IMG/VR virus record: IMGVR_UViG_3300036766_002289
Location: 154,056 to 218,055 of that record
Source: a virus
Reading direction: 5' to 3' (one strand)
DNA length: 64,000 nt
How positions within the stretch are numbered: position 1 is the stretch's first letter; every line of letters begins with the position of its first letter. The position numbers and the translations under genes were made by a program. A model generated the notes under the pieces. That model was not told where the DNA came from, made no database searches, and saw only the letters and a program-made list of their open reading frames with translations. Of this stretch, positions 1 through 64,000 are shown piece by piece.

Positions 1-31
1 ATCCGTAGGATTCATGACCAAGGTGGTTCAA

Positions 32-220
32 TTAGTGATCTTCTGAAATAGCGGAAACTGTTTCTAGCTCAGACCTTAAAACAGTTACGTTCTTGTCCGC
101 TTCGATGCCTACGCGGACCTTATTCTTGTTATCAATACGAACGATGATAATCCTTATGTCTTTTTGGCCAGGTTGCTTGATTACGATTGATTCGTCTCTT
201 TTTCGGCTTAATACCAACAT
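32..220 (-). CDS. csrA: CsrA/RsmE-type post-transcriptional regulator
   Basis: 62 aa. The protein opens with the family signature MLVLSRKRDESIVI and has the second signature VRVGIEADKNVTVLRSEL, which contains the RNA-contacting arginine of CsrA (family knowledge). CsrA dimers bind GGA in the loops of mRNA leaders, often over ribosome-binding sites, and block or stabilise messages. Length is normal for the family. The start is preceded on the minus strand by AAAGGA. It is transcribed away from the H1-like gene. A phage copy could retune host mRNA translation; that role is inference. Confidence 0.93.
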   Translation of the reverse strand: MLVLSRKRDESIVIKQPGQKDIRIIIVRIDNKNKVRVGIEADKNVTVLRSELETVSAISEDH

Positions 221-308
221 TTTATTGTGTCCTTTCTTAAACTAAAAGCTCCAACATCTTTACTGGAGTAACTTTAGAAGAATTCTCTAAAAATTTCTTG
301 ATAGGGGC

Positions 309-336
309 TTTACAATCCAGTTTTTCGGGCTAGTAT
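309..336 (+). promoter_or_regulatory. sigma70-like promoter of the H1-like gene
   Basis: TTTACA at 309-314 and TAGTAT at 331-336, 16-bp spacer. The same 22-bp box-to-box offset recurs at seven other places in this window. It leaves a leader of about 95 nt before the start at 436. Confidence 0.65.
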
Positions 337-435
337 AAGATTGTCGGATATGGACGGCAACTGAGTAAGTGATTCAAGGCTCACACGATCAAGTTGCCAT
401 AAGTTACAATGAGCCTTATAGGTTCGGAGATTACT

Positions 436-861
436 ATGAGTCGTTTAGTTGAATTAGCGCAAAAGTTGGTTAAGCTCGAAGCCGAAACCACTTTCGTCAA
501 GGCGGAACTGGTTGCTGCCCTTAGCGCAAATGCTAAGGCGAAGGCCGTTGCTGCCCCTAAGAAGGCTGCAACTCGCAAGAAGGCTGCTAAGCCTGCTGCG
601 GACGCTACTAATGCCCCGCAAGAGGACAAGCCAAAGCGTGTTTCTCTCAAGGATGTGGTTCAGACCATTCTTGGCAAGAGTTCCGAAGGACTGGATTTAG
701 GCGGAATCGTCGCTGAAGTACATGAAATGGTCAAGCGTGGGGAGTACGCCACCAATGCTAAGAGTCTTTCCGCTGTTGTGTCCCAAGCGGTTAACCAACT
801 CAAGCAAGAAGTCAAGATCAAGCATGACCGCGAGAGCAAGAAGTATTCGCTGGCCAACTAA
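436..861 (+). CDS. histone H1-like / winged-helix DNA-binding protein
   Basis: 141 aa. A short N-terminal helix (about residues 1-25) leads into an Ala/Lys-rich linker with repeated KKAA and RKKAAK (about 30-60), then a compact domain (about 70-140) starting RVSLKDVVQTILGKSSEG and ending in a basic strand. This resembles the helix-turn-helix domain found behind H1-like tails in some bacteria. It probably coats or compacts DNA. The start at 436 is chosen because GGAG lies 7 nt upstream; an in-frame ATG at 409 lacks such a site. It has its own promoter and ends at a strong terminator. Exact function is inferred. Confidence 0.75.
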   Translation: MSRLVELAQKLVKLEAETTFVKAELVAALSANAKAKAVAAPKKAATRKKAAKPAADATNAPQEDKPKRVSLKDVVQTILGKSSEGLDLGGIVAEVHEMVKRGEYATNAKSLSAVVSQAVNQLKQEVKIKHDRESKKYSLAN

Positions 862-870
862 GCAAGTTGA

Positions 871-908
871 AAAATAAGCCAGTGGCAAGAATACCACTGG
901 CTTATTTT
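871..908. terminator. bidirectional intrinsic terminator
   Basis: Perfect 15-bp inverted repeat: AAAATAAGCCAGTGG (871-885) and its complement at 894-908, with an 8-nt loop. T-runs follow on both strands, so it can end the plus-strand H1-like gene and the convergent minus-strand operon. Confidence 0.9.
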
Positions 909-1090
909 TCTCCTATCACCTTTTTGAACTTAGTTTCTAACAACAATTCCATATTGCGGATTACAGTCTTGAATGCTGCCGAACAGCCTGGATTATCAAT
1001 GTTTTTTTGATAATTTGTCCAGGTGTTTTTCAAGCAGAACTGCAAAGTCTGATAATCCAAAGGTGATATAACTAATTTTAATGATGGCAT
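902..1090 (-). CDS. small hypothetical protein
   Basis: 62 aa, no recognised domain; basic with several Leu/Lys heptads at the C-terminus. The start lies 3 nt after the stop of the upstream minus-strand gene, so the two are probably co-translated. The stop codon lies inside the terminator stem. Confidence 0.55.
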   Translation of the reverse strand: MPSLKLVISPLDYQTLQFCLKNTWTNYQKNIDNPGCSAAFKTVIRNMELLLETKFKKVIGEK

Positions 1091-1093
1091 AAA

Positions 1094-1612
1094 TTACTCA
1101 GGAAAAAATCCTTCCATAAGAGACTTAGCTTCTGCAATTTTATCTTTCACCGTTTCTCTCGCAACCCCATAGTCCTCAAGTTTAATCGTGGCATAGAAAT
1201 TAGGATTTTTCTTTGAGAAAGTTGCTCCAACAACGATAGTATTTGTTAGTAATGGGTCAATATACATTCTCCAACGTTTGTCGAATGTTCCTGTATATAA
1301 TACACAATCATACCCCAATGGCAATTGATCCATCGGAACTGCGACATATTTCTTAGGGAAGCTAGTCTCAAGTAATTCATTTATATCTGGGGGCATAACC
1401 AACCAAAAGTAGCCTTTAGCTCCCTTTGACACCAAAACATTAGTCGCTTCTCTTAGTTTCGTATAAAGACCTTCATGCTTTGGTTCGCTGAAACAATGCC
1501 AATTAGTTGTTAAATGTGTTCCTGCTTGAGCTAAGATTAAATCTACTAATTGGTGAGTAAAAAACTCATCTTTTGGGCCTTCTATATCTTCTGGCAAATT
1601 AACTCTACGCAT
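1094..1612 (-). CDS. hypothetical protein
   Basis: 172 aa, not recognised. It looks like a globular alpha/beta protein; the segment around residues 110-150 is a run of short strands (YDCVLYTG, MYIDPLLTNTIVVG). GGGAG sits close upstream of the start on the minus strand. Its first 31 nt overlap the end of the homing-type nuclease gene 1582-2250, as if the nuclease gene had landed just in front of it. Confidence 0.65.
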   Translation of the reverse strand: MRRVNLPEDIEGPKDEFFTHQLVDLILAQAGTHLTTNWHCFSEPKHEGLYTKLREATNVLVSKGAKGYFWLVMPPDINELLETSFPKKYVAVPMDQLPLGYDCVLYTGTFDKRWRMYIDPLLTNTIVVGATFSKKNPNFYATIKLEDYGVARETVKDKIAEAKSLMEGFFPE

Positions 1613-2250
1613 TTTTCTCCCTCTTCGTTTAAGTAACTGATTAATTTATCGCACTTTAATTTTATTTCTTTTTTATTGTCCCCTAATTTCCCAAGTAAAG
1701 TATTACATAACTCGCACAATAATCCCCTAATCTGTTTTGTGCGATGACAGTGATCTACCGCTAACGACCGTTTGTTAGTTTTATTTTTACCACAAATGGC
1801 ACAGCCATAATTTTGTTCCTTTAAAATATGATTGTATTCTTCTAAAGTTATTCCATATTTCTTTTGTAGGTCTTTGGATTTCATGCAAGCACGACACGAA
1901 GAGGCAACTTTATCTTTGCAATGATTGTTTAAACTAAAATCTTCTTGTGGTTTTACACTTAAACAATTGGCGCATTTTTTGAATCCATCCTTTAAAAAAG
2001 AACCTTTTTGTTTTAGTTCACGTCGGTAACAGCCGCATGAGCTAGTGCCGTTGCCCAAGTCGGTCAGCATAACATCTTTTGTATTTCCACAAGTGCAAAC
2101 ACAAGTCACATGGTATTTACCTTCACAATGTTTTGATACATTATATTTCCTAAAAGGTTTATTAATTACTTTGAGACGACCGTATGTGCTGCCAATTAGT
2201 ATTTTGTCATATAATAGATTTCTCATACTAACATTATAGTTGGTTTTCAT
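1582..2250 (-). CDS. HNH nuclease, recombination endonuclease VII type
   Basis: 222 aa. The C-terminal half has the Endo VII layout: CAICG zinc pair, the active-site stretch LAVDHCHRTKQIRG and a second Cys pair LCELCN. The N-terminal half carries a CTCG...SCGC zinc module (about residues 45-75) common in phage free-standing HNH nucleases, plus a further Cys cluster. Probably a homing endonuclease that nicks DNA. An alternative start at 2226 is possible; neither has a clear ribosome-binding site. Confidence 0.85.
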   Translation of the reverse strand: MKTNYNVSMRNLLYDKILIGSTYGRLKVINKPFRKYNVSKHCEGKYHVTCVCTCGNTKDVMLTDLGNGTSSCGCYRRELKQKGSFLKDGFKKCANCLSVKPQEDFSLNNHCKDKVASSCRACMKSKDLQKKYGITLEEYNHILKEQNYGCAICGKNKTNKRSLAVDHCHRTKQIRGLLCELCNTLLGKLGDNKKEIKLKCDKLISYLNEEGEKCVELICQKI

Positions 2251-2256
2251 TAAATT

Positions 2257-2820
2257 TTATAAATTTTTACTAGAAAGCATCAGATTTTTAACATTCTTGT
2301 TACAGAAACCGTGAGTGGTTCTGTTTATAAATTCATATACAACACCTGTCAATTCTGAAGGTTTTGTAAAAATCTGAGTAAGCGGTGGGTCTTCACATTT
2401 CAAAGGCTTTTCACTCGTAAATTCAGCATAGCCTTTATCTTTCCACTCTTTCATTTTAGCTTCAACATCTTCAACCTGATAAGCAATATGGTGAACACCC
2501 CCAATCCCACTTCTTGCAGCAACCCATTCCCCAACAATGCTTCCAGGTTCTCCGTCACTAACGAATATTTCAGGTGGTGTATGGTATTCTGGGAGCGAAG
2601 CCATTTGTTGTATAGCTAAGTCATCCCGACATGGCCCTTCAACAGACCACAAAGAATACGCAGTTTTCTCTGGTGGTTCCAGAGCAATGCAATCTGCGTG
2701 AGTTCCGTCATCAAAATCTATGGTAAATTCTTCCTGGATAGTGTATCCTAGTGCGTCGATAAAAAACTGAGCGGTCTTTTTTCTATCGGCAACTCTGTAT
2801 GCAATGTGGTCAAGGCGCAT
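2257..2820 (-). CDS. VOC-superfamily protein resembling 4-hydroxyphenylpyruvate dioxygenase
   Basis: 187 aa. Starts MRLDHIAYRVAD and repeats the pattern at GGVHHIAYQVED, giving two beta-alpha-beta modules. Likely metal ligands are His in each repeat and Glu in VVYEFINR. The tail GFCNKNVKNLMLS recalls the C-terminal helix of HPPD-type enzymes. HPPD itself is about 350 aa, so this is a half-size relative and the substrate cannot be assigned. AAGGAG precedes the start and a TATAAT box lies further upstream on the minus strand. Confidence 0.7.
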   Translation of the reverse strand: MRLDHIAYRVADRKKTAQFFIDALGYTIQEEFTIDFDDGTHADCIALEPPEKTAYSLWSVEGPCRDDLAIQQMASLPEYHTPPEIFVSDGEPGSIVGEWVAARSGIGGVHHIAYQVEDVEAKMKEWKDKGYAEFTSEKPLKCEDPPLTQIFTKPSELTGVVYEFINRTTHGFCNKNVKNLMLSSKNL

Positions 2821-2835
2821 ATATGTTCTCCTTGT

Positions 2836-2841
2836 ATTATA
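2836..2841 (-). promoter_or_regulatory. possible -10 box for the VOC gene
   Basis: TATAAT on the minus strand, about 16 nt before the start codon. The expected -35 position reads CATAAT, which is weak, so this is only a candidate. Confidence 0.35.
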
Positions 2842-2860
2842 CTAGTAATGGATCAAAATT

Positions 2861-3733
2861 ATGAATTTTAAATTAACTACTTTTTTAGGCGTGCCACTTA
2901 GATTAAATCTATTTACTTTACTATTTGTAGCCTATTTGTATTTTTCTACGCCGAGTCAACAAGTCATAGATGGAATGGTAATTCCACATCTTGACATTTT
3001 GGCGGCTGGTGGCTTTTGCATAATGCTATTTTTTGTAATTTTACATGAATATGGACATTGCTGGATGGCACAAAAAGTAGGGTGGAAAGTATATGATGTT
3101 ACGATATATCCTATTGGTGGCATAGCTAGCATGGATTTTAAATATAGCAACCCAATTCAAGAAATTCTTGTGATTGTTGCTGGACCTGCGGTCAACCTAA
3201 TACTAGCTGGAATTTTTTCAGTGTGCCTAATTTCTTCTTATCTGATAAACAAAGATGCGATTATACCCATAATTGTTTTCTTCATGCTTATGGTCATGAA
3301 TTTGTTCATCATGGGATTTAATCTTTTGCCCATTTACCCTATGGATGGTGGCAGGATTCTACGTGCATTACTTGCGTTTAAATTAGGACATAGAAAAGCA
3401 ACTTGGTGGGCAGTTAAAACTGGACAATGTTTAGGTGTTGGTCTCATTATTCTTGCGTTCTGTTTTAGTTATTATATTACTGGCATTATATTAGGATTTA
3501 TTTTAATTCAATCGCAAGCTGAAATCTCTGATTCAAACATTATCGTTGGTTTACAAAATATTCGAATAAATACAGCAAAAATACTAGATAAACCCGAACT
3601 AGCAAAAGCCACTTTACCTGAATTAATCTCAGCCTTGGAAGCTGTGAAAGATGAAGAAACAAAAGAAAAAATACCACTTGATGAATTATTACCGCTACTC
3701 AAGGATTTGCAGGCAGACGGCATAACCATTTGA
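2861..3733 (+). CDS. site-2 protease family (M50) membrane metalloprotease
   Basis: 290 aa with several hydrophobic segments. Zinc motif HEYGH lies in VILHEYGHCWMAQ (about residue 67), and the third ligand motif is in LLPIYPMDGGRILRAL (about 150-165), the usual M50 order. Such proteases cut substrates inside the membrane, for example anti-sigma factors. A C-terminal soluble tail of about 70 aa is Glu/Leu-rich. It lies between the minus-strand block and clpX; whether it serves phage sigma control is unknown. Confidence 0.85.
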   Translation: MNFKLTTFLGVPLRLNLFTLLFVAYLYFSTPSQQVIDGMVIPHLDILAAGGFCIMLFFVILHEYGHCWMAQKVGWKVYDVTIYPIGGIASMDFKYSNPIQEILVIVAGPAVNLILAGIFSVCLISSYLINKDAIIPIIVFFMLMVMNLFIMGFNLLPIYPMDGGRILRALLAFKLGHRKATWWAVKTGQCLGVGLIILAFCFSYYITGIILGFILIQSQAEISDSNIIVGLQNIRINTAKILDKPELAKATLPELISALEAVKDEETKEKIPLDELLPLLKDLQADGITI

Positions 3734-3757
3734 CAATTCAGGATTTCGTAGTATAGT
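3730..3757 (+). promoter_or_regulatory. sigma70-like promoter of clpX
   Basis: TTGACA (3730-3735), 16-bp spacer, TATAGT (3752-3757). The -35 box overlaps the stop of the preceding gene. A G-run follows at the expected start site. Confidence 0.8.
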
Positions 3758-3798
3758 AGACGGGGGAACGTTTAACAATTCAGGCATAAGGAGATTCA

Positions 3799-5103
3799 AT
3801 GGGGACGCGAGGAAAAAGGAAAATTAGTCGTTATTGTGATTTTTGTTCAAGGTCAGAAGATGAGGCAGGACGCTTGGTGGAAGGTCCAGGTGGTCCTAAT
3901 CATGGGAAAATGGAAGGTGAATTTACATCCTACATCTGTGGGAAATGTCTGGATGCCTGTACACGGCTTCTACAAACCAAACCTGTTATCCATACCCCTA
4001 CCAAAATCCCTAATCCAAAAGAATTGGTAGCCAAACTCAATCAACATGTCATCGGCCAAGATCGTGCCAAGAAAGTCTTAGCCGTTGCTGTGTCTAACCA
4101 CTATAAGCGACTGATCGACGAAGATTACGTAAGACAAACTAAGAATTCTTTAGACCCCCTTGATTCCGTCGTTATTGATAAGAGCAATATCCTTATGCTC
4201 GGGCCTACAGGTTGTGGTAAAACCTTATTGTGCCAAACCTTAGCAACCTTACTTGACGTTCCTTTTGCCATTGGTGACGCAACTACTTTGACGGAAGCAG
4301 GTTACGTTGGCGAAGACGTTGAAAACCTGTTGCTTCGTTTGATCCATGCTGCCGATTTTGATATTGAGAAGGCTCAAACTGGCATCATTTATATTGATGA
4401 AATTGATAAGATCGGCAAGACTAGCCAGAATGTCTCTATTACGCGAGATGTTTCTGGTGAAGGTGTTCAGCAAGCCTTACTTAAGATGCTTGAAGGAACA
4501 ATTGCCAACGTACCACCAACTGGTGGCCGTAAGCATCCTGAGCAACAGTACTTGCAAATTGACACTACTAATATCTTATTCATCTGTGGTGGTGCGTTCG
4601 TTGGGCTGGAAGATATTGTGGGGCAAAGACTTGGGAAGAAAAGCATTGGATTCGGTGTTACCCTAGAAGATCATGATTACGATGAGAAAAAGAAGCGTGA
4701 TTGGTTACTGGCTCGCACAACTCCAGATGATTTGATTCATTTTGGGTTAATTCCTGAATTGGTAGGACGTATGCCAGTTATTGCCCCATTGAACGAATTG
4801 AATGAAGAGTCTTTGATTAAGGTTCTTACTGAGCCTAAGAGCGCATTGCTCAAGCAATATGCTAAGTTGTTTCGCTATAACAACGCAAAGCTCGAATTCT
4901 CGGAAGGGGCAATTCGAGAAATTGCAAAAAAAGCTATCAAGCTTAATACTGGTGCCAGAGCATTACGTGGGGTCGTTGAAGACTTAATGCTTGAATGGCA
5001 GTATGAATTGGAAGATGGTAAGGGGCAGACTTACATTGTTACTGAGGAAGTAGTCAAGGGCGAAAAACCTTTGGTGGCCGAAGCAACTAAGGAAGCTGCA
5101 TAG
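3799..5103 (+). CDS. clpX: ATP-dependent Clp protease ATP-binding subunit ClpX
   Basis: 434 aa, full length. Zinc-binding domain with CDFC and CGKC (residues 13-50). Walker A GPTGCGKT near residue 135, pore loop GYVG, Walker B IYIDEID, RKH loop in GGRKHPEQ, and sensor 2 GARALRG. The ClpP-docking IGF tripeptide is present at residues 283-285 (SIGFG). All machine parts known in cellular ClpX are intact, so it should unfold proteins and can probably feed host ClpP. No clpP is seen here. AAGGAG precedes the start. The stop codon UAG is the first base triplet of a repeated 17-nt element. Confidence 0.95.
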
Positions 5104-5117
5104 CTTAGTTGTACCAG
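5101..5117 (+). repeat. TAGCTTAGTTGTACCAG element, copy 1
   Basis: Exact 17-nt element starting with the UAG stop of clpX. Four more copies lie at 26271, 44794, 45631 and 48186, all at stop codons. Confidence 0.9.
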
Positions 5118-5123
5118 TGAATC

Positions 5124-5229
5124 TTGCATTGGCTTGGGTACAAACGGTTTATGGTATAGGGCGAAAGCCTACCGTTCTAGTGGCTGTAAACGCTAGATAT
5201 TGCACTTAGGCCAATGCAATTTTTATTTT
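5124..5229 (+). ncRNA. structured RNA element between clpX and a phosphoesterase gene
   Basis: A closing helix pairs TTGCATTGGC (5124-5133) perfectly with 5210-5219 and can extend by five more wobble-rich pairs. Inside are two hairpins: ACGGT/ACCGT (5144-5148/5171-5175) capped by GGGC-GAAA-GCCT with a GNRA tetraloop, and CTAGTG/CGCTAG (5177-5182/5191-5196). A T-rich run follows, then the GGAG of the next gene. It could be a riboswitch, an mRNA processing or decay element, or a complex terminator. No known class was recognised. Confidence 0.65.
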
Positions 5230-5239
5230 GGAGTTTACT

Positions 5240-5896
5240 ATGAAGATTTGTGCTATTTCTGACCAGCACGGCAATTTGCCAAAAATTCCTTCTTGCGACC
5301 TTTTCCTTATCGCAGGCGATATTTGTCCAGCCACCAACCATAGTGTAGATTTTCAGGAATATTGGTTAGAAACCCAATTCAAGAATTGGTTAAAGGATGT
5401 TGATGCCAAGGAAAAGGTTTATATCTGCGGCAACCATGATTTCTTTTTCGAGAAAGCTTCAAAAAATAGGATTCAAAAAGCTTTAGAGAAGATTCCTGGT
5501 ATTTACCTTCAAGACTCTAGCACAGAATTTGATGGCTTAAATATTTACGGAACACCTTGGCAACCATACTTTTTCGATTGGGCATTTAACCTTTATGAGA
5601 ATGATTTAAAGAAAAAATGGGAATTAATTCCTAAGAACACTGATGTTCTTATTGTGCATGGTCCGCCTAGCACCTACGGTGATTATGCACCGCGTCCAAA
5701 AGGTAAAGGTGGGGAGCATACAGGTTCGCCTTCTCTACTGGGAAAAATTAAGGAAATTGAGCCGAAGCTCTGCGTTTTCGGTCACATCCACGAGGGACGT
5801 GGAGAGTGGGACTTAGACAAAACTAAGTTGGCCAATGTTACCATCTTAGATGGTAAGTATCAGATGGTTCATGAACCCTGGATTTACAACTTATAA
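5240..5896 (+). CDS. calcineurin-like metallophosphoesterase
   Basis: 218 aa. Metal motifs in order: DQHG (variant of DxH), GDIC, GNHD, VHGPP and GHIHEGRG, as in small bacterial and eukaryotic MPPED-type phosphodiesterases. The substrate is unknown. GGAG 7 nt upstream fixes the start at 5240. It follows the structured RNA, which may control it. Confidence 0.85.
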   Translation: MKICAISDQHGNLPKIPSCDLFLIAGDICPATNHSVDFQEYWLETQFKNWLKDVDAKEKVYICGNHDFFFEKASKNRIQKALEKIPGIYLQDSSTEFDGLNIYGTPWQPYFFDWAFNLYENDLKKKWELIPKNTDVLIVHGPPSTYGDYAPRPKGKGGEHTGSPSLLGKIKEIEPKLCVFGHIHEGRGEWDLDKTKLANVTILDGKYQMVHEPWIYNL

Positions 5897-5897
5897 T

Positions 5898-6209
5898 ATG
5901 CCACTTTTATTTGTCCATGAATGTCATAATACCATTCTCAAAGGATCATTAGTCTCAAAAGCTAATACCTTTCCACGTTATAGAATGTATGATTATCATG
6001 GTAGTCCAGTTTTGAAAGAAGAGAAATCTGGCACTGCCATTTATGGGGAATTATGGTTTGTGCATAACTTTGATGACCTAGATCGGTTTGAGTCAAATAT
6101 TTATAAGCGAGAGTTGATATTTTTAGAAAACCCCTGTGTGTTTGCTTATGCATATCTATTTAACCAGTCTGTTGAAGGGCTGTTAGAACATGGACACCAA
6201 ATTAACTGA
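5898..6209 (+). CDS. gamma-glutamylcyclotransferase (AIG2)-like protein
   Basis: 103 aa. The core pattern AIYGELWFVHNFDDLDRFE and the following Y-x-R (YKREL) match the GGCT/AIG2 fold. The usual first strand with the YGTL loop is altered to FVHECHN, so catalytic ability is uncertain. It starts 1 nt after the previous stop. The 3' end overlaps the sigma factor gene by 20 nt. Confidence 0.65.
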   Translation: MPLLFVHECHNTILKGSLVSKANTFPRYRMYDYHGSPVLKEEKSGTAIYGELWFVHNFDDLDRFESNIYKRELIFLENPCVFAYAYLFNQSVEGLLEHGHQIN

Positions 6210-7017
6210 AAGACAGTTGGAATATATTTGGCATATAAAGGATTTTGATTCCGCTCGTAAAACAAAAATTATAATGGGCGAGATGCCAGATTACGAACTC
6301 TATCTTGCTGCCAAGCAGAAACTTCATAACAGGAAAACTCCTTATGAATATAGCTTCATGAATATAGAACCGCTATTATCGAGGGAACAAGAACAGCACT
6401 TATTCCGTCAGTACAATTACTTAAAGTATAAGTACAAGCAATCTACTGAGGAAGAGATTAAAACGATCTTAGACAAGATTAAGGTTGTCAGAGACATTCT
6501 GACGTATGCTAATACTAGGTTGGTAATTACTGTTCTTAAAAAGCAAAAATATATAGATTTTGAAATTGCTTTGAGTGACGGAATCTATGGCCTCGTTGAT
6601 GCAATTGACTTATTTGATTTCCGTAAAGGTATTAAATTTAGCACTTATGCGTATTGGGCCATTATGAGTAAAATAAGAACTTTTAGTCAAATAGAACTTG
6701 GCGAAAAGATTCACATCACTAGTAATCAGGACATAGCTTTAGAAGATAGTCCAGATGAAGAGTGTAACGACGTTGAGCATAACGAAAATTGCAGGATTGT
6801 TGATGACATTCTTTCTACTCTTGCAGAGCGAGAGAAAATGATAATTACTTATTATTATGGCCTGAAGAATGTACGAAGATTAGGACTGCGAGAAATTAGT
6901 AAACGATTCAAAATTAGCAAAGAAAGAGTGAGGCAGATTAAGGACGCTGGACTCCATAAGCTCAAACTAACGGAGTTAAGAAAATATGAAGAAAAAAGGC
7001 TATCATTACATACTTGA
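6190..7017 (+). CDS. RNA polymerase sigma70-family factor
   Basis: 275 aa. Region 1.2-like segment LSREEQEQHLFRQYNYLKYK-type sequence near residues 60-78, region 2 with DGIYGLVDAIDLFDFRKG and FSTYAYWAIMSKI (about 125-160), and a clear region 4 helix-turn-helix ISKRFKISKERVRQIKDAG (about 235-253). Region 3 is short. It should redirect host RNA polymerase. The wording of region 1.2 resembles planctomycete sigma factors (weak host hint). The 3' end overlaps the next gene by 32 nt. Confidence 0.92.
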   Translation: MDTKLTERQLEYIWHIKDFDSARKTKIIMGEMPDYELYLAAKQKLHNRKTPYEYSFMNIEPLLSREQEQHLFRQYNYLKYKYKQSTEEEIKTILDKIKVVRDILTYANTRLVITVLKKQKYIDFEIALSDGIYGLVDAIDLFDFRKGIKFSTYAYWAIMSKIRTFSQIELGEKIHITSNQDIALEDSPDEECNDVEHNENCRIVDDILSTLAEREKMIITYYYGLKNVRRLGLREISKRFKISKERVRQIKDAGLHKLKLTELRKYEEKRLSLHT

Positions 7018-7771
7018 AAGTCCGCAATATCAGAACTGTGAAGTGCTTAATCCAGATGGGCACCTCATGTTCCGTTGTTCATACAAAAAAGCCAATTGGT
7101 ACCTCGAAAGAAATCTAGCCGTCAAGTTGAAGGATGAACCATTAGTTGTCAAATTGCTATTTACTCCTAATGGTAATGGGCATATTGGCGACCCATATCA
7201 TTTACAAGTAATGCAGAATAAATGCGCAGTATGTGGGAATGCTGAGGATTTAACTAGGCATCATATAGTTCCCTATTGTTATAGGCGATACTTCCCAGAT
7301 GAAATCAAGAATCATCGTGCTTATGATGTGATGGCAATGTGTACTAATTGTCACCATGCTTATGAAACTCAAGCGGAGTGTCTTAAAAAAGAAATTGGAG
7401 AAGAATATGGGATGCCAGTTGGCGGCATGGGTGCCAAATATGACAAGAAATCTGCTGGGGCTAAAACGGCGGCACATGCAATTTTACAACATGCATCAAA
7501 GATGCCCCCTGCAAGATTAGAGGAACTATATGAACGTGTGCGTGTTCATTTAGGAAGGGAGGCAACCATAGACGACTTACAACAATTAACTAATAAAAAC
7601 TTACATGATTTTAGAGACTATGTACATCATGGCAAGTATGTAGTGAGCAAAATTCCCACCGATGGGATTGAAGAATTTATCAGAAGGTGGCGTAAGCATT
7701 TTTTGGAAACTATGCAACCAAGGTTCATGCCAAATAATTGGACGGTAGAGCGTTCAGTTTGGCATAAGTAG
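6986..7771 (+). CDS. HNH-domain protein resembling the EXD2 C-terminal domain
   Basis: 261 aa. Zinc/HNH core: CAVCG, then LTRHHIVPYCYRRYFP, then MAMCTNCHHAYE (about residues 75-130). The C-terminal block IRRWRKHFLETMQPRFMP is like the tail of eukaryotic EXD2 nucleases. No 3'-5' exonuclease domain is present. This family seems to be a host-type nuclease domain rather than a standard homing enzyme; activity is not proven. The gene ends in UAG. Confidence 0.7.
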   Translation: MKKKGYHYILESPQYQNCEVLNPDGHLMFRCSYKKANWYLERNLAVKLKDEPLVVKLLFTPNGNGHIGDPYHLQVMQNKCAVCGNAEDLTRHHIVPYCYRRYFPDEIKNHRAYDVMAMCTNCHHAYETQAECLKKEIGEEYGMPVGGMGAKYDKKSAGAKTAAHAILQHASKMPPARLEELYERVRVHLGREATIDDLQQLTNKNLHDFRDYVHHGKYVVSKIPTDGIEEFIRRWRKHFLETMQPRFMPNNWTVERSVWHK

Positions 7772-7776
7772 GCTAC

Positions 7777-7804
7777 TTTACATTGTCAGAATTCGTGGTA
7801 TACT
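7777..7804 (+). promoter_or_regulatory. sigma70-like promoter of the PARP gene
   Basis: TTTACA (7777-7782), 16-bp spacer, TATACT (7799-7804). A leader of about 85 nt without a clear fold follows, ending in AGGTGA before the start codon. Confidence 0.75.
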
Positions 7805-7896
7805 AAGGGAGATGCCAAATAATTTTAGGAATTAACTTAACTTAAACTAAGAATTTTACGATTTAACTAATAACGATTATTAACAGGTGAAATACA

Positions 7897-9528
7897 ATGG
7901 CTAAATTAGAAAAGAACGAGTATCCCCGTAATTCTTCGGCAGATGATTTTCAGTGTTTTGGACCGCCAGCAACAGAAGACGGTCAGTTTGACACATGTAA
8001 AATCGCTGACCTTGGCTGCTTTACCCAAGACGGTAAAGACAGTAATAAGTATTACCATGCTGCTGTAGTTCAGCATAAAAAGACTAAAGCATGGTTTGTA
8101 TATTTTCAATGGGGTCGCACAGGAGCAACCAATCCCACATTTCAATTCGTTGAATGTGGTGGCGAATCCGATGCACAACGCACTTTTGCCGCACAACTCC
8201 ATGATAAAAACGATAAACGTGGTCAATGGACTACTGTAGCTGGAATCCGCACGCTTCAAGCCAAACCTAATAAGGATTGTTATCTAGTCCGTGCTATGGC
8301 AACTCGTTCAGTCGGCTTACCAGACGCTAAAACCATTAAGGTTAATGAAGGTGCAAAAGTTACTGCCGCACCTACCAGCAAATCTGATTCAAAGATTGAC
8401 AATCATACATTGCGTTTAATGCGGGACTTGAACGTGGCAACAGTGTCTTATACTCGTGGTGTTATGGCAGATGATTCTCTACCTACACAAAAGTCTATTG
8501 ATGAAGCACGTCAGATTCTCCAAGAAGCGCAGAAGCGACTTGTGGTTGTTGGTAACAACGTAAATCATCAAGTAGCCGATAGTGATTTGAATCAACTCAC
8601 AAGGCTGATGTATAGCCGTATTCCTAAGAAAAAGGCTTTACATTGTGCGGCTCATGAGTGGATTCTGAATAAGGACAATATTTTTTCTTGGACGGCGGAC
8701 TTAGACGCATTCGAATCAGCCCTTTACGTAACTGACATTGAAGATTCCAAGCAGACTGAAGATGTGTTTGCTGGTATGCCAATTACTATGGAATGGGTCG
8801 ATCCCACTTCTATTGCTGGAAAATTTGCATATAATTGGTGGCCGAAAGCAACTGCAAATCGGCACGGTGGTCTTGGTAAGATGACAATTAAAAATCTTTG
8901 GCGTGTCCAACGCCGTGGCGATGGGCACGGTGGTCTTGGTAAGATGACAATTAAAAATCTTTGGCGTGTCCAACGCCGTGGCGATGACACGAAGCTTTAT
9001 AGCTGCCAAGATTCGGTATTAAAGGAAAAACCTTCTATTAAGGAACGTCCTTTATTCCAACCCGAACGTTCCGATTTGCAGGACAATTCATTGATTAAGA
9101 AGTATACGGACACCAATACTTCTCTTCTATTTCATGGCACTCGCTCCGTTAATGTTCCTGGTATTCTTCGTGAAAACCTACGTCTTCCAAAGCAATTGGT
9201 TGGTGTTGTTATCACTGGTGCCATGTTCGGTCCTGGTATTTATTGGGCTGACGATTGGAAAAAGAGCGCTGGTTACACCTCATTAAGGGGTTCTTATTGG
9301 TCGTCTGGTGATGGAAGTGTCAAGAATCGTGACGCCTTCATGTTTGCTGGCGATGTTGTTCTTGGTAATCCTTATGTAGCACCATATTCTGGTGGTTATA
9401 CGTCACCTCCTAAAGGTCATCATAGTGTCTATGGTAAGGCTGGAAAGAGTGGCGTTCAGAATAATGAATTCATTATTTACGATACTAAACAGTATCAGCT
9501 TCGTTATTTAATCGAATTTGCAGCATAA
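7897..9528 (+). CDS. PARP-type ADP-ribosyltransferase with WGR domain
   Basis: 543 aa. WGR domain with YFQWGRTGA (about residues 70-78), a helical regulatory region (about 165-300), and the PARP catalytic domain from about 330. The H-Y-E triad is present: H413 in FHGTR, Y449 in GIYWAD, E524 in QNNEFIIY, so poly- or mono-ADP-ribosylation using NAD+ is expected. Residues about 322-363 hold a perfect 21-aa tandem duplication covering the first strand of the catalytic domain. Eraser genes lie at 12692, 32361 and 52390. Its own promoter precedes it. Confidence 0.93.
   Translation: MAKLEKNEYPRNSSADDFQCFGPPATEDGQFDTCKIADLGCFTQDGKDSNKYYHAAVVQHKKTKAWFVYFQWGRTGATNPTFQFVECGGESDAQRTFAAQLHDKNDKRGQWTTVAGIRTLQAKPNKDCYLVRAMATRSVGLPDAKTIKVNEGAKVTAAPTSKSDSKIDNHTLRLMRDLNVATVSYTRGVMADDSLPTQKSIDEARQILQEAQKRLVVVGNNVNHQVADSDLNQLTRLMYSRIPKKKALHCAAHEWILNKDNIFSWTADLDAFESALYVTDIEDSKQTEDVFAGMPITMEWVDPTSIAGKFAYNWWPKATANRHGGLGKMTIKNLWRVQRRGDGHGGLGKMTIKNLWRVQRRGDDTKLYSCQDSVLKEKPSIKERPLFQPERSDLQDNSLIKKYTDTNTSLLFHGTRSVNVPGILRENLRLPKQLVGVVITGAMFGPGIYWADDWKKSAGYTSLRGSYWSSGDGSVKNRDAFMFAGDVVLGNPYVAPYSGGYTSPPKGHHSVYGKAGKSGVQNNEFIIYDTKQYQLRYLIEFAA
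8861..8986 (+). repeat. perfect 63-bp tandem duplication inside the PARP gene
   Basis: Units 8861-8923 and 8924-8986 are identical at every base and keep the reading frame. The encoded unit includes KNLWRVQRRGD, which normally occurs once in PARP catalytic domains. Confidence 0.97.
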
Positions 9529-9538
9529 GGAGGAAATT

Positions 9539-9961
9539 ATGGGCATTGATTATTCAGCATGTTCAATCATTGGTGTGATGATTCCAAATCCTTACGTCAA
9601 AGTGCAAGAGCGTGGTTGCCATCATGCCGAGAAGAAGGCTAAGTTTTGTCCTGAATGTGGCAAACCAATGTATGAGGAGCAAAAGAGGCAGCATCCTATC
9701 ATTGAGGTACTGGATGATTATCGCAGTGAAAAGACGACAAAACTTAAATTAATTTGGTCCACCGATCAAGGTGAAGCCTATGTTGGCTTTTTCAAGGGTG
9801 AATCAGATGGTAGCAGAAGTGGTGGTGCCCGTGCTGGGCTTAAAGTTGATCTTCCTGATATCAATATTCAGGAATTGAAAAGTGCCTTACGAAAAGAACT
9901 GAAAGAACTTTATAACGAAAATAACTTTGGATTATGGACTGTACTTTACTGTAGTTACTAA
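9539..9961 (+). CDS. hypothetical protein with a zinc-ribbon motif
   Basis: 140 aa. A CHH...CPECGK segment (about residues 22-42) looks like a zinc ribbon; the rest is an unassigned alpha/beta domain ending in Leu/Lys helices. A perfect AAGGAGG lies before the start at 9539, so it directly follows the PARP gene in one operon. Confidence 0.75.
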   Translation: MGIDYSACSIIGVMIPNPYVKVQERGCHHAEKKAKFCPECGKPMYEEQKRQHPIIEVLDDYRSEKTTKLKLIWSTDQGEAYVGFFKGESDGSRSGGARAGLKVDLPDINIQELKSALRKELKELYNENNFGLWTVLYCSY

Positions 9962-9981
9962 ACAAAAAAGGAGAAAGAACT

Positions 9982-10641
9982 ATGTGTCAGAATGTTGCCT
10001 TGATTAATGATGTGGTTAACGAATTCGTTAACGATGGTAAGATGTTTACGGCGTACAACGTTACGACAGAAGTACGCAAACGAACCAAGGACCGTATTGC
10101 TCATGATGAAGTGAAGAGGGACGTTCACCGCATGTTCAACGATGGCGAGATGTTCAGCTACAACCGCAGTCTCGCCATGTTGCCAGGAATTAATCCGCAA
10201 CCTTGGGTTTATCATCCATTGGCTGCTGATATCTCACTTTACAATGGCCAGCCAACGGGTACTGTTACTTCAACTCCACCTTTCAGTGGTGTCCCTACTT
10301 TGATTCCGCATGTGCCTAATTCCATTAGCACGAATGCCGTGGCGAGTGACAATGTTTTCAAGTTGGATACGACTAACAGGCTTTGTGTGCCAGCAAAATT
10401 GATCCGTAATTTAGGACTTTCTGCTGGAGACCAAGCTGCCGTTATGTATGATTCGGAATTGATCTTGACTAGTGAAGGTAAGGCTGCGACAATGACAAGC
10501 GCGGACTACATTACAAGCTATGTCGTAGACTCTTACGATAATGTCCGTCTCACGCTTACAGCTTTGCAAAAGGGTCGTCTCAATGGCACTGAATTCGAAA
10601 TCGAAGGAGACTTGGAAAAAGTCACCATCCGACCTCACTAA
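9982..10641 (+). CDS. AbrB/SpoVT-like transcription regulator with N-terminal winged-helix
   Basis: 219 aa. N-terminal segment (about 1-70) with VNEFVNDGKMFTAYNVTTEV and VKRDVHRMFNDGEM looks like a winged-helix module. The C-terminal part has the swapped-hairpin pattern FKLDTTNRLCVPAKLIRNLG (about 135-155), typical of AbrB DNA-binding domains. A Pro/Ser/Thr-rich linker joins them. AGGAG precedes the start. Confidence 0.7.
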   Translation: MCQNVALINDVVNEFVNDGKMFTAYNVTTEVRKRTKDRIAHDEVKRDVHRMFNDGEMFSYNRSLAMLPGINPQPWVYHPLAADISLYNGQPTGTVTSTPPFSGVPTLIPHVPNSISTNAVASDNVFKLDTTNRLCVPAKLIRNLGLSAGDQAAVMYDSELILTSEGKAATMTSADYITSYVVDSYDNVRLTLTALQKGRLNGTEFEIEGDLEKVTIRPH

Positions 10642-10657
10642 TCCTAGTCACCTAATT

Positions 10658-11167
10658 ATGTCAGGTAAATATGACCAGGCGATTGTCTTACTTCGTAAGA
10701 TGTTGAGACAATCGCCTGATTGTCATTGGGGATGGTTTGAGTTATCATCCGCATACTACGAAAAAAAGAAATATATATTGGCCCTAAGATATGCTCAGAA
10801 GTCTTTAGCCATAGAACCAAATTGTCCATTAGCATTATGGCATTGTGCTGGCGCATTATCCCACACCGCTAGTATTCTGGGCATTGAAGAGAATTTTCAG
10901 AAGTCTTATGACATTTATAAGAAACTTTTGAAAAAAGGCGTAGCTGGTTTAGATAAAATGGATTGTTGTAATGAAGGCCATAATGACAACTTAGGACTTA
11001 TCAATGATTGTCGTCTTGCCGTAGGCATGTGTGCTTATGGCATGAATAAATACAAAGAAGCTAAGCGATGGACAAACTTGTTCATCAGCAAGCATGACAA
11101 AAACTCCATTTATACTAAAAAATTTGGCATTAGGGTTTTAAAGAGTATAGAAAAATATGAACACTAA
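10658..11167 (+). CDS. tetratricopeptide-repeat protein
   Basis: 169 aa. At least two TPR units are visible, for example YDQAIVLLRKMLRQSPDC and YILALRYAQKSLAIEPNCP, then a longer helical region. Likely a protein-binding scaffold. The start at 10658 is the first one after the preceding gene's stop. Confidence 0.75.
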   Translation: MSGKYDQAIVLLRKMLRQSPDCHWGWFELSSAYYEKKKYILALRYAQKSLAIEPNCPLALWHCAGALSHTASILGIEENFQKSYDIYKKLLKKGVAGLDKMDCCNEGHNDNLGLINDCRLAVGMCAYGMNKYKEAKRWTNLFISKHDKNSIYTKKFGIRVLKSIEKYEH

Positions 11168-11321
11168 AATTGCAAAAGATTGTGGCCATGCCACTGACCG
11201 CATTTGGACAGTAGACGACAAAGAACTATGTTCAGAATGTATGCTTAGAATTATGAATAAAGATACTTACGACGAAGTATTCCAGGGAGATGAAGATGAA
11301 GAAGAACGAGAAGCTTACTGA
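11157..11321 (+). CDS. small zinc-finger-like protein
   Basis: 54 aa. One possible metal site from DCGH and LCSEC, then an acidic tail. It starts inside the end of the TPR gene and ends inside the next gene, a typical coupled arrangement here. Confidence 0.55.
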   Translation: MNTKIAKDCGHATDRIWTVDDKELCSECMLRIMNKDTYDEVFQGDEDEEEREAY

Positions 11322-11532
11322 TTTACTTAAATGGCATCATAGTGCTATTAACACGTTAGATAAACTAATTAAAGATATACGGCACGCTATTGCCGAAGAA
11401 GCTAAACGGCGGTGCCATGAGAATAATCAAGCATTGATAGATTCTGAAACCGTATGTCAAGCTATGAAAAAGTATGTTAAACCAGAATTTTATGATCCTT
11501 ACGCCGATTCGTTATCTTCGCGTGGCGACTAG
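11296..11532 (+). CDS. small hypothetical protein
   Basis: 78 aa, mostly helical and basic. The start at 11296 has GGGAG at good distance; an ATG at 11290 is too close to it. No family recognised. Stop is UAG. Confidence 0.6.
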   Translation: MKKNEKLTDLLKWHHSAINTLDKLIKDIRHAIAEEAKRRCHENNQALIDSETVCQAMKKYVKPEFYDPYADSLSSRGD

Positions 11533-11540
11533 ATAAATGC

Positions 11541-12185
11541 ATGAAGGATTTGGCGATTTACACCGCAATTACTGGTGGCTATGATAGCGTAAAAGAACAT
11601 GTAAACTTGCCAGGGGACTTGTTCATATTTACTGATAGGGAAGTGCGTAGTGATAAGTATTATGTGTTGCCATGTTTGAATTTGTTCAAAAGTAATAATA
11701 GAAATGCTAAAATACATAAAGTGCTTGCGCATGTGTATTTTCCAGAATATGAATATACTTTATGGATTGATGGGAACGTAAGAATTAAAAAAGATATATC
11801 TTCTTTGATAAATCGCTTGAAAAACCATGATATAAGTTTATTTAAACACTCTGAAAGAACTTGTGCATACAAAGAGGCAAAGGTTTGTAGTCATTATATT
11901 TTAGACAAACCACCTATAATTTCGAAGCAAGTAGAAAGATACAAAAAGGAACAATTTCCAGAACAATATGGTTTGTGGTGTGGTGGAATTATTTTCCGAA
12001 GTAATCGGATGCATAATCTAAATGAATTTTGGTGGAAAGAAATCTGTGCTGGCTCTAAAAGAGACCAGATAAGCCTGCCATATGCTCTATGGAAAAATAA
12101 CATTACGGCGAACAATATAGATGGCAACATGATAGATGGATGTTTCGAACTACACTCCCATTTAAGATTGCCGACTATAAACTAG
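11541..12185 (+). CDS. glycosyltransferase-like protein (DUF616/TOD1-MUCI70 type)
   Basis: 214 aa. Begins LAIYTAITGGYD, has a DxD-like site in LWIDGNVRIKKD (about residue 77), and RDQISLPYALWK near the C-terminus, which are the hallmarks of this glycosyltransferase-like family. Probably modifies a glycan on the virion or the cell surface. A second surface-sugar gene lies at 37502. Stop is UAG. Confidence 0.75.
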   Translation: MKDLAIYTAITGGYDSVKEHVNLPGDLFIFTDREVRSDKYYVLPCLNLFKSNNRNAKIHKVLAHVYFPEYEYTLWIDGNVRIKKDISSLINRLKNHDISLFKHSERTCAYKEAKVCSHYILDKPPIISKQVERYKKEQFPEQYGLWCGGIIFRSNRMHNLNEFWWKEICAGSKRDQISLPYALWKNNITANNIDGNMIDGCFELHSHLRLPTIN

Positions 12186-12192
12186 ATAGTGT

Positions 12193-12690
12193 ATGAGTTT
12201 CAAAGTATGGTTAGAATCCAGTATAAATGATTTATACGATAGTGCTGTGGATGCCTATCCTAAAACAAAGTTTAGACAACATGCAGTTGACACTATTAAG
12301 ATCGTAGAATTGAGTATTATCCCCTTCAAAGGTATGAAGACCATATTCTTCAAGGGTTTAGCTCAAAACGAAGGCAACGAATACAATACGGTGATTGTCT
12401 TCAAAGAAGTGGATTATTCAAAAGGCATAAAGATAACTGCTAGTGATGGACTAGATTATGAACTAAAGCCTTTATCAGTTAATAATGATGTTTTTGTTAG
12501 GTGCGATTGTCCTGATTTCAGTTGGCGATTCAATTATTACAATTATCTGGACCACTCACTATATGGAAAGAAAAGAAAGAAATACGAAAGTGGTGAGTAT
12601 CCTGCAAATCCAAAAGAGTCGCCTGGTCTGTGTAAACACCTAATCTCTATGACACGGGCATTAAGAGATTCGGGCATTTTGAAAGACTGA
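12193..12690 (+). CDS. SWIM-like zinc-finger protein with capsid-targeting-like N-terminus
   Basis: 165 aa. Starts MSFKVWLESS, similar in pattern to the T4 capsid-targeting peptide MKTYQEFIAEA. A CxC...CxH zinc site (RCDCPDF at about 107 and LCKHLI at about 147) fits a SWIM finger, common in phage proteins. It may be a virion-packaged or structural protein; function unknown. Confidence 0.65.
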   Translation: MSFKVWLESSINDLYDSAVDAYPKTKFRQHAVDTIKIVELSIIPFKGMKTIFFKGLAQNEGNEYNTVIVFKEVDYSKGIKITASDGLDYELKPLSVNNDVFVRCDCPDFSWRFNYYNYLDHSLYGKKRKKYESGEYPANPKESPGLCKHLISMTRALRDSGILKD

Positions 12691-12691
12691 A

Positions 12692-13675
12692 ATGATTACC
12701 AGAGATAAAGTTCGTGGTATGTTCTTAGGCGTTGCCATTGGGGATTCTTTTGGAATGCCTTTCGAAAGCAAGAAGTTTGAAGATGTTAAAGCCCTAAAAA
12801 GAACTAATACTTATCGAAGTAGTAATCGTGGTAAGAAGGGCAGTTGGACTGACGATACACAATTAACGATTGCTACAGCATTGGCCATGCTTGAATCAGG
12901 TGATTTCAACATGGACAACATTGCTGCTTGGCATGTCAAAGCTTATAAAGCTTCGACTTCAGGGTGGGGAGGCACGACTAGGGATGCTGTTAAAAAACTC
13001 TCTGAAGGAACACATTGGTCAGAATCTGGTAAATTTGTAGGACAAAATAATAGGGGATTTGGCAATGGTGTAGTGATGAAAGCAGCACCATTAGCTGCAT
13101 ACTTTGCTCTTGCCAATGACGACTTGGATTATGACAATTCCATTTGTGATTTTACAATGATGACCCACCAAACAAGTGTGGCTGTTAGTTCTTGTTATGC
13201 CCATGTAGAAGCTCTAATGTATTGTTTGCGAGAAACAATTGATAGCTTCCGCAGTAGAGAATTTATTGAGGCGATAGTGGAGTCCAGTACGATTGGTGCC
13301 GCTTATTTCCCAGAAACTTTCAAGGATGATATAACCACTAAGTTAGAATCTATAAGAGAAATATACAGTATTCCAGATTTACTTTTTGATGACGGTTATT
13401 TAGTCAGCGAATTTGGCGGCGGTTCTTGTTATGTTTATGATTCTTTACCATTTTCTTATGCATTTTTCCTACGTGGTCCATTCAGTATTGAGAGCATGTA
13501 TGATGTTGCATATGCTGGCGGTGACTCTGATACAAATGCCTCCATCGTTGCAAGCATGATCGGCGCAATCTGTGGAACGAAAGTTTTCCCAAAAACTCTG
13601 GTAGAAGGATTATCTGCAAAAAATCAAATTTTGAGAATAGCCGACCTGTTTTATGAAAAGTTCTTTACAAATTGA
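12692..13675 (+). CDS. ADP-ribosylglycohydrolase (ADPRH/DraG family), copy 1
   Basis: 327 aa. Metal-binding motifs GSWTDDTQL (about residue 50) and YAGGDSDTNASI (about 275) supply the dinuclear Mg ligands of the family. It hydrolyses ADP-ribose from proteins or small molecules. It lies 3.2 kb downstream of the PARP gene on the same strand. A second copy is at 32361; the two are divergent. Confidence 0.9.
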   Translation: MITRDKVRGMFLGVAIGDSFGMPFESKKFEDVKALKRTNTYRSSNRGKKGSWTDDTQLTIATALAMLESGDFNMDNIAAWHVKAYKASTSGWGGTTRDAVKKLSEGTHWSESGKFVGQNNRGFGNGVVMKAAPLAAYFALANDDLDYDNSICDFTMMTHQTSVAVSSCYAHVEALMYCLRETIDSFRSREFIEAIVESSTIGAAYFPETFKDDITTKLESIREIYSIPDLLFDDGYLVSEFGGGSCYVYDSLPFSYAFFLRGPFSIESMYDVAYAGGDSDTNASIVASMIGAICGTKVFPKTLVEGLSAKNQILRIADLFYEKFFTN

Positions 13676-13691
13676 AGAACTGTGCTAAAAT
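13664..13691 (+). promoter_or_regulatory. sigma70-like promoter
   Basis: TTTACA (13664-13669), 16-bp spacer, TAAAAT (13686-13691), overlapping the end of the glycohydrolase gene. The leader begins with GGTAGGG-ACG then GAGTTAT, shared with the promoter at 18588. Confidence 0.75.
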
Positions 13692-13732
13692 ACGGTAGGG
13701 CACGGAGTTATCTTGTCTAAGGGAGGACCGAA

Positions 13733-14164
13733 ATGTATGCTTCCCATGATTTCGTCATTACAAAACACCTGAGAGAAAGATTTGTTGAACGTTTTTCAAA
13801 AGAAAGTGTAGAATTTGCCCACCTGCGAGCATGTAAACAAATTAGTTGTGAAACATGCAGAGAACTGACGTTTAGTTTATGCGAATTAGTAGAGCAAAAT
13901 AGAAAAAATTGGGATAGCATTATTTGTGCAAAAATGCACGATGCAAAAAACGTTAAGATTTTCCAGAATGATTTTACTTTCATGGACACAATGTATAAGA
14001 AATATGGTTACGACCGTTATGACTTTCTGGTAGAAGGCAATATCTTATTTGTGGTCAAAGGGAATCATGTGGGAGTTACTTGCTGTAATGCTCAAAACCC
14101 ACTCAATGGTTCAATGGTAATTGCAAACTATATCAATCGTCCAAAATACAAGAAAGCAAATTAA
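13733..14164 (+). CDS. hypothetical protein
   Basis: 143 aa, basic, with ITKHLRERFVERF near the start and four Cys between residues 31 and 56 that may bind metal. Not recognised. Strong GGGAGG ribosome-binding site; first gene after a promoter. Confidence 0.7.
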   Translation: MYASHDFVITKHLRERFVERFSKESVEFAHLRACKQISCETCRELTFSLCELVEQNRKNWDSIICAKMHDAKNVKIFQNDFTFMDTMYKKYGYDRYDFLVEGNILFVVKGNHVGVTCCNAQNPLNGSMVIANYINRPKYKKAN

Positions 14165-14167
14165 GAA

Positions 14168-14794
14168 ATGGCTATTCTCAAGAAAAAAGATAATGTGAAA
14201 ACACCAGCACAGATGCGTGTTCTAATTGCCAAGGATGTACTGGAGATGCTACCGCTCTTGCATCCAGTGCAGGGAACGTACCTATTGCTAAAAGAATCAC
14301 TCCGTAAAGACTTACGTGACGCCAAGACAAATATGAAATTTGTTGCTAGTAATTGTAAAGTGTGCGCTCTGGGTGCCTGTTTCCTTGGATGGGTTCATCA
14401 TTTCAATACGCTTTCCATACTTGATCTTAATTGCACCGACCATGAGCAAATGATTAGATTGATGAGCGATGTTTTTGATGCAGGTCAACTCGAAATGATT
14501 GAGGCAGCGTTTGAGGGATTTGATAGGTTAGCTAGTTATGTAACGCGCTACCCCGATCTTCATGACCGCCTTCGCGCCATCATGGAAAACATCGTTGTAA
14601 ATAAAGGAACTTTTGTCCCATTGGATAATCAAATGGAAGCTTCATGCACTTGGGGTGACGGCCCTGATGTACTGCTAAGCATCAACGGCACACATTATGA
14701 TTTAACTGCTGACGAGGCAATACGGTTATCTGTGGATTTAAGTCTAGCAGCAGCATGGGCAAAAGAGCAGAATGAACAAACACTTTGCCGATAA
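14168..14794 (+). CDS. hypothetical protein of a DUF6197-like phage family
   Basis: 208 aa. The segment NCKVCALGACFLGWV (about residue 60) recalls the CALGA motif of DUF6197-type proteins. Otherwise helical. No function known. It overlaps the next gene by 23 nt. Confidence 0.55.
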   Translation: MAILKKKDNVKTPAQMRVLIAKDVLEMLPLLHPVQGTYLLLKESLRKDLRDAKTNMKFVASNCKVCALGACFLGWVHHFNTLSILDLNCTDHEQMIRLMSDVFDAGQLEMIEAAFEGFDRLASYVTRYPDLHDRLRAIMENIVVNKGTFVPLDNQMEASCTWGDGPDVLLSINGTHYDLTADEAIRLSVDLSLAAAWAKEQNEQTLCR

Positions 14795-15065
14795 ACTGTT
14801 GTCTGGGGAAACCGTTGAATGTCGTCCGCGTGGTAGCTCCATGACCCCTAAGATTAAGTCTGGCCAATTGATAACAATATCACCAGACCTATCTGAACTA
14901 CATAAGGGTGACGTAGTGTTCTGTAAGGTTAAAGGCAAGTATTTCGTTCATCTGTTATCTGCTATCCAAGGTGAACGTTATCAGATAAGTAATAACCACA
15001 ACCATGTTAATGGCTGGATTGGCAAAAATTCTATGTTTGGTAAAGTAGTAAAGGTATCAGACTAA
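14772..15065 (+). CDS. S24/S26-like peptidase fold protein
   Basis: 97 aa. RPRGSSMTPKIKSGQLITIS and GDVVFCKVKGKYFVHLL match the beta-fold and nucleophile region (Ser in GSSM) of LexA/signal-peptidase-like proteases. There is no DNA-binding or membrane domain, and the general-base Lys cannot be placed with certainty. It may be a mini-protease or an inactive relative. Confidence 0.6.
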   Translation: MNKHFADKLLSGETVECRPRGSSMTPKIKSGQLITISPDLSELHKGDVVFCKVKGKYFVHLLSAIQGERYQISNNHNHVNGWIGKNSMFGKVVKVSD

Positions 15066-15253
15066 TGGAACTCCAGAAACGAAAACCAGAATATGCAATT
15101 CCAATATGGTGTCAAATGCCAATGGAGGAACATTTGTGTTTTGGTGGCTGTTGGGGAATTTCGAGTGGTAGAGTCGCGGAGGAAGGGCACGAATACTGTA
15201 AGGACTGTGAGTATAACGAAGATAATCTAAATGTGTCCAGTGGTGTAAGGTAG
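15065..15253 (+). CDS. small cysteine-rich hypothetical protein
   Basis: 62 aa with CFGGC and YCKDCEY, a possible zinc site. It starts in a TAATG overlap with the previous stop. Its last codons run into the tRNA-like element beginning at 15234, so the end of the message may be structured. Confidence 0.5.
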   Translation: MELQKRKPEYAIPIWCQMPMEEHLCFGGCWGISSGRVAEEGHEYCKDCEYNEDNLNVSSGVR

Positions 15254-15418
15254 CACACTTTGGCTGAGAAGGTAAGGTTCGATTCCTATGTGGTGTTAAG
15301 GGCACGCCAGATTCAACTGGAAGTTTTAGGTTAAATTCCTAAACAGTGGTGTAAGGCTGTGATGAGCAGAGCGCACATCGAAGCCAAGGTAGATAAGGTT
15401 CGAATCCTTGCTGGGCAA
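15234..15418 (+). ncRNA. tRNA-like element with a large insertion in the anticodon arm
   Basis: TGTCCAG (15234-15240) pairs along all 7 positions with CTGGGCA (15411-15417). A D-stem GTGT/GCAC (15243-15256), a T-arm TAAGG-TTCGAAT-CCTTG (15394-15410) and a 7-bp helix CTTTGGC/GCCAAGG (15258-15264/15383-15389) are in the right places. The loop of that helix is 118 nt and holds two more T-arm-like stretches (15273-15289, 15326-15342) and repeated D-arm-like AGTGGTGTAAGG (15239, 15345). No canonical anticodon can be read. It may be an intron-bearing, nested or decayed tRNA cluster. Confidence 0.55.
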
Positions 15419-15435
15419 TTAAAAAGGAGATTACT

Positions 15436-15807
15436 ATGAAAGACCTTGTGATGGAAGTCCAGAATTTTTTTAACGGTATGAACAATGTAACCTTACTTGG
15501 TGGCCAAGTTCTGGCCCAAGTAAAAGTTGGTGATGAAGTTGAAATCGTCACCACTAGATCGGGCCGCAAAACCCGAATAGTTGGTATTAAACGATTCAAC
15601 CAAAGTCTAGACTGTGTTAATGGTGGTGTGGCTGGACTTCTATTTGAAGGAATAGGAGACTTAGATTTTAGGACTACTCCACTACCCCCAAATCCTTATA
15701 ATCCCAAGACTCAATTAGAAGAATATCTCAAGTTCAGCAGCAAAGACAACGATGCCGAAAACGTAAGGATCGTTAGGGCACCTCAACCTGTTGCTTGGCA
15801 GTTTTGA
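15436..15807 (+). CDS. stand-alone EF-Tu domain II-like beta-barrel
   Basis: 123 aa. VTLLGGQVLAQVKVGDEVEI, RIVGIKRFNQSLD and GGVAGLLFEGIGDLDF follow the strand order of elongation factor Tu domain II (G-x-V..G.IKVGDEVEI..., LLRGI). No GTPase domain and no domain III are present; the last 35 aa are Pro-rich and unassigned. It may bind tRNA ends or mimic EF-Tu; that is inference. AAGGAG precedes the start. It sits between the tRNA-like element and IF-1. Confidence 0.7.
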   Translation: MKDLVMEVQNFFNGMNNVTLLGGQVLAQVKVGDEVEIVTTRSGRKTRIVGIKRFNQSLDCVNGGVAGLLFEGIGDLDFRTTPLPPNPYNPKTQLEEYLKFSSKDNDAENVRIVRAPQPVAWQF

Positions 15808-15816
15808 GGACTAATC

Positions 15817-16026
15817 ATGAGAACACTACAATTAATATTTATGTTGCTCGGTGCGTTGCCAGCTTTGCTTATTACTAGGATGCTGCCAAATCCACATAGA
15901 AGCGGCAAACATGGACTCGCAGTATTGATGCATGTGTCGCTTATCAGCGGGACAATAATGGCTTTAATAGTCTTGGCATTGGCCTTATACATTATATTTA
16001 ATTTCCTTGAGGTCACAAATGCCTAA
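15817..16026 (+). CDS. small two-helix membrane protein
   Basis: 69 aa with two hydrophobic segments (about 5-20 and 36-62) around a short basic loop. GAGG lies upstream. No family recognised. Confidence 0.6.
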   Translation: MRTLQLIFMLLGALPALLITRMLPNPHRSGKHGLAVLMHVSLISGTIMALIVLALALYIIFNFLEVTNA

Positions 16027-16240
16027 AATTCTAGAAGAAGCCTTAATGTGGTTGGGAATTTGGGCAATTATTTTTAATATCTTTTTTGCTGTGCCCTTAT
16101 TCTTTTATTTAAGAAGCATATCAAGGGAGAAGTTTATATGCATCATGTATATTCTGCACCATTGGTTGCAGAATTTTGATTGTGGTTATGGGCAAGATGA
16201 AGTGTTGAGGGATTTAGCAAAGGTGGAAAAACATGTCTAA
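16019..16240 (+). CDS. small single-helix membrane protein
   Basis: 73 aa. One hydrophobic segment (about residues 9-32) then a charged C-terminus. The start at 16019 has TTGAGG upstream and overlaps the previous gene by 8 nt. Confidence 0.6.
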
Positions 16241-16451
16241 GGAAGATGTTATTCAGGCAGAAGGTAAAGTCTTAGAATCTTTGCCTAATGCACAGTTCAA
16301 AGTGAAGCTGGATACTGGTTATGAAATCATAGCCCATATATCTGGCAGGATGCGAAAGAACTTTATCAAGGTGATCCCAGGCGACGTTGTAGAAGTCGAG
16401 ATTTCACCTTATGATTTGACCAAGGGTCGAATCAGCCGTAGAACAAGATGA
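16233..16451 (+). CDS. infA: translation initiation factor IF-1
   Basis: 72 aa, the exact usual length. Motifs [18 protein letters not shown] and [13 protein letters not shown] are those of bacterial IF-1, an OB-fold protein that sits in the ribosomal A site with IF-2 and IF-3. Co-transcribed with small membrane proteins and directly followed, after 6 nt, by the tRNA(CUA) gene. A phage copy implies control of initiation. Confidence 0.96.
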
Positions 16452-16457
16452 TTGTAT

Positions 16458-16530
16458 GCTCTTGTAGCTCAATGGGAGAGCGACGAACTCTAAATTCGAT
16501 TGGTTGAGGGTTCGAATCCCTCCAAGAGCG
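16458..16530 (+). tRNA. suppressor tRNA, anticodon CUA (reads UAG)
   Basis: 73 nt. Acceptor stem GCTCTTG (16458-16464) pairs fully with CAAGAGC (16523-16529); discriminator G. D-arm GCTC-AATGGGA-GAGC, T-arm GAGGG-TTCGAAT-CCCTC. The anticodon stem CGAA/TTCG encloses the loop CTCTAAA, with U33, anticodon CUA (16490-16492) and A37; the outermost pair 27-43 is A-A. CCA is not encoded. The amino acid is unknown; G73 fits several, including Gln. Confidence 0.87.
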
Positions 16531-16532
16531 TT

Positions 16533-16625
16533 ATGAAAACTGCAATATTATTGCTGTACATTATAGGCAGCTTGTGCTTCCTAACAGGCAGTATATTATC
16601 CCTTATAATTCATTTTAGAGAATAA
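16533..16625 (+). CDS. micro-membrane protein
   Basis: 30 aa, almost wholly one hydrophobic helix (LLLYIIGSLCFLTGSILSL). It starts 2 nt after the tRNA end, so tRNA processing may shape its leader. Confidence 0.4.
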   Translation: MKTAILLLYIIGSLCFLTGSILSLIIHFRE

Positions 16626-16627
16626 AC

Positions 16628-16768
16628 ATGGACGAAGGACTTAAAAAGATCATGCATCTTGCCCTTGTGTCGGGCATCATTACTCTATATGCTGTATTTT
16701 ATCCATTACACGCATTGATTACATTAATTCTAACATGCTGTGTATTGTTCATCATGAGGAATGGGTAA
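16628..16768 (+). CDS. small membrane protein
   Basis: 46 aa with one or two hydrophobic segments (about 10-43) after a charged start. Begins 2 nt after the previous stop. No family recognised. Confidence 0.45.
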   Translation: MDEGLKKIMHLALVSGIITLYAVFYPLHALITLILTCCVLFIMRNG

Positions 16769-16803
16769 AATTCTACTTGACTTAACAATTCAAGGTGATT
16801 ATC

Positions 16804-17061
16804 ATGAGCCTACCAAGAGTTAATCATGAATGCTGTGGTCCAGTTGAACGTGAAATTGGGAAAGATGATTTTCTTACCGTATCAGCTAAGCACTTAGTAG
16901 AAACTAATCCCACAATTGCAGGGGTTCTTAGTGTTTTTATAGAACGGATGCCAGAATGCTGTAAAAAAGCAGCAATGCTCGGTGTCTTTATGACATATAG
17001 ACTCTTGGAAAATCAGGATGAATGTGATAGATTGGAGAAGGAATTAAATGGAATGGATTGA
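16804..17061 (+). CDS. hypothetical protein
   Basis: 85 aa, helical, with Cys pairs ECCGP and ECCKK. AAGGTG lies before the start at 16804. Its end overlaps the next gene by 14 nt. Confidence 0.6.
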   Translation: MSLPRVNHECCGPVEREIGKDDFLTVSAKHLVETNPTIAGVLSVFIERMPECCKKAAMLGVFMTYRLLENQDECDRLEKELNGMD

Positions 17062-17647
17062 AATAGTCGATGGTAAGTTAAAGCATCATATTCACTTGAG
17101 CGACGTTTGTGGTGATAAACCATTACATTTAGTGGCCCAAGGGGAAGCTCACTATGGTCATTGGTTGATGACTGAAGAAGAAATTAAAATTGCAAAAAAA
17201 GAAGAAGAAAGTTTGGACAGTATTGATGAATGGAACAAATTTGCCTATAGTGGATTAAGTCGCAGTGAAAAAGCTTATAATAAAGGCAGGGAAGATAAAG
17301 AAGCCAACTTATCTAAAAATTTAGAATATAATTCCTCAGCACACAAAGGTTTAAATGAACGAACACAAAAATATTATAATGCTGGCTACGATGGTATTGA
17401 AAAAGATAAAGTGAATGTGACGATTAATGAGTACCCAGCAGTCGTGTACCAATATCCTTGGATGCCTAACGATACTATTTTATACTATGAAAACCATCCT
17501 TTTGCGGCATTAGTTCCATATGTAGCCCCACTCCCTTACATGACCTGGAAAAAAGCAATTGAAGAACGTGGTTCAGAAGAAAAAATGAAAGAGTTTGTTG
17601 AATACTATAACAATTTGAAAGGTGAAAAACATGAGCGAAAGAATTAA
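17048..17647 (+). CDS. hypothetical protein
   Basis: 199 aa. The middle (about 65-125) holds three repeats of the type AYNKGREDK / AHKGLNERTQK / YYNAGYDGIEKD, a pattern of repeated short helices. A Tyr/Pro-rich part follows. Not recognised. Confidence 0.65.
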   Translation: MEWIEIVDGKLKHHIHLSDVCGDKPLHLVAQGEAHYGHWLMTEEEIKIAKKEEESLDSIDEWNKFAYSGLSRSEKAYNKGREDKEANLSKNLEYNSSAHKGLNERTQKYYNAGYDGIEKDKVNVTINEYPAVVYQYPWMPNDTILYYENHPFAALVPYVAPLPYMTWKKAIEERGSEEKMKEFVEYYNNLKGEKHERKN

Positions 17648-18083
17648 GCACAAGGTCGTTCCAACCCAAATCAAGGGTGATGACCTAATGGCATTTGTTA
17701 TTTATGCTAAGGTCAAGGCTGTAGACGCCGATGGCCTAAGAGTAATTGTCACAGACACTAATGGCAAGGAAATTAGCATTAAGGGTCGAGACCTTATTGA
17801 AACGTCCTTCTCTGCCGACCAGTTCCAAGAAGAACAGAAGATCAGCAAGACTAAGGCTGAAGAAATTTTCTCTAATGTACAAGACCGACCATTAACTGTT
17901 GCCTTCACGAAGGCAGATGGCTCTGACCGCGTTCTTAGAGGTAGAGTAATTGGAGAAGCTCCACTCGGTAGGAGCTTGGTAGAAGATTTAGACATTGATG
18001 ATCCAAAGAATCGCATCCGAGAAGTAGACCGTAGAACTATCCAATGGTTTGTGGTCGATGGCGTTAAGTACAAAATTAAGTAA
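17631..18083 (+). CDS. phage beta-barrel protein (DUF2693-like C-terminus)
   Basis: 150 aa. PLTVAFTKADGSDRVLRG followed by REVDRRTIQWFVVDGVKYKI is a pattern seen in many phage proteins of unknown role. The N-terminal half (MAFVIYAKVKAVDADGLRVI) looks like a second small barrel. The start at 17631 has AAAGGTG upstream. Confidence 0.6.
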   Translation: MSERIKHKVVPTQIKGDDLMAFVIYAKVKAVDADGLRVIVTDTNGKEISIKGRDLIETSFSADQFQEEQKISKTKAEEIFSNVQDRPLTVAFTKADGSDRVLRGRVIGEAPLGRSLVEDLDIDDPKNRIREVDRRTIQWFVVDGVKYKIK

Positions 18084-18091
18084 GGAGTGGT

Positions 18092-18136
18092 ATGACTTTT
18101 TTAAATTATGTTTTGGCGGTTGTACTTATAAGATGA
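18092..18136 (+). CDS. 14-codon leader peptide, coupled to the next gene
   Basis: MTFLNYVLAVVLIR, preceded by AAGGAG at ideal distance. Its TGA overlaps the ATG of the next gene (ATGA). The next gene has no ribosome-binding site of its own, so this peptide probably delivers ribosomes to it. Confidence 0.4.
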   Translation: MTFLNYVLAVVLIR

Positions 18137-18345
18137 GGAAGTCCTTGATAGAACGACCTAAATGTAACCGTTGTAAAGGTTCACTGGATATTTGGCATGA
18201 TCCAGAAACTGGTATTGGCCTGATATGCAACAATCCTGGCACTTTACAAACAGATGCCCAATTTACGGAAAGATTTAATTCATTACCTGGCGATGATGTT
18301 GTCAAATTAGAAAAATTATATGGTCCAATTAGAAAGGAAAATTAG
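18133..18345 (+). CDS. small zinc-ribbon-like protein
   Basis: 70 aa with CNRCKG and a later GLICNNPG, like short phage zinc-ribbon proteins. Translation likely depends on the 14-codon leader at 18092. Confidence 0.6.
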   Translation: MRKSLIERPKCNRCKGSLDIWHDPETGIGLICNNPGTLQTDAQFTERFNSLPGDDVVKLEKLYGPIRKEN

Positions 18346-18346
18346 A

Positions 18347-18547
18347 ATGGAACAGAAAATCAGAGAACTGGCTTATGAAATTTGGGAAAAAGCTGGTTCC
18401 CCTGAAAGTGACGGAATTCAATATTGGCTTCAAGCTGAATCTGAATTAACTCCAATGGAATTTAGCCCACAAAAGAGACTTAGCAGGAAATTAGGTCCAG
18501 TCGGTAGACTACATGCCGCAAAAGTAAGCCCTGGAAAAAAGAAATAA
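18347..18547 (+). CDS. DUF2934-domain protein
   Basis: 66 aa. IRELAYEIWEKAGSPES and WLQAESEL are the DUF2934 signature; the tail is basic. Function unknown in all hosts. Last gene before a terminator. AAGGAAA lies upstream. Confidence 0.75.
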   Translation: MEQKIRELAYEIWEKAGSPESDGIQYWLQAESELTPMEFSPQKRLSRKLGPVGRLHAAKVSPGKKK

Positions 18548-18551
18548 TCCT

Positions 18552-18577
18552 AAAAGGTGGCTTAAGCCACCTTTTTT
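18552..18577 (+). terminator. intrinsic terminator
   Basis: AAAAGGTGGC-TTAA-GCCACC followed by six T. Ends the unit that starts before 16804. Confidence 0.9.
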
Positions 18578-18587
18578 GTGGTATGAC

Positions 18588-18615
18588 TTGACAAGTCGCA
18601 CATTAATGGTAAGAT
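18588..18615 (+). promoter_or_regulatory. sigma70-like promoter
   Basis: TTGACA (18588-18593), 16-bp spacer, TAAGAT (18610-18615). Leader starts GGTAGGG-ACG-GAGTTAT-like, as after the promoter at 13664. Confidence 0.8.
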
Positions 18616-18666
18616 AAAGGTAGGGAACGAGTTATGTCATTTTATCTCTTACCAAAGGCATGAGAA

Positions 18667-18861
18667 ATGTCAGCGACAACAGATTTTCAAATGAGATTGT
18701 TAGAAGGAAGATCAAAAAGACTTAATCAATTAATTAAAATTGCCGCTCCTAAACATATGATTTGTAAAGAAGTTATTCTAATAGTGCAGATAGCAATGGT
18801 GCTAAACCCAAATATGTTTAAACCTTGGAGCAATAATGAATATGCAACCGCCACTGGATAA
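18667..18861 (+). CDS. small hypothetical protein
   Basis: 64 aa, helical and basic with a hydrophobic stretch EVILIVQIAMVL. First gene after a promoter; overlaps the next gene by 26 nt. Not recognised. Confidence 0.5.
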   Translation: MSATTDFQMRLLEGRSKRLNQLIKIAAPKHMICKEVILIVQIAMVLNPNMFKPWSNNEYATATG

Positions 18862-19417
18862 AGTCCTATTTATAGGTGCAGATGAACAAATAGCAAAAGA
18901 AGCACCAGTTAAAGGTATCAAACCACCTATATTTTTAACTGATGTTTATCCAACTTTTTTGTGCCCCCGTGATGTTGAAAAATGGGGGATTATATCCATC
19001 AATCTTAAATATCTCAACAATACACCTAATCCTTATCCCCATAATTCTAAAGTCAAATGGCACAAATCCCTAGAAACCTGTGGACTTTGTACTTTTCATA
19101 CAGTAATTCCACCCAACGCCATCGAAAGAGTAATGATCTATACCCCACATGGCAAACATAGCAATAACTTCATTACCAACATGCTATTAGAATGTAATGA
19201 TCCACGTCATATTACTCCAAAAGAACATAAGTCCAATTATGAAAAGAACTTATGCCTAACTAAGTGGTTGAATGGCGAAGAAGTGTTGGTAAGTGATTTT
19301 GAGCCATGTTTCGAAGATTGTAAGGTTTTAGACTCATTTAGAGATGAAATTCATAACAAATCTGGGTTAGATATTTACTACATTAGGGCAGAAGATAAAA
19401 AGAGAAGGAAATCATGA
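18836..19417 (+). CDS. hypothetical protein
   Basis: 193 aa. VLFIGADEQIAKEAPVKG, PPIFLTDVYPTFLCP and VMIYTPHGKHSNNF are short strand-loop elements. The layout faintly recalls ADP-ribosyltransferase-fold proteins such as RNA 2'-phosphotransferases, but no catalytic set can be named. Overlaps both neighbours, so part of an operon. Confidence 0.6.
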   Translation: MNMQPPLDKVLFIGADEQIAKEAPVKGIKPPIFLTDVYPTFLCPRDVEKWGIISINLKYLNNTPNPYPHNSKVKWHKSLETCGLCTFHTVIPPNAIERVMIYTPHGKHSNNFITNMLLECNDPRHITPKEHKSNYEKNLCLTKWLNGEEVLVSDFEPCFEDCKVLDSFRDEIHNKSGLDIYYIRAEDKKRRKS

Positions 19418-19827
19418 ATACAGAAGTCATGCTGATACATGACCGTATTAGTGCATGTGGTCGAGGTGCTAAGAAAGAGTTGGAAGGTCTCTGCGAGGTG
19501 AGCGGCATCGAGTCTCATTATTGGTTCATTAAACCAGAAGAAGTTGAAACCTATTTGGAAATCTGTAATGAGGTTCTAGCAAGGTGGCACACAACTGATA
19601 AGTTTAAGGTTGGAGATAAGGTCTATGTAGGGTCTGACTCGCCAAACTCTGTCTTCAAGAATTATATTAGGGCCACAATTACAGAAATTGATAAAGGTAA
19701 GTGGGGTTATCATTTGAGGGCATTTAAACAAGACCTCCCAGGTATTTACATGTTTAATATTTGGGATAAGGATTTACTACCTCGAACGGACAAGGCAAAT
19801 AAACCACTTACTCAAAGGAATTTATGA
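19414..19827 (+). CDS. hypothetical protein, paralogue of 47152-47571
   Basis: 137 aa. N-terminal helices, then an SH3-like barrel with DKFKVGDKVYVG and NIWDKDLLPRT. The gene at 47152 is its sister copy, nearly identical over HTTDKFKVGDKVYV and GIYMFNIWDKDLLPRT. Role unknown. Confidence 0.7.
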   Translation: MNTEVMLIHDRISACGRGAKKELEGLCEVSGIESHYWFIKPEEVETYLEICNEVLARWHTTDKFKVGDKVYVGSDSPNSVFKNYIRATITEIDKGKWGYHLRAFKQDLPGIYMFNIWDKDLLPRTDKANKPLTQRNL

Positions 19828-20343
19828 AAATTAGAATAATGGGGCAAACCGCCTTAAAACAGTTAATGATTGCAGAGTCAAAGCAACATGATGTATTACA
19901 CTACACAAATTCAAACCAGCAGCCACTCCAAGAAGTCAAAGATCATGCAAAAAGCTGGTTCCATATACCAGCAGATGATTTGGATAGATTTGGACTCAAA
20001 ATGCACTTTCCCCCCTACTGCTAGGAATATAAAAGAAGCATTAGCTTGGAGTGAAGGTAAAACTGAATTGATAGTAGCCTGTCATGCTGGCATCTCACGT
20101 AGCTCAGCTACCGCATATGTAATAGCTTCTAGAGTATTGGGTCCAAAGGATGCATTAGGTATACTTGAACAAGGTCATCATTGGCCTAATAGGTTAATAG
20201 TATATCTTGGGTCAAAATTGCTTAAGGATGATAAAATTTGGGATGAGTTTGTAAATTGGCAAAAAACCTATAATTATCTGGACCCTTCACAAAATAATGC
20301 TTGGCCTACTCAAGAAGTTAAGTCACAAATTTATTGGGATTGA
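19824..20343 (+). pseudogene. dual-specificity/tyrosine phosphatase-like gene with a frameshift
   Basis: The N-terminal part is read from 19824; at a run of six C (20010-20015) the frame closes 3 codons later, while the rest continues in the next frame to 20343. With five C the product would be about 172 aa and join ...LKMHFPP to TARNIKEALAW. The catalytic loop ACHAGISRSSATAY (HCxxGxxRS type) lies in the second part. Either a sequencing error, a recent mutation or a +1 recoding site. The true activity could be protein or RNA 5'-phosphatase. Confidence 0.75.
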
Positions 20344-20356
20344 GAATATATAAAAT

Positions 20357-21187
20357 ATGACTTATTTTCAAAATGTGCTTGGTTCGGAATTTAACCAAAG
20401 TTGGCCTATTGACCAGTCAGCAATCTTTAAGATTAATGCCAATATCAATAACATTGCTGAAATGGTATCTTTTAACCATGACCCTTTTGATTTTTCAATA
20501 GCTGATATTTTCACTATTTATATTGCAACAGATCAAGATAAAGTAGGCTACCAACCGATTTCAGTGAATGTATCTGGTCCTACGCCAGCGGTGACATTGG
20601 CAAGTGAAGTTGTTACTGCACTCAATAGCAATGCTCTTTTCGCAAATAGTTTTACCGCATTTGCGCCAAATGCCTTTCAGGGTTCAAGCGGCAATGGCCC
20701 ACCATTTACTATTCTTATTAGAGCAAAACTACCAAGAGTGGCAATGAGATGCTATATTGAAAACAGTGGTGCCGAAACCGCGTTGCAATTCAATAGAAGG
20801 GCACCTGTAAAGCAATTACCTACATACTTTTCAAGATATACAATTGCTAATAGATTTAATTATCCAGACTCAAATGCTCAACTAATTCAACTTAATCCAG
20901 GTAATCCAGTTGATGCACAGATTATTACAAACGCGGGCGAAGACCCATTGATAGTATTGGCGGATTGGCAATTATTGCATGGACGCTCCAATAATGAGAT
21001 GTTCAGGAAGATTACACTGGATGGTAGTGGAAGAATTACTCAGATTATTCAGTATTTTACGGGAAGTATTGCGGGAGATATGGCAGTAAAGAATCAGTAT
21101 ACTTATACAGGTGCCAGCACGAGTCCAGATTCTATTTTTGAGACTCCATACACCTTGACCAGCGGGGACTTGATTACTCCTCCATAA
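20357..21187 (+). CDS. probable virion structural protein
   Basis: 276 aa, rich in Asn, Thr, Ser, Ile and beta-strand patterns, low in Cys, no enzyme motif. It looks like phage tail or fibre-associated proteins, but no family can be named. It is followed by a promoter. Confidence 0.55.
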   Translation: MTYFQNVLGSEFNQSWPIDQSAIFKINANINNIAEMVSFNHDPFDFSIADIFTIYIATDQDKVGYQPISVNVSGPTPAVTLASEVVTALNSNALFANSFTAFAPNAFQGSSGNGPPFTILIRAKLPRVAMRCYIENSGAETALQFNRRAPVKQLPTYFSRYTIANRFNYPDSNAQLIQLNPGNPVDAQIITNAGEDPLIVLADWQLLHGRSNNEMFRKITLDGSGRITQIIQYFTGSIAGDMAVKNQYTYTGASTSPDSIFETPYTLTSGDLITPP

Positions 21188-21192
21188 TTTCC

Positions 21193-21220
21193 TTGACAAA
21201 TTAGAATTTTGGACTAATAT
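21193..21220 (+). promoter_or_regulatory. sigma70-like promoter
   Basis: TTGACA (21193-21198), 16-bp spacer, TAATAT (21215-21220). The expected start site is at about 21227, which is the GTG of the next small gene, so that message may be leaderless. Confidence 0.75.
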
Positions 21221-21226
21221 ATAGAA

Positions 21227-21376
21227 GTGAGCATCAAAGTAGAAAAAGCGATGCAGATGCATATTGACTCGTTACAGGCATTACTAAAGTATATGCAGGA
21301 AACAGTTGAGATGCAAAAGAAGGAAATTGCATTGCTTAAAGAACAATTAGAACGGAGCCAAAAAATGGAACACTAG
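21227..21376 (+). CDS. small coiled-coil protein
   Basis: 49 aa if GTG at 21227 is used, or 41 aa from ATG at 21251. Strong heptads (LQALLKYMQETVEMQKKEI, ALLKEQLERSQ). No ribosome-binding site is seen, in line with a leaderless mRNA. Convergent with the homing nuclease gene, 3 nt apart. Confidence 0.5.
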   Translation: MSIKVEKAMQMHIDSLQALLKYMQETVEMQKKEIALLKEQLERSQKMEH

Positions 21377-21379
21377 GAC

Positions 21380-22411
21380 TTACTTACTAAACCTGTTATC
21401 AAATCTTCGCAGACTTGCGGGATACAGCTTAACAATTTGGTTATTAACCATAGTTTTAAATTTTTGTGGTTTTATTTTTATATTTTCAGTATTAATTATT
21501 TTGAATTTATATCCTCTTTTTTCATATTCAATAGCACCCTGTCTGAGTTTTTCAGCCATAATTATTTGTTTAAATCTTGGTTTGATTTCTATCACTTCAT
21601 TAGTATCATAAATATAAAAATCAGCACAATAAGTAGCTGGCCTGCCAGCATAGTCCACTTCTACTTGCCAAAATTGTCTTCTTTCACCTTGATCCAATCC
21701 CAAAAAGCGAATTCCTTGTTTCTCACAATCTATTATCCAAAAAAGCTCTGGAAGCGAACGAAACATAGTTCCATTATACTCGCCAGCATAAGCACTTCCT
21801 GGGTTTGGTTTTCCATATCTAGGATGATTTTTCCCTTTCTTACATTCTGGGCATCCTCTCCCTCGCAAATGGGAGTTTGGAGTTTGCTCAAACATTCCAT
21901 GTGTCGGACATATAATATTTATTTTTATATGCGCCCCGACGTAAACAGATTCAGAATAATCATATTTAGATTTATGCACTATTTTAACTTGTTCAATAAA
22001 ATTAGCAGTTGTTTTAGTTGTTTTAATATGACTGATTTCAACACCGCATTGTTTACAGCCATAGTTAAAATGATGAAGAGGCATTTGTTCAAATTGCCCA
22101 TGTACAGGACAAATTATAATGACTTTAGTTCTAGTGCTTTTATAATCAACTTTGCTGTAATCATATTTATCACCGTGCATGAGAGTGGACTTTTTTATGA
22201 AATCTTCGAGGCTAAGTCGGTTAATATCTCCGATCTTATCAAATTTGCAATATGGACATCCCTTGCCAACCCAGTGATTTTCTGGCGTTTGATAAAAGGA
22301 ACCATGTACATAACAAATAATATTAACCTTCGTTTTAGTGTTTATATAATTAACTTTACTGTAATCAAACTTATCACCATGCGTTTGTCTAGCTCTGTCG
22401 ATAAATTGCAT
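21380..22411 (-). CDS. free-standing homing-type nuclease: three DUF723 repeats plus PD-(D/E)XK-like domain
   Basis: 343 aa. Three repeats of the form HGDKFDYSKVNY...HGSFYQ...GCPYC (about residues 8-200) are zinc-bearing DUF723 units. The C-terminal part has FRSLPELFWIIDCE and ADFYIYDTNEVIEIKPR, where D and ExK could be the nuclease centre. The start at 22411 is preferred: AAAGGGG lies just upstream; ATG at 22435 has none. A 340-codon open frame on the opposite strand is its shadow. Confidence 0.8.
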   Translation of the reverse strand: MQFIDRARQTHGDKFDYSKVNYINTKTKVNIICYVHGSFYQTPENHWVGKGCPYCKFDKIGDINRLSLEDFIKKSTLMHGDKYDYSKVDYKSTRTKVIIICPVHGQFEQMPLHHFNYGCKQCGVEISHIKTTKTTANFIEQVKIVHKSKYDYSESVYVGAHIKINIICPTHGMFEQTPNSHLRGRGCPECKKGKNHPRYGKPNPGSAYAGEYNGTMFRSLPELFWIIDCEKQGIRFLGLDQGERRQFWQVEVDYAGRPATYCADFYIYDTNEVIEIKPRFKQIIMAEKLRQGAIEYEKRGYKFKIINTENIKIKPQKFKTMVNNQIVKLYPASLRRFDNRFSK

Positions 22412-22468
22412 ATAACCCCTTTGTTGTTCAGGCATAACACATGTGTATCTATGCTTTAAGGAGAAAAA

Positions 22469-22831
22469 ATGGACGAGTTTTTGTAGAACGATGAATATTA
22501 TGTTTATGTTTTTACGAGAGAGGATTTACCATCAATTACTGCTTTAGTGCAATCCTGCCATGCGAGCATGGAAGCAATACGTCATTACCCTCTTCCTGTT
22601 GAAGTTATTCCAAACCTTGTTGTTTTTGGGATTTCAAATGAGAAAAAACTTATTTGTGTGCAAGAGAAATTAAATACTTTAGGTGTTAAATTTAGAACAT
22701 TTGTTGAACCAGATCGTGACAACGAGATAACAGCACTGGCAACGGAACCAGTAAATGGTGAAGTTAGAAAGATTTTTAAGAAATATCAATTACTTAAACT
22801 AAGGAGTCAGCATGAAACTATCAAGTTATAA
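22469..22831 (+). CDS. peptidyl-tRNA hydrolase 2-like protein with an in-frame UAG at codon 6
   Basis: 120 codons including the UAG at 22484-22486. AAGGAG precedes ATG 22469, then five codons (MDEFL), UAG, and an open frame beginning NDEYYVYVFTREDLPS, with VQSCHASMEA, LVVFGISNEKKL and NEITALATEP in the order of PTH2-like proteins. No ATG, GTG or TTG lies between the UAG and GTG at 22547, which would remove the first strand and helix. A tRNA(CUA) is encoded 6 kb upstream. Alternatives are a nonsense mutation or a base error. Confidence 0.7.
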
Positions 22832-23276
22832 AGAATTTCTTACCCATGATAAAACATGGGATGAAGAAAAAAGAAAATTAACTGGAGATAAGTTCCCTTA
22901 TACCGCCGTGGTAGAAGGAGTATATCCCGAACACGATTTCAGCCATAGGTGGTGTTGGCAGCAATTTGGCCCACCTGAATACAAAGAATGCCATGACCAC
23001 GACTCAGATTATCCAGGTTGTCCTATAGTGTTAGCTACCGAATATATTGCAACTGGAACTTATAAAGGTAGCGATGGCACAATGAAAGACTGGCAGGAGA
23101 AACGATACAAACAACCTGAAAAACATAGTCATGAAGGAGATTGGACTACTGTTTGGCTCGGGAAAACTGGTTATGATTATGGTTTTACAGAATATTATTT
23201 CCTAAGTGAAAAGGCCCGTGATGCTTTTATCTTAGCAGCACCAGATTTTGGTTTAGGAGAAAACTATGAAGATTGA
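22812..23276 (+). CDS. hypothetical protein
   Basis: 154 aa, acidic, rich in Trp, Tyr and His with CHDHDSDYPGCP in the middle. Not recognised. Starts inside the end of the PTH2-like gene, AAGGAG upstream. Confidence 0.65.
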   Translation: MKLSSYKEFLTHDKTWDEEKRKLTGDKFPYTAVVEGVYPEHDFSHRWCWQQFGPPEYKECHDHDSDYPGCPIVLATEYIATGTYKGSDGTMKDWQEKRYKQPEKHSHEGDWTTVWLGKTGYDYGFTEYYFLSEKARDAFILAAPDFGLGENYED

Positions 23277-23625
23277 AGAAATTAAGATTATATTTGCAAC
23301 TAATTGGTGGGACGGTCCACTATCAGGCTTATGTTTATACAATGGCGAGAAACATTGGTTCCAAGCTACTGAGGAATGGTATGAGGAAGATAAGCCTTAT
23401 TGGAGAAGATTCGCAGTAGTTAAACTAACCCCAGAACAAATTGTAGACGAAGAAAAATGGCATGAACTATTTAAGGAAAAAGTAGGAGAATCATTGCCTT
23501 ATGTTGATGGTGTTTTAGTAAGAAATACTGAACCATTGAAGCCAAAAGAAAAATGGCATGAGTTTTATGATGTTTATAAACACAATGAGTATTGTGAAAA
23601 TATCGTAGGTTATTTTGAAGTTTAA
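23266..23625 (+). CDS. hypothetical protein
   Basis: 119 aa, aromatic and acidic, alpha/beta pattern (IKIIFATNWWDGPLSGLCLY). AGGAG upstream; overlaps the preceding gene by 11 nt. Resembles small phage proteins of unknown role. Confidence 0.65.
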   Translation: MKIEEIKIIFATNWWDGPLSGLCLYNGEKHWFQATEEWYEEDKPYWRRFAVVKLTPEQIVDEEKWHELFKEKVGESLPYVDGVLVRNTEPLKPKEKWHEFYDVYKHNEYCENIVGYFEV

Positions 23626-23635
23626 AGGAGAATTT

Positions 23636-24229
23636 ATGAAAACTAAACAAGTAATTGCGTTGTTGCAAAAAGCTGACCCAGAAGGCGAATTAGAGGTATG
23701 CTGCGGGAATGTCGATATATCCTATATCGGCAGAGACCCTGCATATTGGGACGGTACTTTACAAGTACTGGTCAGAAATGAAAAAGGAAGAGTTATCGGA
23801 GGAAAATATAAAAGAGAAGGACATAAGGTTCAAATTCATCTACTGCCTTTCAGTACTTTATTATGGGATAATGAGAAGGCAGTCATGGATTACTCTGAAT
23901 TGGATGAAGGTAGGCAAAAGGAGTATAAAGAGAACCATGAGAATATAAGGAAGGCAGCAATGGCTTGTGACCATGAATTAGAGTTTGAACATTTTAGTAA
24001 GCACATCAAGGAAAGAGCATTAAAATTGATGGATGATGAAGGAGATTTGGATAATGTCATCAAGGACTTTTTTACGGAGAATATTAGTCCTTATGACAAG
24101 ATTCCAGATGACATACCTTTTATCGGTTTGTCCTACCTTGACCGAAGAGATATACAGTGGAATAGAGAAATTAATGTTAGTTTTGTCCCAGACGAAGGTT
24201 TTGTTTTAACAAAGGAGAATGACAAATGA
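23636..24229 (+). CDS. hypothetical protein
   Basis: 197 aa. It opens MKTKQVIALLQKADPEGELE, a start found in many short phage proteins of unknown function, followed by an acidic region. AAAGGAG fixes the start at 23636. Ends in an ATGA overlap. Confidence 0.65.
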   Translation: MKTKQVIALLQKADPEGELEVCCGNVDISYIGRDPAYWDGTLQVLVRNEKGRVIGGKYKREGHKVQIHLLPFSTLLWDNEKAVMDYSELDEGRQKEYKENHENIRKAAMACDHELEFEHFSKHIKERALKLMDDEGDLDNVIKDFFTENISPYDKIPDDIPFIGLSYLDRRDIQWNREINVSFVPDEGFVLTKENDK

Positions 24230-24621
24230 CACAACAAGGTAAATGGGGTTGGTATCCTTGCAATATAGAAGTTTATCATAAATTGAAGGCCATTAACTTG
24301 GCTTACGATAATGCTTTACATCAAATGAAGACTTGGCAACGTTGGAACCGCAAAGACCCAAAAAATCGTGTTTCTAGAAAGAAGTTAAAGGATTCAAATG
24401 GTCAAGTAGTTGGTTATGGAATAGCTGAACCAATTGCAGAACCAGAAATTTGTCCAATTTTCTCCAAGAAAAACAAGGACTTAGTAAAGATGATCGAAAA
24501 CTCTGTTTATGAGGATTATAGGAAGGCCAGATACCCTGTAGGCTCAGAGGCAGAAGTTCTACCACTTTCTATAAATTTAGCCAAAATTGATAAATTATAT
24601 TCGGCTATTAAGGATAGATAA
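24226..24621 (+). CDS. hypothetical protein
   Basis: 131 aa, basic N-terminal half with many Trp and Lys, helical C-terminus. Coupled to the previous gene by ATGA. Last gene before a terminator. Confidence 0.6.
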   Translation: MTQQGKWGWYPCNIEVYHKLKAINLAYDNALHQMKTWQRWNRKDPKNRVSRKKLKDSNGQVVGYGIAEPIAEPEICPIFSKKNKDLVKMIENSVYEDYRKARYPVGSEAEVLPLSINLAKIDKLYSAIKDR

Positions 24622-24639
24622 TTTGCACGGAAGTTACGA

Positions 24640-24663
24640 GAGGCAAGGATGCCTCATTCTTTT
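24640..24663 (+). terminator. probable intrinsic terminator
   Basis: GAGGCA-AGGA-TGCCTC hairpin followed by ATTCTTTT. Short stem and imperfect T-run. Confidence 0.6.
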
Positions 24664-24691
24664 AATTAATAACATTCTTTTAATTAATAAC
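24656..24691 (+). repeat. two tandem 18-bp AT-rich repeats
   Basis: ATTCTTTTAATTAATAAC occurs twice head to tail (24656-24673, 24674-24691), directly after the terminator hairpin. Confidence 0.9.
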
Positions 24692-24697
24692 ATTTAA

Positions 24698-24736
24698 AAT
24701 CTGTGTCATGCTAATAAATATAGTATGACACAGATT
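24698..24736 (+). promoter_or_regulatory. 12-bp inverted repeat over a start codon
   Basis: AATCTGTGTCAT (24698-24709) and its exact complement at 24725-24736, 15-nt loop. The right arm contains the ATG at 24725, so the hairpin would hide the start codon, or the repeat could be an operator. Confidence 0.6.
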
Positions 24737-25158
24737 CTTTTAAATACCCCAGATAGCACAGATCAATGGACGGTTCCAGATAATGTAATAAGTGTTTTTG
24801 TTGAATGCATTGGCCCAGGTGGTGGCGGCGGGCTTCCTTCTTATGTTAGTAGTGGAGGTGGTGGAGGTGGTGGAGGTGCGGGCGCAGATTTAGACAGTGG
24901 AAATCCAGGATCAAATGGTTCTCAAGGTGGAATAGGTGCAGGTGGTGGTGGAGGTGCCCAATTTTCTGTCGTTTGACTGATGACGGAGTAACTAATCGTA
25001 GTTATTATTTTTCTACCAATGGGCTTGATTGGATGAAATTAGTAGATTATGTTCGCACTACCTACATGACCGCAATAGGAGTGGGCTTTTTTGGGGACGG
25101 TGCTAGTAATGATAACGTCCCATTCATGTTAAATCTATTAAGTGTGAAGATAAGTTGA
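24725..25158 (+). pseudogene. broken glycine-rich structural gene
   Basis: The first frame (24725-24976, 83 aa) has a typical phage appendage start (LLNTPDSTDQWTVPDNVISV) and a Gly-rich stretch. It closes at TGA. In another frame the text resumes as LTDDGVTNRSYYFSTNGLDW and ends LNLLSVKIS (25158), like the distal part of such proteins. The product is far shorter than usual, which points to an internal deletion with a frame change. Confidence 0.6.
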
Positions 25159-25186
25159 TTGACTTTTTTGTAATCAGAGGTACAAT
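25159..25186 (+). promoter_or_regulatory. sigma70-like promoter
   Basis: TTGACT (25159-25164), 16-bp spacer, TACAAT (25181-25186), upstream of an HNH nuclease gene. Confidence 0.7.
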
Positions 25187-25220
25187 ACTTTTGTAGACAT
25201 TTTTCTTAATTGAGTCAGTG

Positions 25221-26273
25221 ATGCAGTACAAAGCAACAATAGATTTTTCCTACGATTTCGAATCGGAAAAAGACCACAATGAGCTTCTAAAGTGTTTAGA
25301 ACAAGACCTCAATGAACTAACCAAAGGTTTTGTTCTAAATAAAAGGCAAATCCGCCTCAAGAAATTGAGGGAAGTTAAAAACAAAGTCAGAATTACCGTT
25401 CTGGAGCCAGAAGAATTCTTCAAATACGTCAATAAAGATAACAAAACGCAAGAATTTATCGTTGACGAAACAGTTTATACGGCCCGAACCGATAGTTCCA
25501 GATTTTTCGTTTTCAAAAAGGATTCAACATGTGCTGCCTGTGGCATTGTTGGGAATAAGATGGTTTTGGAACTTAACCATAATGATAAATCTCCGCATTT
25601 TAATCTATATGCAGAAGAAAATGGCAAATTAATATTGATGACGAAAGACCATGTGAAGCCTAAGTCCAAGGGTGGCAAGAACGAAATTGACAATTATCAA
25701 ACCATGTGTGCGGTTTGCAACAATATAAAAGGGAACGATGAAAGACTTACAAACGAACATATCAAAAAATTAAGAGTTATTTATAACGATAATAAAAATC
25801 TTCCAAGAAAGCAATTTAGTCAATTGCTGGATTCAGAGAAGAGAAAGATTTCTAATAGTGTTGAAGTTAAAAAAGGAAAAAAGGAAATGAAGAAAACAAA
25901 AGGTTTGGAACGGATAGAACGTATTAAGAAAGAATCGGATAAGTTAGCTATGCTGGTGAGTCAGATTAAAGATGAAGCTGTTGCAGAACAAATCGTAAAT
26001 CTAGTAAAAATCATTGACGAGGCGTTGAAAGAGTGCAATAATGAAGTTTCGGTTCATTCAAAAATTGAAGATCAGGATTCAGGCAGATGGAACATTGTTA
26101 GCATTACAGCAGATGGTAAATGTGCTGGATTTGTTGGCCTAAAAAACGGTAAAAGCACGATATTGCCTGATATTATCTTGGCCACAGAGTTTATGTCTAA
26201 AAAAGCAGCAGAAGAACTCGCTGTTAAATTGGGGCATACTTATTCTGTAATTGGCTATCCCAGCAAGCGATAG
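25221..26273 (+). CDS. HNH endonuclease with C-terminal helical domain
   Basis: 350 aa. HNH core CAACG...MTKDHVKPKSKGG...TMCAVCNNIKGN (about residues 103-175). The C-terminal half starts with coiled-coil-like MKKTKGLERIERIKKESDK and ends in a small beta domain. AAAAAGGAAATG within the gene (near 25887) could give a second, shorter product. GTG at 25218 is an alternative start. The stop UAG is supplied by repeat element copy 2. Confidence 0.82.
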   Translation: MQYKATIDFSYDFESEKDHNELLKCLEQDLNELTKGFVLNKRQIRLKKLREVKNKVRITVLEPEEFFKYVNKDNKTQEFIVDETVYTARTDSSRFFVFKKDSTCAACGIVGNKMVLELNHNDKSPHFNLYAEENGKLILMTKDHVKPKSKGGKNEIDNYQTMCAVCNNIKGNDERLTNEHIKKLRVIYNDNKNLPRKQFSQLLDSEKRKISNSVEVKKGKKEMKKTKGLERIERIKKESDKLAMLVSQIKDEAVAEQIVNLVKIIDEALKECNNEVSVHSKIEDQDSGRWNIVSITADGKCAGFVGLKNGKSTILPDIILATEFMSKKAAEELAVKLGHTYSVIGYPSKR

Positions 26274-26287
26274 CTTAGTTGTACCAG
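26271..26287 (+). repeat. TAGCTTAGTTGTACCAG element, copy 2
   Basis: Exact copy; its first triplet is the stop of the HNH gene and it runs into AGGAG for the next gene. Confidence 0.9.
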
Positions 26288-26295
26288 GAGAGCAT

Positions 26296-26646
26296 ATGAA
26301 CGCTACAGAAATGAAAAAGTATCTAGTCGCATTTTCCAAGACTTTGGATGATGTAAATAAAGACGAATCTTATGGTACTGCCAGAGATGAGTGGAATAAT
26401 ATTTATCCACAATTCTTGGCTTGGTACAACAGCCATCACAACAGAGTTATAGCCAAAGAACATAGGCAAAACAAAACTCTGAATTTAACTATGACCGTTG
26501 AAGAAGCTGATTTTATCATCAGTGCTATAGAAAAAAATATTCGTGATGGCTTAGTTAGTCCCAAAGATCAGGACGGACGCAGGGACTTAATTGGCAGAAT
26601 ACAACAAACTGATTCTTATTTAAGACAGCATGGGATCATTCAGTAG
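26296..26646 (+). CDS. hypothetical protein
   Basis: 116 aa, helical, not recognised. AGGAG from the end of the repeat element lies upstream, so start 26296 is well supported. Ends UAG and overlaps the convergent desaturase gene by 7 nt. Confidence 0.65.
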   Translation: MNATEMKKYLVAFSKTLDDVNKDESYGTARDEWNNIYPQFLAWYNSHHNRVIAKEHRQNKTLNLTMTVEEADFIISAIEKNIRDGLVSPKDQDGRRDLIGRIQQTDSYLRQHGIIQ

Positions 26647-27170
26647 ACTTCTCTTTCAGGGTTTGGCTTGGCTCTAAAAATTAACCAACCAATGTATTCC
26701 AAAGTATCCCAAAAATAGATTTTGTGAAGGATTGGGTTAAGGTAATTTGTAAAAATGCAATAATGTTGTTTATACGGACGTTTGTGGTGAACCGCATGAT
26801 GTGCAGGTGATTGTAGGATTCCAAGATTCTGGAAAAATCTAATGAAGTGATTTTTCCTTTGATGGGACCAGCTATGTATTTCATTCGCGTGGGAAGATAT
26901 GAAGAAAGCTACTGCAATCACATAAAGTCCTAAATACCAACACAAAATGCCTATAGGTATTGTGATAAACATAGCGTCTTTGACCCGTGACCAATAACCA
27001 TCTTTACATAAGCCAGTAGGATGCATATGGTGATAAATATTAGGTTCTACGATAACTTTGCCCAAGAAAGGCCATTCTTTTCTACCATATCGGTCTTCCC
27101 ACCAATGGAAGATACCCGAGAATAGATCGGCAAGAAAGAAGCCTAAAATAAGGATAACGATCCATGTCAT
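26640..27170 (-). CDS. CarF/TMEM189 (Kua)-type lipid desaturase, likely plasmanylethanolamine desaturase
   Basis: 176 aa with four hydrophobic stretches. His clusters in order: SGIFHWWEDRYG, PNIYHHMHPTG, SHANEIHSWSHQ and PAHHAVHHKRP, the eight-His pattern of the lipid desaturase family PF10520. Characterised members (CarF, TMEM189) make the vinyl-ether bond of plasmalogens, oxidising ether lipids with O2. It is single on the minus strand. A TATAAT ends 3 nt before its ATG, so the message may be leaderless. Confidence 0.87.
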   Translation of the reverse strand: MTWIVILILGFFLADLFSGIFHWWEDRYGRKEWPFLGKVIVEPNIYHHMHPTGLCKDGYWSRVKDAMFITIPIGILCWYLGLYVIAVAFFISSHANEIHSWSHQRKNHFIRFFQNLGILQSPAHHAVHHKRPYKQHYCIFTNYLNPILHKIYFWDTLEYIGWLIFRAKPNPEREVY

Positions 27171-27203
27171 ACATTATATAGGTGCCGCAATTGATATTAA
27201 TGT

Positions 27204-27232
27204 TTGTAACATACCGTTGTATCTGTTACAAT
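27204..27232 (+). promoter_or_regulatory. candidate promoter before the double-HNH gene
   Basis: TTGTAA (27204-27209) and TACAAT (27227-27232), 17-bp spacer. The -10 box overlaps ATG 27231; transcription would start near the in-frame ATG at 27240, again suggesting a leaderless mRNA. Confidence 0.45.
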
Positions 27233-28172
27233 GAGCGACATGTTATGCACAATATGTAAAAAAGTAAAAGTTAGGCACTTATATTGTGAAAAGTGCCGTA
27301 AGGATTATTGGAAGACCTACTTAAAAGTCTACAGAAAAAACAATAAAGCAAAAATTTCGAACCTCAATGAAGAATGGAGAAAAAGCAATAAGGAATATTG
27401 TGCCGAGTATAAAGTCCTGTATTATAGGTCGTTAAAAGGAAGATTAGTTGAGCTTCTACGCTCGGCAAAAAGGAGGGCGAAGAAAAGGAGTTTAAACTTT
27501 AACTTAACATTAGAGTTTTTAGAAGCGTTGTGGGCAGTACAAAATGATCGATGTGCAGTAACTGGTTTGATTTTAAATATTCCGCAAACAACCAATAATG
27601 GAAAAGCACAGCCGTTTTCTCCTTCTATTGATCGCATTGACCCAGCCAAAGGATATACGGAGGGCAATGTTAGAATAGTATGCTATGTGGTTAATTGTGC
27701 GTTGCATTTTGGCATAAATGTATTTAGTGTAATATCAAGGGCATACTTGAATGGCATAATACCATCTGAAATGCCCTGTAGAAATGACGATGCGGCATTG
27801 CCCAAGGATAAAAATTATCGAGAAGGCCCAAAAGGTGTAATCAGCGCACTCTACAACCAATGCAGGAAGAATGCTAAAGCAAAAAACATAGAGTTTAAAA
27901 TTACGAAAAAATTTATAGCTAAACTATTTGTTAAACAAAAAAATAAATGTATTTTAACTAGCATTACTTTCAGCAATCTACTGGTAGGGAATAAACAAAG
28001 TAATCCTTTTAGAGCGTCTATTGACAGAGTTAACCCCAAGATTGGATATGTGCCTAAAAATATTAGATTAGTCATCGTAGCAATGAATTATGCCATGAAT
28101 GAATTCGGGGAAAACATTTTCAAGGAGATTTGTGAGGCATATGAGAATAATTTACTCAAACCATCCAGTTGA
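27231..28172 (+). CDS. HNH-type nuclease with two tandem copies of the domain
   Basis: 313 aa. A Cys-rich head (CTICKK...CEKCRKDY) is followed by two homologous halves: CAVTGLIL...SIDRIDPAKGYTEGNVRIV (about 100-165) and CILTSITF...SIDRVNPKIGYVPKNIRLV (about 240-300). The single-domain relative is at 52884. Probably a homing endonuclease that works as a monomer with two centres. The real start may be ATG 27240. Confidence 0.8.
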   Translation: MSDMLCTICKKVKVRHLYCEKCRKDYWKTYLKVYRKNNKAKISNLNEEWRKSNKEYCAEYKVLYYRSLKGRLVELLRSAKRRAKKRSLNFNLTLEFLEALWAVQNDRCAVTGLILNIPQTTNNGKAQPFSPSIDRIDPAKGYTEGNVRIVCYVVNCALHFGINVFSVISRAYLNGIIPSEMPCRNDDAALPKDKNYREGPKGVISALYNQCRKNAKAKNIEFKITKKFIAKLFVKQKNKCILTSITFSNLLVGNKQSNPFRASIDRVNPKIGYVPKNIRLVIVAMNYAMNEFGENIFKEICEAYENNLLKPSS

Positions 28173-28644
28173 AATCACACAAAATTCATTGTTTTTATGT
28201 GGGCCTTCGCCCCGTTCCAAGGACGTTAAATCTTGGCGTCCAGAAGCATTAAAAATATTGGGTACACTGGAATATAGTGGCACAATTTATGTCCCTGAAT
28301 GGGATTCTAATGTGCCAAAAATCAATTATATTGAACAGGTTGAATGGGAATATGCACATCTTGAAAACTGTGGATTAGTAGTTTTTTGGGTTCCGAGAAA
28401 ACTCGACACAATGCCAGCCTTTACCACTAATGTAGAATTTGGTTCCTATGTTAGGTCGGGCCGTATCCTCTATGGTCGGCCTAAAAGAGCAGAAAAGTGC
28501 GAATACTTAGATTGGCTCTATACCAAAGTCACTACTCGAATCCCGCATGAAAATTTGCTTGAGCTTCTTAAAGAAGCAATAAGTCGTGTGGCTCAAATAC
28601 AAAATCCAAATCATTGGGTATGTAGATCAGGATATAGTTTATGA
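28141..28644 (+). CDS. nucleoside 2-deoxyribosyltransferase-like protein
   Basis: 167 aa. LFLCGPSPRSKDVKSWRPEA, VEWEYAHLENCGLVVFWVPR and FTTNVEFGSYV match the phage and bacterial NDT-like family, which moves or hydrolyses N-glycosidic sugars of nucleotides. The catalytic Glu is probably in NVEFG. GAGG lies before 28141. May feed nucleotide salvage or act on NAD-derived sugars. Confidence 0.8.
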   Translation: MRIIYSNHPVEITQNSLFLCGPSPRSKDVKSWRPEALKILGTLEYSGTIYVPEWDSNVPKINYIEQVEWEYAHLENCGLVVFWVPRKLDTMPAFTTNVEFGSYVRSGRILYGRPKRAEKCEYLDWLYTKVTTRIPHENLLELLKEAISRVAQIQNPNHWVCRSGYSL

Positions 28645-28970
28645 AAATCAAATATGTAGTAATGGAAGATGACTGTATAATCACGGTGGAAGATACAGAA
28701 AAAGAAGCCCAAGAATGTATTGATCGTTATATGGAAAAAATCAATATGCCAACAATGAAAGAAATTCTAAGCCGCGTCGAAAAGAAACGCGGAGAATTAC
28801 CGAAAATAGTTCAGGTTGTTCCCCACGATTGGGATGCCATAGTATTAGCAGATACTATACGTGCGTTACGACCTTATTTGCGACATGATAAAGATTGTCA
28901 AATTTTGGATAATTGGAATTGTAAAAAAGGTTGTGATTGTGGCTTGGGCAAAATAGATTTAGGAGATTAG
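28641..28970 (+). CDS. hypothetical protein with a C-terminal Cys cluster
   Basis: 109 aa. C-terminal CKKGCDCGLG plus an upstream DKDC may bind metal; the rest is alpha/beta. ATGA overlap with the previous gene. Confidence 0.6.
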   Translation: MKIKYVVMEDDCIITVEDTEKEAQECIDRYMEKINMPTMKEILSRVEKKRGELPKIVQVVPHDWDAIVLADTIRALRPYLRHDKDCQILDNWNCKKGCDCGLGKIDLGD

Positions 28971-28971
28971 T

Positions 28972-30271
28972 ATGAAAAAAGTTCACATTATTGGTGGCGG
29001 TACTTTAACCCACATTCGTCCACATCTTTCTTTGTGCGCACCAGCCTATGGTGGCACTGCGCGTCGTCTGGCAAATCTATGCAAATTTCATAATCTGGAA
29101 GTTAATTTGCACCTTACTAGAATGGCTGGTGGTAAAAAAAACACTAGAAACAGTTTGGGACGTTGGCAATCTTTTAGATGAGATCAATGCAGACCTTGAT
29201 TCAAAGATTGTATTCATGCCTGTTGCCATGTGTGATTTTGAAGCAATTGTTGGGCTTAATAATGTTTCATTTGCTCCACTTGCTAATCCTGATGGGCCTA
29301 GACTAACTACGCACACACTTGACAGGATGCAACCTGAAACATGGCCACATCTAAGATTGAAACCGATGCCTAAGTTAATCAATGATATTCGCCGTGGGCG
29401 TAAAGATATTTTTGTTGTTGGTTTCAAACATACTGCAAATGTTACGGCAGAAGAACAATATATTGCAGGACTTAATCTCTTGAAAGAATCTTCCTGCAAT
29501 CTAGTCCTAGCCAATGATACATCAACAGGGCTTAATATGGTAATTACACCAGAAGAGGCTAGGTATCATGCTACTACTGATCGTACAAAAGCGTTGGAGG
29601 GACTGGTAGAAATGGCTTACTTAAGAAGCCAATTGACCTTCACTCGTTCTACAGTTGTTGCGGGTGATTCAATTCCTTGGAGTTCTCCATTAGTGCCAGC
29701 AGCCCTTCGCGCTATTGTAAATTATTGTATTGCTCAAGGTGCATACAAACCTTTTCGTGGCTCGACTGTTGGCCATTTTGCCTGCAAGATAAATGACAAG
29801 GTTTTTCTAACAAGCAAACGCAAAACCAATTTCAATGACCTTGAAAAAAATGGGTTGGTAATGGTTGAAACGGATGGGCCAGATAGCGTTATTGCCTATG
29901 GTAGTAAGCCTAGTGTTGGCGGACAGTCTCAGCGTATCGTGTTCAATGAACATCGAGACTATGACTGCATTGTACACTTCCATTGCCCTATCAAGGCTGG
30001 CTCAGGAGTGCCACAAGTTTCTCAGAGAGAATATGAATGCGGCAGTATGCAGTGTGGACAGAATACTTCTAAGGGTTTAAAAAAGTTTGGGAATCTTAGT
30101 GCCGTGTATCTGCAAGAACATGGTCCTAATATTGTTTTTAATAGTAAAATTGACCCTAAAGAAGTAATCAACTTCATCAATCATAATTTCCATCTTGATG
30201 AAAAGACTGGTGGCCCTGTAACTCTCAAGGAAATTCGTGAGACTCCGAATACCTTGGAATCGCTAATTTGA
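28972..30271 (+). pseudogene. CoaB-like flavoprotein domain fused to class II aldolase domain, split by a frameshift
   Basis: The N-terminal part (from ATG 28972, GGAG upstream) reads KKVHIIGGGTLTHIRP and RLANLCKFHNLEVNLHL, a pantothenate-metabolism flavoprotein (CoaB/DFP)-like Rossmann fold. At a run of eight A (29134-29141) that frame ends at 29181, while the rest continues one frame on: MPVAMCDFEA, then a class II aldolase/adducin-like domain with ALRAIVNYC, IVHFHCPIKAG and a late YLQEHGPNIVF. With seven A the protein would be 432 aa. Transcript slippage, mutation or base-calling error are possible. Confidence 0.72.
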
Positions 30272-30324
30272 GGTTAAATAATGTTGTTCTTGGAATGCAT
30301 TTGTGGAGGAAAAAAGAAAAAATC

Positions 30325-30918
30325 ATGGCAAAGTTTGTGTGTAGTGACTGGCACTGCGGCGAAGACAGATTCGAACTTATGGGTCGGCCATTCACTTCTA
30401 TTGAAGGAATGATTGACACCCTGATTAAGAATCACAATTCTCTAGTAATGCCAGATGATGAAGTCTATATGGTTGGTGATGTTTGTTATCAAAAACGTCC
30501 AGAATATCTTAGTCGAGTCGCAGATTTCAATGGTAAAAAGACTCTAATTCGTGGGAATCATGATAGGGTTCTTTCCGATACTGATTTCCTAATGTATTTT
30601 GACAAAGTAATTGCTGATGGTGCTGGTATTGATCTAGACATTGAAGGCATTCCTTGTTATCTTACACACTATCCCACTCGTGGGCGGCAAGATAGGTTCA
30701 ACCTAGTCGGACATGTGCATGGAGCCTGGCGTTACCAACTTAATTCTTTTAACATTGGGGTTGATGCGAATCATTTTTATCCCGTAAACCTAAAAACAAT
30801 TCCGTTTCACTTTAAAGCAATTTGTGAGTATTACGATCAGGATGTATGGGTAGGATACGACCCTATAAATGAAATTTATAAAGGTGTTCGGGGCAAAAAA
30901 GGAAGTTATTTTACGTAA
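30325..30918 (+). CDS. metallophosphoesterase
   Basis: 197 aa. Motifs SDWHCG (DxH), VGDVCY, RGNHDR, LTHYP and VGHVHG, as in small phage phosphoesterases with a typical GNHD core. Start 30325 has a GGAGG-A-rich leader upstream. Second of three phosphoesterases here. Confidence 0.85.
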   Translation: MAKFVCSDWHCGEDRFELMGRPFTSIEGMIDTLIKNHNSLVMPDDEVYMVGDVCYQKRPEYLSRVADFNGKKTLIRGNHDRVLSDTDFLMYFDKVIADGAGIDLDIEGIPCYLTHYPTRGRQDRFNLVGHVHGAWRYQLNSFNIGVDANHFYPVNLKTIPFHFKAICEYYDQDVWVGYDPINEIYKGVRGKKGSYFT

Positions 30919-31793
30919 GTCAAAACCTTTTGAAATTTAATATATTTCCTTGATAATCCACCAACCCAATCACCTTCGTATATAAATTGCCCAAATAAAT
31001 TTACATGTGGTTTTTTGCTACAAATAAATTGTGAGGAATTACCCTTATCGGTTATTCTTTTGCGTATATTATAATTCCATCCCTGTTTTTCAAAAAGAGT
31101 TATGGCAAATGTCCAATCTTGTAATATGGGTCCACTAAACGATAATTGCGGATACCAGCCTTTTTTGGTGTAATAGATACAGCCATCTCCATCGAAGAAT
31201 CCACGCCACCAGAAACAATGAAGTTTTTCTGGTATGTTACTTAGAATCTTACTTGCGCTTTCATGCTTAGTTTGATAAGAATTATTTTTAAGGTATTCAA
31301 ATAAAAAAGGGTTTGAGGTATCAAAACATCCTTGCGCATTTTTTACTCTAGTTGCATATTGTTTCTTTTTGCTCTTATAAAAATTCCAGGTTCCAGTTGA
31401 CATGAAAAGTTCTTTTATGTCCATTGCGTCTTTTAATTTTAGATTTAATCTAATTCTTTTAGAATAGCCAAAACCATCTAAGCAGCCATCGGCCCATATT
31501 AAACCCAACAAATATGCAGATTCTGGTGTTTTCACATCTATGAATTGCTGTGCGTTAACTGGATATTTATCCATAGACTTCTTATGTCGCGTACTATGAC
31601 TTAGCTGTAATTGGTCTTTATTAAGGTGTAGGTCTAGCGAACAGACTTTTAATTTGATTCTTTGTTCTTTGATGCCTAAAGATTCTACACAAAATTTAAG
31701 TCCATGTTTTGGATAAAATTCTCGAAGTAATTGTATTTGATTTTCAGTCCATTTATTATATTGTCTCATAATATTATCTATGTTGGTGTGCAA
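30906..31793 (-). CDS. free-standing LAGLIDADG homing endonuclease
   Basis: 295 aa. Two LAGLIDADG helices: YLLGLIWADGCLD (about residue 92) and WWRGFFDGDGCIY (about 195), so a monomeric enzyme. The first 60 aa look like a helix-turn-helix DNA reader (WTENQIQLLREFYPKHG). A start at 31769 is also possible. Convergent with the phosphoesterase gene, overlapping by 13 nt. Confidence 0.87.
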   Translation of the reverse strand: MHTNIDNIMRQYNKWTENQIQLLREFYPKHGLKFCVESLGIKEQRIKLKVCSLDLHLNKDQLQLSHSTRHKKSMDKYPVNAQQFIDVKTPESAYLLGLIWADGCLDGFGYSKRIRLNLKLKDAMDIKELFMSTGTWNFYKSKKKQYATRVKNAQGCFDTSNPFLFEYLKNNSYQTKHESASKILSNIPEKLHCFWWRGFFDGDGCIYYTKKGWYPQLSFSGPILQDWTFAITLFEKQGWNYNIRKRITDKGNSSQFICSKKPHVNLFGQFIYEGDWVGGLSRKYIKFQKVLTYVK

Positions 31794-31846
31794 AATTTTA
31801 TTGAATAATTCTGACTATTTTGCTAACATGCAAATGAGAAAATAAG

Positions 31847-31915
31847 ATGAGACCATGTGTGACTCCACAAGCAATTATTGAACACAGAAGTAAACCAAGG
31901 GGATTTCCAGTATGA
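31847..31915 (+). CDS. possible 22-codon leader peptide
   Basis: Short frame whose TGA overlaps the ATG of the next gene (ATGA). Weak ribosome-binding site; coding status uncertain. Confidence 0.25.
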   Translation: MRPCVTPQAIIEHRSKPRGFPV

Positions 31916-32109
31916 CTAGAGAAGAATACATTGAGAATTATGTGGTGCATTTTCTTGCTGTCTGGACGGCAAACAATTTCAATGATTATTGCAGTCGTGG
32001 CAAACATAAGCAACTTGAGAACCCACCTTTTGAGGATGCAGTATTCTTAGCTGCTCAAACTTGGGACAAGTTTCAAGAATTTTGTATCAATAGAACAAGG
32101 AATGAGTAA
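31912..32109 (+). CDS. small hypothetical protein
   Basis: 65 aa, helical, acidic and aromatic. GGGG about 10 nt upstream. Ends where the MazG-like gene starts. Not recognised. Confidence 0.55.
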   Translation: MTREEYIENYVVHFLAVWTANNFNDYCSRGKHKQLENPPFEDAVFLAAQTWDKFQEFCINRTRNE

Positions 32110-32364
32110 ATGGCTGGATATCATCTGAATGACATTCCCCGTGGCGAATACGGTGAGCTTTCTAAGGTAATTGAAGAAGCTTTAGAGCTAAAAGACGCTA
32201 TGGAACAAGGGCAGAAATTGATGTGTCTTATTGAGCTTGCCGATATACTCGGGGCCATCGAAGGATATTTAGAAAAATATTATGAAGGCAAGATTACTGT
32301 TGATGATCTTTTTAACATGTCCTATGCTACCAAAAGAGCTTTTGAGTCAGGATATAGAAAATGA
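32110..32364 (+). CDS. MazG-like NTP pyrophosphohydrolase
   Basis: 84 aa. GELSKVIEEALELKDAM and IELADILGAIEGYL supply the ExxE...ExxD metal motifs of all-alpha NTP pyrophosphatases. These hydrolyse NTPs or alarmone-like nucleotides, and phage copies can change host (p)ppGpp or dNTP balance. Coupled by ATGA to the second ADP-ribosylglycohydrolase. Confidence 0.8.
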   Translation: MAGYHLNDIPRGEYGELSKVIEEALELKDAMEQGQKLMCLIELADILGAIEGYLEKYYEGKITVDDLFNMSYATKRAFESGYRK

Positions 32365-33254
32365 GTATTGAAGATAAGAAACGTGGAGCATTCTGGGGCT
32401 TAATTATCGGGGACGCTCTTGGGGCACCCGTAGAATTTAAAATGCCTGGTGAATTTGTTCCAGTAACAGATTACCAGAGTGGTGGCCCACATAGCCTTAA
32501 TAAGGGCGAATGGACTGATGATACAAGTCTTGCTCTTGCTCTTGCTGATAGTCTGGCCAATGGCTGGAATACTAAAGACCAACTTGACAAGTATTGTAGC
32601 TGGTATGAAGAAGGCAAGTACTCCGTCAATGGTTGGTGTTTTGATATCGGTGGCACTACAAAACATGCCTTGGAAAACTATAGGGACAGTGGTAATCCAG
32701 AAACTTGTGGGCTAGCCGATGATGATTATTCAGGGAATGGTTCGATTATGAGATTGGCACCAGTGCCAATTAAATATTCAGAATTGTTTTTTGATCTAGA
32801 TGAACTCATCAGATTAGCAGAAGAATCTAGTGCTACAACTCATGCAAGTAAGAAATGTAGAGATTGTTGTGCATACCTAGCCACATTAATAGCTGGATTA
32901 ATCAATGGAATTGATAGGGAAATCTTACTGAATGACCCTTATTATATTCCACCAAAAGTATGTACAGCCGTAAGACTAGTCGCAGAAGGTAGTTACCGCA
33001 AAAACAAGGTCAAAGGCAGTGGTTATGTAGTAGAAAGCTTGGAAGCTGCTTTATGGGCTTTTCACAAAGCTGAGAATTTCAGGAAAGCTGTCTTGGCTGC
33101 GGTTAATCTAGGAGATGATGCGGACACTACGGCGGCGGTCTGTGGGCAGTTGGCTGGGGCTTATTGGGGGTTTGAAGCTATTCCAGAGGAATGGCGTATT
33201 AATTTAGCTAAAAATGATTTAATAGAAGGCTATTTTAATGCCCTGATAAAATAA
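32361..33254 (+). CDS. ADP-ribosylglycohydrolase (ADPRH/DraG family), copy 2
   Basis: 297 aa. GEWTDDTSLALAL (about residue 47), FDIGGTTKHAL, GNGSIMRLAPV and NLGDDADTTAAVCGQLAG (about 252) are the full set of family motifs, including Mg ligands. It is closer to the classic bacterial family pattern than copy 1 at 12692. Two erasers with one PARP suggest different substrates or timing. Confidence 0.93.
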   Translation: MSIEDKKRGAFWGLIIGDALGAPVEFKMPGEFVPVTDYQSGGPHSLNKGEWTDDTSLALALADSLANGWNTKDQLDKYCSWYEEGKYSVNGWCFDIGGTTKHALENYRDSGNPETCGLADDDYSGNGSIMRLAPVPIKYSELFFDLDELIRLAEESSATTHASKKCRDCCAYLATLIAGLINGIDREILLNDPYYIPPKVCTAVRLVAEGSYRKNKVKGSGYVVESLEAALWAFHKAENFRKAVLAAVNLGDDADTTAAVCGQLAGAYWGFEAIPEEWRINLAKNDLIEGYFNALIK

Positions 33255-33262
33255 ATAAACAC

Positions 33263-33610
33263 ATGAAAACAAAGGATTATTATTGGTGTTTAACTGTAAA
33301 AAATGGAACTAATCTTGACTTTATCTTTGCAGAAACCGTCAAAGAAAACAATATAGTCGCAGCATGTATGACAAAGGATACTAAGGCTTCTATTTGGACA
33401 GAGGGCAAGACAGAAACAGAGGCGGTGGCAAGTTTAAAGGTCAAATTAGAAGAAAAATTTGGTAAAATCCAGAGATGGAATGATATAATGTTCGAAGTAT
33501 CCATCTTTGATAAGGATGGGAAGCACAAAGATATCGCACCTGGGCCTATATGGTGGACAGGCAGGAATGGTTATAGTCCTCAAGATGGAAGAAGGTTAAC
33601 TCATGACTGA
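33263..33610 (+). CDS. hypothetical protein
   Basis: 115 aa. Begins with strands (DYYWCLTVKNGTNLDF) and ends with a Trp/Gly-rich tail. No family recognised. Overlaps the next gene by 8 nt. Confidence 0.55.
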   Translation: MKTKDYYWCLTVKNGTNLDFIFAETVKENNIVAACMTKDTKASIWTEGKTETEAVASLKVKLEEKFGKIQRWNDIMFEVSIFDKDGKHKDIAPGPIWWTGRNGYSPQDGRRLTHD

Positions 33611-33989
33611 TGAACAAGTTAAAAAAGAATTAGAGAAATTATTTTCGGAATGGAACATACTGCCTACACTGGAAAAGCTATATCAAGGGTTTGAGAAATA
33701 TCAAGGTTGTTTTCATGATGTAGAATCACGCAGCGAGACAGTTTATCCTTGGCCTTTTTCACCCAAAGGAGACGAAATGGAAAGCATTAAGAAACTTTTA
33801 GTAGGTAAAACTATTGCTAGTGTTGACTTTAGCAATTACAAAGCAACTTCTGATACAATGGTTTTGAAATTCACAGACGGCACTAATATAAAGATTGTAT
33901 CGGACCCCAATTGCACATTTGATGGTCTATCCTTCTACGTTCAAAAGAAGCGAACCATTGAACAAGAGTATGATGAGGAAATCAAGTGA
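33603..33989 (+). CDS. hypothetical protein
   Basis: 128 aa. N-terminal helix pair, then a small beta domain (LVGKTIASVDFSNYK, MVLKFTDGTNIKI) seen in several phage proteins. Role unknown. GTGA overlap with the next gene. Confidence 0.6.
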   Translation: MTDEQVKKELEKLFSEWNILPTLEKLYQGFEKYQGCFHDVESRSETVYPWPFSPKGDEMESIKKLLVGKTIASVDFSNYKATSDTMVLKFTDGTNIKIVSDPNCTFDGLSFYVQKKRTIEQEYDEEIK

Positions 33990-34339
33990 TTGAAGACCAA
34001 GTTGGCAAGACGCATGGCTCGAAAAATTATATTCAATTCCAAGTTACTGGATATAATCCATTAACCAAAGAGTTGCATGTCTACATTGAGCATATAGGTG
34101 ATCCACATTGGCACCGCTATATCGACGAAGGTAAGAACTACATATTATTTCGGCACGGCAATAGTGACGATGATTTTTCTAATGAAGACCCGATGGAATT
34201 ATGGGAGTTATCTACAGATCAGAAAAAATGGGTGGAAGGCGACCATATCGCCATCCCAGAATATGATCTCGTTCTACCGCAAATTTTAATTTATTACTGG
34301 CATAAAGACGATAGACTAAGCATGGAATGGGACTGGTAA
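33986..34339 (+). CDS. hypothetical protein
   Basis: 117 aa from GTG 33986. Acidic, rich in His, Trp and Asp (HIGDPHWHRYIDEG). Not recognised. The TAA overlaps the next ATG. Confidence 0.55.
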   Translation: MIEDQVGKTHGSKNYIQFQVTGYNPLTKELHVYIEHIGDPHWHRYIDEGKNYILFRHGNSDDDFSNEDPMELWELSTDQKKWVEGDHIAIPEYDLVLPQILIYYWHKDDRLSMEWDW

Positions 34340-34929
34340 TGATTGACTACTCTAAAATAGCTTCTGCCGTAACCTATTACGAAGCCAAAGGTTACAAACA
34401 AATTGAAGTGCCTTGGATTGTATCTTTAGATACTATGCTGGCAACTAGACCAAAAGGCGCTCGTTTGTTCAGTACTTTTGCTGGGGAATTAGTTGCATCT
34501 GGGGAACAGTCATTTATTGAAATCAGAGATAGTCTAAAGCCAGGTAAGTATCAGTGTGTGACACCATGTTTTCGTGATGAGCCAGTTAAAGATGAATTGC
34601 ACCGTCAGTATTTCATTAAAAATGAGCTTATATGGGTGTTAAATAGCTATGAATTTAGCCAGCCGCATCTTGAATCAGTGATACAAGATGCACTAAATTT
34701 CTTTAAACAATATGGAACCGCTGAAGTCGTAGATGCTCCGATTTTTAATGCTCACTACAACAAAGATATCGAACTCAACGGCATAGAAGTTGGCTCTTAT
34801 GGTTTCAGGATTCATGAAGGTTTCCATTGGATTTACGGCACAGGTTGTGCAGAGCCTAGACTAACTATGGCTATGGATTTACTGAACATTCTTGCGAATA
34901 GTAATTCAACTCGACTACCCCTTCTTTAA
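34339..34929 (+). CDS. mini class II aminoacyl-tRNA synthetase-like protein
   Basis: 196 aa. Motif 2 is seen in TPCFRDEPVKDELHRQYFIK (FRxE with a loop and return strand) and motif 3 in YGTGCAEPRLTMAMDLL (GxGxxxxR). No anticodon-binding domain is present. Such stand-alone cores include AsnA- and BirA-like amide or adenylate-forming enzymes as well as synthetase paralogues. Substrate cannot be named. The TAATG overlap fixes the start at 34339; the 3' end overlaps the convergent phosphoesterase gene by 59 nt. Confidence 0.65.
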   Translation: MIDYSKIASAVTYYEAKGYKQIEVPWIVSLDTMLATRPKGARLFSTFAGELVASGEQSFIEIRDSLKPGKYQCVTPCFRDEPVKDELHRQYFIKNELIWVLNSYEFSQPHLESVIQDALNFFKQYGTAEVVDAPIFNAHYNKDIELNGIEVGSYGFRIHEGFHWIYGTGCAEPRLTMAMDLLNILANSNSTRLPLL

Positions 34930-35566
34930 CCGTTAAGTAAGAACAAGGCAGTTCTGTCCACGACCCACTATTAAAGTATTTTTCCTGTTTTAGGGCTAAA
35001 TGGGTATGTCCTGCAATTGCAATGTCACATTCCCATTTTATAGCATATAATACAGATTCCTTTGCCACCGTATCAGAACAATGGAGGTAACTCTTACTAC
35101 TATATTTGGCTAATTTGGCTATATGATGGCTTCTGTCAATCCTTTGTAAAAACCAATATATCCAATCAGATATCCATGTCAAGAATGGATGGTCACTTAA
35201 AAAAGTATCGAATATATCTCCGTGTAATACAATCACTTTCTTTTCACCAGTTTCGAAGATGTGGTGAATTGGTTGAAATTCTGCACCTAACAAGTAGGAG
35301 ACAGTTTTGGCCTCATGGAAGTCGTCATGGTTGCCTTTGACCCATACCACTTCTATGTCGTTAGATAAGGCCCTGATTGCTCCTAGAACTTTCCATTCTT
35401 CTTTACGGAGTCGAACATTGAAGGAATCAAATAAGTCGCCAGCAATGATTAGCTTCTTTGTTTGATGAGTATTGCATTTGACTTCTCCGAGAAATTTTAG
35501 TAACATCTGACTTTGGCAGTTATGCGCCCCTAAATGTACATCTGAAATTATGGTTGCATCAAACAT
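34871..35566 (-). CDS. metallophosphoesterase (UDP-2,3-diacylglucosamine hydrolase-like)
   Basis: 231 aa. Motifs ISDVHLGA, IAGDLFD, WVKGNHDD, VLHGDIFD and IAGHTHLA are complete and in order, similar to LpxH-like enzymes. The start at 35566 opens directly into the first motif strand; a longer frame upstream would add an unlikely hydrophobic stretch. Third phosphoesterase of the window. Confidence 0.82.
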   Translation of the reverse strand: MFDATIISDVHLGAHNCQSQMLLKFLGEVKCNTHQTKKLIIAGDLFDSFNVRLRKEEWKVLGAIRALSNDIEVVWVKGNHDDFHEAKTVSYLLGAEFQPIHHIFETGEKKVIVLHGDIFDTFLSDHPFLTWISDWIYWFLQRIDRSHHIAKLAKYSSKSYLHCSDTVAKESVLYAIKWECDIAIAGHTHLALKQEKYFNSGSWTELPCSYLTVKEGVVELNYYSQECSVNP

Positions 35567-35600
35567 TAATGTAACTATTCGTAATAAGGAGTAGTTTATT

Positions 35601-35969
35601 GTGAAGATTGCAAGAAAAAACAAATCCCATCCTACTAAAAAGGTAATAATAAAAACCGCAAACATAGACAAGGAAATGATTTCCGTAGTTAAGTGGCTTA
35701 ATAAATTTGAAGGTGTTGTAACCAAATATTGTTGTCAGGGTGGACACAAGTTCCCAACGGCAGAAGACCCTAATTATGTAGATCGCCCTTATGTCGTATT
35801 TTCCTGTGACCATTCTTTGGACCTACTTAAGATTGTGGAAAAGGTTGGATATACGGGGGAAGTGACAATCAGACCGCCATTAGACATAAGACTCATGGAT
35901 TACTGCATAACATTCTCCAACAAAGAAAATTTGAAAATGTTCATAAAGGGGATTAAACATGACATTTAG
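35601..35969 (+). CDS. hypothetical protein of a phage family with a CCQGG motif
   Basis: 122 aa, GTG start with GGAG upstream. VVKWLNKFEGVVTKYCCQGG is a motif seen in many phage proteins without assigned role; the rest is alpha/beta. Confidence 0.65.
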   Translation: MKIARKNKSHPTKKVIIKTANIDKEMISVVKWLNKFEGVVTKYCCQGGHKFPTAEDPNYVDRPYVVFSCDHSLDLLKIVEKVGYTGEVTIRPPLDIRLMDYCITFSNKENLKMFIKGIKHDI

Positions 35970-36165
35970 TGAATTATCACCTGAGACAGTTTTCTTACTT
36001 GTGCCAGATGATGGCAAAAAATATATTAAGACCGCTGCTCCAAATATTACTGGACAGGCTTGGAATGCCATAGACTATTATGCTGATATTTATTTCAATT
36101 TTCCAGCAAATCAACAAATTGAAGTTCTGAACAATTCCAAGCGAATTCCTCTTAAAGGGTTATGA
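35959..36165 (+). CDS. small hypothetical protein
   Basis: 68 aa. Short beta pattern and a Pro/Asn-rich end. Overlaps the previous gene by 11 nt and is followed directly by the next. Not recognised. Confidence 0.5.
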   Translation: MTFSELSPETVFLLVPDDGKKYIKTAAPNITGQAWNAIDYYADIYFNFPANQQIEVLNNSKRIPLKGL

Positions 36166-36166
36166 T

Positions 36167-36439
36167 ATGGGTGGCCGTTGCAGGTATCCGTGCAATAAAA
36201 TAAAACATACAGATATATTTATGGCCAAATTACATCTGGATTTTTTGCTCAACAAAAATCCAGATCATAAAATGGCAATCTACATCTGTGAAGAATGTGG
36301 TGCCAAAGATGGGGTTGAAGTATGGCACGTTGGCCATATAAGAAAAAATGGTACTGTATACGCAAAAACTCCAGATGGTAAAAGAATGTTGAAAAAAGTT
36401 ATGATCGACCACGAAAATATGTCGAGCTATCTGTTATGA
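36167..36439 (+). CDS. small zinc-finger-like protein
   Basis: 90 aa. CRYPC near the N-terminus and ICEECGAKDG may form a metal site; a His-rich VWHVGHIRK and KVMIDHENMSS follow, partly HNH-like but too short to call. ATGA overlap with the next gene. Confidence 0.5.
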   Translation: MGGRCRYPCNKIKHTDIFMAKLHLDFLLNKNPDHKMAIYICEECGAKDGVEVWHVGHIRKNGTVYAKTPDGKRMLKKVMIDHENMSSYLL

Positions 36440-36897
36440 ATATAACTCAGATTAGGATGGTTTTAAGAAAAATAGCCAAATGTTATGGTGCAAGGTATAA
36501 AATGTTAGAGCAAAAAGGCTGGGACTCTGCTGGTGGCTATCACACTCACAAAAATTTAATACTTATAAACAAAAAATATTTATCTCATCCATCAATAATA
36601 ATATCAACTATATTCCATGAATTAGGGCATCGTTACTGTATTTTAAATAACAAATTCGCAGTGTATCATAAACGACCTAAAAAGATATCCTTTAATCACT
36701 TAAAGAAAATAGCTGCAATTGCACTTAGAGCAGAATTGTATGTTGACAAATGGGGCGAAAAAGAATTTAATAAATGGTTAGCTGAAAGCGGGCACGTCAA
36801 TGACCTTTACTATTGTCGGTCTTATCAGTCAGTAATCGACAGAGATTGGCTTAAAAATTTTTATCAACAACAATTAAATAAATTCATTAATATATAA
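36436..36897 (+). CDS. zincin-like metallopeptidase
   Basis: 153 aa. Zinc motif FHELGHRYC (HExxH, about residue 56) and a downstream ALRAELYVDKWG with a possible third ligand. Resembles small phage and ImmA/IrrE-like zincins, but lacks a clear DNA-binding part. Target unknown. Confidence 0.7.
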   Translation: MNITQIRMVLRKIAKCYGARYKMLEQKGWDSAGGYHTHKNLILINKKYLSHPSIIISTIFHELGHRYCILNNKFAVYHKRPKKISFNHLKKIAAIALRAELYVDKWGEKEFNKWLAESGHVNDLYYCRSYQSVIDRDWLKNFYQQQLNKFINI

Positions 36898-36901
36898 CTT
36901 C

Positions 36902-37132
36902 ATGTTGGAACAAGGTGAGATTTTTGTAGTTTTCTTTCATGATGCTGGTATTCGAAGTAACAATTATCTGCACTTCATTCAAGACTGTTTTACTAATGTC
37001 CTTATTACAGGCGTTAGCGTTAAATTTGATGGACCAGTAGATACAATTCTGTTTTTAACCGTTTCACTCGCAGGCACTACTTTACTTGAAGCAAAAGTCA
37101 CTGCGTTTGGTGGGACTGTAATGATTGCTTAA
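36902..37132 (+). CDS. small hypothetical protein
   Basis: 76 aa, mainly beta with hydrophobic strands (ILFLTVSLAGTTLL). No ribosome-binding site and no family recognised. Confidence 0.45.
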   Translation: MLEQGEIFVVFFHDAGIRSNNYLHFIQDCFTNVLITGVSVKFDGPVDTILFLTVSLAGTTLLEAKVTAFGGTVMIA

Positions 37133-37171
37133 TAATTCTTTGGTTATATCTAAATAGTTCGGAGGATAAGT

Positions 37172-37321
37172 TTGCCGAATTGTGAAGAACCTATCTTAGA
37201 TTTTAGACATTTAGAAGAAGAAGACGTGGAAAATCTCATACATATTGTTAGCAGAATTTGTGAGGACTTATTAGATAAAAACATTACCATTGTAATAAAA
37301 GTAGGCACGTATGAATACTAG
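37172..37321 (+). CDS. small acidic protein with TTG start
   Basis: 49 aa from TTG 37172, chosen because CGGAGGA lies 6 nt upstream and no ATG is available. Acidic with a helical middle (LEEEDVENLIHIVSRI). Its end overlaps the ATG of the next gene. Confidence 0.5.
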   Translation: MPNCEEPILDFRHLEEEDVENLIHIVSRICEDLLDKNITIVIKVGTYEY

Positions 37322-37505
37322 TTTGTGCAATTGTTGCAAAGGATATCTAGAAGAAGACTGTATTACCTGTGACTGTGGCTTATATTGGTGTTCGCCGCGT
37401 TGTGCTAGAAATGAAGGATATAAACGAACCAAGAAAAAGTCTTCCTGCAACCACTGTAGACATGTTAATATAAACGACCATTTTCTTTTTGAGAAGAAAA
37501 AATGA
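37311..37505 (+). CDS. small Cys-rich zinc-finger protein
   Basis: 64 aa with CNCCKG, CDCG, WCSPRCARN and CNHCRH, enough for two zinc sites, like MYND or HIT-type fingers. Followed in ATGA overlap by the pyruvyltransferase-like gene. Confidence 0.6.
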   Translation: MNTSLCNCCKGYLEEDCITCDCGLYWCSPRCARNEGYKRTKKKSSCNHCRHVNINDHFLFEKKK

Positions 37506-38473
37506 AAGAAATACATGTGTTAGGCTGGTATGATACCCCTACTAGCGAGACCTTGAAATGCAATATAGGCGACGAAGCCTATAAACTCGCATTCCCAAAA
37601 CTCTTCCCTAATAATCAGTTCATTTTTTGCGACACCCTTAAAGACCTTGACCCCGAAATTGTGATTCTGGGTGGTGGTGATGTTCTCTACCCATCCTTCA
37701 TTAATAAGATTAAAGCAAGTAAAGCTAGGAAAAAATACGCTTTTTCAATTAATGTAACTCCTGACATAGAACCAATATTCGACCGAGTAATTTCTAGAAA
37801 CCGATTAAACAATTTCGAATATCTCCCAGACTTTGTATTTGCGCTAGAAGGTAATAAAGATCACGGTAAGGCCATTATCAAAAGACTATTTGACCAGAAT
37901 AGATGTGAATTATATGAAAATGTTGTCATATTGGTAATGAATAGTTTTCTATGCACAAGAGAAAACACTTTAGCAAGAGATAAAGTTAATTTTGAAAAGG
38001 TATGTTTCGAATTAGCCTTAATTATGGATACAACACCCGCTAGTTTTATTTTACTACCTTTCGGTAATGGATTCCCACATAACGATAAAGTAACAAATGC
38101 TTGTGTCTACTCTAAATGCAAACACTGGAAAAAGAACTTATTAGTGTTTGATTCACTGAGCGTTCAAGAAACATTAGACGTATTTGCGGGTGCAGATGCC
38201 TCTATAAATACCAGATTGCACTCCAATATATTCAGTTGTATATCGGGCATCCCTTTCATTGATATAGGGCATCATGACAAAACCAGGATGTTCATGGAGT
38301 CTGTCAATAAACTTAAATGGAGATTTAATTATTGGCATTTCCCATTTGGAGAAATAAAAAATCTACTAAATGCCTTCCTTAGTAATAAAGAACTCTATAA
38401 AAATGAATCTGCACAAATAAACATCAATAACAAGAAACTTCTAGGACAATTAAGCGTGAATTTTGATATATAA
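37502..38473 (+). CDS. polysaccharide pyruvyltransferase-family protein
   Basis: 323 aa. NIGDEAYKLAFPKLFP, EIVILGGGDVLYP, and the C-terminal INTRLHSNIFSCISGIPFI are the hallmarks of PF04230 (GT-B-like fold). Members add pyruvate ketals or act near glycan synthesis. Could modify surface polysaccharide to block other phages; inference. Confidence 0.8.
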   Translation: MKEIHVLGWYDTPTSETLKCNIGDEAYKLAFPKLFPNNQFIFCDTLKDLDPEIVILGGGDVLYPSFINKIKASKARKKYAFSINVTPDIEPIFDRVISRNRLNNFEYLPDFVFALEGNKDHGKAIIKRLFDQNRCELYENVVILVMNSFLCTRENTLARDKVNFEKVCFELALIMDTTPASFILLPFGNGFPHNDKVTNACVYSKCKHWKKNLLVFDSLSVQETLDVFAGADASINTRLHSNIFSCISGIPFIDIGHHDKTRMFMESVNKLKWRFNYWHFPFGEIKNLLNAFLSNKELYKNESAQININNKKLLGQLSVNFDI

Positions 38474-38476
38474 TTC

Positions 38477-39109
38477 ATGCGATTCAGCGACTGGTTATTA
38501 AAAGAAGAAGCACCACAGGTAACAACCGTAAAAGGCACTCCTGATAATTTCTACTTGGTTTTCAATAATGGCCAACAAAGTGGCAAAGTCAATAACATCG
38601 TGGCCGTTCCTGGTAATCCAGGTATGTATCAAATTAAAAGCCAAGATCAAATGAATCCCTATTCAGTCAGCATGAGTCCACAAATTGGTCAAAAATTAAT
38701 CAGCTTTTCATGGAAACAACAGCCAAAACCCAATATGCAAAAAATATTGGCTTGGCCTACTCCCACTATCCCACAACCACCTCCATATTGGACCCCAGAA
38801 ATGATGGAAATGAACCATGACAATGCTGGTAAGTACATATCCAATAAGCTTTTACAACAAGGAATGGAAGCAAAGAAAGCTGGGATTATAGGAAATAAGA
38901 TATCTGAATTTATATTTTACTATAGTCCATATCCACCTAGAGTTAAGAACAGGGTATTAATGAACTTAGGCAATAAGTATCCTGATGCGGATACAATGGA
39001 GTTGATTAAGGTTGCGGATGAACATGCAAAGCAGGCTGAGCCTTACTTTAGGATGTTAAAGGCAAAGGGCTACGTTTCTGCTTTACAAAGTCCCAAACCA
39101 GTAGTATAA
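38477..39109 (+). CDS. hypothetical protein with capsid-targeting-like N-terminus
   Basis: 210 aa. Starts MRFSDWLLKEEAP, matching the pattern aromatic-x2-Trp-hydrophobic-x-x-Glu shared with 12193 and 61837. N-terminal half beta-rich with a Pro-rich linker (TPTIPQPPPYW), C-terminal half helical. Possibly a virion protein. Confidence 0.55.
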   Translation: MRFSDWLLKEEAPQVTTVKGTPDNFYLVFNNGQQSGKVNNIVAVPGNPGMYQIKSQDQMNPYSVSMSPQIGQKLISFSWKQQPKPNMQKILAWPTPTIPQPPPYWTPEMMEMNHDNAGKYISNKLLQQGMEAKKAGIIGNKISEFIFYYSPYPPRVKNRVLMNLGNKYPDADTMELIKVADEHAKQAEPYFRMLKAKGYVSALQSPKPVV

Positions 39110-39116
39110 TATTTGG

Positions 39117-39326
39117 ATGATAATCTACAGCGAAGATGGCGACATTTGGGAAGCCATGATTTGGATTGAGCGTGAAGTTTATATTGGTATGGGTCAATCC
39201 AAAGAAAAAGCTAAAATTGCTTTACTTGAGCATCTTAAAGGTATCAGGCCAATTTATTTGGAACAAATTAGAAATGCTCAAGAAATTATTGGCAAAATTG
39301 AGGAACTTATTCATGAATCAGTGTGA
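39117..39326 (+). CDS. small hypothetical protein
   Basis: 69 aa. Strand pair then a long helix (KEKAKIALLEHLKGI), a HicB-like or DUF-type small fold but without firm match. Overlaps the next gene by 14 nt. Confidence 0.5.
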   Translation: MIIYSEDGDIWEAMIWIEREVYIGMGQSKEKAKIALLEHLKGIRPIYLEQIRNAQEIIGKIEELIHESV

Positions 39327-39780
39327 TCTTTGTGACAAGCCTACGCCTATAAGCTCCTATTTCTGTGATGAATGTGGTAAGATTTGCCGAAGAAGTAAAA
39401 ATAAGGCTCAGCCTGACGTATATTGTGGCAAGCCTGCTGCTTGGGGTAGTTGTGGATTCTGTCAAGAACACTGGCAGGAGGAATGTAACGAAATTGACAC
39501 TGTGATGGAGTTTGCTGATGATGCATTCCATGCAGGAGAGTTTGATAAGGTTAATAACCGTTTAAAGGAACTTAATGTGCCTAACTTGAGTTCCCAGATG
39601 TGTGTGACATGGCTCACTGTGAGTAAGTGGGCAGAAAAAAACCTTCCATATAGGCCAGAATTCTTCAAGAAGTGTTATGACAGATTAGTAGAAATTCGTG
39701 GCGTTGAAGCAGCTAATAAGTTGACAAAGTATCGTGGCGTGGATGAAGAAATTCAAAAAATGCTTAAGGGAATAGAATGA
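39313..39780 (+). CDS. hypothetical protein with N-terminal zinc fingers
   Basis: 155 aa. CDLCDKP, CDECGKICRR and GSCGFCQEHW (about residues 4-60) form two probable zinc sites, then a helical domain. GAGG upstream supports 39313. Function unknown. Confidence 0.65.
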   Translation: MNQCDLCDKPTPISSYFCDECGKICRRSKNKAQPDVYCGKPAAWGSCGFCQEHWQEECNEIDTVMEFADDAFHAGEFDKVNNRLKELNVPNLSSQMCVTWLTVSKWAEKNLPYRPEFFKKCYDRLVEIRGVEAANKLTKYRGVDEEIQKMLKGIE

Positions 39781-39977
39781 AAACACCGTGGGCCGAACAC
39801 TATAGACATTGTGAGCAATGTAATCAGGCAACAGAAGTCCGACTTGCCGAAGCAAAAGATATTTATGATCCAGTTGGCGGTGCAAAGATGTTAAGAAACT
39901 GTTGTCCAGAAGGACGAAGGTTATGTATAGAGTCTAGTGAAAAAAGTACTCCACCTGACAGTATCACAATATATTAA
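39777..39977 (+). CDS. small zinc-finger-like protein
   Basis: 66 aa with HCEQCNQ and NCCPEGRRLC. ATGA overlap with the previous gene. Its leader TTAAGGGAATAGAATGA is repeated before the next gene. Confidence 0.55.
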   Translation: MKTPWAEHYRHCEQCNQATEVRLAEAKDIYDPVGGAKMLRNCCPEGRRLCIESSEKSTPPDSITIY

Positions 39978-39986
39978 GGGAATAGA

Positions 39987-40127
39987 ATGAGACTTCTTGG
40001 GCATTTATTCATGTGGAGTCTTGCTGCATTGCATCTGTTTATAGCAGAATGTGAACGGCAAAAAGAAAGAACCGCATTGGCGGTTATAATGCTTACTATA
40101 TTCACCTTGTCTATGCTATTATTCTAA
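39987..40127 (+). CDS. small two-helix membrane protein
   Basis: 46 aa with hydrophobic segments at about 2-20 and 30-46. TTAAGGGAATAG precedes the ATG. Confidence 0.5.
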   Translation: MRLLGHLFMWSLAALHLFIAECERQKERTALAVIMLTIFTLSMLLF

Positions 40128-40135
40128 GGAAACTT

Positions 40136-40444
40136 GTGATTAATTATAATGTAGATGATGTTAAGTGGTTGTTAAATAAGATTTTATATCTTGAAGAACA
40201 AAAGAATGCCCACCCATCTAATTGGCCAACCCACAGAAGAATCTGGCTGGGTTGTTATGATGTTTGGATGTGTGAACAAGACAGAATTGATGCTGTTGAA
40301 ATTCCAAAGATGCGAATGAAAGAAGCGGAAGAAGCTGGGTTCATTAAGAATGAAATAAGGAAAATAGGAAAATTTGATTCCGTGGTTTGGACGGTGACAG
40401 AACTCGGCCACGATTTTTTGAAAGAGGAAACTTGTGATGGTTGA
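40136..40444 (+). CDS. hypothetical protein
   Basis: 102 aa from GTG with AAGGAAACTT upstream. Alpha/beta pattern reminiscent of a small winged helix (KMRMKEAEEAGFIKNEI, VVWTVTELGHDFL). Overlaps the next gene by 11 nt. Confidence 0.55.
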   Translation: MINYNVDDVKWLLNKILYLEEQKNAHPSNWPTHRRIWLGCYDVWMCEQDRIDAVEIPKMRMKEAEEAGFIKNEIRKIGKFDSVVWTVTELGHDFLKEETCDG

Positions 40445-40736
40445 AAGTCGTGTTAAAACAGAATTTAAGGTAAGAAAACTTGAATTCAATATGGGTTTAA
40501 ATGACCCCGTTGACATGCGTTGTGGTGGACCTGCATCCTTGGCTTTTTGGGTGTATTCCTCATTATCAGAAGAACATTTGCAATGTATTGCAGAAGACAC
40601 CGAAGTTCAAAAAATAGTAAGGCAGCATGGTGGTGATGGAAGTTTTAATATAGCTAACTCAGTTTGGACTGAAAAATTTTGCCATACAGAAAACGAAGTT
40701 AAAGAAAACTTATTTAAACTCGCAAAACAATTCTAA
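40434..40736 (+). CDS. hypothetical protein
   Basis: 100 aa from GTG 40434, or ATG 40437, with AGAGGAAACTT upstream. Helical, with RCGGPASLAFWVYSSLS. Not recognised. Confidence 0.55.
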   Translation: MMVESRVKTEFKVRKLEFNMGLNDPVDMRCGGPASLAFWVYSSLSEEHLQCIAEDTEVQKIVRQHGGDGSFNIANSVWTEKFCHTENEVKENLFKLAKQF

Positions 40737-40747
40737 AAGGAAAGTTT

Positions 40748-40987
40748 GTGATGGAATGTAAATTAGAATGGAAGAAAAATTTCTATCCAGAATCTGTGAT
40801 GAAGTCTTTGAGCTATGGCTGTTATAACGAAGCATGTTTTGAATGTGCATCAGTAGATGGTGTCGAAGGTCGTTACGTCAATGAGGGAGTGTGTCCTATA
40901 CACGGCATTGTGTGTTCTATGTTAGGCGGTGTGTGGGACACAAATAGACCCGCACATCCCTGTGGAGCCTATAAAGAAAGTTTGTGA
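40748..40987 (+). CDS. small cysteine-containing protein
   Basis: 79 aa. CYNEACFECASV and CPIHGIVCSM suggest a zinc site. AAAGGAAAGTTT precedes GTG, the third use of this initiation context. Confidence 0.55.
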   Translation: MMECKLEWKKNFYPESVMKSLSYGCYNEACFECASVDGVEGRYVNEGVCPIHGIVCSMLGGVWDTNRPAHPCGAYKESL

Positions 40988-41006
40988 TGAATGTCAAAGG
41001 TAATCT

Positions 41007-41768
41007 ATGGACAGAAAACAATACAATAAGGAATATAGAGAAAAAAGAATAAATCAAGGGCTCTGTGTCGGTTGCGGCTTCCCTAATAATGGAAAAAATC
41101 TATGCCAGGAATGTTTGGACAAAGCAACGGCTAAAAGAAAAGAAAATATTTTAAAAAGGTTATGTGGATGTGGCAAGCCTAGAAGAGATGGATATCAATC
41201 ATGTGAAATTTGCTCAAATAAATATAACAAAAATGAATACAACAAAAATAAAAGATTAATATCTTTGCAAAGGAAAAGTAAAAGAAATAAAAATAAAGAA
41301 AAAGGACTATGTGTTTTTTGCACTAAGCCTGCATTGCCCGATAAGACCACATGCGAATATCATTTGCAAAAAAGAACAAACTTTAGAAAGCATTGTAGGG
41401 AAAAAGGAATTTGTCCTCAATGTGGAGAATTGAAGTCTAATCCAAAAAATACTTATTGTGATGAACACCAATCTCATTGGAAAATTCGCAAACATGCTGA
41501 GGGACTTCGAATCAAAAAAGAAGTAATAAATTATTACAATGAACTATCTCAATGTGTATGTTGTGGGGAATCAAATTTGGTCTTTTTGACAATCGACCAT
41601 ATGGACAACAATGGTGCCGAACACCGAAAAAAAATTAATCGTTTTGGCGAAGGATTTTACAGATGGCTTATAAGCAATAATTTCCCAAATGGTTATCAAG
41701 TCTTATGTTTCAATTGTAATTGTGGTAGAAAGATTAATGGTGGTATATGTCCTCACAAAATATTTTAG
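41007..41768 (+). CDS. HNH-type homing nuclease with multiple zinc ribbons
   Basis: 253 aa. Four Cys-pair modules (CVGCG, CGCGKP, CVFCTKP, CPQCGEL; residues about 19-145) come before the core CVCCGESNLVFLTIDHMDNNG and CFNCNCGRK (about 185-245), the pattern of phage HNH enzymes. It is inserted between an unknown gene and RNA ligase 1, overlapping the ligase start by 22 nt. Confidence 0.82.
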   Translation: MDRKQYNKEYREKRINQGLCVGCGFPNNGKNLCQECLDKATAKRKENILKRLCGCGKPRRDGYQSCEICSNKYNKNEYNKNKRLISLQRKSKRNKNKEKGLCVFCTKPALPDKTTCEYHLQKRTNFRKHCREKGICPQCGELKSNPKNTYCDEHQSHWKIRKHAEGLRIKKEVINYYNELSQCVCCGESNLVFLTIDHMDNNGAEHRKKINRFGEGFYRWLISNNFPNGYQVLCFNCNCGRKINGGICPHKIF

Positions 41769-42475
41769 AAAAACTCATTGATTTCCCCAGGATTTTCCAT
41801 CTCCCGCATAAGCCTAATGCACAAAGAAGCGACCTTATTGCATCACAAGAAGATGTGAAGGTTATTTTCGATAACGAAGAAACCATCGTTGAAGAAAAGC
41901 TTGACGCTGCAAACTCAGGAATACTTTTTAGTGAAGAAGGTAATTTTTCAATTCGAAATAGAAATAATATTCTAAATAAAGGCAAAACTGGCCATCTGCG
42001 AGGCCCTGCTAAAATGCAATTTGCTCCAATTTATAATTGGGCTTACGAAAATAGAGATAAGTTTGAAACGCTTAATAATAATTTAGGATTTGAAGTAAGT
42101 GTATTTGGGGAATGGATGGTGGCACTTCATGGGGTTAAGTATGACAAACTACCATCTTGGTTCATTCCTTATGAATTATATGATTGGGAACATAAGAAAT
42201 TTATTTCTCACAAAATTGTTAGAAAATCTTTGCAGGAAGCAGGTTTTGTGACAGTGCCGTTATTGCATGAAGGACGATTGCCTAATTGGGAGATTTTTGA
42301 TAAGTTTTGTGCAGAAAAGAGTCCCTATTCAACAACAGATTTAAGGGAAGGTGTGGTTGTGAAGGTGTCAGATGAGAAATATTTGACTCACAGATTCAAG
42401 ATGGTTCGTAGGGGTTTTATACAGGGTTGCCACTGGAATGAACGTGCATTAACTAAGAATAAACTTTGTGATTGA
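41747..42475 (+). CDS. ATP-dependent RNA ligase, copy 1
   Basis: 242 aa. Nucleotidyltransferase motifs: TIVEEKLDAANSG (motif I KxD-A in place of the common KxDG), EVSVFGEWM (motif III), REGVVVKV (motif IV) and HRFKMVRRGF (motif V). Seals RNA breaks using ATP. The first 15 codons overlap the HNH gene. Confidence 0.82.
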   Translation: MSSQNILEKLIDFPRIFHLPHKPNAQRSDLIASQEDVKVIFDNEETIVEEKLDAANSGILFSEEGNFSIRNRNNILNKGKTGHLRGPAKMQFAPIYNWAYENRDKFETLNNNLGFEVSVFGEWMVALHGVKYDKLPSWFIPYELYDWEHKKFISHKIVRKSLQEAGFVTVPLLHEGRLPNWEIFDKFCAEKSPYSTTDLREGVVVKVSDEKYLTHRFKMVRRGFIQGCHWNERALTKNKLCD

Positions 42476-42734
42476 CATTATTTCACTTATTGACTCTGGT
42501 AAAATCCACCTTGGTATGACTAAGGCGGATTTACGTATTTTATTAGGCCCGCCGCATTGCTGGGGCAGTACTTCGCGTAAATACAGAGAGCCTTGTATAT
42601 GGAAGTATGATAATGTAGAATTTTGGTGGCTTACTAAGAAATATAGAGTGCCTTATCCAGGGCCACCGCTAACTGGTGTGATGAGCGACACTGAAAGTCA
42701 TGACAGCGAACATAAACTGCTATTAGGAGGCTGA
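42468..42734 (+). CDS. hypothetical protein
   Basis: 88 aa from GTG. LGMTKADLRILLGPPHCW and IWKYDNVEFWW follow the pattern of short bacterial proteins of SmpA-like or immunity type. Overlaps the ligase gene by 8 nt. Role unknown. Confidence 0.55.
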   Translation: MIDIISLIDSGKIHLGMTKADLRILLGPPHCWGSTSRKYREPCIWKYDNVEFWWLTKKYRVPYPGPPLTGVMSDTESHDSEHKLLLGG

Positions 42735-42735
42735 T

Positions 42736-43119
42736 ATGGGCATTAGTTGTGCGGGTCGTAATTCTGATGCGCGATATGATGAGCAAAAAGGTTTTAAGGG
42801 CGGTTATATACCGCCACCCAGTTCCAACCCAGAAAATTATGAAATTTTGAGAAGTCTACAGATGGGCAAATATCTGATTGTGGAGATTAAGTATCCTGAC
42901 TGCAAGAATTACGAAGGGAAAAAGATAATGGTCTATGAGGGAGATATTAAACAGTTGGTATCGCAAAAGAAAATTGACCCACATTTTTCTGATAATTGTG
43001 CTTTTAAGTCACCAATAGGACGCTTTGAACCGACAAATCGAGGGTGGAATATGGCCAAAACATTTTGTGCTGGGATGGCTGGTCAGACTATCAATTGGAC
43101 TGCGGAAGATTTCAAATGA
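42736..43119 (+). CDS. hypothetical phage protein
   Basis: 127 aa. KKIDPHFSDNCAFKSPIGRF and GWNMAKTF form a motif met in several phage and bacterial small proteins without assigned role. AGGAGG upstream. ATGA overlap with the next gene. Confidence 0.6.
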   Translation: MGISCAGRNSDARYDEQKGFKGGYIPPPSSNPENYEILRSLQMGKYLIVEIKYPDCKNYEGKKIMVYEGDIKQLVSQKKIDPHFSDNCAFKSPIGRFEPTNRGWNMAKTFCAGMAGQTINWTAEDFK

Positions 43120-43958
43120 TTAAACTAAGTAACGGGCATGAATTTAAATATTGTGCAGCATCAGGTGCATTAGGTTACGACGGAAAAGGATATTTTTGGG
43201 AAGCCCCTTTCCGATGGCTTAAAATACTACGCCCTGAAGAATTTACAATAATCACAAAAACCATTACCCTTGAACCACGAAAAGGAGAGTATCGTTGGTG
43301 GAAGCCTTGGAAGACTATTAAGATTAAAAATGATTACGTCATCAATGCAATGGGATTGCCAAATGATGGACTTAAATGGTGGTTGAAAAATGTTTATGGT
43401 AGATTAAACTATGATACAATTGTCTCAGTAGCCGCGTGGACTCCATTTGAAGCCAGAACAATAGCACATGAGCTTAACTATTGTGGTATCCAAGCCATTG
43501 AACTTAATCTTTCTTGCCCAAATGTAGAACATCCAGACAGTTTCCCTATAATCAAGGAGTTTTTGAAATTTACTAGGCATCCTGTGATATTGAAAATCGA
43601 ATATGATGAGGATTATATTGCCCTTTTAAAAGAATTTCATGGTAAGATTGAAGCCGTTGACGCAATTAATACTATCCCTTTTTATGATATGGCAGTAGGA
43701 CAATCTCCACTTCACCCATTAGAAGGTGGAATTAGTGGTCCATTAATTTCATTTAAATCAAAGAAAATTTTGCGTGATATTAAAGCCCATTATCCTGGTG
43801 TTCAGGTGATTAGTGGTGGTGGAATTTACACTCTTGAAGAGGCGAAACGCAGGATTGCTATGAAGGCAGATGCGATATCGTTTGGTACAGTTTTTCTTAA
43901 GAAATGTTGGTTGCCAAATTTAATAATTAAAAAGCTTGCCGAACATGATAGAAAATAA
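43116..43958 (+). CDS. dihydroorotate dehydrogenase-like flavoenzyme
   Basis: 280 aa. CAASGALGYDGKGYFWE, TKTITLEPRKG, NAMGLPNDG, AIELNLSCPNVE, DAINTIPF, GISGPLISFKSKKILRDI and VISGGGIYTLEEA follow class 1 DHODH order, including the FMN phosphate site. The catalytic base region LSCPN is kept. It would convert dihydroorotate to orotate or act on a related substrate. Full pathway not present here. Start by ATGA overlap. Confidence 0.82.
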   Translation: MIKLSNGHEFKYCAASGALGYDGKGYFWEAPFRWLKILRPEEFTIITKTITLEPRKGEYRWWKPWKTIKIKNDYVINAMGLPNDGLKWWLKNVYGRLNYDTIVSVAAWTPFEARTIAHELNYCGIQAIELNLSCPNVEHPDSFPIIKEFLKFTRHPVILKIEYDEDYIALLKEFHGKIEAVDAINTIPFYDMAVGQSPLHPLEGGISGPLISFKSKKILRDIKAHYPGVQVISGGGIYTLEEAKRRIAMKADAISFGTVFLKKCWLPNLIIKKLAEHDRK

Positions 43959-43979
43959 ATGCAATGCTTATATATTTAC

Positions 43980-44801
43980 ATGAAACAAAACTTAATTGGA
44001 AAAATTTATGGGTATCTTGAAGTAATTTCTTGCCTTGGTAGTGATCGTAATGGTAAAAAGGCCGCTGTGCATTGGATGTGTAGGTGCAAATGTGGCAATA
44101 CCGTTGCTGTAACCACTGCCAAACTTAATTTTGGTTTACGTAAAAGTTGCGGGTGTCTGAAAGTGGAAAAAGCGATAATAAATGGAAAAATAGGGAGTGA
44201 GAAGAATAAAACACATAATGGCACCTATACTCCAGAATATAAAACATGGACAATGATTAAAAGTAGATGTAATAATCCAAAATCAAGTGGCTACGAGAAT
44301 TATGGAGGAAGGGGTATTAAAATTTGTGAGAGATGGAACAACTCATTCCAGAACTTTTTAGATGATATGGGGAAGAAGCCAAATACAGATTTTTGCATTG
44401 ATAGAATAAATGTCAATGAAGGATATTACAAGGATAATTGCCAATGGACTAGTTTAAAATCTCAACAAAATAATAAAAGAACAAATATTTATATAGAATT
44501 TGGGGGCAATAAAGCAACGTTGGCAGAATGGGCCACCAAAATTGGAATATGCGGGGCCACTTTAAGAAAACGCATGAAGAATATGTCAATTGAAGACGCC
44601 CTAACATCGCCAAAGAAAATGGTGGGCCGCAGTCGTAAACTATCAACTGATATTAACTTGAATGCGGTTATTAAAAATTTAAATTTAGCATTAAATCAGA
44701 TTGGTAGAAATTGCCTTATTCAGCATTTTGGAGAAGCTGGTACTGATTTGGTGAATTCTATTAAGGTTTTATCCGAGTTAGTCGATGTAAACATAGCTTA
44801 G
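43980..44801 (+). CDS. HNH homing endonuclease with N-terminal zinc module
   Basis: 273 aa. N-terminal CRCKCGNTVAVTTAKL and KSCGCLK module, then the HNH core: YKTWTMIKSRCNNP, NYGGRGIKICERW, FCIDRINVNEGYYKDNCQW. A helix-turn-helix-like end follows (TLAEWATKIGICGATLRKRM). The stop UAG is supplied by repeat element copy 3. Confidence 0.87.
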   Translation: MKQNLIGKIYGYLEVISCLGSDRNGKKAAVHWMCRCKCGNTVAVTTAKLNFGLRKSCGCLKVEKAIINGKIGSEKNKTHNGTYTPEYKTWTMIKSRCNNPKSSGYENYGGRGIKICERWNNSFQNFLDDMGKKPNTDFCIDRINVNEGYYKDNCQWTSLKSQQNNKRTNIYIEFGGNKATLAEWATKIGICGATLRKRMKNMSIEDALTSPKKMVGRSRKLSTDINLNAVIKNLNLALNQIGRNCLIQHFGEAGTDLVNSIKVLSELVDVNIA

Positions 44802-44810
44802 TTGTACCAG
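44794..44810 (+). repeat. TAGCTTAGTTGTACCAG element, copy 3
   Basis: Exact copy. Its second TAG (44799) is the stop of the HNH gene. Read-through would enter the next gene in frame. The AGGAG of the next gene follows. Confidence 0.9.
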
Positions 44811-44819
44811 GAGACTCTC

Positions 44820-45041
44820 ATGCGCATGAAAATTGCTGCCATTTCTGCTTGTCTGAGTGGAATTTCCCTGATCTCGACCGTGGTTTTTATCCATAATCCG
44901 AATATCTTGCTTACTTGTATTTGGCTGGCATCATTATTCATGGGAATTACTACATTTTGTCTTTGGTTGGAATGTCGGAGTACCACAAGCCAACCGACAC
45001 GGCCGACAAGATCAACGTCGAGGGACTTGGAAGAAAAATGA
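44820..45041 (+). CDS. small two-helix membrane protein
   Basis: 73 aa with hydrophobic segments (about 4-25 and 30-50) and a Thr/Arg-rich tail. AGGAG upstream comes from the end of the repeat element. Confidence 0.6.
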   Translation: MRMKIAAISACLSGISLISTVVFIHNPNILLTCIWLASLFMGITTFCLWLECRSTTSQPTRPTRSTSRDLEEK

Positions 45042-45211
45042 CTGTACGCGAAGCATTACTTGAAGAATTAACTAATCTCTGGGCGTTAGAAGCCAGTCTT
45101 TGACCAGAAAATACTCTTCAGTGTCGTGAAGAGATTCGCTTGGTCGAAGCGAAATTGGATGAATGGGACAAACTTACTGCTGCTGTGGCAAAAGTATGCC
45201 TAAAGGAATGA
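45038..45211 (+). pseudogene. small coiled-coil gene with an in-frame UGA
   Basis: ATG 45038 (ATGA overlap with the previous stop) opens 21 codons, MTVREALLEELTNLWALEA..., then UGA at 45101-45103. The same frame continues for 35 codons with matching helical heptads (CREEIRLVEAKLDEWDKL) to TGA 45209. Read through, it is one 57-residue coiled coil. Nonsense mutation, base error or recoding. Confidence 0.5.
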
Positions 45212-45212
45212 A

Positions 45213-45638
45213 ATGATGAAAAAATGGTATGAAGAAGTTGTAATTAATGGCCTATTGCATCATAAGTTTCTTGCAAATGGTTTACTTTATTTAATGGATG
45301 ATTATAAAGTTACGCCACCGCTACCACAAATTTGCTATAACCACTACTGCCGTAAGGTTTTAGGGGAAGAATACCATTCCACAATGTTTGGAACAAGAGA
45401 AACTGGTTTTCCAGATTGCTGGTTATGCAATGAGTGTTGGGCAAAGTTTGATGGCCAAAAGATGAGGGGACGATTTGCGATGATCGGATACTCCCACAAT
45501 CAGAGTGTGTCTATATTAGCTGCCATTGAAAGAGATTGCGGGAAGGAATTATTTGAACTTGGTAGGCCAGAAGATGAATCTCGTTATACTGAATCTGTCA
45601 CCGAATGGGTTGAATGGCAAAATCCCTGGATAGCTTAG
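45213..45638 (+). CDS. hypothetical protein with zinc-finger motif
   Basis: 141 aa. CYNHYCRKVL and CWLCNECWAKFDG could bind zinc. AAGGA upstream. Stop UAG lies within repeat element copy 4. Confidence 0.6.
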   Translation: MMKKWYEEVVINGLLHHKFLANGLLYLMDDYKVTPPLPQICYNHYCRKVLGEEYHSTMFGTRETGFPDCWLCNECWAKFDGQKMRGRFAMIGYSHNQSVSILAAIERDCGKELFELGRPEDESRYTESVTEWVEWQNPWIA

Positions 45639-45645
45639 TTGTACC
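45631..45645 (+). repeat. TAGCTTAGTTGTACC element, copy 4 (last two bases differ)
   Basis: The first 15 bases are exact, then GA replaces AG. The second TAG (45636) is the stop codon of the preceding gene. It stands before the divergent sigma factor gene. Confidence 0.85.
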
Positions 45646-45684
45646 GATGTTGGCGTGAACAAATAATAGTTAAGAGGGCAAATC

Positions 45685-46698
45685 ATGCACGGCATCCGTA
45701 GTATTAATCTGAAGACTTCCGAAATGCAGGAAATGCAGGAAATCATGTCCAAGGGCAATACTCTGCTCAAAGAGTGTGCTGAGATGTTGGGCATGAGCAA
45801 AGGGGAGTTTCGTGGCAAGCTTTTCAACCGAAAGCTCGACACTAGCAACCTTTCCGAAGAACAATTCCAAAAGCTAGAAGCAGCTAAGCCCCACATCATG
45901 GCAGTCCATGATAAGTGCGAGCTTAAGATTCTTAGTGGTTTCACCAGAATGGTGCAAAAGCAAGCTAAGGTTGCTGCTTCCAACAGTAGTGATCCCAAGA
46001 ACGTTTTCTATGAATTCGAGCAAGTTGGTATGCTCGCAGTGTTAGACTCCATTTATGGTTACACTAACACGAATATCAAGTTCATTACCTATGTCTGGAA
46101 GATTGTCCGCCGCCGCATTAATCTCACGATTAATCGTCTCAATCCGTTCTGTCCTTTGACGAATGAAGCTATGAATCTTGTGCAGGGTTTTGAAGCGACC
46201 AAGGTTAAGTTTAATCGTCAAGTCAATACTGAGGAAGTCGTTGAAGCGATGGGCATTACGGCTGCTCAGCGTGAAGTTTTGTTTGCTGCAACAACTAAGG
46301 TAGTGAACGAATTGCAGGCAGGGCCACAAAGTAATTCGGATCATGATTTTGTTGCTAGTGACTACACTGCAATGCGTCGTGGAATTGATGGTGATTACCA
46401 AGAAGTTTCCCTTATCCGTAAGGATGCACGTCAAGCAATCAAGAATGCAGAATTGAGCGATATTGAATTGCATCTTCTCTTGGGAGAAATGTTCCCTTAC
46501 ACTGGTTGGAGGGAAGATATTGCTGGCAAGTTCATCAATCCAAGGACTGGCAAGCGGTATACTCGGGAAGTGACTGGCATCATCGACCGTGCCAAGGATA
46601 AGGTGCGCAAGGCTATCAAGTTCCCTCCTGAAGCCCCGAAGGAAAATCCGATTATTGACCAGATTTTCGATGAATTGAGTGGCAAATTAGCAGTTTAA
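45685..46698 (+). CDS. divergent sigma70-like factor
   Basis: 337 aa. Region 2-like segment FYEFEQVGMLAVLDSIYGYT then IKFITYVWKIVRRRINLTI (about residues 110-150) matches the core-binding and -10 region of sigma70. The C-terminal part, with YTREVTGIIDRAKDKVRKAI, has weak region 4 character. The N-terminal 100 aa are unlike known factors. Codon choice is relatively C/G-ending like clpX, as for a strongly expressed gene (impression only). Probably drives a later promoter class. Confidence 0.75.
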   Translation: MHGIRSINLKTSEMQEMQEIMSKGNTLLKECAEMLGMSKGEFRGKLFNRKLDTSNLSEEQFQKLEAAKPHIMAVHDKCELKILSGFTRMVQKQAKVAASNSSDPKNVFYEFEQVGMLAVLDSIYGYTNTNIKFITYVWKIVRRRINLTINRLNPFCPLTNEAMNLVQGFEATKVKFNRQVNTEEVVEAMGITAAQREVLFAATTKVVNELQAGPQSNSDHDFVASDYTAMRRGIDGDYQEVSLIRKDARQAIKNAELSDIELHLLLGEMFPYTGWREDIAGKFINPRTGKRYTREVTGIIDRAKDKVRKAIKFPPEAPKENPIIDQIFDELSGKLAV

Positions 46699-46707
46699 GG
46701 AGACAAT

Positions 46708-46887
46708 ATGGGTCTTCTACGGATGTTTTATCTTTGGATTGAAAAAATGCGAAAGCCTTCCTTGGAAGAAGACCTCGCATATATCCGCCAAAAAGAGGCT
46801 GAAAGACTTAAAAATCCACATGATCCAGATGCTTGCTTTTTTTGCACACTAAGGAAAGAACAACAAGCCAAAGAGGATTTAAAATGA
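46708..46887 (+). CDS. small hypothetical protein
   Basis: 59 aa, charged helices, CFFCTLRKEQ near the end. AAGGAG upstream. ATGA overlap with the next gene. Confidence 0.55.
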   Translation: MGLLRMFYLWIEKMRKPSLEEDLAYIRQKEAERLKNPHDPDACFFCTLRKEQQAKEDLK

Positions 46888-47150
46888 GTTTAGTATTAAA
46901 TATCGACTCAGATGAAGGCTTGACTGCCATTTCTATTCCAGAAATGGGAGCATCAAGCATTTGGCTTAAGGGGCCTCATGGTGAAGTCACCATCGGCCCT
47001 GAAGATTTTTGTGAACTTGTCATGTATTTTATGACAAATACAGACATTTACTTTGGAGAATCGCGCTACCTTCTGCAAGAAAGAATTGAAAGTCTGGCCT
47101 TAGTAGAAGGATTTAATGGCCCATGTACCAGGCGATTTAAAGAGGAATGA
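46884..47150 (+). CDS. hypothetical protein
   Basis: 88 aa, acidic, beta-rich first half (LVLNIDSDEGLTAISI) and helical second half. Start by ATGA overlap. Not recognised. Confidence 0.55.
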   Translation: MSLVLNIDSDEGLTAISIPEMGASSIWLKGPHGEVTIGPEDFCELVMYFMTNTDIYFGESRYLLQERIESLALVEGFNGPCTRRFKEE

Positions 47151-47151
47151 T

Positions 47152-47571
47152 ATGATTGACAGGGAAGCAATGCTACTGTATGACCGCATTCGTGCGTGCG
47201 GTCAAGATGCCAAAGATGATTTAATTAAGGCATGTGAGAAATGTGGTATTGAAGATCATTATGGTTTCTTGAAAACCGAACACGTTAAATCATACCTGGA
47301 AATCGGCAGCGAAATTCTTGCAAAATGGCATACAACCGATAAGTTTAAGGTTGGGGATAAGGTCTATGTAGACCCTGGCAAGCCAACTTTTGCCTTCAAG
47401 AATTATATCAGAGCGACAGTTACGGAAGTTACCACCGATGGTTGGGGCTATCATTTGAGGGCATTCGAGCAAGACCTCCCAGGTATTTATATGTTTAATA
47501 TCTGGGATAAGGATTTACTACCAAGAACAAACAAGTCAAACAAACCTCTTACAGAGAGTCATTTTGTATAG
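47152..47571 (+). CDS. hypothetical protein, paralogue of 19414-19827
   Basis: 139 aa. Same SH3-like barrel as the sister copy: DKFKVGDKVYVD and IYMFNIWDKDLLPRT. N-terminal helices differ more. GAGG lies upstream of 47152. Confidence 0.7.
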   Translation: MIDREAMLLYDRIRACGQDAKDDLIKACEKCGIEDHYGFLKTEHVKSYLEIGSEILAKWHTTDKFKVGDKVYVDPGKPTFAFKNYIRATVTEVTTDGWGYHLRAFEQDLPGIYMFNIWDKDLLPRTNKSNKPLTESHFV

Positions 47572-47580
47572 GAAATAAAC

Positions 47581-47826
47581 ATGGCAAAGAACATTGATGT
47601 TGCAGAGTATGTTTTCAAGCCTGATATGGCTTTACAAGTCGAAGGCCGACATTTAGGCAATCGCCCTTTGTTTAGTAGTAATATTGTATCAAATATCAGT
47701 TATGACTATGATAGGATAACTATTCGTCTTGATGACAAAGCGAACCTTGCCTGGTGGCTTCAAATCCATCTGTCCAAGGAACAATTAAAGCAAATTTTAC
47801 GCGAGGCGGAAGAACATGGCGCGTGA
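47581..47826 (+). CDS. hypothetical protein
   Basis: 81 aa. Strand-rich start, C-terminal helix LSKEQLKQILREAEEH. Overlaps the next gene by 11 nt. Confidence 0.55.
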   Translation: MAKNIDVAEYVFKPDMALQVEGRHLGNRPLFSSNIVSNISYDYDRITIRLDDKANLAWWLQIHLSKEQLKQILREAEEHGA

Positions 47827-48193
47827 TAGATTCATATGCTTTAAAAAAACAATCCCTACTAAAGATCAACTAAAAATGATCTTAGAGGATTATCTTGGTG
47901 GACTTGCTGTTGTAGAGTATGACGATATGCTTGAAGATGGGAATAATGTTAAAAATTATTGGTTTGTAAAATTGCCAGGCAAGCCATCGTTTCCATTTGC
48001 AAGTAAAATTAATCCACTATGCCCTGCCGACCGCTGGTTTGAAGTCTATGTAGGCCAGCTTAATCAAGATAAAGAAGTGGCGTATGGCCCTAATATTGAT
48101 GTAATGACTCGTGGTGCCGATGAGTTAACTAATGTAATTGCAGATGGTTACGCTAATTTGATTGCTAGATATTTTGACGCCGACATAGCCTAG
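47816..48193 (+). CDS. hypothetical protein ending at a UAG element
   Basis: 125 aa, mixed alpha/beta, not recognised. Its last residues are ADIA then UAG in repeat element copy 5. It lies in the same frame as the following RuvB-like gene with no other stop between, so UAG read-through would make a fusion. Confidence 0.6.
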   Translation: MARDRFICFKKTIPTKDQLKMILEDYLGGLAVVEYDDMLEDGNNVKNYWFVKLPGKPSFPFASKINPLCPADRWFEVYVGQLNQDKEVAYGPNIDVMTRGADELTNVIADGYANLIARYFDADIA

Positions 48194-48202
48194 TTGTACC
48201 AG
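48186..48202 (+). repeat. TAGCCTAGTTGTACCAG element, copy 5 (one mismatch)
   Basis: One T-to-C change from the consensus. The second TAG (48191) is the stop codon of the gene in front. Confidence 0.88.
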
Positions 48203-48220
48203 TCTATGCGGAGGTGCTAT

Positions 48221-49291
48221 ATGAGTCAGCTTGAAAAGGTGTTTTTCCCGATTAATAGTGACCCGCCTTTTGCGGATGATCGACGTGCATATCTTGATTC
48301 CACTAATCCAGTTTCGCCTTACTTTGGATTTGTTGGAAATAAGCGTGCTGTCGATAAGCTAATTCGTATAGACTTTGAGGCCCTTGGCCGCTACAACCAC
48401 TGTTGCAGTGACCTGTCCGTAGCTTTCCTTGGCCAAGCGGGTTGCGGTAAGACTGAATTGGCCCGCCGTCATGCCAAGGCCAATAAGCTTCCTTATGTGG
48501 AAATCTCTCCTAAAGCGATTAAGACTTGCCATGATCTTCTCATGGAAATTGCAAGAGTCTGTGCTGCTTCTGGTCTTCCCCTTATTGAAGTAGGTCGCGC
48601 ACAAAACTATTGGATTCCCCCTTGTAACGTCTTTATTGACGAAGTTCATGCACTTGCACCGCCTGTAGTGCAAGGTCTACTTAAAGCAACCGAATACAAT
48701 GACGCAATCCTTGTAACCGACAAGGGTTACACTGCCGACTGTAAACGTGTTCACTGGCTCATTGCAACTACCGACCGTGGCAAGTTGTTCGATGCTTTTG
48801 ATACTCGTTTCAGCAAGGTTATTCTTAATCTTTATACTAAAGATGAAGTTGCGAAGATTGTTCAGTTTAACAATCCAGATTGGACTTTTGATATCTGTCA
48901 GTTGGTTGCACATTATTGTGGACGGATTCCGCGTGAAGCATTGGCTTTTGCACGGGAAATGAAATTGGAACACAATATGCACTCTGATCTTACTTGGCGT
49001 CAAGTAGGGCAGCGTATTGCAAGTGACAACGAAATTGACGAATTTGGAATGAGTTACAAGCGTTTGGCTATCCTTAAGGCACTTGGGCATGGGCCAATTG
49101 CTGAGAAGCGACTGCCGCTTGTAATTGGTGTCAAGGTTGAAGAACTAGATAAGTTTATCCTTCCTTGGTTGGTTGCTGATACAGACGATCAGCCAGCTTT
49201 GGTTGGGGTCTGTAATAAGGGATATTGCTTGACTGATGCTGGTATTGCTGAGTTGAAGTTGAGGAAACTTCCCTATAAGGAGGCAGCATGA
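48221..49291 (+). CDS. RuvB-like AAA+ ATPase
   Basis: 356 aa. YFGFVGNKRAVDKL, Walker A AFLGQAGCGKTELA (about residue 75), Walker B NVFIDEVHAL (about 135), sensor 1 IATTDRG, and arginine-finger region FDAFDTRF. The C-terminal winged helix (RLAILKALGHGPIAEKRLP) resembles RuvB domain III. RuvB drives Holliday-junction branch migration; a phage copy may serve recombination. AGGAGG-like GGAGG upstream of 48221. Confidence 0.82.
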   Translation: MSQLEKVFFPINSDPPFADDRRAYLDSTNPVSPYFGFVGNKRAVDKLIRIDFEALGRYNHCCSDLSVAFLGQAGCGKTELARRHAKANKLPYVEISPKAIKTCHDLLMEIARVCAASGLPLIEVGRAQNYWIPPCNVFIDEVHALAPPVVQGLLKATEYNDAILVTDKGYTADCKRVHWLIATTDRGKLFDAFDTRFSKVILNLYTKDEVAKIVQFNNPDWTFDICQLVAHYCGRIPREALAFAREMKLEHNMHSDLTWRQVGQRIASDNEIDEFGMSYKRLAILKALGHGPIAEKRLPLVIGVKVEELDKFILPWLVADTDDQPALVGVCNKGYCLTDAGIAELKLRKLPYKEAA

Positions 49292-49488
49292 TTGTTTGCG
49301 ACCGTTGTAAAACTGAATGTAGCCATTCGGCAGATTTAAATTTTGGTTGGTTTGCCCGTCCCTATGGCGTAGCGGCACATCGCTCTTTATTTAAAGGTGA
49401 TTTATGCCAGCTTTGTAAAGATAATCTATTATTATCAGCAACGTGTTTTGTTGAAATTTGGCTTAAAAATGAACAAAAAGAAAATTAG
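49288..49488 (+). CDS. small zinc-finger protein
   Basis: 66 aa with CDRCKTEC and LCQLCKDN. ATGA overlap with the RuvB-like gene; overlaps the next gene by 20 nt. Confidence 0.6.
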   Translation: MIVCDRCKTECSHSADLNFGWFARPYGVAAHRSLFKGDLCQLCKDNLLLSATCFVEIWLKNEQKEN

Positions 49489-49810
49489 GGCGGTATTTAG
49501 AAATGCAGTCTTTAATAGAGACAGTCATAAGTGCGTGATGTGTGGCAAGACAGAACCTTTGGATGCACATCATATTACTGACCGAAATCTAATGCCTAAT
49601 GGAGGTTACGTCAAAGAAAATGGAATAACTCTTTGTTCTGGTGATGATGACAACGAACTGTATTATAAGAAAAGTTGCCATTGGAAAGCAGAACAGTTCC
49701 ATATTCATGGCGAGGCTTACCCTGGCTTCAGTCCAGAAGAACTATATAAAAAGATTGGGTCTAGTTTAGAGTTAGCTATGAAAGCTTCAGAAAGAGAGGA
49801 ATCGTTATGA
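49469..49810 (+). CDS. small HNH endonuclease-like protein
   Basis: 113 aa. HKCVMCGKTEPLDAHHITDR, GITLCS and CHWKAEQFH form a complete but compact HNH zinc site. It could be a simple nickase. Start at 49469 follows A-rich sequence without clear ribosome-binding site, likely coupled. Confidence 0.75.
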   Translation: MNKKKIRAVFRNAVFNRDSHKCVMCGKTEPLDAHHITDRNLMPNGGYVKENGITLCSGDDDNELYYKKSCHWKAEQFHIHGEAYPGFSPEELYKKIGSSLELAMKASEREESL

Positions 49811-50121
49811 TGATTGAAACTTATCGTGAGTTGAGAGACATTCTGAATAAGATGGAAGATGGTCAGCTTAACCAACAGATTCAGGTCATGTTACCACAAT
49901 TTGACCGTGATAAGCCATTCCCATTGCATCCCGTCATTAGTGCGGGAACGGTGAAGTATTTTGTTTCTTCAGAAGATGGTGTTCAACAGGATGAGACTCG
50001 CAGCAGCGTAGATAACAAGCATAATCCTGAAGAATTTATTTTATTAGTAGACTGGAATCCATACGATGAGGACGGAATTATCGCGTATGATTTAGGAACA
50101 GGGGAACCGATTGAGCCATGA
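49807..50121 (+). CDS. hypothetical protein
   Basis: 104 aa. YRELRDILNKMEDGQLNQQI opens a pattern found in several phage proteins (compare 23636 and 58905). Acidic. ATGA overlaps at both ends. Confidence 0.6.
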   Translation: MMIETYRELRDILNKMEDGQLNQQIQVMLPQFDRDKPFPLHPVISAGTVKYFVSSEDGVQQDETRSSVDNKHNPEEFILLVDWNPYDEDGIIAYDLGTGEPIEP

Positions 50122-51005
50122 ACTTAAGTGAACTAACCAGAGAGACAATTAATCGTAAGATTATTAATGTATTAGAATCTAATCAAATGCCTTGGCAAAA
50201 ACCTTGGTGTGGCTGGGGAAAGAATATTGGGTTCCACCGCAACGTTGGCTCTAATAGGAAATACTTTGGTATTAATTTCTTACTATTACAAATGTCGGCT
50301 AAACGTCATGGTTTTACCAGCAAATGGTGGGGTACCGTCCATGACTTCAAGAAATTTGGTTATCAAGTAAGTGAACGTCCACCGAACGTTGAAACAGGAA
50401 CTTGGGCCACAGAGATTATTTGTTATGCACATAATCGCTATACCAGCGACATTGAAACAATCTCAGAAGTAGTCTATAACTCTGAACAACTAACCCAGAC
50501 TTTTGAAGCCTATAATCCAGCACCTAAGTTGAATGTAAATTATGAGTTATGTGAAAAAATTCTCAATAAAGTTCCAGTTAAGTTAGAAACTAATGATAGT
50601 GGACTTGCATTGTATCATTATCCGCCCCATGATTATATTACAATGCCTTCCCAAGTGGATTTTATGTTAGGATTGACTGGTTTACCTGGCTATTATGAAT
50701 GTCTGGCACATGAATTGATTCATTATAGTGAAACAAGGTTAAATTTCCACACTGGATATGAAGCTATTAGAGAATTAAGGGCAGAGATTGGAGCGGCGAT
50801 GTTGGTTCAAGAGTTAGGTTTGCCGCATAGCATTAACTTCATGAATTTTAGGAAATGGTCAACCACCTGGATTAACTTTATGAATCGAGATACGGATTTG
50901 ATTTTCAGGATTGCGGCAGCGGCTACCAAAGCAGTGGATTTTATCCTGGATTTCAGTAATATGAAAGAGGAAAGGTTCAATGAATTAAGTGAGGAAGCAG
51001 CATAA
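50118..51005 (+). CDS. ArdC-like antirestriction protein
   Basis: 295 aa. N-terminal 100 aa start with helices leading to MPWQKPWCGWG, the ssDNA-binding part of ArdC/TraC-type proteins. The zincin motif AHELIHYSE (HExxH, about residue 197) and RELRAEIGAAML follow as in ArdC metalloprotease domains. ArdC shields incoming DNA from restriction (family knowledge). Confidence 0.82.
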   Translation: MNLSELTRETINRKIINVLESNQMPWQKPWCGWGKNIGFHRNVGSNRKYFGINFLLLQMSAKRHGFTSKWWGTVHDFKKFGYQVSERPPNVETGTWATEIICYAHNRYTSDIETISEVVYNSEQLTQTFEAYNPAPKLNVNYELCEKILNKVPVKLETNDSGLALYHYPPHDYITMPSQVDFMLGLTGLPGYYECLAHELIHYSETRLNFHTGYEAIRELRAEIGAAMLVQELGLPHSINFMNFRKWSTTWINFMNRDTDLIFRIAAAATKAVDFILDFSNMKEERFNELSEEAA

Positions 51006-51241
51006 TGGCATTTAAGATAGAAAATTTATGGGCGTATGTTTCTGAGAACGATAATGGGGAAGAAGGACTTTGTGGTTATCAAGACCCACGGACTCAGCAA
51101 TGGTTGCCTATGTGTGCAGGGAATCATAAGCATTTACAGGCCCTTCAACCATTTGCACATCAGATTGCAAAATTGACTAAGAAGAAGGTTAAGTTGGTTA
51201 AGTTCACAGTAAGGGAAGATTTAGGAGATATTGAGCCATGA
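51005..51241 (+). CDS. hypothetical protein
   Basis: 78 aa. LWAYVSENDNGEEGLCGYQD is a motif seen in short phage and bacterial proteins of unknown role. Overlaps the ArdC stop by 1 nt (TAATG). Confidence 0.6.
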   Translation: MAFKIENLWAYVSENDNGEEGLCGYQDPRTQQWLPMCAGNHKHLQALQPFAHQIAKLTKKKVKLVKFTVREDLGDIEP

Positions 51242-51441
51242 GCAATGTTTCAAATTTCAATCTGTCGGCATTTCGAGAGCGTATTAACAAGGCAAAGACA
51301 GATGTATCTTCAGAAAAAGTTGTTCGTTTTATGGTGGCTAATTCTGCTGAAGACTGTCCCATAGATTTGGTAATTATTCTTGCTCAGTGCATTCACGATT
51401 TCCGAGCGAACGAAATGCTTGACGAAGCAGAACGGAATTAA
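51238..51441 (+). CDS. small helical hypothetical protein
   Basis: 67 aa, helical, with two Cys. ATGA overlap with the previous gene. Not recognised. Confidence 0.5.
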   Translation: MSNVSNFNLSAFRERINKAKTDVSSEKVVRFMVANSAEDCPIDLVIILAQCIHDFRANEMLDEAERN

Positions 51442-51442
51442 A

Positions 51443-51802
51443 ATGACTTGGGATGAACTTAAAGATTGGGTATTGAAGACACAAACGCCTGATGAACAGG
51501 TTGAAATGTATGTTCAGGAAGACGTTAAGGGCGAAGAAGAATGTATCATTGAAGGAGTTGGACCAGTTTTCAATGTGCCTTTTGTAGGATATACGTGTGA
51601 ATGGCCTGAAGGACCAAGTTCTAAATTGCATATTACTTTATGGGAAGATGAGTATTTTCAGAAGTATACATGGCAAAACTTGGTAGATTGGATTGAAACA
51701 ATAGAAAATAAAGATGCAGATGCGATTTCATTATGTGCTTATCATGCACTAAAGTTAAAGCCTATTTCTGAGGATCGTTTGTATGCTTACGAAGAAACTT
51801 AA
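51443..51802 (+). CDS. hypothetical protein
   Basis: 119 aa, very acidic, Trp-rich (TWDELKDWVLK, TWQNLVDWIETI). Starts 1 nt after the previous stop. Confidence 0.55.
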   Translation: MTWDELKDWVLKTQTPDEQVEMYVQEDVKGEEECIIEGVGPVFNVPFVGYTCEWPEGPSSKLHITLWEDEYFQKYTWQNLVDWIETIENKDADAISLCAYHALKLKPISEDRLYAYEET

Positions 51803-52046
51803 TGCTGGCGAGCATAGTCTTGAGGATGCATTTTCATTTGAGAAAGATGGGATTCAAGGACGAAAAGTAGTAGTGCGTTGTCCTTATTGCAAACGTAATA
51901 CTATGCCTTATCTTTCTAGGAAAATGAAGACTATTTATGCTGACTGGAGGTGGGTTCTTACCTCCCATAAAGAGCCTTATAGTATTCATGAATATACCTG
52001 TCGCTGTGGAGAGACTTTTACTTTTACCACTCATGTTCCACAATAG
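51783..52046 (+). CDS. zinc-ribbon-like protein
   Basis: 87 aa. VRCPYCKRNTMP and YTCRCGETF form a CxxC-CxC zinc ribbon. Overlaps the previous gene by 20 nt. Confidence 0.6.
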   Translation: MLTKKLNAGEHSLEDAFSFEKDGIQGRKVVVRCPYCKRNTMPYLSRKMKTIYADWRWVLTSHKEPYSIHEYTCRCGETFTFTTHVPQ

Positions 52047-52054
52047 GAGTTGAA

Positions 52055-52393
52055 ATGAAGCAGGGTTGGCTAGGTAGACAACTGGAAAAGGCACATGAAA
52101 CAATTCAATCTCTTCCATCTTGGATGAGAAGTAATCAAGGTGATCGTCCTATGAACATTGCTGATTTGGCAGTTAACGATTATTTTATCTGCTATCCATC
52201 AGAAGACTCGACAAGTTATTTTGTATTCAAAAAGTTCGACAAGAATTCGACTGAACAGTTATCTGGCAATCTTGCTCTTGGTTGCAATGATGCTAACCGT
52301 ATATTATTATTTGGCATTAATGCTGTAAGAGTTCAAGATAACTTGGGCGTGTCTATTGGGGATGATGAATCAGTTATAAAGGTGGAACTATGA
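52055..52393 (+). CDS. hypothetical protein
   Basis: 112 aa. A helical start, then a small beta domain (DLAVNDYFICYPSEDSTSYF). GGAG upstream. ATGA overlap with the macro-domain gene, so the two are co-translated. Confidence 0.55.
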   Translation: MKQGWLGRQLEKAHETIQSLPSWMRSNQGDRPMNIADLAVNDYFICYPSEDSTSYFVFKKFDKNSTEQLSGNLALGCNDANRILLFGINAVRVQDNLGVSIGDDESVIKVEL

Positions 52394-52842
52394 TCGAATT
52401 TAAAACAGGCAATATTTTCGAGTCTGACTGCGAAGCTATCACCAACACCGTGAATTGCGTGGGAATTATGGGTGGAGGCTTGGCAAAAGCATTCAAAAAG
52501 AACTACCCAGAAATGTTCAGGGAATATTCTGATGTTTGCTGCAAATGTGAACTTTGGCCAGGCGTAATGCACATTTGGGAAAACCCTAATGGCACACCAA
52601 AATACATTGTTAATTTTCCAACCAAAGACGATTGGCGAAATCCTTCTGATATAGGTTTCATTATTGATGGTTTAGTGGCACTTAAAGATGAAATCATCAA
52701 AAGGGATATCAAATCAATTGCCATCCCTAGTTTGGGTTGTGGTTTAGGTGGCTTATCCTACGTGGACGTTAAAAAAGAAATTGAAAAATTCGCGGTCACA
52801 TTACCTAATATTAAAATTATTGTTTATGAGCCATTAAGTTAA
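52390..52842 (+). CDS. macro domain protein (DarG/TARG1-like ADP-ribose hydrolase or reader)
   Basis: 150 aa. FKTGNIFESDCEAITNTVNC, GIMGGGLAKAFKKNYP, NFPTKDDWRNPS and IPSLGCGLGGLSYVDV match the macro-domain branch that includes DarG and TARG1, which remove ADP-ribose from DNA bases or acidic residues. The Lys in ..NFPTK and the GLGG loop are kept. With the PARP and two glycohydrolases it completes an ADP-ribose signalling set. Confidence 0.9.
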   Translation: MIEFKTGNIFESDCEAITNTVNCVGIMGGGLAKAFKKNYPEMFREYSDVCCKCELWPGVMHIWENPNGTPKYIVNFPTKDDWRNPSDIGFIIDGLVALKDEIIKRDIKSIAIPSLGCGLGGLSYVDVKKEIEKFAVTLPNIKIIVYEPLS

Positions 52843-52881
52843 TCCATATTACTATCTTAATCCATACATTAGTTTGGATTA
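52839..52881 (+). promoter_or_regulatory. repeated TTAATCCATA / TGGATTA operator-like region
   Basis: TTAATCCATA occurs at 52839 and 52858, and TAATCCA (52858-52864) is mirrored by TGGATTA (52875-52881). It lies directly before an HNH gene. Could be an operator or a short hairpin. Confidence 0.45.
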
Positions 52882-52883
52882 GG

Positions 52884-53540
52884 ATGGATAATATGAACAA
52901 TATATGCTTATGTGGATGTGGACAATTAACATATGTGGACAACAAAGGAAGACCCAACAAGTATGTAGTTGGACATAAAGGCAACAGCAGAATTTCTTCT
53001 TATGAAACTCCCATAAAGAAGAGATGTAATTTTTGTAAAAAGCTTTTAAATATTGAGAATTTTAGTTTTAGAAATTTAAAAACTCTTAATGGTCGCAGTT
53101 ACAAACGTCCCAGATCAAGGTGCAAAAAATGTGAAAGTGCAATAGTATGCACTTACCAAAGTAGGCCAGGTGTTAGGAAACATCGCAATGAGCAAAGAAA
53201 AAATGATAAAACGGTCAAAAGGTGGATTCAGGAAAGAATATCTGCATGGCGGAAAAAGACACTTAATTCTGATTTAACAACTGAATATTTATTGAAAGTT
53301 TACGAAGGACAGTCAGGCAGGTGTTATTACACTAATGCTTTATTAGAAGTTTTCAAGGATGAAGAATGGAGATTAAGGTATCAGCAAAGTATATCCATAG
53401 ACAGATTAGACCCTGATAAAGGATATATGCAAGGCAATGTTGCTTTTTGTTTATATGTAGTCAATACTATGAAGGGTACTCTTACAGAAAAACAATTCTA
53501 TGATAGAATGAAGCACATTCTAATGAACCGTGGCATCTAA
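52884..53540 (+). CDS. HNH-type homing nuclease, single-domain relative of 27231
   Basis: 218 aa. N-terminal CLCGCGQLTY and VVGHKGN zinc module, a CNFCKKLL...CKKCESA module, then CYYTNALLE...SISIDRLDPDKGYMQGNVAFC (about 150-195), the same core that is doubled in 27231-28172. Confidence 0.82.
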   Translation: MDNMNNICLCGCGQLTYVDNKGRPNKYVVGHKGNSRISSYETPIKKRCNFCKKLLNIENFSFRNLKTLNGRSYKRPRSRCKKCESAIVCTYQSRPGVRKHRNEQRKNDKTVKRWIQERISAWRKKTLNSDLTTEYLLKVYEGQSGRCYYTNALLEVFKDEEWRLRYQQSISIDRLDPDKGYMQGNVAFCLYVVNTMKGTLTEKQFYDRMKHILMNRGI

Positions 53541-53541
53541 C

Positions 53542-53569
53542 TTTACAAACTGAAGTTTTGTAGTAGTAT
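53542..53569 (+). promoter_or_regulatory. sigma70-like promoter
   Basis: TTTACA (53542-53547), 16-bp spacer, TAGTAT (53564-53569). Same boxes as at 309. It starts the last operon of the window. Confidence 0.75.
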
Positions 53570-53587
53570 TACATACAGGGGACAGAC

Positions 53588-54034
53588 ATGAAGCTTAATT
53601 ACCAATTTTTCAATCGAACCAAAACTGTGCCGCCATTCCTGACCAAGCTCAATGAACGACTTTCTAGGTCGTGGGGGAGTTTGGGTAGCATTGGGATGAA
53701 TGTTACTGAGAATTCCGATGGTTACGACATTATGTTTTTCCCAGCAGTAAGGGAAATTCATGGTGGGGCAATGGATGGGGAAAAATTTTTCCCAGGATTT
53801 AGTCTCAATATCGGAAAGTTTGTTCGGGTATTTGACAGGAATCCTGCTCCCAAGGTGGTTTTCGATTGTTTGCAGAATGGAGTCATTGACCATTTGGTAT
53901 TCTCTGGTAAAATTGATGGGCATAATGTCAAGGTTGCAGTCCTTGCTGGTGCGCCGCCTACTCAGTCTCCTGTAGAACGGGTATATACACAAGGACCGAA
54001 AAAAGGTATGATTGAACCCATCTTGGAGGCGTAA
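53588..54034 (+). CDS. hypothetical protein
   Basis: 148 aa. Strand-rich (GYDIMFFPAVREIHGGAMDG), not recognised. AGGGGA upstream; first gene of an operon. Confidence 0.65.
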   Translation: MKLNYQFFNRTKTVPPFLTKLNERLSRSWGSLGSIGMNVTENSDGYDIMFFPAVREIHGGAMDGEKFFPGFSLNIGKFVRVFDRNPAPKVVFDCLQNGVIDHLVFSGKIDGHNVKVAVLAGAPPTQSPVERVYTQGPKKGMIEPILEA

Positions 54035-54364
54035 ATGAAAGAAATAGATGATTTCTTTGCTGAACATGCAAGGAAAAACATGGAAGGCACGTTGACAGTC
54101 GGTGAGACTATTTTCGGATACTGTAGATTACTAGAAGGGATTCATGCTGGCAAGGTTATCATTAAAACTTGTGCTAGGATTGATGACAAACCAATTATAT
54201 TTTTTGCTAATGGACTAACATGGGCCTATGTTGATAGTCTTAAGGATATACGTTGTGAGTGTGTTGGAGTTACTTTCTCGAAAGGCACTCATTCAATAGA
54301 TCGAAGGCACGCCACTTGGTATAATGATAATCCAGGTGGACCACCGCAGTATTTTGATTGGTGA
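54035..54364 (+). CDS. hypothetical protein
   Basis: 109 aa. Mixed alpha/beta; ends with a Gly/Pro-rich tail. Starts right after the previous stop. Not recognised. Confidence 0.6.
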   Translation: MKEIDDFFAEHARKNMEGTLTVGETIFGYCRLLEGIHAGKVIIKTCARIDDKPIIFFANGLTWAYVDSLKDIRCECVGVTFSKGTHSIDRRHATWYNDNPGGPPQYFDW

Positions 54365-54370
54365 TATAAA

Positions 54371-54445
54371 ATGCTACATTATAACCTAATGCTATTAGGA
54401 GTGTTTCTACTCTTAATAGCCTATATTTGTTTAAGAAAGAAATGA
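54371..54445 (+). CDS. 24-residue membrane peptide
   Basis: MLHYNLMLLGVFLLLIAYIC then LRKK: one hydrophobic helix with a basic end. Its TGA overlaps the ATG of RNA ligase 2 (ATGA), which supports both start sites. Confidence 0.45.
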   Translation: MLHYNLMLLGVFLLLIAYICLRKK

Positions 54446-55083
54446 AAGACTATCCATCAATTCCGAAAGTTCTAAACGAACATATCAACTCTGATTGCAT
54501 AGCCTTTCGGAAATACGACGGAAGCCAGATTCGTGTTGAATGGACTAAAAAGAAAGGCTGGCATAAATTCGCCACCAGAGGCCAACTATTCGATGCTTCA
54601 GAGAAGACATTCGGCTGTGCTGTAGATATTTTTCGCAATATGTTCGTTGGAAATTTAACCCAAGTCATTGTTGGCGAGTATCCTAAAGCCACAGAAGTCC
54701 TAGCATTTCTAGAATTCTTCGGGCCACGTTCCTTTGCTGGAATGCATGAACCTGATGATCCCAAAGAATTAGTCCTATTCGATATTAACATACATAAAAA
54801 AGGTATTTTAAGTCCAGTTGAGTTTGTCCAGAACTTTTCTCATCTTCGTTCTGCTGAGATTGTATATGAAGGTAAATTAACCGAAGGATTTATCAAAGAC
54901 GTAAGGGATGGTGCCGTACCTAGCGAATCCGCTGACCGTCCACATCCTCACATGCTTGATGAAGGCGTTGTTGTTAAGGGCGGAACTGGACACAAAATTT
55001 GGATGGCGAAAATTAAGACTTGGGAATATCTTAAAAAGATTCAGAAGTTTTTTGGGTCTACGTATGGCAGGTATTGGGAATGA
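54442..55083 (+). CDS. RNA ligase-like nucleotidyltransferase, copy 2
   Basis: 213 aa. Motif I AFRKYDGSQIR (KxDG, about residue 28), a downstream ATRGQLF, EFFGPRSFAG (motif III), LDEGVVVKGG (motif IV) and WMAKIKTWEYL (motif V). Shorter than T4 Rnl2 and lacks a C-terminal domain. Unlike copy 1 it has the standard KxDG lysine motif. Confidence 0.82.
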   Translation: MKDYPSIPKVLNEHINSDCIAFRKYDGSQIRVEWTKKKGWHKFATRGQLFDASEKTFGCAVDIFRNMFVGNLTQVIVGEYPKATEVLAFLEFFGPRSFAGMHEPDDPKELVLFDINIHKKGILSPVEFVQNFSHLRSAEIVYEGKLTEGFIKDVRDGAVPSESADRPHPHMLDEGVVVKGGTGHKIWMAKIKTWEYLKKIQKFFGSTYGRYWE

Positions 55084-55505
55084 AAAGTTTTCCGCAAAGT
55101 TGGATTCAGCCTGGTGAATTTAGTTGGTGTTATCGTTGTGGGGAATACTTAACATGGAGTAAGGATGAACCCGACAACTCAAATTGGTGTGGTTATTGTA
55201 AGTATAGGATAGACATAGATGACATGTTATGTGGGATATGTGGCTTACCAGCAGTTATGTGGTTTATTCATGGTGCCCGTTGCGACGAACATAGTTTCCA
55301 AGAAAACCCAACAGATCAAGTTCTGGGAAAAATAACTTTTACTATAATAAAGATTAGGTCCAATTTTCCATTTGAGGAAGCAGAGAAAGCAAAACAACAA
55401 ACTGTTGAAATCCATAATAGATTGAAACAAGCAATGATAGATTTAGCTACAAATAGAAAAGACTTGCCCCCATTGTTTTGGATGAACAAACCATGTATTA
55501 CCTAG
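55080..55505 (+). CDS. hypothetical protein with zinc-ribbon motifs
   Basis: 141 aa. CYRCGEYLTW, WCGYCKYR and CGICGLPAV (about residues 17-60) form two probable zinc sites; a helical tail follows. ATGA overlap with the ligase gene. Confidence 0.65.
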   Translation: MKSFPQSWIQPGEFSWCYRCGEYLTWSKDEPDNSNWCGYCKYRIDIDDMLCGICGLPAVMWFIHGARCDEHSFQENPTDQVLGKITFTIIKIRSNFPFEEAEKAKQQTVEIHNRLKQAMIDLATNRKDLPPLFWMNKPCIT

Positions 55506-55702
55506 ACTGTTTTATTGAATCAGAGAAGAGTTTCCCCGTTAATAGTTATTACGACGCTGACCCTAAGTCTCTTGCAGAAGTGGGTGCAGATTTACTCTTA
55601 AGAAAAATGTCTGGAATTACTAGTATTACAATAAGCAAAGATACTAAAGGTGTGAGTCCAATAAGACTAATTCACAAAGTAATAGAAAGACCAATAAGAT
55701 GA
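55493..55702 (+). CDS. small hypothetical protein
   Basis: 69 aa. Starts inside the end of the previous gene. Alpha/beta; not recognised. Confidence 0.5.
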   Translation: MYYLDCFIESEKSFPVNSYYDADPKSLAEVGADLLLRKMSGITSITISKDTKGVSPIRLIHKVIERPIR

Positions 55703-55730
55703 CCAATGAAATGGTTAGAGGAGGTGAGAA

Positions 55731-55901
55731 ATGGGAAGATTAATAACGCCGATGTCTAAGGAAGAATATGAAAAACTCCCACCCCGACAGAAATGGATGG
55801 TGGATCATTCTTATCTAATAATGGGTTTTTTCATATTTGGTATGCTTTGTATGCTTTCTGCTATAGAATTTGTAATGTTTGTTTTCAGGGGATGGAAATG
55901 A
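55731..55901 (+). CDS. small single-helix membrane protein
   Basis: 56 aa. Charged N-terminus (about 1-27) and one long hydrophobic helix (LIMGFFIFGMLCMLSAIEF). Strong GAGGAGGTGAG upstream. ATGA overlap with the next gene. Confidence 0.6.
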   Translation: MGRLITPMSKEEYEKLPPRQKWMVDHSYLIMGFFIFGMLCMLSAIEFVMFVFRGWK

Positions 55902-56239
55902 CAGACAATTACGTTCCTATTTGGGCCTGTAGTCAGTGGGGACAATATGAACATGATTGGCTCGACTGTCCTGAATGTAACGAAGCTTATGAAAAATACC
56001 TGGAAGAGGGTGAAATGACGTTCCATGAAAAATTAATGTATCTACGTGGACTGAGTGCGGCATATTTTACAGTTGAAGATTTAGGAACTTTATTGTTTAA
56101 CCCTGTTAATTTAGTCCAACACGAATATGAAGAATATGTTTGTAAAATAGAAGAATTCTATGAAAAGCGTAAAGTTGCCGTTTTGGGATCGCATACATCA
56201 ATTGAGAAATTTTTTGGCAAAATACAAGAGGCAAAATGA
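55898..56239 (+). CDS. hypothetical protein
   Basis: 113 aa, acidic and aromatic, with WACSQWGQ and DCPECNEAY. ATGA overlaps on both sides. Not recognised. Confidence 0.55.
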   Translation: MTDNYVPIWACSQWGQYEHDWLDCPECNEAYEKYLEEGEMTFHEKLMYLRGLSAAYFTVEDLGTLLFNPVNLVQHEYEEYVCKIEEFYEKRKVAVLGSHTSIEKFFGKIQEAK

Positions 56240-56532
56240 AGACGTATATAAAAGAATGGCATAATTACGAGCGAACTATTCTAGCCGAACGCAAATGCGA
56301 CCTTTGTGGTAAAATCGCAATGCGGGAAAAGGATTGGGGCGGTAGCTGCTATGATGTTAATGAAACTGAAATAACTGTTACTGTTAATCAGAAAAAAGGC
56401 TCAGAATACCCTGAAGGTGGTTCTGGCACCGCATATGAAGTTGATTTATGCCCAGATTGTTTTAAGGATAAATTAATTCCCTGGCTCAATAGCCAAGGTG
56501 CAAATTTAAAAGAAAAGGATTGGGATTGGTAA
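56236..56532 (+). CDS. hypothetical protein of a widespread zinc-binding phage family
   Basis: 98 aa. CDLCGKIA...GGSCYDVNE...VDLCPDCFKDKLIPWL is a known pattern of short phage proteins with a split zinc site. Function unknown. Confidence 0.65.
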   Translation: MKTYIKEWHNYERTILAERKCDLCGKIAMREKDWGGSCYDVNETEITVTVNQKKGSEYPEGGSGTAYEVDLCPDCFKDKLIPWLNSQGANLKEKDWDW

Positions 56533-56549
56533 TTCATAATGGAGAATGT

Positions 56550-57374
56550 ATGTTAAACAAATATCAAATAAAAATAATTAATGAGTTCATGCAACCTGCT
56601 TGTACTTTACTGATGAGAAAAGATAACCTCCGTTGCAGCGTAACTGCCACCAGAGTAGTCTTTGATGTTCTCAGAAAGCATAATTTCAAAGTAACACCAA
56701 TGGCTGTTGATGCAAGAGTATATAATCCCTTATACACTCAGAAGATGCGTCCGCCAGAAACAGATGAAGAAGCTAATACTTGGTTAGAAGAAGGTTGTTG
56801 GAGTGTTGTTCTCGGCAATTCACCTAAAGTGGCTAATAAATGGCCTGGACATTTAGTTGCAATCGTCAATGACATATGTATAATTGACTTGGCAATTGTG
56901 CAGGCATATCGCCCTGACAAGAACATTATCGTCAATCCTGTATTTGCTGAGATTAATGAAGCATTTATCAATGGTGAAATTCAGCGTGGTGTAGACAATA
57001 ATGGGTGTTTGATCGTTTATAAAACACTGCCAGAAAGCCAAGATTACACCAAATACAAGGATTGGATTGATAAGAAGGCTATTGAAGGACTTGAAAAAGA
57101 TATTGCACAGTTAATGCGACAGAATAAGAAATTCGTTGAAGCAAGGAAAGATTCTCCATTATTGAAGAACGAAAAGTTATTCAACCTGAAGGAAGGTGCG
57201 GAAGTTGCAGTCCCAATTCCACAAAGAACTGAAGAAGAGAAAGAAGTTGAAAAAGTCGTCTGCTCTCACTGCGTCGGGCACAAAGACTTGTTCTGTAACT
57301 GCCCCATCTGTCAAGGACATAAGCCCGTTCAATGCGGGGATGGCGTTGATGAAAATGTCCAGTGCAATGGATGA
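56550..57374 (+). CDS. papain-like cysteine-peptidase-fold protein with C-terminal zinc module
   Basis: 274 aa. RCSVTATRVVFDVLRKHNF and KWPGHLVAIVNDICIIDLAI (about residues 28-120) give a Cys...His...Asp order like phage papain-like proteins. The C-terminus has CSHCVGHKDLFCNCPIC, a zinc module. GGAG upstream. Protease, acyltransferase or inactive fold cannot be separated by eye. Confidence 0.6.
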   Translation: MLNKYQIKIINEFMQPACTLLMRKDNLRCSVTATRVVFDVLRKHNFKVTPMAVDARVYNPLYTQKMRPPETDEEANTWLEEGCWSVVLGNSPKVANKWPGHLVAIVNDICIIDLAIVQAYRPDKNIIVNPVFAEINEAFINGEIQRGVDNNGCLIVYKTLPESQDYTKYKDWIDKKAIEGLEKDIAQLMRQNKKFVEARKDSPLLKNEKLFNLKEGAEVAVPIPQRTEEEKEVEKVVCSHCVGHKDLFCNCPICQGHKPVQCGDGVDENVQCNG

Positions 57375-57549
57375 ACTTGTATGGGCAAGCATGGGATATA
57401 AGCCTTCAGAATTCAACAATCTCACACATTTCATTGCTCGAATGGCATTGATTGTTCAGGTAGGACCGAGAAACACTGCGGCCAAAAAAGAACTTAAAAT
57501 GCTACTAGATACTTATGAGGAGAAATACTCATGGATGGACGAAATCTAG
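57349..57549 (+). CDS. small hypothetical protein
   Basis: 66 aa. The start is uncertain: 57349 has GGGG at fair distance, and 57367 overlaps the previous stop. Helical, with NNLTHFIARMALIVQVG. Not recognised. Confidence 0.5.
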   Translation: MKMSSAMDELVWASMGYKPSEFNNLTHFIARMALIVQVGPRNTAAKKELKMLLDTYEEKYSWMDEI

Positions 57550-57704
57550 ATAAAGAAACTTTCCGTTCTTATATTAAGAAGTTCTTAGCAAGGAAGCTAC
57601 CAGATGTAGCCCTTTTTATCCATCACGAAATTGCGGATCATATTGTTGACGAAGTAATTTTCATCAATTATGAGGACATAACCGATGACACCAAAAGAAC
57701 TTAG
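57531..57704 (+). CDS. small hypothetical protein
   Basis: 57 aa with GAGGAG upstream. Helical first half, aromatic/acidic second half (FIHHEIADHIVDEV). Overlaps both neighbours; stop UAG. Confidence 0.5.
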   Translation: MDGRNLDKETFRSYIKKFLARKLPDVALFIHHEIADHIVDEVIFINYEDITDDTKRT

Positions 57705-58029
57705 AGCGTTGGCAGACAAATTGGAACAAGAAGAAAAAATGGTCAAGGTAGGCTATGCAAAAGAAGATTTATATAATTTTGACGGACCTGGACCTGGAAT
57801 TACTTATCATAGGGGATGGGGTGATTTCTGGCTACAGACAGGGAAAAAGAAAAACCTACTTATAGAAGACTTCATTAGTTCCTTTGCCCTTGTTATCCCT
57901 AAAGGCACTAAGTTTGTATGTTATATTAGGAATGGCAAAGAACTGTGGTATGATGATATCAACTACGGGATAGAAAACATGGATTCTAAATGGGCAGAAA
58001 AATACTTGGAGAATATAACTAATGTTTGA
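57685..58029 (+). CDS. hypothetical protein
   Basis: 114 aa. Starts with a short helix (MTPKELRALADKLEQEE) found at the head of many phage proteins; beta-rich afterwards. TAATG overlap with the next gene. Confidence 0.55.
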   Translation: MTPKELRALADKLEQEEKMVKVGYAKEDLYNFDGPGPGITYHRGWGDFWLQTGKKKNLLIEDFISSFALVIPKGTKFVCYIRNGKELWYDDINYGIENMDSKWAEKYLENITNV

Positions 58030-58651
58030 ATTATTTACTGATAGAGCTAGAAAAGTGGTCACGTTAGCCAGAGAAGAAGCTTTCAAATTTAATTTTGAAT
58101 ATGTGGGTACTGAACATATTCTAGCAGGCTTACTCAAAGAGAACACTGGTGTCGCACACCATGTCCTTGAAGCACTTGGAATTAGTATTGGCAAAATTCA
58201 CTTGGAAATAGAAAAAATTGTTCAACCCCCTGGTGATGTTGAAGTTGATAGAGAAAGACTTGCCTTCTCGCCAAGAGCAAGGAACGTTTTCACTTATGCT
58301 GTGGATGAGGCTAAATTATTAGGGCATACATACATTGGCACCGAACATATTCTGCTAGGTTTGTTAAGAGAAGATAGCAGTACTGCTGGACAAATCCTAC
58401 TAAACTTAGGCATTAATCTAAAAGAAACTCGTGCTGCCGTCTTAGAACTACTAGGCTTTACTGACGAACGGTATGAATTTGAACAAGTTTATAGTAATGG
58501 TGGCGACCTTTACAATGTAGTAAAGATTTTGTCCAATGGCGTTAAGGAACATATGGCTTTTTATGACAACAAAAATAAGAAGATAAGTGTTCCAAAAGCT
58601 GTAGACTTGGATGATTTGGGTAAGATTATTAACGCTATAAGGAACCTATGA
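58022..58651 (+). CDS. stand-alone ClpC N-terminal (Clp_N) domain protein
   Basis: 209 aa. Two Clp_N repeats: FTDRARKVVTLAREEAFKF...YVGTEHILAGLLKE (about 5-65) and FSPRARNVFTYAVDEAKLL...YIGTEHILLGLLRE (about 80-145). No AAA+ module follows; instead about 60 unrelated residues. In ClpC this domain binds adaptors and phospho-arginine substrates. A free copy could bind host adaptors as a decoy or bring phage clients to ClpC. Confidence 0.88.
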   Translation: MFELFTDRARKVVTLAREEAFKFNFEYVGTEHILAGLLKENTGVAHHVLEALGISIGKIHLEIEKIVQPPGDVEVDRERLAFSPRARNVFTYAVDEAKLLGHTYIGTEHILLGLLREDSSTAGQILLNLGINLKETRAAVLELLGFTDERYEFEQVYSNGGDLYNVVKILSNGVKEHMAFYDNKNKKISVPKAVDLDDLGKIINAIRNL

Positions 58652-58908
58652 TAACAGTAGATGATTTCAAAAAATTGATGAATTTAGAAACTGGATTATA
58701 CGGCAAGTATAAAATCTTCATCAATGATGAAGAAATAGATGGTCTAAGGTATGATGAAGACCCATACCAAGACGTAATTGGGCAAGATATTAGATGCACT
58801 TTCGTATTCGCAAATGACAAGTATCTAATAACACATTACTTAAATGATTACAAAGATAGCGATTGGACTGTAAGACAAAATATAGATATTGACTGGAGAA
58901 ATTTATGA
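58648..58908 (+). CDS. hypothetical protein
   Basis: 86 aa, very acidic with many Tyr (LRYDEDPYQDVIGQDI). Starts by ATGA overlap with the ClpC N-domain gene, so both are made together. Not recognised. Confidence 0.55.
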   Translation: MITVDDFKKLMNLETGLYGKYKIFINDEEIDGLRYDEDPYQDVIGQDIRCTFVFANDKYLITHYLNDYKDSDWTVRQNIDIDWRNL

Positions 58909-59342
58909 ATTGTAAGCAATTATTGGACCTAATAGCTGGAGAATTAGATTTTCAAATTAAAATTATGTTGCCAGATGGCAAATTTGTCCCAGAACATTTC
59001 CATATTACAGAAATAGGCATTGTAGAAAAAAATTTCATTGACTGTGGCGGAATAAAAAGATCACAAACTTGCGTAGTATTACAAGTTTGGGTTGCGCATG
59101 ATACAGAACACCGTCTTACAAGGTTGAAATTAAATAAAATTTTATCTATGGTAACATCACTAAGTCAACCACATCATAGATTTTACGCTGATGCATATCC
59201 TATTGAAATTGAATACGGCGCAGACCTAGTTTCACAGTATCCAGTAAAAGATGTTGAACTAACAGATGATAATGAATTATTATTCGTTCTTGGTGGCAAG
59301 CGAACAGAATGCCTGGCCCCTGATAAATGTGGATGTGCATGA
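58905..59342 (+). CDS. DUF6428-like protein
   Basis: 145 aa. MLPDGKFVPEHFHITEIG and FIDCGGIKRSQTCVVLQVW, then HRLTRLKLNKIL, match the DUF6428 pattern. Found in bacteria and phages, function unknown. Ends with CLAPDKCGC. Confidence 0.7.
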   Translation: MNCKQLLDLIAGELDFQIKIMLPDGKFVPEHFHITEIGIVEKNFIDCGGIKRSQTCVVLQVWVAHDTEHRLTRLKLNKILSMVTSLSQPHHRFYADAYPIEIEYGADLVSQYPVKDVELTDDNELLFVLGGKRTECLAPDKCGCA

Positions 59343-59551
59343 GGTTTAACATGATAAGAAACCCCGCTATTTGCCTTTTCTGTGATGGCAGAGGTCGCAT
59401 CCTAACGATTTGGAAAAAGATAAAGCCGATGGGATTAATGTCCATTGTTTTGCGAGACAACCCAGAGGTAATTAATTGTCCTTTGGGATGTGCAGTTAAT
59501 GGAGAGCCACTAGACTTAACAAGCCAATCCTGGGAACATAAACCACAATGA
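59339..59551 (+). CDS. small hypothetical protein
   Basis: 70 aa with CLFCDGRGR near the N-terminus and CPLGC later, like a DnaJ-type zinc turn. ATGA overlap on both ends. Confidence 0.5.
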   Translation: MRFNMIRNPAICLFCDGRGRILTIWKKIKPMGLMSIVLRDNPEVINCPLGCAVNGEPLDLTSQSWEHKPQ

Positions 59552-59913
59552 TAGTAGTGCCAGCTAAAGTGATGCCTAGCCAAATACACGAATACGGTGT
59601 ATTTGCCATTTCCCCTATAATTAAAGGGACCGTCATATGGTTTTACTGTTATCCACCTGACTTTCGTATCAAAGTTATTCCACCAGAAATGCAATTCTTT
59701 GCTGATCGTTACGCTTATAAGCCAATAGGTAAAGATTATTATGAATTTGCTGGTGATATAGCAATGTATATTAATCATTCATCAAGTCCTAACATTTCTC
59801 ATCTTGACGACGGCAGAAGTATTGCTAATAAAGACATTGCAATAGGCGAAGAATTAACGTATAATTACTTTGAGTTTGATAGTGACCCAGAAAGTGGTGG
59901 TAAACTAATATGA
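59548..59913 (+). CDS. SET-domain protein methyltransferase
   Basis: 121 aa, a minimal SET domain. IHEYGVFAISPIIKGTVIW opens the fold, DIAMYINHSSSPNI gives the NHS cofactor-binding motif, and GEELTYNYFEF gives the ELxYDY-type catalytic Tyr region. No pre- or post-SET zinc parts. It should transfer methyl from SAM to a lysine. The H1-like protein at 436 is a natural candidate substrate, which is inference. Confidence 0.85.
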   Translation: MIVVPAKVMPSQIHEYGVFAISPIIKGTVIWFYCYPPDFRIKVIPPEMQFFADRYAYKPIGKDYYEFAGDIAMYINHSSSPNISHLDDGRSIANKDIAIGEELTYNYFEFDSDPESGGKLI

Positions 59914-60104
59914 GTCTTAAAGATGCTGCACATAAACTACACAAACAACTAAGTATAAAGCCTTGGTTTGCGATGCTTGGTGAAGGTAAGGATAAAATCA
60001 TAGTTTATACTAAAAAGAAAATTAAACAGGATATATTCGAATTTGAAGGCTTTGAAGTGATATATCGCTACATGGGCAAAGTTAAACCAGCAGGTACATC
60101 ATGA
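59910..60104 (+). CDS. small basic hypothetical protein
   Basis: 64 aa. Basic, strand-rich second half (KIIVYTKKKIKQDIFEFEG). Typical short phage gene, ATGA overlaps. Not recognised. Confidence 0.5.
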   Translation: MSLKDAAHKLHKQLSIKPWFAMLGEGKDKIIVYTKKKIKQDIFEFEGFEVIYRYMGKVKPAGTS

Positions 60105-60502
60105 AACGTAAAGTAACCAGAAGCAAAGTTTACAGAGTTATAAGAAAACTACTTAAAACCTCTACCCCTGAAGACATAGCCAGCGACTTCCTTGAGCAAG
60201 TTACATTCGAGAAGTTATTAAAAATCTTCTGTAATCAGTGTGTATTCAAATCTCACTCAGATCATAATAAAGCCAGACAAAAAACATGGTATGGAATGGC
60301 TCGCCTGTTCCATCGTGCAATGGATGAATTAAAGCTTGAAAAAGAAAAGAAATCTATCTTCAAGATATCTAAGTGCGAAGTCTACCAGTGTAAGTGCAAA
60401 AAGAAATTCTATGTTGACCCATTGAGTGAGAAGAATTGCATATTTGAAGTGGATCGTGGAGTAGTAGTGGTGACTTGTCCGCAATGTGGAAAATCGGAGT
60501 GA
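60101..60502 (+). CDS. hypothetical protein with C-terminal zinc module
   Basis: 133 aa. Basic helical start, C-terminal CKCKKKF and TCPQCGKSE zinc pair. Not recognised. Confidence 0.55.
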   Translation: MKRKVTRSKVYRVIRKLLKTSTPEDIASDFLEQVTFEKLLKIFCNQCVFKSHSDHNKARQKTWYGMARLFHRAMDELKLEKEKKSIFKISKCEVYQCKCKKKFYVDPLSEKNCIFEVDRGVVVVTCPQCGKSE

Positions 60503-60535
60503 ATCAATACATATTATAAACGTAATAGGAGGATA

Positions 60536-61027
60536 ATGATTTATTCAGAATATAAAGCATTGCAGAAACTTATACCAACAGGGGCAGATATCGAAGGTCC
60601 ATTCTTCAAGCCCAATTCTCCACTATTGTCCACGTTAACCGTTGAATACACTTTAACATTATCTGGAACGGTTAAAGATACTGATGGTAATTTATTAACA
60701 GGTATTAAACTAGATTTTTGGCAAGCTGACGCTGCTGGTATCTATGACAATGATGGTTTTTATCTGCGTGGCCATCAATTGTCGGATCAAGATGGTAAGT
60801 ATAGCCTAAATACAATTAGACCAGGACATTATCCCATTGGACCAAATGAATATCGTTGCTCACATATCCATGTTAAATTGTCAGCGAATGGTTATAAATC
60901 ATTAACAACACAACTCTACTTTACTGATGATAGTTTTGACGCTCAAGACCATTGGTTTGATGCAAAACGTTGTTTTAAACCTGATAATATATTTGATTTT
61001 GTGCTAGAAAAACTACCTACTGCATGA
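60536..61027 (+). CDS. intradiol ring-cleavage dioxygenase-like protein
   Basis: 163 aa. LDFWQADAAGIYDNDG holds the first Tyr ligand, PGHYPIGPNEYRCSHIHVKL holds the second Tyr and the His-x-His pair, so the non-haem Fe(III) site of protocatechuate/catechol dioxygenases is complete. Shorter than catabolic subunits (about 200-240 aa). AGGAGG upstream. Could act on phenolics or lignin-like compounds; target unknown. Confidence 0.85.
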   Translation: MIYSEYKALQKLIPTGADIEGPFFKPNSPLLSTLTVEYTLTLSGTVKDTDGNLLTGIKLDFWQADAAGIYDNDGFYLRGHQLSDQDGKYSLNTIRPGHYPIGPNEYRCSHIHVKLSANGYKSLTTQLYFTDDSFDAQDHWFDAKRCFKPDNIFDFVLEKLPTA

Positions 61028-61230
61028 GCAAAATATACGAAGCAGTGGAAAAACGAATGCCTAATGGCAGACTTGCTTACGGGTTTCATAGAGTTTTGTT
61101 AGTTGACGAATGGGCATATCCCTTTGGAGCATGGGTATGCCAAGATTGCGGCAAGAGATGGCTTGCACGTCCTGATTGTTTTAATGCAATTAGAGAGGAT
61201 AGAGTCTGTAATGAAAGTATATGTGGCTGA
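61024..61230 (+). CDS. small zinc-finger protein, tandem copy A
   Basis: 68 aa. AYGFHRVLLVDEW and GAWVCQDCGKRW; with RVCNESICG gives a zinc site. The following gene is a diverged tandem copy with the same frame of motifs. Confidence 0.6.
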   Translation: MSKIYEAVEKRMPNGRLAYGFHRVLLVDEWAYPFGAWVCQDCGKRWLARPDCFNAIREDRVCNESICG

Positions 61231-61414
61231 ATCATGTGAAACAATGCCCGATGGTTCACTAGCATTTGGCTTCCATAGATGTAATTTAATCATGAATGAC
61301 CCACTCTACAAGTTCGGAGCTTGGGTATGCCAGGATTGTGGCAAGAAATGGCAGGCAGATGCCTCCAAACACACCTTTAATTCAATGAGAGAAGATCATG
61401 TCTGTAACACATAA
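61211..61414 (+). CDS. small zinc-finger protein, tandem copy B
   Basis: 67 aa. AFGFHRCNLIMND and GAWVCQDCGKKW mirror copy A. Overlaps copy A by 20 nt and the next gene by 17 nt. Confidence 0.6.
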   Translation: MKVYVAESCETMPDGSLAFGFHRCNLIMNDPLYKFGAWVCQDCGKKWQADASKHTFNSMREDHVCNT

Positions 61415-61712
61415 CTGCGAGAATCCTACATGTGGCGGACCTAAAAAAGGTCCAAGATCATACGAATTATCCTCACCATTTCCTATTTATTGGAATTTTT
61501 GTGATAGTTGTAGAAGTTTTGTTATTGGTGAAATTACCGCCAAGTTAGAAGATAAAAGAGATGAAGCCAAAATTCTATATAATAGGCTATTAGAGCAACA
61601 CCCAATATTAGGTAATCTAATGGGTAAATTCTATTATAATAGATTTGGAGGTAAATTATGTGTTGTGGAAGGGGAAAAAGACCAGTTAGAAACACAGGAA
61701 GAAGCAGATTGA
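61398..61712 (+). CDS. hypothetical protein with a zinc-finger motif
   Basis: 104 aa. CENPTCGGP and FCDSCRSF bind one probable zinc; then a long helix. Its end overlaps the next gene. Confidence 0.6.
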   Translation: MSVTHNCENPTCGGPKKGPRSYELSSPFPIYWNFCDSCRSFVIGEITAKLEDKRDEAKILYNRLLEQHPILGNLMGKFYYNRFGGKLCVVEGEKDQLETQEEAD

Positions 61713-61828
61713 TAAAAAAACAGCAGCAAGAAAAGATGCTTCTTGCTGCTGTTCCAGAAGTGCCCGATGTGCCAAGGCAAGAAACAGATTCTAATAAATC
61801 TGACGAACAAAAGCAAGACCAACCCTAA
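61658..61828 (+). CDS. short MCCG-type phage protein
   Basis: 56 aa. Starts MCCGRGKRPVRN, a start seen in short proteins of many phages; Gln/Lys-rich after. Strong TTGGAGG upstream. Confidence 0.55.
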   Translation: MCCGRGKRPVRNTGRSRLIKKQQQEKMLLAAVPEVPDVPRQETDSNKSDEQKQDQP

Positions 61829-61836
61829 ATATTTGC

Positions 61837-64000
61837 ATGTGGTTTGAGTTTTCTTTTCGTAAATGGGTATTAACCGAAGGTGTCAATACCGCCGTTCTAG
61901 CTGCACAATATAAGAAGAAATTCCCTCAAGCCCCTGACCAAGAAGCCAACGACAAAATCAATTTAGCCATCGCTGCCGATCCAACTCCCGATAAGAAGTA
62001 TGTTCCTTGGATTTTCCGTGAACTTATCAATAATAGACTAAGATTGCCAGAAGATACTCCAGTTACTCTTCAACAATTAGATATATTTAATAAGAGCAAA
62101 GCAGTCTTAAAAGGACTTGGTAAAGAACTGGATATCAATAAATACGACCGTCCACAACTCTGGCAGACTCTTGGCGAAATTGAAGGCAAGACTACTAAAC
62201 GTCAAGAAAAAGCAAAAATTAAGCAAGAAGGCTCAGAAAGAATATATGAAGATAAGGAATGGTTGGTCATAAAAATGACTAAACCTGAAGCTTGTCAATA
62301 TTATGCTAAAGGTACAAAATGGTGTACCTCCGACCCTGAAACTGCTGCTGGCTATCTAGAGCAAGGCCCATTATTCATGATTTATCATAATGGGCAAATA
62401 TATGCGCAGGCTCATGTTGAGAGTGGCCAGTTAATGGACCCGCAGGATGTTCCAATACCACCTAATAAAGTCCCAGAAAAATTAAGGGACATTATAATGA
62501 ACAACGTTCACCAACAGGACGAAGATGATGATACTTTCAGGGGAAAAAGAAATCAACTTTTTGGCATTAAAGAAAAGGTTATAACTTATCCAGATGGCTT
62601 TTATTGGGGCACTTCAGACCATAAAGATTTTTCTTTAATAGACCCTTCTGGCTCAGATGAAGTTAACTTAATGATAAGAGACGGATATCTCTATGTAGAA
62701 AGACCAAAAGATAAAGACCTAGAAGCCATGCTAAGCAAAAAAGGTAGTTTAAAAGACTCACTAGCTTCATATAGAACAGCTTCTGCGTGGAATAAATATA
62801 TCGTCGATTTCATACTAAAAAATAAAGAAATTAGAAATATAAATATCATTAGAAATGATTGGAATTTTGGCGACCTGTCCGAGGAAGATAGAAATAAGAT
62901 ATTCACCGCAAGAAAAGACTTAATGCCAGAAATTGATTTTAAGACTTCAGACGGCAAATTATGGGCACATCAAGGTTTAAGATCGTATGTATTGTTATCC
63001 GATTGGTATCCAATACTTTCTATGCAATTAGAGACTAAAAACTATTTAAATTATGGAAACTGGCTAAATCAGCCTAAATCTCAAATATTGAAAGATGAAG
63101 CACTTGATAAATCCAAATATAGCTTAGCAACAACGGAATTTTTACTAAAAAACAAGATAGAACACGCTCCAGATAGAAATACAAAGCATTATAACAGTTG
63201 GAAATTTGAAGATTTAATGCCTGAGCATCGCGCAATTATACTAAAGAATTATCCAGATTTCTTAGATAATCTGACTTACCACACTAAAGAATCTGGCGAT
63301 CAAGGTGAATTATTAAAAAGATTAGCCTCAAATAGTAGTTTTTATGATATTAAACCATTTGATGACAAAACAGTGATTTTAAGACAAAATGATACAATTG
63401 CTAAAGACTCTTTAACCACTGGTGGTAGTGGTAGCTCATACTACAGTGGCACTCTGACAAATATCATAGGTGGCAGGGATGAGAGAGCAAAAATCATAAA
63501 AATACTGCGAGATAAAGTACATTCATTTGGAGATGATGAAACCATTTCTTGGGGATTTGAAAAAGCTTTGAAAGATAACGACTTAGCAAAAATTAAAAGA
63601 GAACTACCCTTTTTTGATACCAATTTATTAGATAAAATAGACAAGAAATCTTTTAATGTGTCTTCATCCCTGGCTAATTCAATCGGTAAACATGTTTTAT
63701 CTAAATTCATGGAAATTTTATACAATGACATTAAGCCCTTCGAGAATCATAAATTTAAAATAAGGTTAAAAGATAATGCCATTCATTATGTTGTAAATTA
63801 CGATAGTGCCATAGAAGCTTATAAGCAAGATAAGAGTTTGAAACCACTTGAAAATGAATATCTAGCATGGAAAAATACGATCAAAATACCACCCGAAACT
63901 CTAGAACAACAAACAACAAATATTCCTAGAGGAATGGATAAAGAAGCGTTTGTTAATGGAATAAAGGACTATCACAGAAATAATTATGAGTTCGTATATT
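61837..64000 (+). CDS. large phage protein with GTKWCT motif, open at the window end
   Basis: At least 721 codons without stop; partial. Starts MWFEFSFRKWVLTEG, the capsid-targeting-like pattern also at 12193 and 38477. The segment CQYYAKGTKWCTSDPE...LFMIYHNGQIYAQAH (about residues 150-195) is a conserved block of large phage proteins of unknown role. The rest is charged and helical with repeated LLKN-type blocks. Likely a virion or internal protein; the end lies beyond the window. Confidence 0.8.
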   Translation, partial: MWFEFSFRKWVLTEGVNTAVLAAQYKKKFPQAPDQEANDKINLAIAADPTPDKKYVPWIFRELINNRLRLPEDTPVTLQQLDIFNKSKAVLKGLGKELDINKYDRPQLWQTLGEIEGKTTKRQEKAKIKQEGSERIYEDKEWLVIKMTKPEACQYYAKGTKWCTSDPETAAGYLEQGPLFMIYHNGQIYAQAHVESGQLMDPQDVPIPPNKVPEKLRDIIMNNVHQQDEDDDTFRGKRNQLFGIKEKVITYPDGFYWGTSDHKDFSLIDPSGSDEVNLMIRDGYLYVERPKDKDLEAMLSKKGSLKDSLASYRTASAWNKYIVDFILKNKEIRNINIIRNDWNFGDLSEEDRNKIFTARKDLMPEIDFKTSDGKLWAHQGLRSYVLLSDWYPILSMQLETKNYLNYGNWLNQPKSQILKDEALDKSKYSLATTEFLLKNKIEHAPDRNTKHYNSWKFEDLMPEHRAIILKNYPDFLDNLTYHTKESGDQGELLKRLASNSSFYDIKPFDDKTVILRQNDTIAKDSLTTGGSGSSYYSGTLTNIIGGRDERAKIIKILRDKVHSFGDDETISWGFEKALKDNDLAKIKRELPFFDTNLLDKIDKKSFNVSSSLANSIGKHVLSKFMEILYNDIKPFENHKFKIRLKDNAIHYVVNYDSAIEAYKQDKSLKPLENEYLAWKNTIKIPPETLEQQTTNIPRGMDKEAFVNGIKDYHRNNYEFVY

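Follow-up and report, generated by a model that had tools for sequence, protein, structure and literature searches.

The gene of release factor 2, prfB, contains an early in-frame UGA that is passed by +1 frameshifting, with RF2 itself acting as the sensor of its own output. In phages using genetic code 15, a phage-encoded tRNA(CUA) reads UAG within phage genes, and a role in the timing of expression has been proposed (PMC10879173; PMC13037316). Other suppressor tRNAs of phages have been left without a target. The authors of the XacN1 genome sought targets of its suppressor tRNAs and found none (PMC5852040), the genome paper of Atu_ph07 identified none for its tRNA(UCA) (PMC6102473), and the RsoM2USA paper names no suppressor tRNA target (PMC8504454). 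Here we describe a gene of a giant phage whose sixth codon is UAG, and propose from comparative sequence data that this stop very probably serves as a translational on-switch for single genes that depends on a suppressor tRNA. In the literature searched (subscription papers and preprints lay outside its scope) we found no prior description of a stop-gated PTH2 gene paired with a suppressor tRNA.

The window analysed is a stretch of 64,000 nucleotides, positions 154056-218055 of a phage record of 390,039 bases, the whole of which we refer to as G000; no DNA-level relatives of the window were found in the phage collection searched. On the plus strand, a Shine-Dalgarno sequence AAGGAG (22458-22463) lies 5 nt 5' of the ATG at 22469, which opens a leader of five codons, ATG GAC GAG TTT TTG (MDEFL, 22469-22483). 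Codon 6 is an in-frame UAG (22484-22486) followed by an A (UAGA), and its position is kept in diverged relatives. Past the UAG the frame is intact and encodes the 114 residues of a PTH2-like peptidyl-tRNA hydrolase (22487-22831, with a TAA at 22829-22831), an assignment that draws on profile and predicted structure. The start, leader, stop and intact frame are all present as the preliminary description had given them, and its claim that no alternative start would preserve the first strand of the fold holds as well. Indeed, the first in-frame start-like codon past the UAG is a GTG at 22547, which lacks a Shine-Dalgarno sequence; a protein begun there would lack the invariant Arg11 as well as beta-strand 1, which the AF2 model places at residues 5-11 past the UAG.

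Elsewhere in the window, PHROG matches point to an ADP-ribosylglycohydrolase-like gene (32361-33254), a sigma-factor-like gene (45685-46698) and an anti-restriction-like gene (50118-51005). Within 24725-25158, a glycine-rich frame closes with a TGA at 24976 and an overlapping frame at 24973-25158 comes next, possibly a frameshift or a split gene.

Taken as a single sequence, the post-UAG protein matches Pfam PTH2 with E = 8e-4 and 20.1 bits, under the Pfam cut-off of 23. The profile of its family matches PDB 2zv3 with E = 9e-12, and the relative in phage Phosso matches Pfam PTH2 at 4e-20. The AF2 model of the post-UAG protein (pLDDT 92.8) has the PTH2 fold: the top 13 Foldseek matches are all PTH2 chains, with a probability of 1.00. 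Residues R11, Q22, H25, T82 and A83 are invariant in the family. By profile and predicted structure, the protein is a PTH2-type peptidyl-tRNA hydrolase, with hydrolysis as its putative activity. Beta-strand 1 starts five residues past the UAG and the matching strand of the M. jannaschii PTH2 starts at residue 2; the UAG therefore sits where an ordinary PTH2 would begin. Several of these phages have a second PTH-like match elsewhere in the genome.

A tblastn search with the window protein returned relatives from 30 phage records, with identities of 30-44%. An early UAG stands right after the ATG in GAP32, CBB, XbC2, Kaldavass, the BF/SNUABM group, Arash, ME3 and metagenomic phages of 595 kb and 735 kb. 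The leader peptide ahead of the UAG varies among the relatives: it reads MAQ in GAP32 and CBB, MAH in XbC2 and Kaldavass, MTH in the BF group and LR756511, ML in Arash, MT in ME3, MS in LR756501, MKY in Phosso and MK in the fusion proteins described below. Between GAP32 and CBB the DNA just 5' of the start differs, with ATG GCA CAA TAG retained. Across isolate and huge phages the stop lies 2-7 codons past the ATG, and most gated ATGs of the relatives have SD-like sites upstream. The relative in K64-1 has no gate, and there is no CUA among the 7 tRNAs of that phage. Ungated homologues in general do not show a later genuine start with nothing conserved upstream, the arrangement that the preliminary description had named as evidence against a gate; they begin just before beta-strand 1. 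In XacN1 and CM1 an HD domain precedes the PTH2 in one fused frame that begins MK-UAG, while the IMG/VR fusions L184 and L197 begin MNLA-UAG and MSFT-UAG, respectively. In public annotation, the gated gene has no CDS in BF and its kin and is truncated in GAP32, CBB, Arash and Atu_ph07.

The homologous frame of GAP32, CBB, XbC2 and the BF group has a dN/dS of about 0.03-0.12. Over the 30 codons that directly follow the UAG, all of them ahead of any annotated start, the ratio is about 0.06-0.08, with a dS of 0.54-0.71 and a dN of 0.035-0.049 among GAP32, XbC2 and the BF group. These values indicate that the frame is under purifying selection at the protein level, beginning directly past the stop. 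A lone stop early in a frame typically points to a sequencing error or a decaying pseudogene, but the same feature occurs in independent isolate genomes and in metagenomes, dN/dS is well below 1 after the stop, and the stop is always UAG save for three UGA with tRNA(UCA) and one UAA. Conservation of the stop across phages and the dN/dS values rule out this explanation for the gene at 22469, and we give it practically no credence.

A profile scan of IMG/VR for PTH2 yielded 80 loci, which include a few entries for the isolate phages or near copies of them. Our gate-calling script, which required that an ATG precede the stop and that no ATG with an SD follow it, called 51 of them UAG-gated and 2 UGA-gated. 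Inspection by eye adds seven UAG loci (L173, L176, L177, L184, L197, L244 and L248), which brings the gated loci to about 58 with UAG and 2 with UGA among the 80; L219 is ambiguous and 19 are ungated. In a second PTH2 subfamily all 12 of 12 IMG/VR loci are gated. By these sequence comparisons, the gated PTH2 gene is one that recurs in dozens of unrelated phages besides the giant phage of the window. The upstream ATG and the downstream ORF share one frame in all gated genes. A purine after a stop codon makes for a suppressible context; the base after the stop is a purine in 138 of 142 gated genes, which fits such a context.

The architecture of these loci varies. In L003, L004, L184 and L197 an HD-domain protein is N-terminal to PTH2 and the fusion is gated by a UAG at codon 3-5; in L202, L213, L215, L221 and L201 the PTH2 has another, unnamed N-terminal domain and is ungated, with a tRNA(CUA) nearby. 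Two in-frame UAGs precede the PTH2 fold in L176 (about 4040-4398) and L177 (MRPFQ-UAG-TKEEYG-UAG-DQHFYVY). The gene of LR756501 (L008:1498-1887) has a second UAG within the PTH2 frame (EFP-UAG-IYEQW) besides the one at codon 3.

A scan of G000 for this arrangement turned up one further strong candidate, at 55827, where ATG CTC UAG is followed by a protein of 78 residues. This second UAG-gated gene (G000:55827-56072, outside the window; L079:15827) belongs to a family that we call FHFNK after its motif and reads ML-UAG-VENCDCVFHFNK.... Other layout candidates in G000, such as the one at 78088, were rejected for an SD-preceded restart ATG. Of 80 IMG/VR loci of the FHFNK family, 77 have the gate, in every case a UAG and mostly at codon 3. 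In Rhizobium phage RHph_I1_18 the FHFNK gene is unannotated and a tRNA(CUA) begins tens of bases downstream; in Phosso and Atu_ph07 FHFNK occurs as a C-terminal domain, in a protein whose gene lies two genes downstream from the gated PTH2. The fold of FHFNK is predicted with confidence, and searches of Pfam, PHROG, NCBIfam and PDB folds returned no match that would point to a function. Applied to the IMG/VR loci and G000 together, the layout scan (Shine-Dalgarno, ATG, short leader, stop, ORF) returned, beyond what chance would give, exactly two sizeable conserved clusters, one of 56 UAG and one of 39 UAG plus 2 UGA. The remainder are singletons over all stops (67 UGA, 52 UAG and 44 UAA) plus chance pairs, beyond which the scan gave no further conserved stop-gated family.

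The second family also bears on the possibility that the leader works as a minigene, of which bar of phage lambda is an example. The 2-7-codon leaders do resemble minigenes and the window gene encodes a peptidyl-tRNA hydrolase, so that an ATG, a few codons and UAG might lead to peptidyl-tRNA drop-off, and low Pth activity could feed back on the synthesis of PTH2, suppression being secondary. FHFNK, however, has the same gate, and yet no library or fold match makes it a hydrolase. Moreover, the frame would still require readthrough because there is no start after the stop, and we regard the minigene explanation as very unlikely. Slightly less improbable, though still poorly favoured, is that the leader is a short upstream ORF, with termination at the UAG and re-initiation at a nearby non-standard codon such as AUU. 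AUU is a rare natural start codon (infC), and among gated genes it is the codon next to the stop in 51 of 77 for FHFNK and in 19 of 53 for PTH2. Against this, the window gene has AAC as its first post-stop codon, other genes have GAA, GTT, AAT or ACT there, and the Shine-Dalgarno sequence is positioned for the ATG ahead of the stop. Re-initiation also predicts neither the linkage to tRNA(CUA) nor the change from UAG/CUA to UGA/UCA, both of which are set out below.

The tRNA(CUA) that the preliminary description reported in the same window lies at 16457-16531 on the plus strand, about 6 kb upstream of the gated gene. It is a presumed suppressor (ARAGORN; Rfam tRNA 66.6 bits) with G1-C72, discriminator G73 and no encoded CCA. 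ARAGORN detects no other CUA tRNA in the 390 kb of G000, whose remaining tRNAs nearly all lie at 20-75 kb of the genome, far from it. Our calls of CUA tRNAs come from ARAGORN; an earlier pattern scan was noisy and missed some. The tRNA(CUA) is usually less than 10 kb from the gated gene, and the suppressor tRNA is on the strand of the gated gene in 120 of 120 tRNA-gene pairs of the flanks examined; the median distance is 0.4 kb for FHFNK, and the other medians are 1.7 kb and 3.1 kb. Among anticodons CUA leads by far, at 46 of 53 PTH2a loci (the runner-up is at 19), and belongs to the sole tRNA in many loci. LR756501 carries a pair of tRNA(CUA) genes some 2.4 kb away from the gated gene, and its tRNA clusters examined are more than 300 kb off. 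In 22 of the 77 gated FHFNK loci there is no CUA tRNA in the flank examined. Conversely, a tRNA(CUA) is nearby in 15 of the 21 PTH2 loci that the script called open; the linkage is therefore not explained by gating alone. The acceptor and discriminator bases of the suppressor tRNAs, a mix of A73 and G73, give no single signature from which to assign an amino-acid identity. Anticodon-UUA (ochre) tRNAs stand beside tRNA(CUA) in the same phages at L101:11611-11685 (CM1) and L199:15138-15216.

A CUA tRNA would also be present if these phages used genetic code 15, with UAG as a sense codon throughout and the gate UAG nothing special, and recoded phages are well known (PMC10879173, PMC13037316). UAG nonetheless terminates 51 of 291 long ORFs in G000, although under code 15 it should be missing at gene ends and common within genes, and it ends 8-10% of long ORFs in the other gated loci. 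In the UGA-gated loci UGA is an ordinary terminator, and the authors of the XacN1 genome counted 18 genes with amber stops (PMC5852040). Since UAG is still an ordinary terminator in gated phages, there is no genome-wide recoding. With only two conserved UAG-containing families in the scan, both with the stop at the very start, we consider code 15 highly unlikely, even more so than a minigene.

Additional evidence for the phage tRNA as the opener of the gate comes from loci in which the stop has changed. In all 111 of 111 gated loci having a suppressor tRNA the stop matches the anticodon, with 109 UAG/CUA and 2 UGA/UCA (Fisher p = 1.6e-4, for rows that are not independent). Exactly the two UGA-gated IMG/VR relatives, L172 and L211, carry a tRNA(UCA) in the flank, and their records are free of any CUA tRNA pattern. 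Atu_ph07 has a PTH2 gene with UGA at codon 7 (MIGEHF-UGA) and carries a tRNA(UCA), and no CUA tRNA was found in the tRNA-bearing stretches examined of this phage. In its relative Phosso, 73% identical, the stop is a UAG, at codon 4, and a tRNA(CUA) stands alone roughly 4.6 kb upstream. Placed on the family tree, the three UGA rows each call for a change of their own. Unless the phage's own tRNA suppresses the stop, such co-switching of stop and anticodon is difficult to account for. One locus departs from the pattern: a PTH2 gene with UAA at codon 3 (MH-UAA-TQQDFKNYVYIFVR; L370:3650-4003) on a Neisseriaceae MAG contig, followed by genes that resemble the downstream genes of the window in syntenic order. 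Neither a UUA nor a CUA tRNA was found in the tRNA-bearing stretches examined of that fragmentary MAG.

According to the suppression model that we favour, ribosomes would initiate at the strong ATG and, with RF1 alone, halt after five codons and release a pentapeptide. The phage's charged tRNA(CUA) would decode the UAG in its leaky, purine-following context, and the PTH2-like hydrolase would be made. Gate, target gene and suppressor tRNA would then form one cassette that recurs in large standard-code phages, with FHFNK as a second target family of the same gate. The proposal in the preliminary description that the enzyme could be made only upon suppression of the UAG gains support from the conservation of the stop in diverged phages, the purifying selection right after it, the linkage to tRNA(CUA) and the three switches from UAG/CUA to UGA/UCA. 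Suppression would presumably occur in the infected cell, and the output would be expected to follow the level of the suppressor, as a switch or as a sensor. The residue inserted at the stop is probably irrelevant because ungated relatives start right at the conserved part (MKRYMYV in L010 for PTH2, MVELAC and MIKLAC in FHFNK).

Food for thought is what the gate is for. Most likely, PTH2 would be made in step with active suppression, recycling peptidyl-tRNAs as the phage tRNAs take over translation. The gate might act as a timer through accumulation of the tRNA, sense the balance between RF1 and suppressor, or respond to feedback of the enzyme on the products of the suppressor, and the switch may, as the preliminary description proposed, time itself. 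A more speculative version, to which we give a rather low chance, is a closed loop in which charged tRNA(CUA) opens the gate and the PTH2-like enzyme has as its substrate either the peptidyl or aminoacyl form of tRNA(CUA) or the readthrough products, the phage thereby sensing and limiting its own suppression. The linkage of tRNA(CUA) even to ungated PTH2 hints at such a partnership between tRNA and enzyme.

These results would give the orphan suppressor tRNAs of many standard-code large phages a specific, conserved target and a mechanism, an on-switch shared by unrelated phages and by two protein families, with matched UGA/UCA versions. As targets we propose an upstream extension of ORF364 in XacN1 (MK-UAG-TIKAMK) and, in Atu_ph07, the UGA-gated PTH2. 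The XacN1 search covered regions after annotated amber stops, and a stop two codons past a start was thus missed. Standard gene callers miss or truncate gated genes. With isolated phages at hand, the role of phage suppressor tRNAs becomes directly testable.

How does the gated gene compare with known systems? With archaeal/eukaryotic-type PTH2 the window protein shares the fold and the sequence profile, whereas it has a shorter loop, a divergent sequence (below the Pfam gathering score) and the early stop. Unlike in code-15 phages, UAG is here a normal stop genome-wide, and one or two small genes carry the gate, mostly at codon 2-8 and with an inserted residue that looks dispensable. The presumed targets differ as well, being a translation-recycling enzyme and the small FHFNK protein rather than the late structural and lysis genes of code-15 phages. 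As in prfB, an early stop lies in a translation-factor gene, and termination against an alternative event would set the output. In contrast to prfB, the gated genes keep their frame at the stop, and the presumed opener is a dedicated suppressor tRNA.

Follow-up and report, generated by a model that had tools for sequence, protein, structure and literature searches.

A free ClpC-type N-terminal domain in a jumbo phage

Judging from its sequence and a structural model, a 209-amino-acid (aa) protein encoded in a virus record of 390,039 bp is a complete N-terminal domain (NTD) of the ClpC type, with two Clp_N repeats and without a motor. The gene is located on the plus strand at positions 58022 to 58651 of the window, i.e., the whole stretch of 64,000 nucleotides that was analyzed (G000:C1:154056-218055), and it is an intact open reading frame (ORF) with an ATG start. 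Phylogenetic analysis of related proteins indicates that phages gained motor-less ClpC NTDs several times (see below).

The Pfam family Clp_N (PF02861) has two matches in the protein (E=2.7e-28; score 98.3 bits, cut-off 20.7). After conversion of genome coordinates to window numbering, the first repeat spans positions 58067 to 58222 and includes E31, the counterpart of ClpC E32 in the first phosphoarginine pocket (pArg1), while the second repeat spans positions 58298 to 58456 and includes E108, the counterpart of ClpC E106 in the second pocket (pArg2); both are on the plus strand. The NTDs of ClpC and ClpC1 were the best matches in a phmmer search of the PDB (residues 1 to 148, E~1e-36), and the profile of PHROG 35667 matches the same residues (E=2.2e-33). 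Identity to bacterial ClpC is at most 53%. These searches bear out a sequence-only reading, which had proposed a free ClpC N-domain composed of two Clp_N repeats without an AAA+ module.

An AlphaFold (AF2) model was built from 43 aligned sequences, from which L002, L006, and L008 were left out, so that the tail had no counterpart from the huge phage LR756511. The mean pLDDT is 87, with values mostly above 95 in the NTD and lower values in the tail. In Foldseek, the model matched ClpC and ClpC1 NTDs at TMt values of 0.90 to 0.96, including the pArg-bound structure 5hbn and the MecA-bound structure 2y1r, and the TM score of the model to the ClpC1 NTD was 0.95. The protein resembles the ClpC/ClpC1 NTD in fold, in length, in its two PF02861 repeats, in its pArg pocket residues, and in the character of its hydrophobic groove. 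Unlike ClpC and ClpC1, it has no AAA1, M-domain, AAA2, or ClpP-docking loop, the features that define a ClpC unfoldase; no AAA+ module was found in the 209-aa ORF, which stops after the NTD and an added tail of 61 aa (positions 58466 to 58648, plus strand). The tail is mostly helical in the model, at lower confidence, and has a counterpart in LR756511. The motif LGF at residues 144 to 146 was considered as a ClpP-docking motif and dropped, since LR756511 has LIGE and ClpC has its usual LLG at this place. No second Clp_N gene was found across the 390-kb record.

Gene context

A likely ribosome-binding site, GGAG, can be read off the sequence at positions 58008 to 58011 (plus strand), 10 nt ahead of the ATG. 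The upstream ORF (114 aa; positions 57685 to 58029) and the downstream ORF (86 aa; positions 58648 to 58908), both on the plus strand and without an assigned function, overlap the Clp_N ORF by 8 nt and 4 nt, respectively, and the upstream overlap suggests translational coupling. Because the Clp_N ORF overlaps both neighbors by a few bases, it is probably an internal member of a tightly packed operon. Promoter-like sites around the gene were found in no excess over shuffled sequence, and PADLOC returned zero matches for the Clp_N protein or its neighbors. The second gene after Clp_N encodes a DUF6428 protein (positions 58905 to 59342; Pfam E=4.9e-34). An ORF at positions 59548 to 59913 looks SET-domain-like by eye and had no NCBIfam match. 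The 163-aa product of positions 60536 to 61027 shows similarity to dioxygenases of the intradiol (catechol/protocatechuate) kind, with an NCBIfam E of 9e-19 that is under the family cut-offs, and is an unusual phage cargo.

Ligand-binding surfaces

The NTD of ClpC carries two pArg pockets, both of which are also bound by MecA, as well as a hydrophobic groove, and its residues K85 and R9 anchor it to the motor (PMC12583610). ClpC residues T7, R9, E32, and E106 are unchanged in the window protein (T6, R8, E31, and E108), whereas T81 is conservatively replaced with Ser, K85 with Arg, and E89 with Thr. The pArg-pocket residues T7, E32, T81, and E106 therefore read T, E, S, and E. Hydrophobic-groove character is present as well. 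Among 50 non-redundant stand-alone proteins, E32 is retained in 90%, E106 in 90%, and K85 in 86%. Because ligand-binding and anchoring residues are both mostly retained, conservation alone cannot separate a molecular sponge from other roles, and conservation of the pockets may partly reflect inheritance and folding.

Stand-alone Clp_N proteins occur in many phages and arose several times

A profile scan of IMG/VR yielded 79 loci, of which 53 encode Clp_N proteins of 199 to 501 aa without AAA+ and 22 encode full-length or end-truncated ClpC/ClpB-type proteins. The stand-alone proteins lack the AAA1 Walker A motif, and because only two patterns were used in the scan, all counts are lower bounds (at least 53 stand-alone proteins). 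Free Clp_N is also encoded by the cultured mycobacteriophages Myrna (gp251) and Phabba (gp260), and the membership of these isolates shows that the family did not arise through faulty assembly. The host of Phabba, M. smegmatis, possesses ClpC1. Phabba gp260 (L003:4001-4666) is labeled “Clp family protein, ATPase domain” in its database record, yet it has no ATPase motif, and PHROG 35667 is listed as being of unknown function. The members of PHROG 35667, Myrna gp251, and Phabba gp260 are, like the window protein, phage stand-alone Clp_N proteins of similar size, whereas the two mycobacteriophage proteins have an actinobacterial, ClpC1-type NTD and a different tail. The “phages” Efs 1-1-1 and SA 1306 Kay and a fecal clone matched through full-length ClpC/ClpB proteins; these probably stem from bacterial contamination and were excluded from the free Clp_N set.

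In a tree of 105 sequences that included bacterial ClpC NTDs, the stand-alone viral proteins were scattered over several positions, with 9 changes, at least 4 of which are forced by supported branches. A cleaner 48-sequence tree gave 6 changes, of which supported branches again force at least 4; on this set, the hypothesis that the stand-alone proteins form one clade was rejected (p-AU 4e-63). On these sequence comparisons, motor-less ClpC NTDs were gained several times by phages, and a single origin is rejected. The supported group of the window protein contains 14 free viral sequences and 2 full-length sequences. Free Clp_N was found in some actinomycetes too (L151 and L169), and it is possible that some phages captured a bacterial Clp_N gene that was already free. 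A full-length ClpC-like unfoldase of 744 aa is encoded by the 735-kb huge phage LR756501 (L005:2995-5229).

A search of open-access papers turned up no account of a family of stand-alone ClpC NTDs in phages; a jumbo-phage survey (PMC7824862) names ClpP, ClpS, ClpA, and ClpX, with no free Clp_N in the passages found. Stand-alone Clp_N as such is already known from ClpC2 and ClpT.

The C-terminal tails of the stand-alone proteins are mostly unrelated and fall into 43 groups among 55 (BLASTP). A MazG tail (PF03819, E=2.4e-10) lies in one frame with Clp_N at L020:6001-6858 and L026:6001-6849, and an HD phosphohydrolase tail (PF13328, E=3.1e-9) does so at L031:1235-2212 and L034:6001-6978. A Cys-rich tail recurs in two jumbo phages (L021 and L039), and a short TLTIRW-like tail recurs in four contigs (L022, L027, L040, and L084). 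No Pfam family was matched by the 61-aa window tail. It resembles the LR756511 tail beyond chance (the global score was reached by 0 of 2,000 shuffles and the local score by 17 of 2,000), and is barely alignable with the tail of the related virus G039. Neither scanning IMG/VR with an alignment of the tails nor tblastn against phage records gave further clear relatives.

ClpX and a ClpP-like protein in the same lineage

The phage encodes a 434-aa ClpX at window positions 3799 to 5103 (plus strand), with a Zn finger, Walker A and B motifs, and the ClpP-docking IGF loop; it scores above the cut-off of the NCBIfam clpX equivalogs, so the ClpX proposed at this place by the sequence-only reading is real. 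About 100 kb past the window, the same genome encodes a 203-aa ClpP-like protein with plausible Ser, His, and Asp residues. Its NCBIfam scores for ClpP are slightly above those for the ClpP-related head-maturation protease, with both under the cut-off, and a role in head maturation is possible. The 390-kb genome has no gene for ClpS.

The ClpX gene is not adjacent to the Clp_N gene; both are co-conserved in three related jumbo phages. LR756511, a 595-kb huge phage, shares with the window genome ClpX (72% identity), the ClpP-like protein (61%), and the free Clp_N (34%, including the tail), in which the pocket residues are retained. In a 527-kb IMG/VR virus (G039/L066), ClpX is 59% identical and the free Clp_N is 29% identical over nearly its whole length, and a gene of the ClpP family is present as well. 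The trio of ClpX, ClpP-like protein, and Clp_N is thus conserved in one jumbo-phage lineage represented by three genomes, and Clp_N is its fastest-evolving member. Of the 46 IMG/VR records with Clp_N that were searched, many of which are fragments, G039 was the sole one with ClpX, and ClpP turned up in just two, G002 and G039. This scarcity argues against a general tie between free Clp_N and a phage ClpXP. The earlier suggestion of phage control over both Clp pathways of the host draws its support from the co-occurrence in three genomes and is confined to that single lineage.

Several other features of the genome were noted. The product of positions 54427 to 55083 is 57% identical to an LR756511 protein encoded 3 kb upstream of Clp_N and, by its look, resembles an RNA ligase. 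ARAGORN reported a tRNA with a CTA anticodon (“tRNA-Pyl”) at positions 16457 to 16531, a possible amber suppressor, and a dihydroorotate-dehydrogenase-like protein is encoded at positions 43044 to 43958 (NCBIfam E=8e-25, under the cut-off). Two terminase-like matches lie far apart (G000:C1:6627-7271 and 368494-369867), the first with one internal TAA, and the terminase gene is possibly split or interrupted. Terminase_6N is present in 13 of 45 records, this genome included. The use of phrog_2 as a phage hallmark was abandoned as unspecific, as it was positive in 11 of 14 control genomes.

Possible functions

The best explanation, to which we assign somewhat less than an even chance, is that the protein acts as a soluble competitor and titrates away ligands of the host ClpC, either its substrates or its adaptors. 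A ClpC head without a motor would bind clients and adaptors and be incapable of degrading them. It would present two pArg/MecA pockets and a hydrophobic groove in the infected cell, where it could bind MecA- or McsB-like adaptors or substrates that are exposed or marked by phosphoarginine. Ligands captured in this way would be withheld from the host ClpC-ClpP, so that phage proteins might be protected or host stress proteolysis blunted, while the phage ClpX, with the ClpP-like protease, would remain active. In this model we infer the binding partners, the competition, the timing, and the presence of ClpC in the host.

There are two precedents. When in excess, ClpC2 of Mycobacterium tuberculosis (Mtb), a homologue of part of ClpC, slows casein degradation by ClpC1P and sequesters cyclomarin in vitro (PMC10030653). 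The phage SPO1 protein Gp53 binds ClpC as an adaptor mimic and competes with MecA (PMC6873191); by description, it acts like the window protein on the ClpC NTD-adaptor axis, and it mimics the adaptor, which is the opposite route to mimicry of the NTD. The competitor is favored because of these precedents, the ClpC-type fold, the retained pockets, and the recurrence of motor-less forms in phages. The decoy or adaptor role proposed by the sequence-only reading accordingly survives, as a putative role, in the form of the best-supported class of mechanism. Four points weigh against a competitor: (i) a sponge has to be present in large amounts, and casein was protected with ClpC2 at 100 µM; (ii) an adaptor or structural role would retain the pockets equally; (iii) the same NTD surfaces serve for anchoring inside ClpC; and (iv) a plain sponge needs no appended tails, some of which are enzymatic.

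The main rival, which we hold to be possible and clearly less probable, is a tether or adaptor, in which Clp_N would capture ClpC-type ligands (adaptors and pArg-marked or unfolded proteins) and the tail would deliver them elsewhere or localize a phage enzyme. In the jumbo lineage, the receiver could be the phage ClpXP, in keeping with the joint presence of the three genes in the three related phages. The great diversity of C termini, with its MazG and HD domains and its recurrent Cys-rich and TLTIRW-like tails, and the similarity of the window and LR756511 tails are in line with a tether. However, tail diversity may equally be the debris of independent truncations, no known domain is recognized in the window tail, which is modeled at lower confidence and hardly aligns with that of G039, and ClpX and ClpP are both missing from most phages that carry a free Clp_N. 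A broader reading, which we consider unlikely, is that repeatedly trimmed ClpC heads with interchangeable tails form a class of counter-proteolysis or redirecting proteins; here, together with the phage ClpXP, such a protein would starve the host ClpCP and re-route its clients.

Somewhat less likely still is an accessory role like that proposed for chloroplast ClpT1 and ClpT2, in which Clp_N would bind the ClpP ring of the phage or host and regulate its assembly or block chaperone docking. ClpT binds to the protease and seems to obstruct the chaperone sites (PMC4243950). ClpT1 and ClpT2 (PDB 4y0b and 4y0c) are likewise free proteins with a double Clp_N, the TMt of the model to ClpT1 (4y0b) is 0.89, and the ClpP-like protein of the phage has a plausible Ser-His-Asp set. 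ClpT, however, binds the plastid ClpPR core, and the sequence of the window protein is of the ClpC type (E~1e-36, against E=2e-7 for ClpT1), which places it outside the ClpT type. Moreover, nearly all other carriers have no ClpP, and the phage ClpP-like protein may serve in head maturation. Given the co-occurrence of the trio in the jumbo lineage, a ClpT-like role or a re-routing of clients still deserves consideration.

We regard as improbable a ClpC2-like protein that would be an autoregulated sink for toxic ClpC ligands and a repressor on its own DNA. Mycobacterial ClpC2 (PDB 8ad9 and 9p2p) is motor-less, ClpC-NTD-like, and a ligand sink in vitro, and the Mtb protein binds both cyclomarin and its own operator (PMC10030653). 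In contrast to the phage protein, it is bacterial and has its own N-terminal dimerization domain and a DNA-binding role (PMC10030653), while the ClpC-type NTD of the window protein begins at residue 1, outside the ClpC2 type. The latter is also far closer in sequence to the ClpC1 NTD (E~1e-36) than to ClpC2 (E~1e-11 to 1e-14), its gene overlaps both neighbors, and promoter-like sites do not exceed those in shuffled sequence. Finally, although several independent motor-less forms exist, often with unrelated tails, a non-functional remnant of a captured clpC is the least credible explanation, given the intact frame and ribosome-binding site, the counterparts over the whole length in LR756511 (with its pocket residues) and nearly the whole length in G039, and the free Clp_N of the isolated phages Myrna and Phabba.

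If the competitor or the tether proves true, phages would have converged many times on the recognition head of ClpC alone, and ClpC-dependent proteolysis would be a recurrent battleground between phage and host. Natural NTD-based modulators of ClpC would then be at hand, and a PHROG that is listed without function and partly misannotated as an ATPase would be explained.

Follow-up and report, generated by a model that had tools for sequence, protein, structure and literature searches.

A predicted protein-lysine methyltransferase of the short SET type encoded by a large T4-like phage

Introduction

What does a phage methylate with a SET-domain protein of its own, and could a histone-like protein encoded in the same genome be the target? 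These questions arise from a window of 64,000 nucleotides (positions 154056-218055 of a 390,039-bp IMG/VR record), in which a preliminary description recognized a minimal SET methyltransferase gene together with a gene for a Lys-rich, H1-like protein, and suggested that lysine methylation by a phage of its own chromatin-like protein would be new. Here we describe the SET gene, its surroundings and its relatives, and weigh the possible targets. The features concerned are collected in Table 1.

Table 1. Positions of the SET gene, its key codons, its downstream neighbours and the H1-like gene in the window
Feature	Position	Strand	Basis or remark
121-aa single-domain SET protein, predicted protein-lysine N-methyltransferase	59548..59913	+	Pfam PF00856; profile of relatives
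G17 codon, second Gly of the SET "GxG"	59596..59598	+	nearly invariant in 71-sequence alignment
N76-H77 codons, NHSxxPN motif, putative SAM-binding/pseudoknot core	59773..59778	+	invariant in 71 relatives (NH within search patterns)
E101-E102-L-T-Y-N-Y107 codons, GEELTxxY motif, predicted catalytic Tyr Y107	59848..59868	+	
64-aa ORF over the SET stop (ATGA)	59910..60104	+	no Pfam match
133-aa Lys-rich (16.5%), Cys-containing protein in the SET gene run	60101..60502	+	no confident family
141-aa H1-like protein	436..861 (409..861 from upstream ATG)	+	53% identity to LR756511 protein

Results

The phage and the surroundings of the SET gene

Elsewhere the record encodes a T4-like Gp23 capsid protein (3.8e-88), a Gp20 portal protein (6.2e-76), a terminase large subunit, baseplate wedge, RIIA/RIIB and a DNA ligase. 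Because T4-like capsid, portal, terminase and baseplate genes stand in one record, its source is, by gene content, a large T4-like tailed phage, and eukaryotic contamination is ruled out by the same genes. Of the phage records, LR756511 (595 kb) is the closest relative that we found; it has a WGR-PARP protein 70% identical to that of the window and has the CsrA/H1-like neighbourhood in common with it.

The SET gene lies within a dense run of small plus-strand genes and has ATGA overlaps at both of its ends (59548-59551 and 59910-59913). The 64-aa ORF that begins in the second overlap is probably translationally coupled to the SET gene; it was not found at other SET loci. When the genes flanking SET loci of phages and cells were clustered, no neighbour of the window's gene recurred at any other locus. 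In this phage the SET gene thus behaves like an accessory one. A conserved neighbour was thereby rejected as the substrate: the recurrent neighbours belong mostly to a marine cyanophage group, with smaller sets elsewhere, and the window shares none of them.

Upstream of the SET gene, a 209-aa protein has ClpA/C-type N-terminal repeats without an ATPase domain (58022-58651, plus strand; PF02861, 2.7e-28) and may serve as a decoy for, or an adaptor to, the host Clp protease; a full-length ClpX-like protein is encoded at 3799-5103. Downstream, an intradiol dioxygenase-like protein occurs in the phage gene run (60536-61027, plus strand; PF00775, 1e-22). PADLOC defence-system models matched none of the SET, H1-like, Clp_N or dioxygenase-like proteins. 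The only tRNA of the window (16457-16531, plus strand) has a CTA anticodon of the amber suppressor type and is called Pyl by ARAGORN. General recoding of TAG through this tRNA is ruled out, since TAG is the stop of 77 of the approximately 390 called ORFs in the record, about a fifth; the SET gene itself contains no in-frame TAG.

The SET protein and its motifs

The gene runs from an ATG to a TGA and encodes 121 residues with a pI of 4.9. PF00856 matches the product with E = 1e-10 and 42.4 bits, the curated Pfam cut-off being 22.4, and the alignment covers residues 16-107 and profile positions 2-104 of 105. In a search of the whole 390-kb record this was the sole SET (41.8 bits, no internal stop). 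A chance ORF is ruled out by the Pfam score together with the conserved motifs, and a 192-aa antisense ORF (59200-59778) is taken to be a shadow of the gene.

Two of the motifs are complete: D70-IAMYI-N76-H77-SSSPN82 and G100-E-E102-L-T-Y-N-Y107. With a profile score above the cut-off over most of its length, the N-H of NHSxxPN (N76, H77) and the Tyr of GEELTxxY (Y107), the protein belongs to the SET-domain family. The first motif, H14-E-Y-G17-V-F-A, has ExG in place of the usual GxG and keeps the second Gly, so that the view that 121 residues hold all SET signatures stands for the family match, NHSxxPN and GEELTxxY, but not for the first Gly of GxG. In our alignment SET1 carries NxG where the phage protein carries ExG; SET1 is an active enzyme. 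The Cys-rich post-SET motif is absent from the 121-aa ORF. From the family match, the retained catalytic residues and the T4-like record, we agree with the preliminary description that this phage has a gene for a predicted minimal SET methyltransferase.

A widespread family of short SET proteins

A search of IMG/VR with the single sequence found no close relatives, and tblastn matched two of 50,697 phage records, Synechococcus phage SynMITS9220M01 and LR756504 (636 kb). A profile built from these two SETs and the window protein showed that at least 80 IMG/VR contigs encode the short SET type, and a second profile confirmed 315 stretches encoding it in bacterial and archaeal genome contigs. The cellular SETs, for which the best 80 of the 315 stretches were fetched, come from Pseudomonadota, Gemmatimonadota, Spirochaetota, Nitrospinota, Myxococcota, Patescibacteria, archaea and others. 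By blastp, bacterial sequences come closest to the window protein, at 40-41% identity.

We aligned 71 diverse members that are 27-41% identical to the window protein. PF00856 matches 71 of 71, whereas every other Pfam family occurs in at most two. N76, H77, E102 and Y107 are invariant across these relatives; for N-H this is partly a product of selection, as NH was within the search patterns, while E102 and Y107 were outside them. The window protein retains 12 of the 14 nearly invariant positions. It falls within the short bacterial type, taken as a single SET of ~120-150 aa with an N-terminal MLxVKT..S.I.G.G.FA...IPKGT.IW block and no post-SET: M1, S11, I24 and W31 are kept, T6 and G15 are changed. 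Against solved histone-lysine methyltransferases, the profile of the 71 members matched the MLL4/KMT2D SET best (4.5e-17).

On the tree, phage and cellular sequences intermix with at least six label changes; the phage SETs may have one origin. The window protein forms a long branch (2.1 changes per column) for which the tree gives no firm placement. Marine cyanophage SETs form a separate clade (support 100/99). At marine T4-like cyanophage loci such as L002, L060 and L070, behind the SET gene stand a conserved 240-aa gene, whose purM label in MT408532 is probably wrong, and baseplate wedge genes; this fixed position may point to a function or a timing connected with virion assembly. At L048 (~4986-5376), and also at L050, L051, L052 and L082, one additional base in a G-run splits a SET homologue into two frames, which could reflect a disrupted gene, a site of slippage or an assembly error common to the five contigs. 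At L021 (~3100-3740) and related loci, a second SET-like protein (GRGVFARSLINEGELIVDW...) directly follows the first as a tandem pair.

SET genes of several subtypes also occur among large phages. Six of 12 records of 385-735 kb carry a SET above the Pfam cut-off; counting LR756501 and LR756503, which agree in length and match position, as one phage, and leaving aside LR756504 and LR756511, which were picked for their matches, 3 of 9 distinct phages in this small and non-random sample have one. Short SETs thus recur as accessory genes in large phages and in many cyanophages, and the window's SET is ordinary in kind, another member of a widespread phage and cellular family.

The H1-like protein and its distribution

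The preliminary description was also right that the window encodes a Lys-rich, H1-like protein. The ORF is real, its product has a pI of 9.8, and its 30-aa K+A stretch is the richest among the 551 ORFs of the record. Its Lys/Ala-rich linker (APKKAATRKKAAKPAA) joins a short N-terminal segment to a winged-helix-like C-terminal domain. The Pfam models for linker histone, Hc1 and HC2 gave no match even at E <= 1; the best Pfam hits are sub-threshold, an NFRKB winged helix (0.0021) followed by DUF7801 (0.034), and no solved relative was found. No relatives were found in IMG/VR, and we saw the family solely in the window's record and in LR756511. A CsrA gene (32-220, minus strand) adjoins the H1-like gene divergently. 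LR756511 has the same divergent arrangement plus a second winged-helix-like gene in tandem, these genes lying at 2405-2602 (-), 2797-3228 (+) and 3302-3688 (+) of its locus L101.

The proposed pairing of enzyme and substrate fared less well. Between the SET and H1-like genes lie 59 kb. The H1-like family occurs in 0 of 30 other SET-carrying phage records, a set that includes several fragments or near-copies as well as records of 190 kb, 231 kb and 636 kb, and it is absent from all SET-positive large phages tested save LR756511. LR756511 in turn has a SET of a different type only (173 aa, at another place). Neither consistent linkage nor consistent co-occurrence was found, and the distribution thus lends no support to a dedicated enzyme-substrate pair.

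Discussion

Based on our findings, we propose that this accessory gene encodes an active protein-lysine methyltransferase of the short bacterial type that acts in infection and whose target would more likely be a host protein than the H1-like protein. We give this reading a probability of about 0.68, judging from a full-length SET signature, the N-H and catalytic Tyr positions, the phage context and a family wide in phages and bacteria. The protein would bind S-adenosylmethionine through a core formed by N76-H77 and G17, the latter presumably part of the SAM-binding loop, and would move methyl groups to a lysine of some protein that is produced or encountered in the course of infection; Y107 would be the catalytic or orienting Tyr. 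Since there is no post-SET zinc site, its own short C-terminal tail would have to close the lysine channel. As substrate, a host protein that serves in translation, transcription or the structure of the nucleoid would be the likeliest class; the argument is one from distribution, because differing phages keep a SET without a shared neighbour or partner.

The architecture resembles most that of the short bacterial and archaeal SETs (PF00856; "SET domain-containing protein" at NCBI, ~120-150 aa), which likewise have a single SET and no post-SET. They share with the window protein the layout MLxVKTxxxxSxIxGxGLFA...IPKGTxIW...DxARFxNHS...GEELTxDY, at up to 41% identity. The window protein differs in being phage-encoded and more diverged, in its ExG and in having Met in place of Arg before YINHS. 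LR756504, SynMITS9220M01 and its marine relatives, also tailed phages, have the same short type, the SETs of the two named phages being 32-36% identical to the window protein; the marine SETs carry an additional CDLDRIYQAYYVNHS insert and keep to a conserved place on the baseplate side, neither of which the window shares. Another likeness, by annotation alone, is ORF62 of Stenotrophomonas phage Ps15, already annotated as a SET domain protein of unknown function (PMC9025141). Among viral minimal SETs with a target in the host, the closest precedent is vSET of the chlorella virus PBCV-1, a 119-aa protein that methylates H3K27 and is packaged in the virion (PMC3946773). It is nearly the size of the window protein, to which it gives a weak phmmer match from NH to GEELTxxY (E = 0.27), but its host is a eukaryote with histones and its sequence is no closer to the window protein than other SETs are.

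The expectation of novelty does not hold for either of its parts. Phage SETs are widespread, as the IMG/VR contigs, SynMITS9220M01 and half of the sampled large-phage records show, and Ps15 had been annotated earlier. Chromatin-protein methylation also has prokaryotic precedents, cpnSET of C. pneumoniae acting on Hc1 and Go1-SET on MC1-alpha (PMC3980110). What the literature seems to lack is function: in full-text articles we found a phage SET protein only as an annotated domain without an activity test, and the main text of "Clades of huge phages" makes no mention of SET domains (PMC7162821). Phage protein-lysine methylation thus appears little studied, and because short SET genes are recurrent, identifying the target of one member would be informative for many phages.

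Two alternatives to an enzyme with a host target seem to us about equally improbable. In the first, the enzyme would act on another phage protein, for instance a component of the virion or baseplate, or the Lys-rich protein encoded two genes downstream. The latter shares the gene run of the SET gene and, from its composition and position, would be a nearer candidate substrate than the H1-like protein, and the cyanophage SET gene adjoins the conserved 240-aa gene and the baseplate wedge genes. However, the cyanophage SETs are a clade of their own whose neighbours were not found at the window locus, and proximity of phage genes often reflects expression timing only.

In the second, the protein would no longer be an active methyltransferase but a diverging remnant or a binding-only protein. 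The long branch, together with loss of the first Gly of GxG and of the conserved T6, makes reduced or altered activity possible, and the homologue split in five related contigs suggests that loss may occur in the family. On the other hand, the window's gene is open over its full length and coupled to both neighbours by ATGA overlaps; the protein keeps N-H, the catalytic Tyr and most of the nearly invariant positions, and the NxG of active SET1 lies at the very place of its ExG. These points argue for an active enzyme.

Slightly less probable again is the reading that first drew attention to this locus, in which the SET protein would methylate the phage's own H1-like protein and thereby tune its binding to, or compaction of, phage or host DNA, much as cpnSET acts on chlamydial Hc1. 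Both genes are in one genome, the H1-like protein with its K+A-rich stretch being basic and the SET protein acidic, and LR756511 likewise combines an H1-like protein with a SET, though of the other type. Since cpnSET and Go1-SET act on H1-like or chromatin proteins of their own organisms, the idea would be, by analogy, neither far-fetched nor categorically new; these are cellular enzymes, likened here by description only, and NUE of C. trachomatis failed to methylate Hc1 (PMC3980110). Against it stand the 59 kb between the genes and the absence of the H1-like family from the other SET-bearing records. Moreover, with a SET in about a third to half of the sampled large phages, co-occurrence of the two genes in one genome is expected by chance. 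Modification of a chromatin protein by a phage would matter if true, its sole support being that both genes are in one genome.

The window also encodes an ADP-ribosylation kit on the plus strand (7897-9528, 12692-13675, 32361-33254 and 52390-52842). It consists of the WGR+PARP protein (PF00644, 6.8e-22; PF05406, 1.9e-8), two ADP-ribosylglycohydrolases (PF03747, 1.6e-47 and 4e-75) and a macrodomain protein (PF01661, 7e-17). It is very improbable that these genes form a histone-code-like set in which the H1-like protein would be methylated by the phage's SET and perhaps ADP-ribosylated by the WGR-PARP, with the glycohydrolases and macrodomain as erasers or readers; such a set, if real, would switch between replicating and packaged DNA or reprogramme the host nucleoid. 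The WGR-PARP, besides its counterpart in LR756511, is related to annotated PARPs of Klebsiella and Xanthomonas phages, and the kit is perhaps more unusual than the SET gene.
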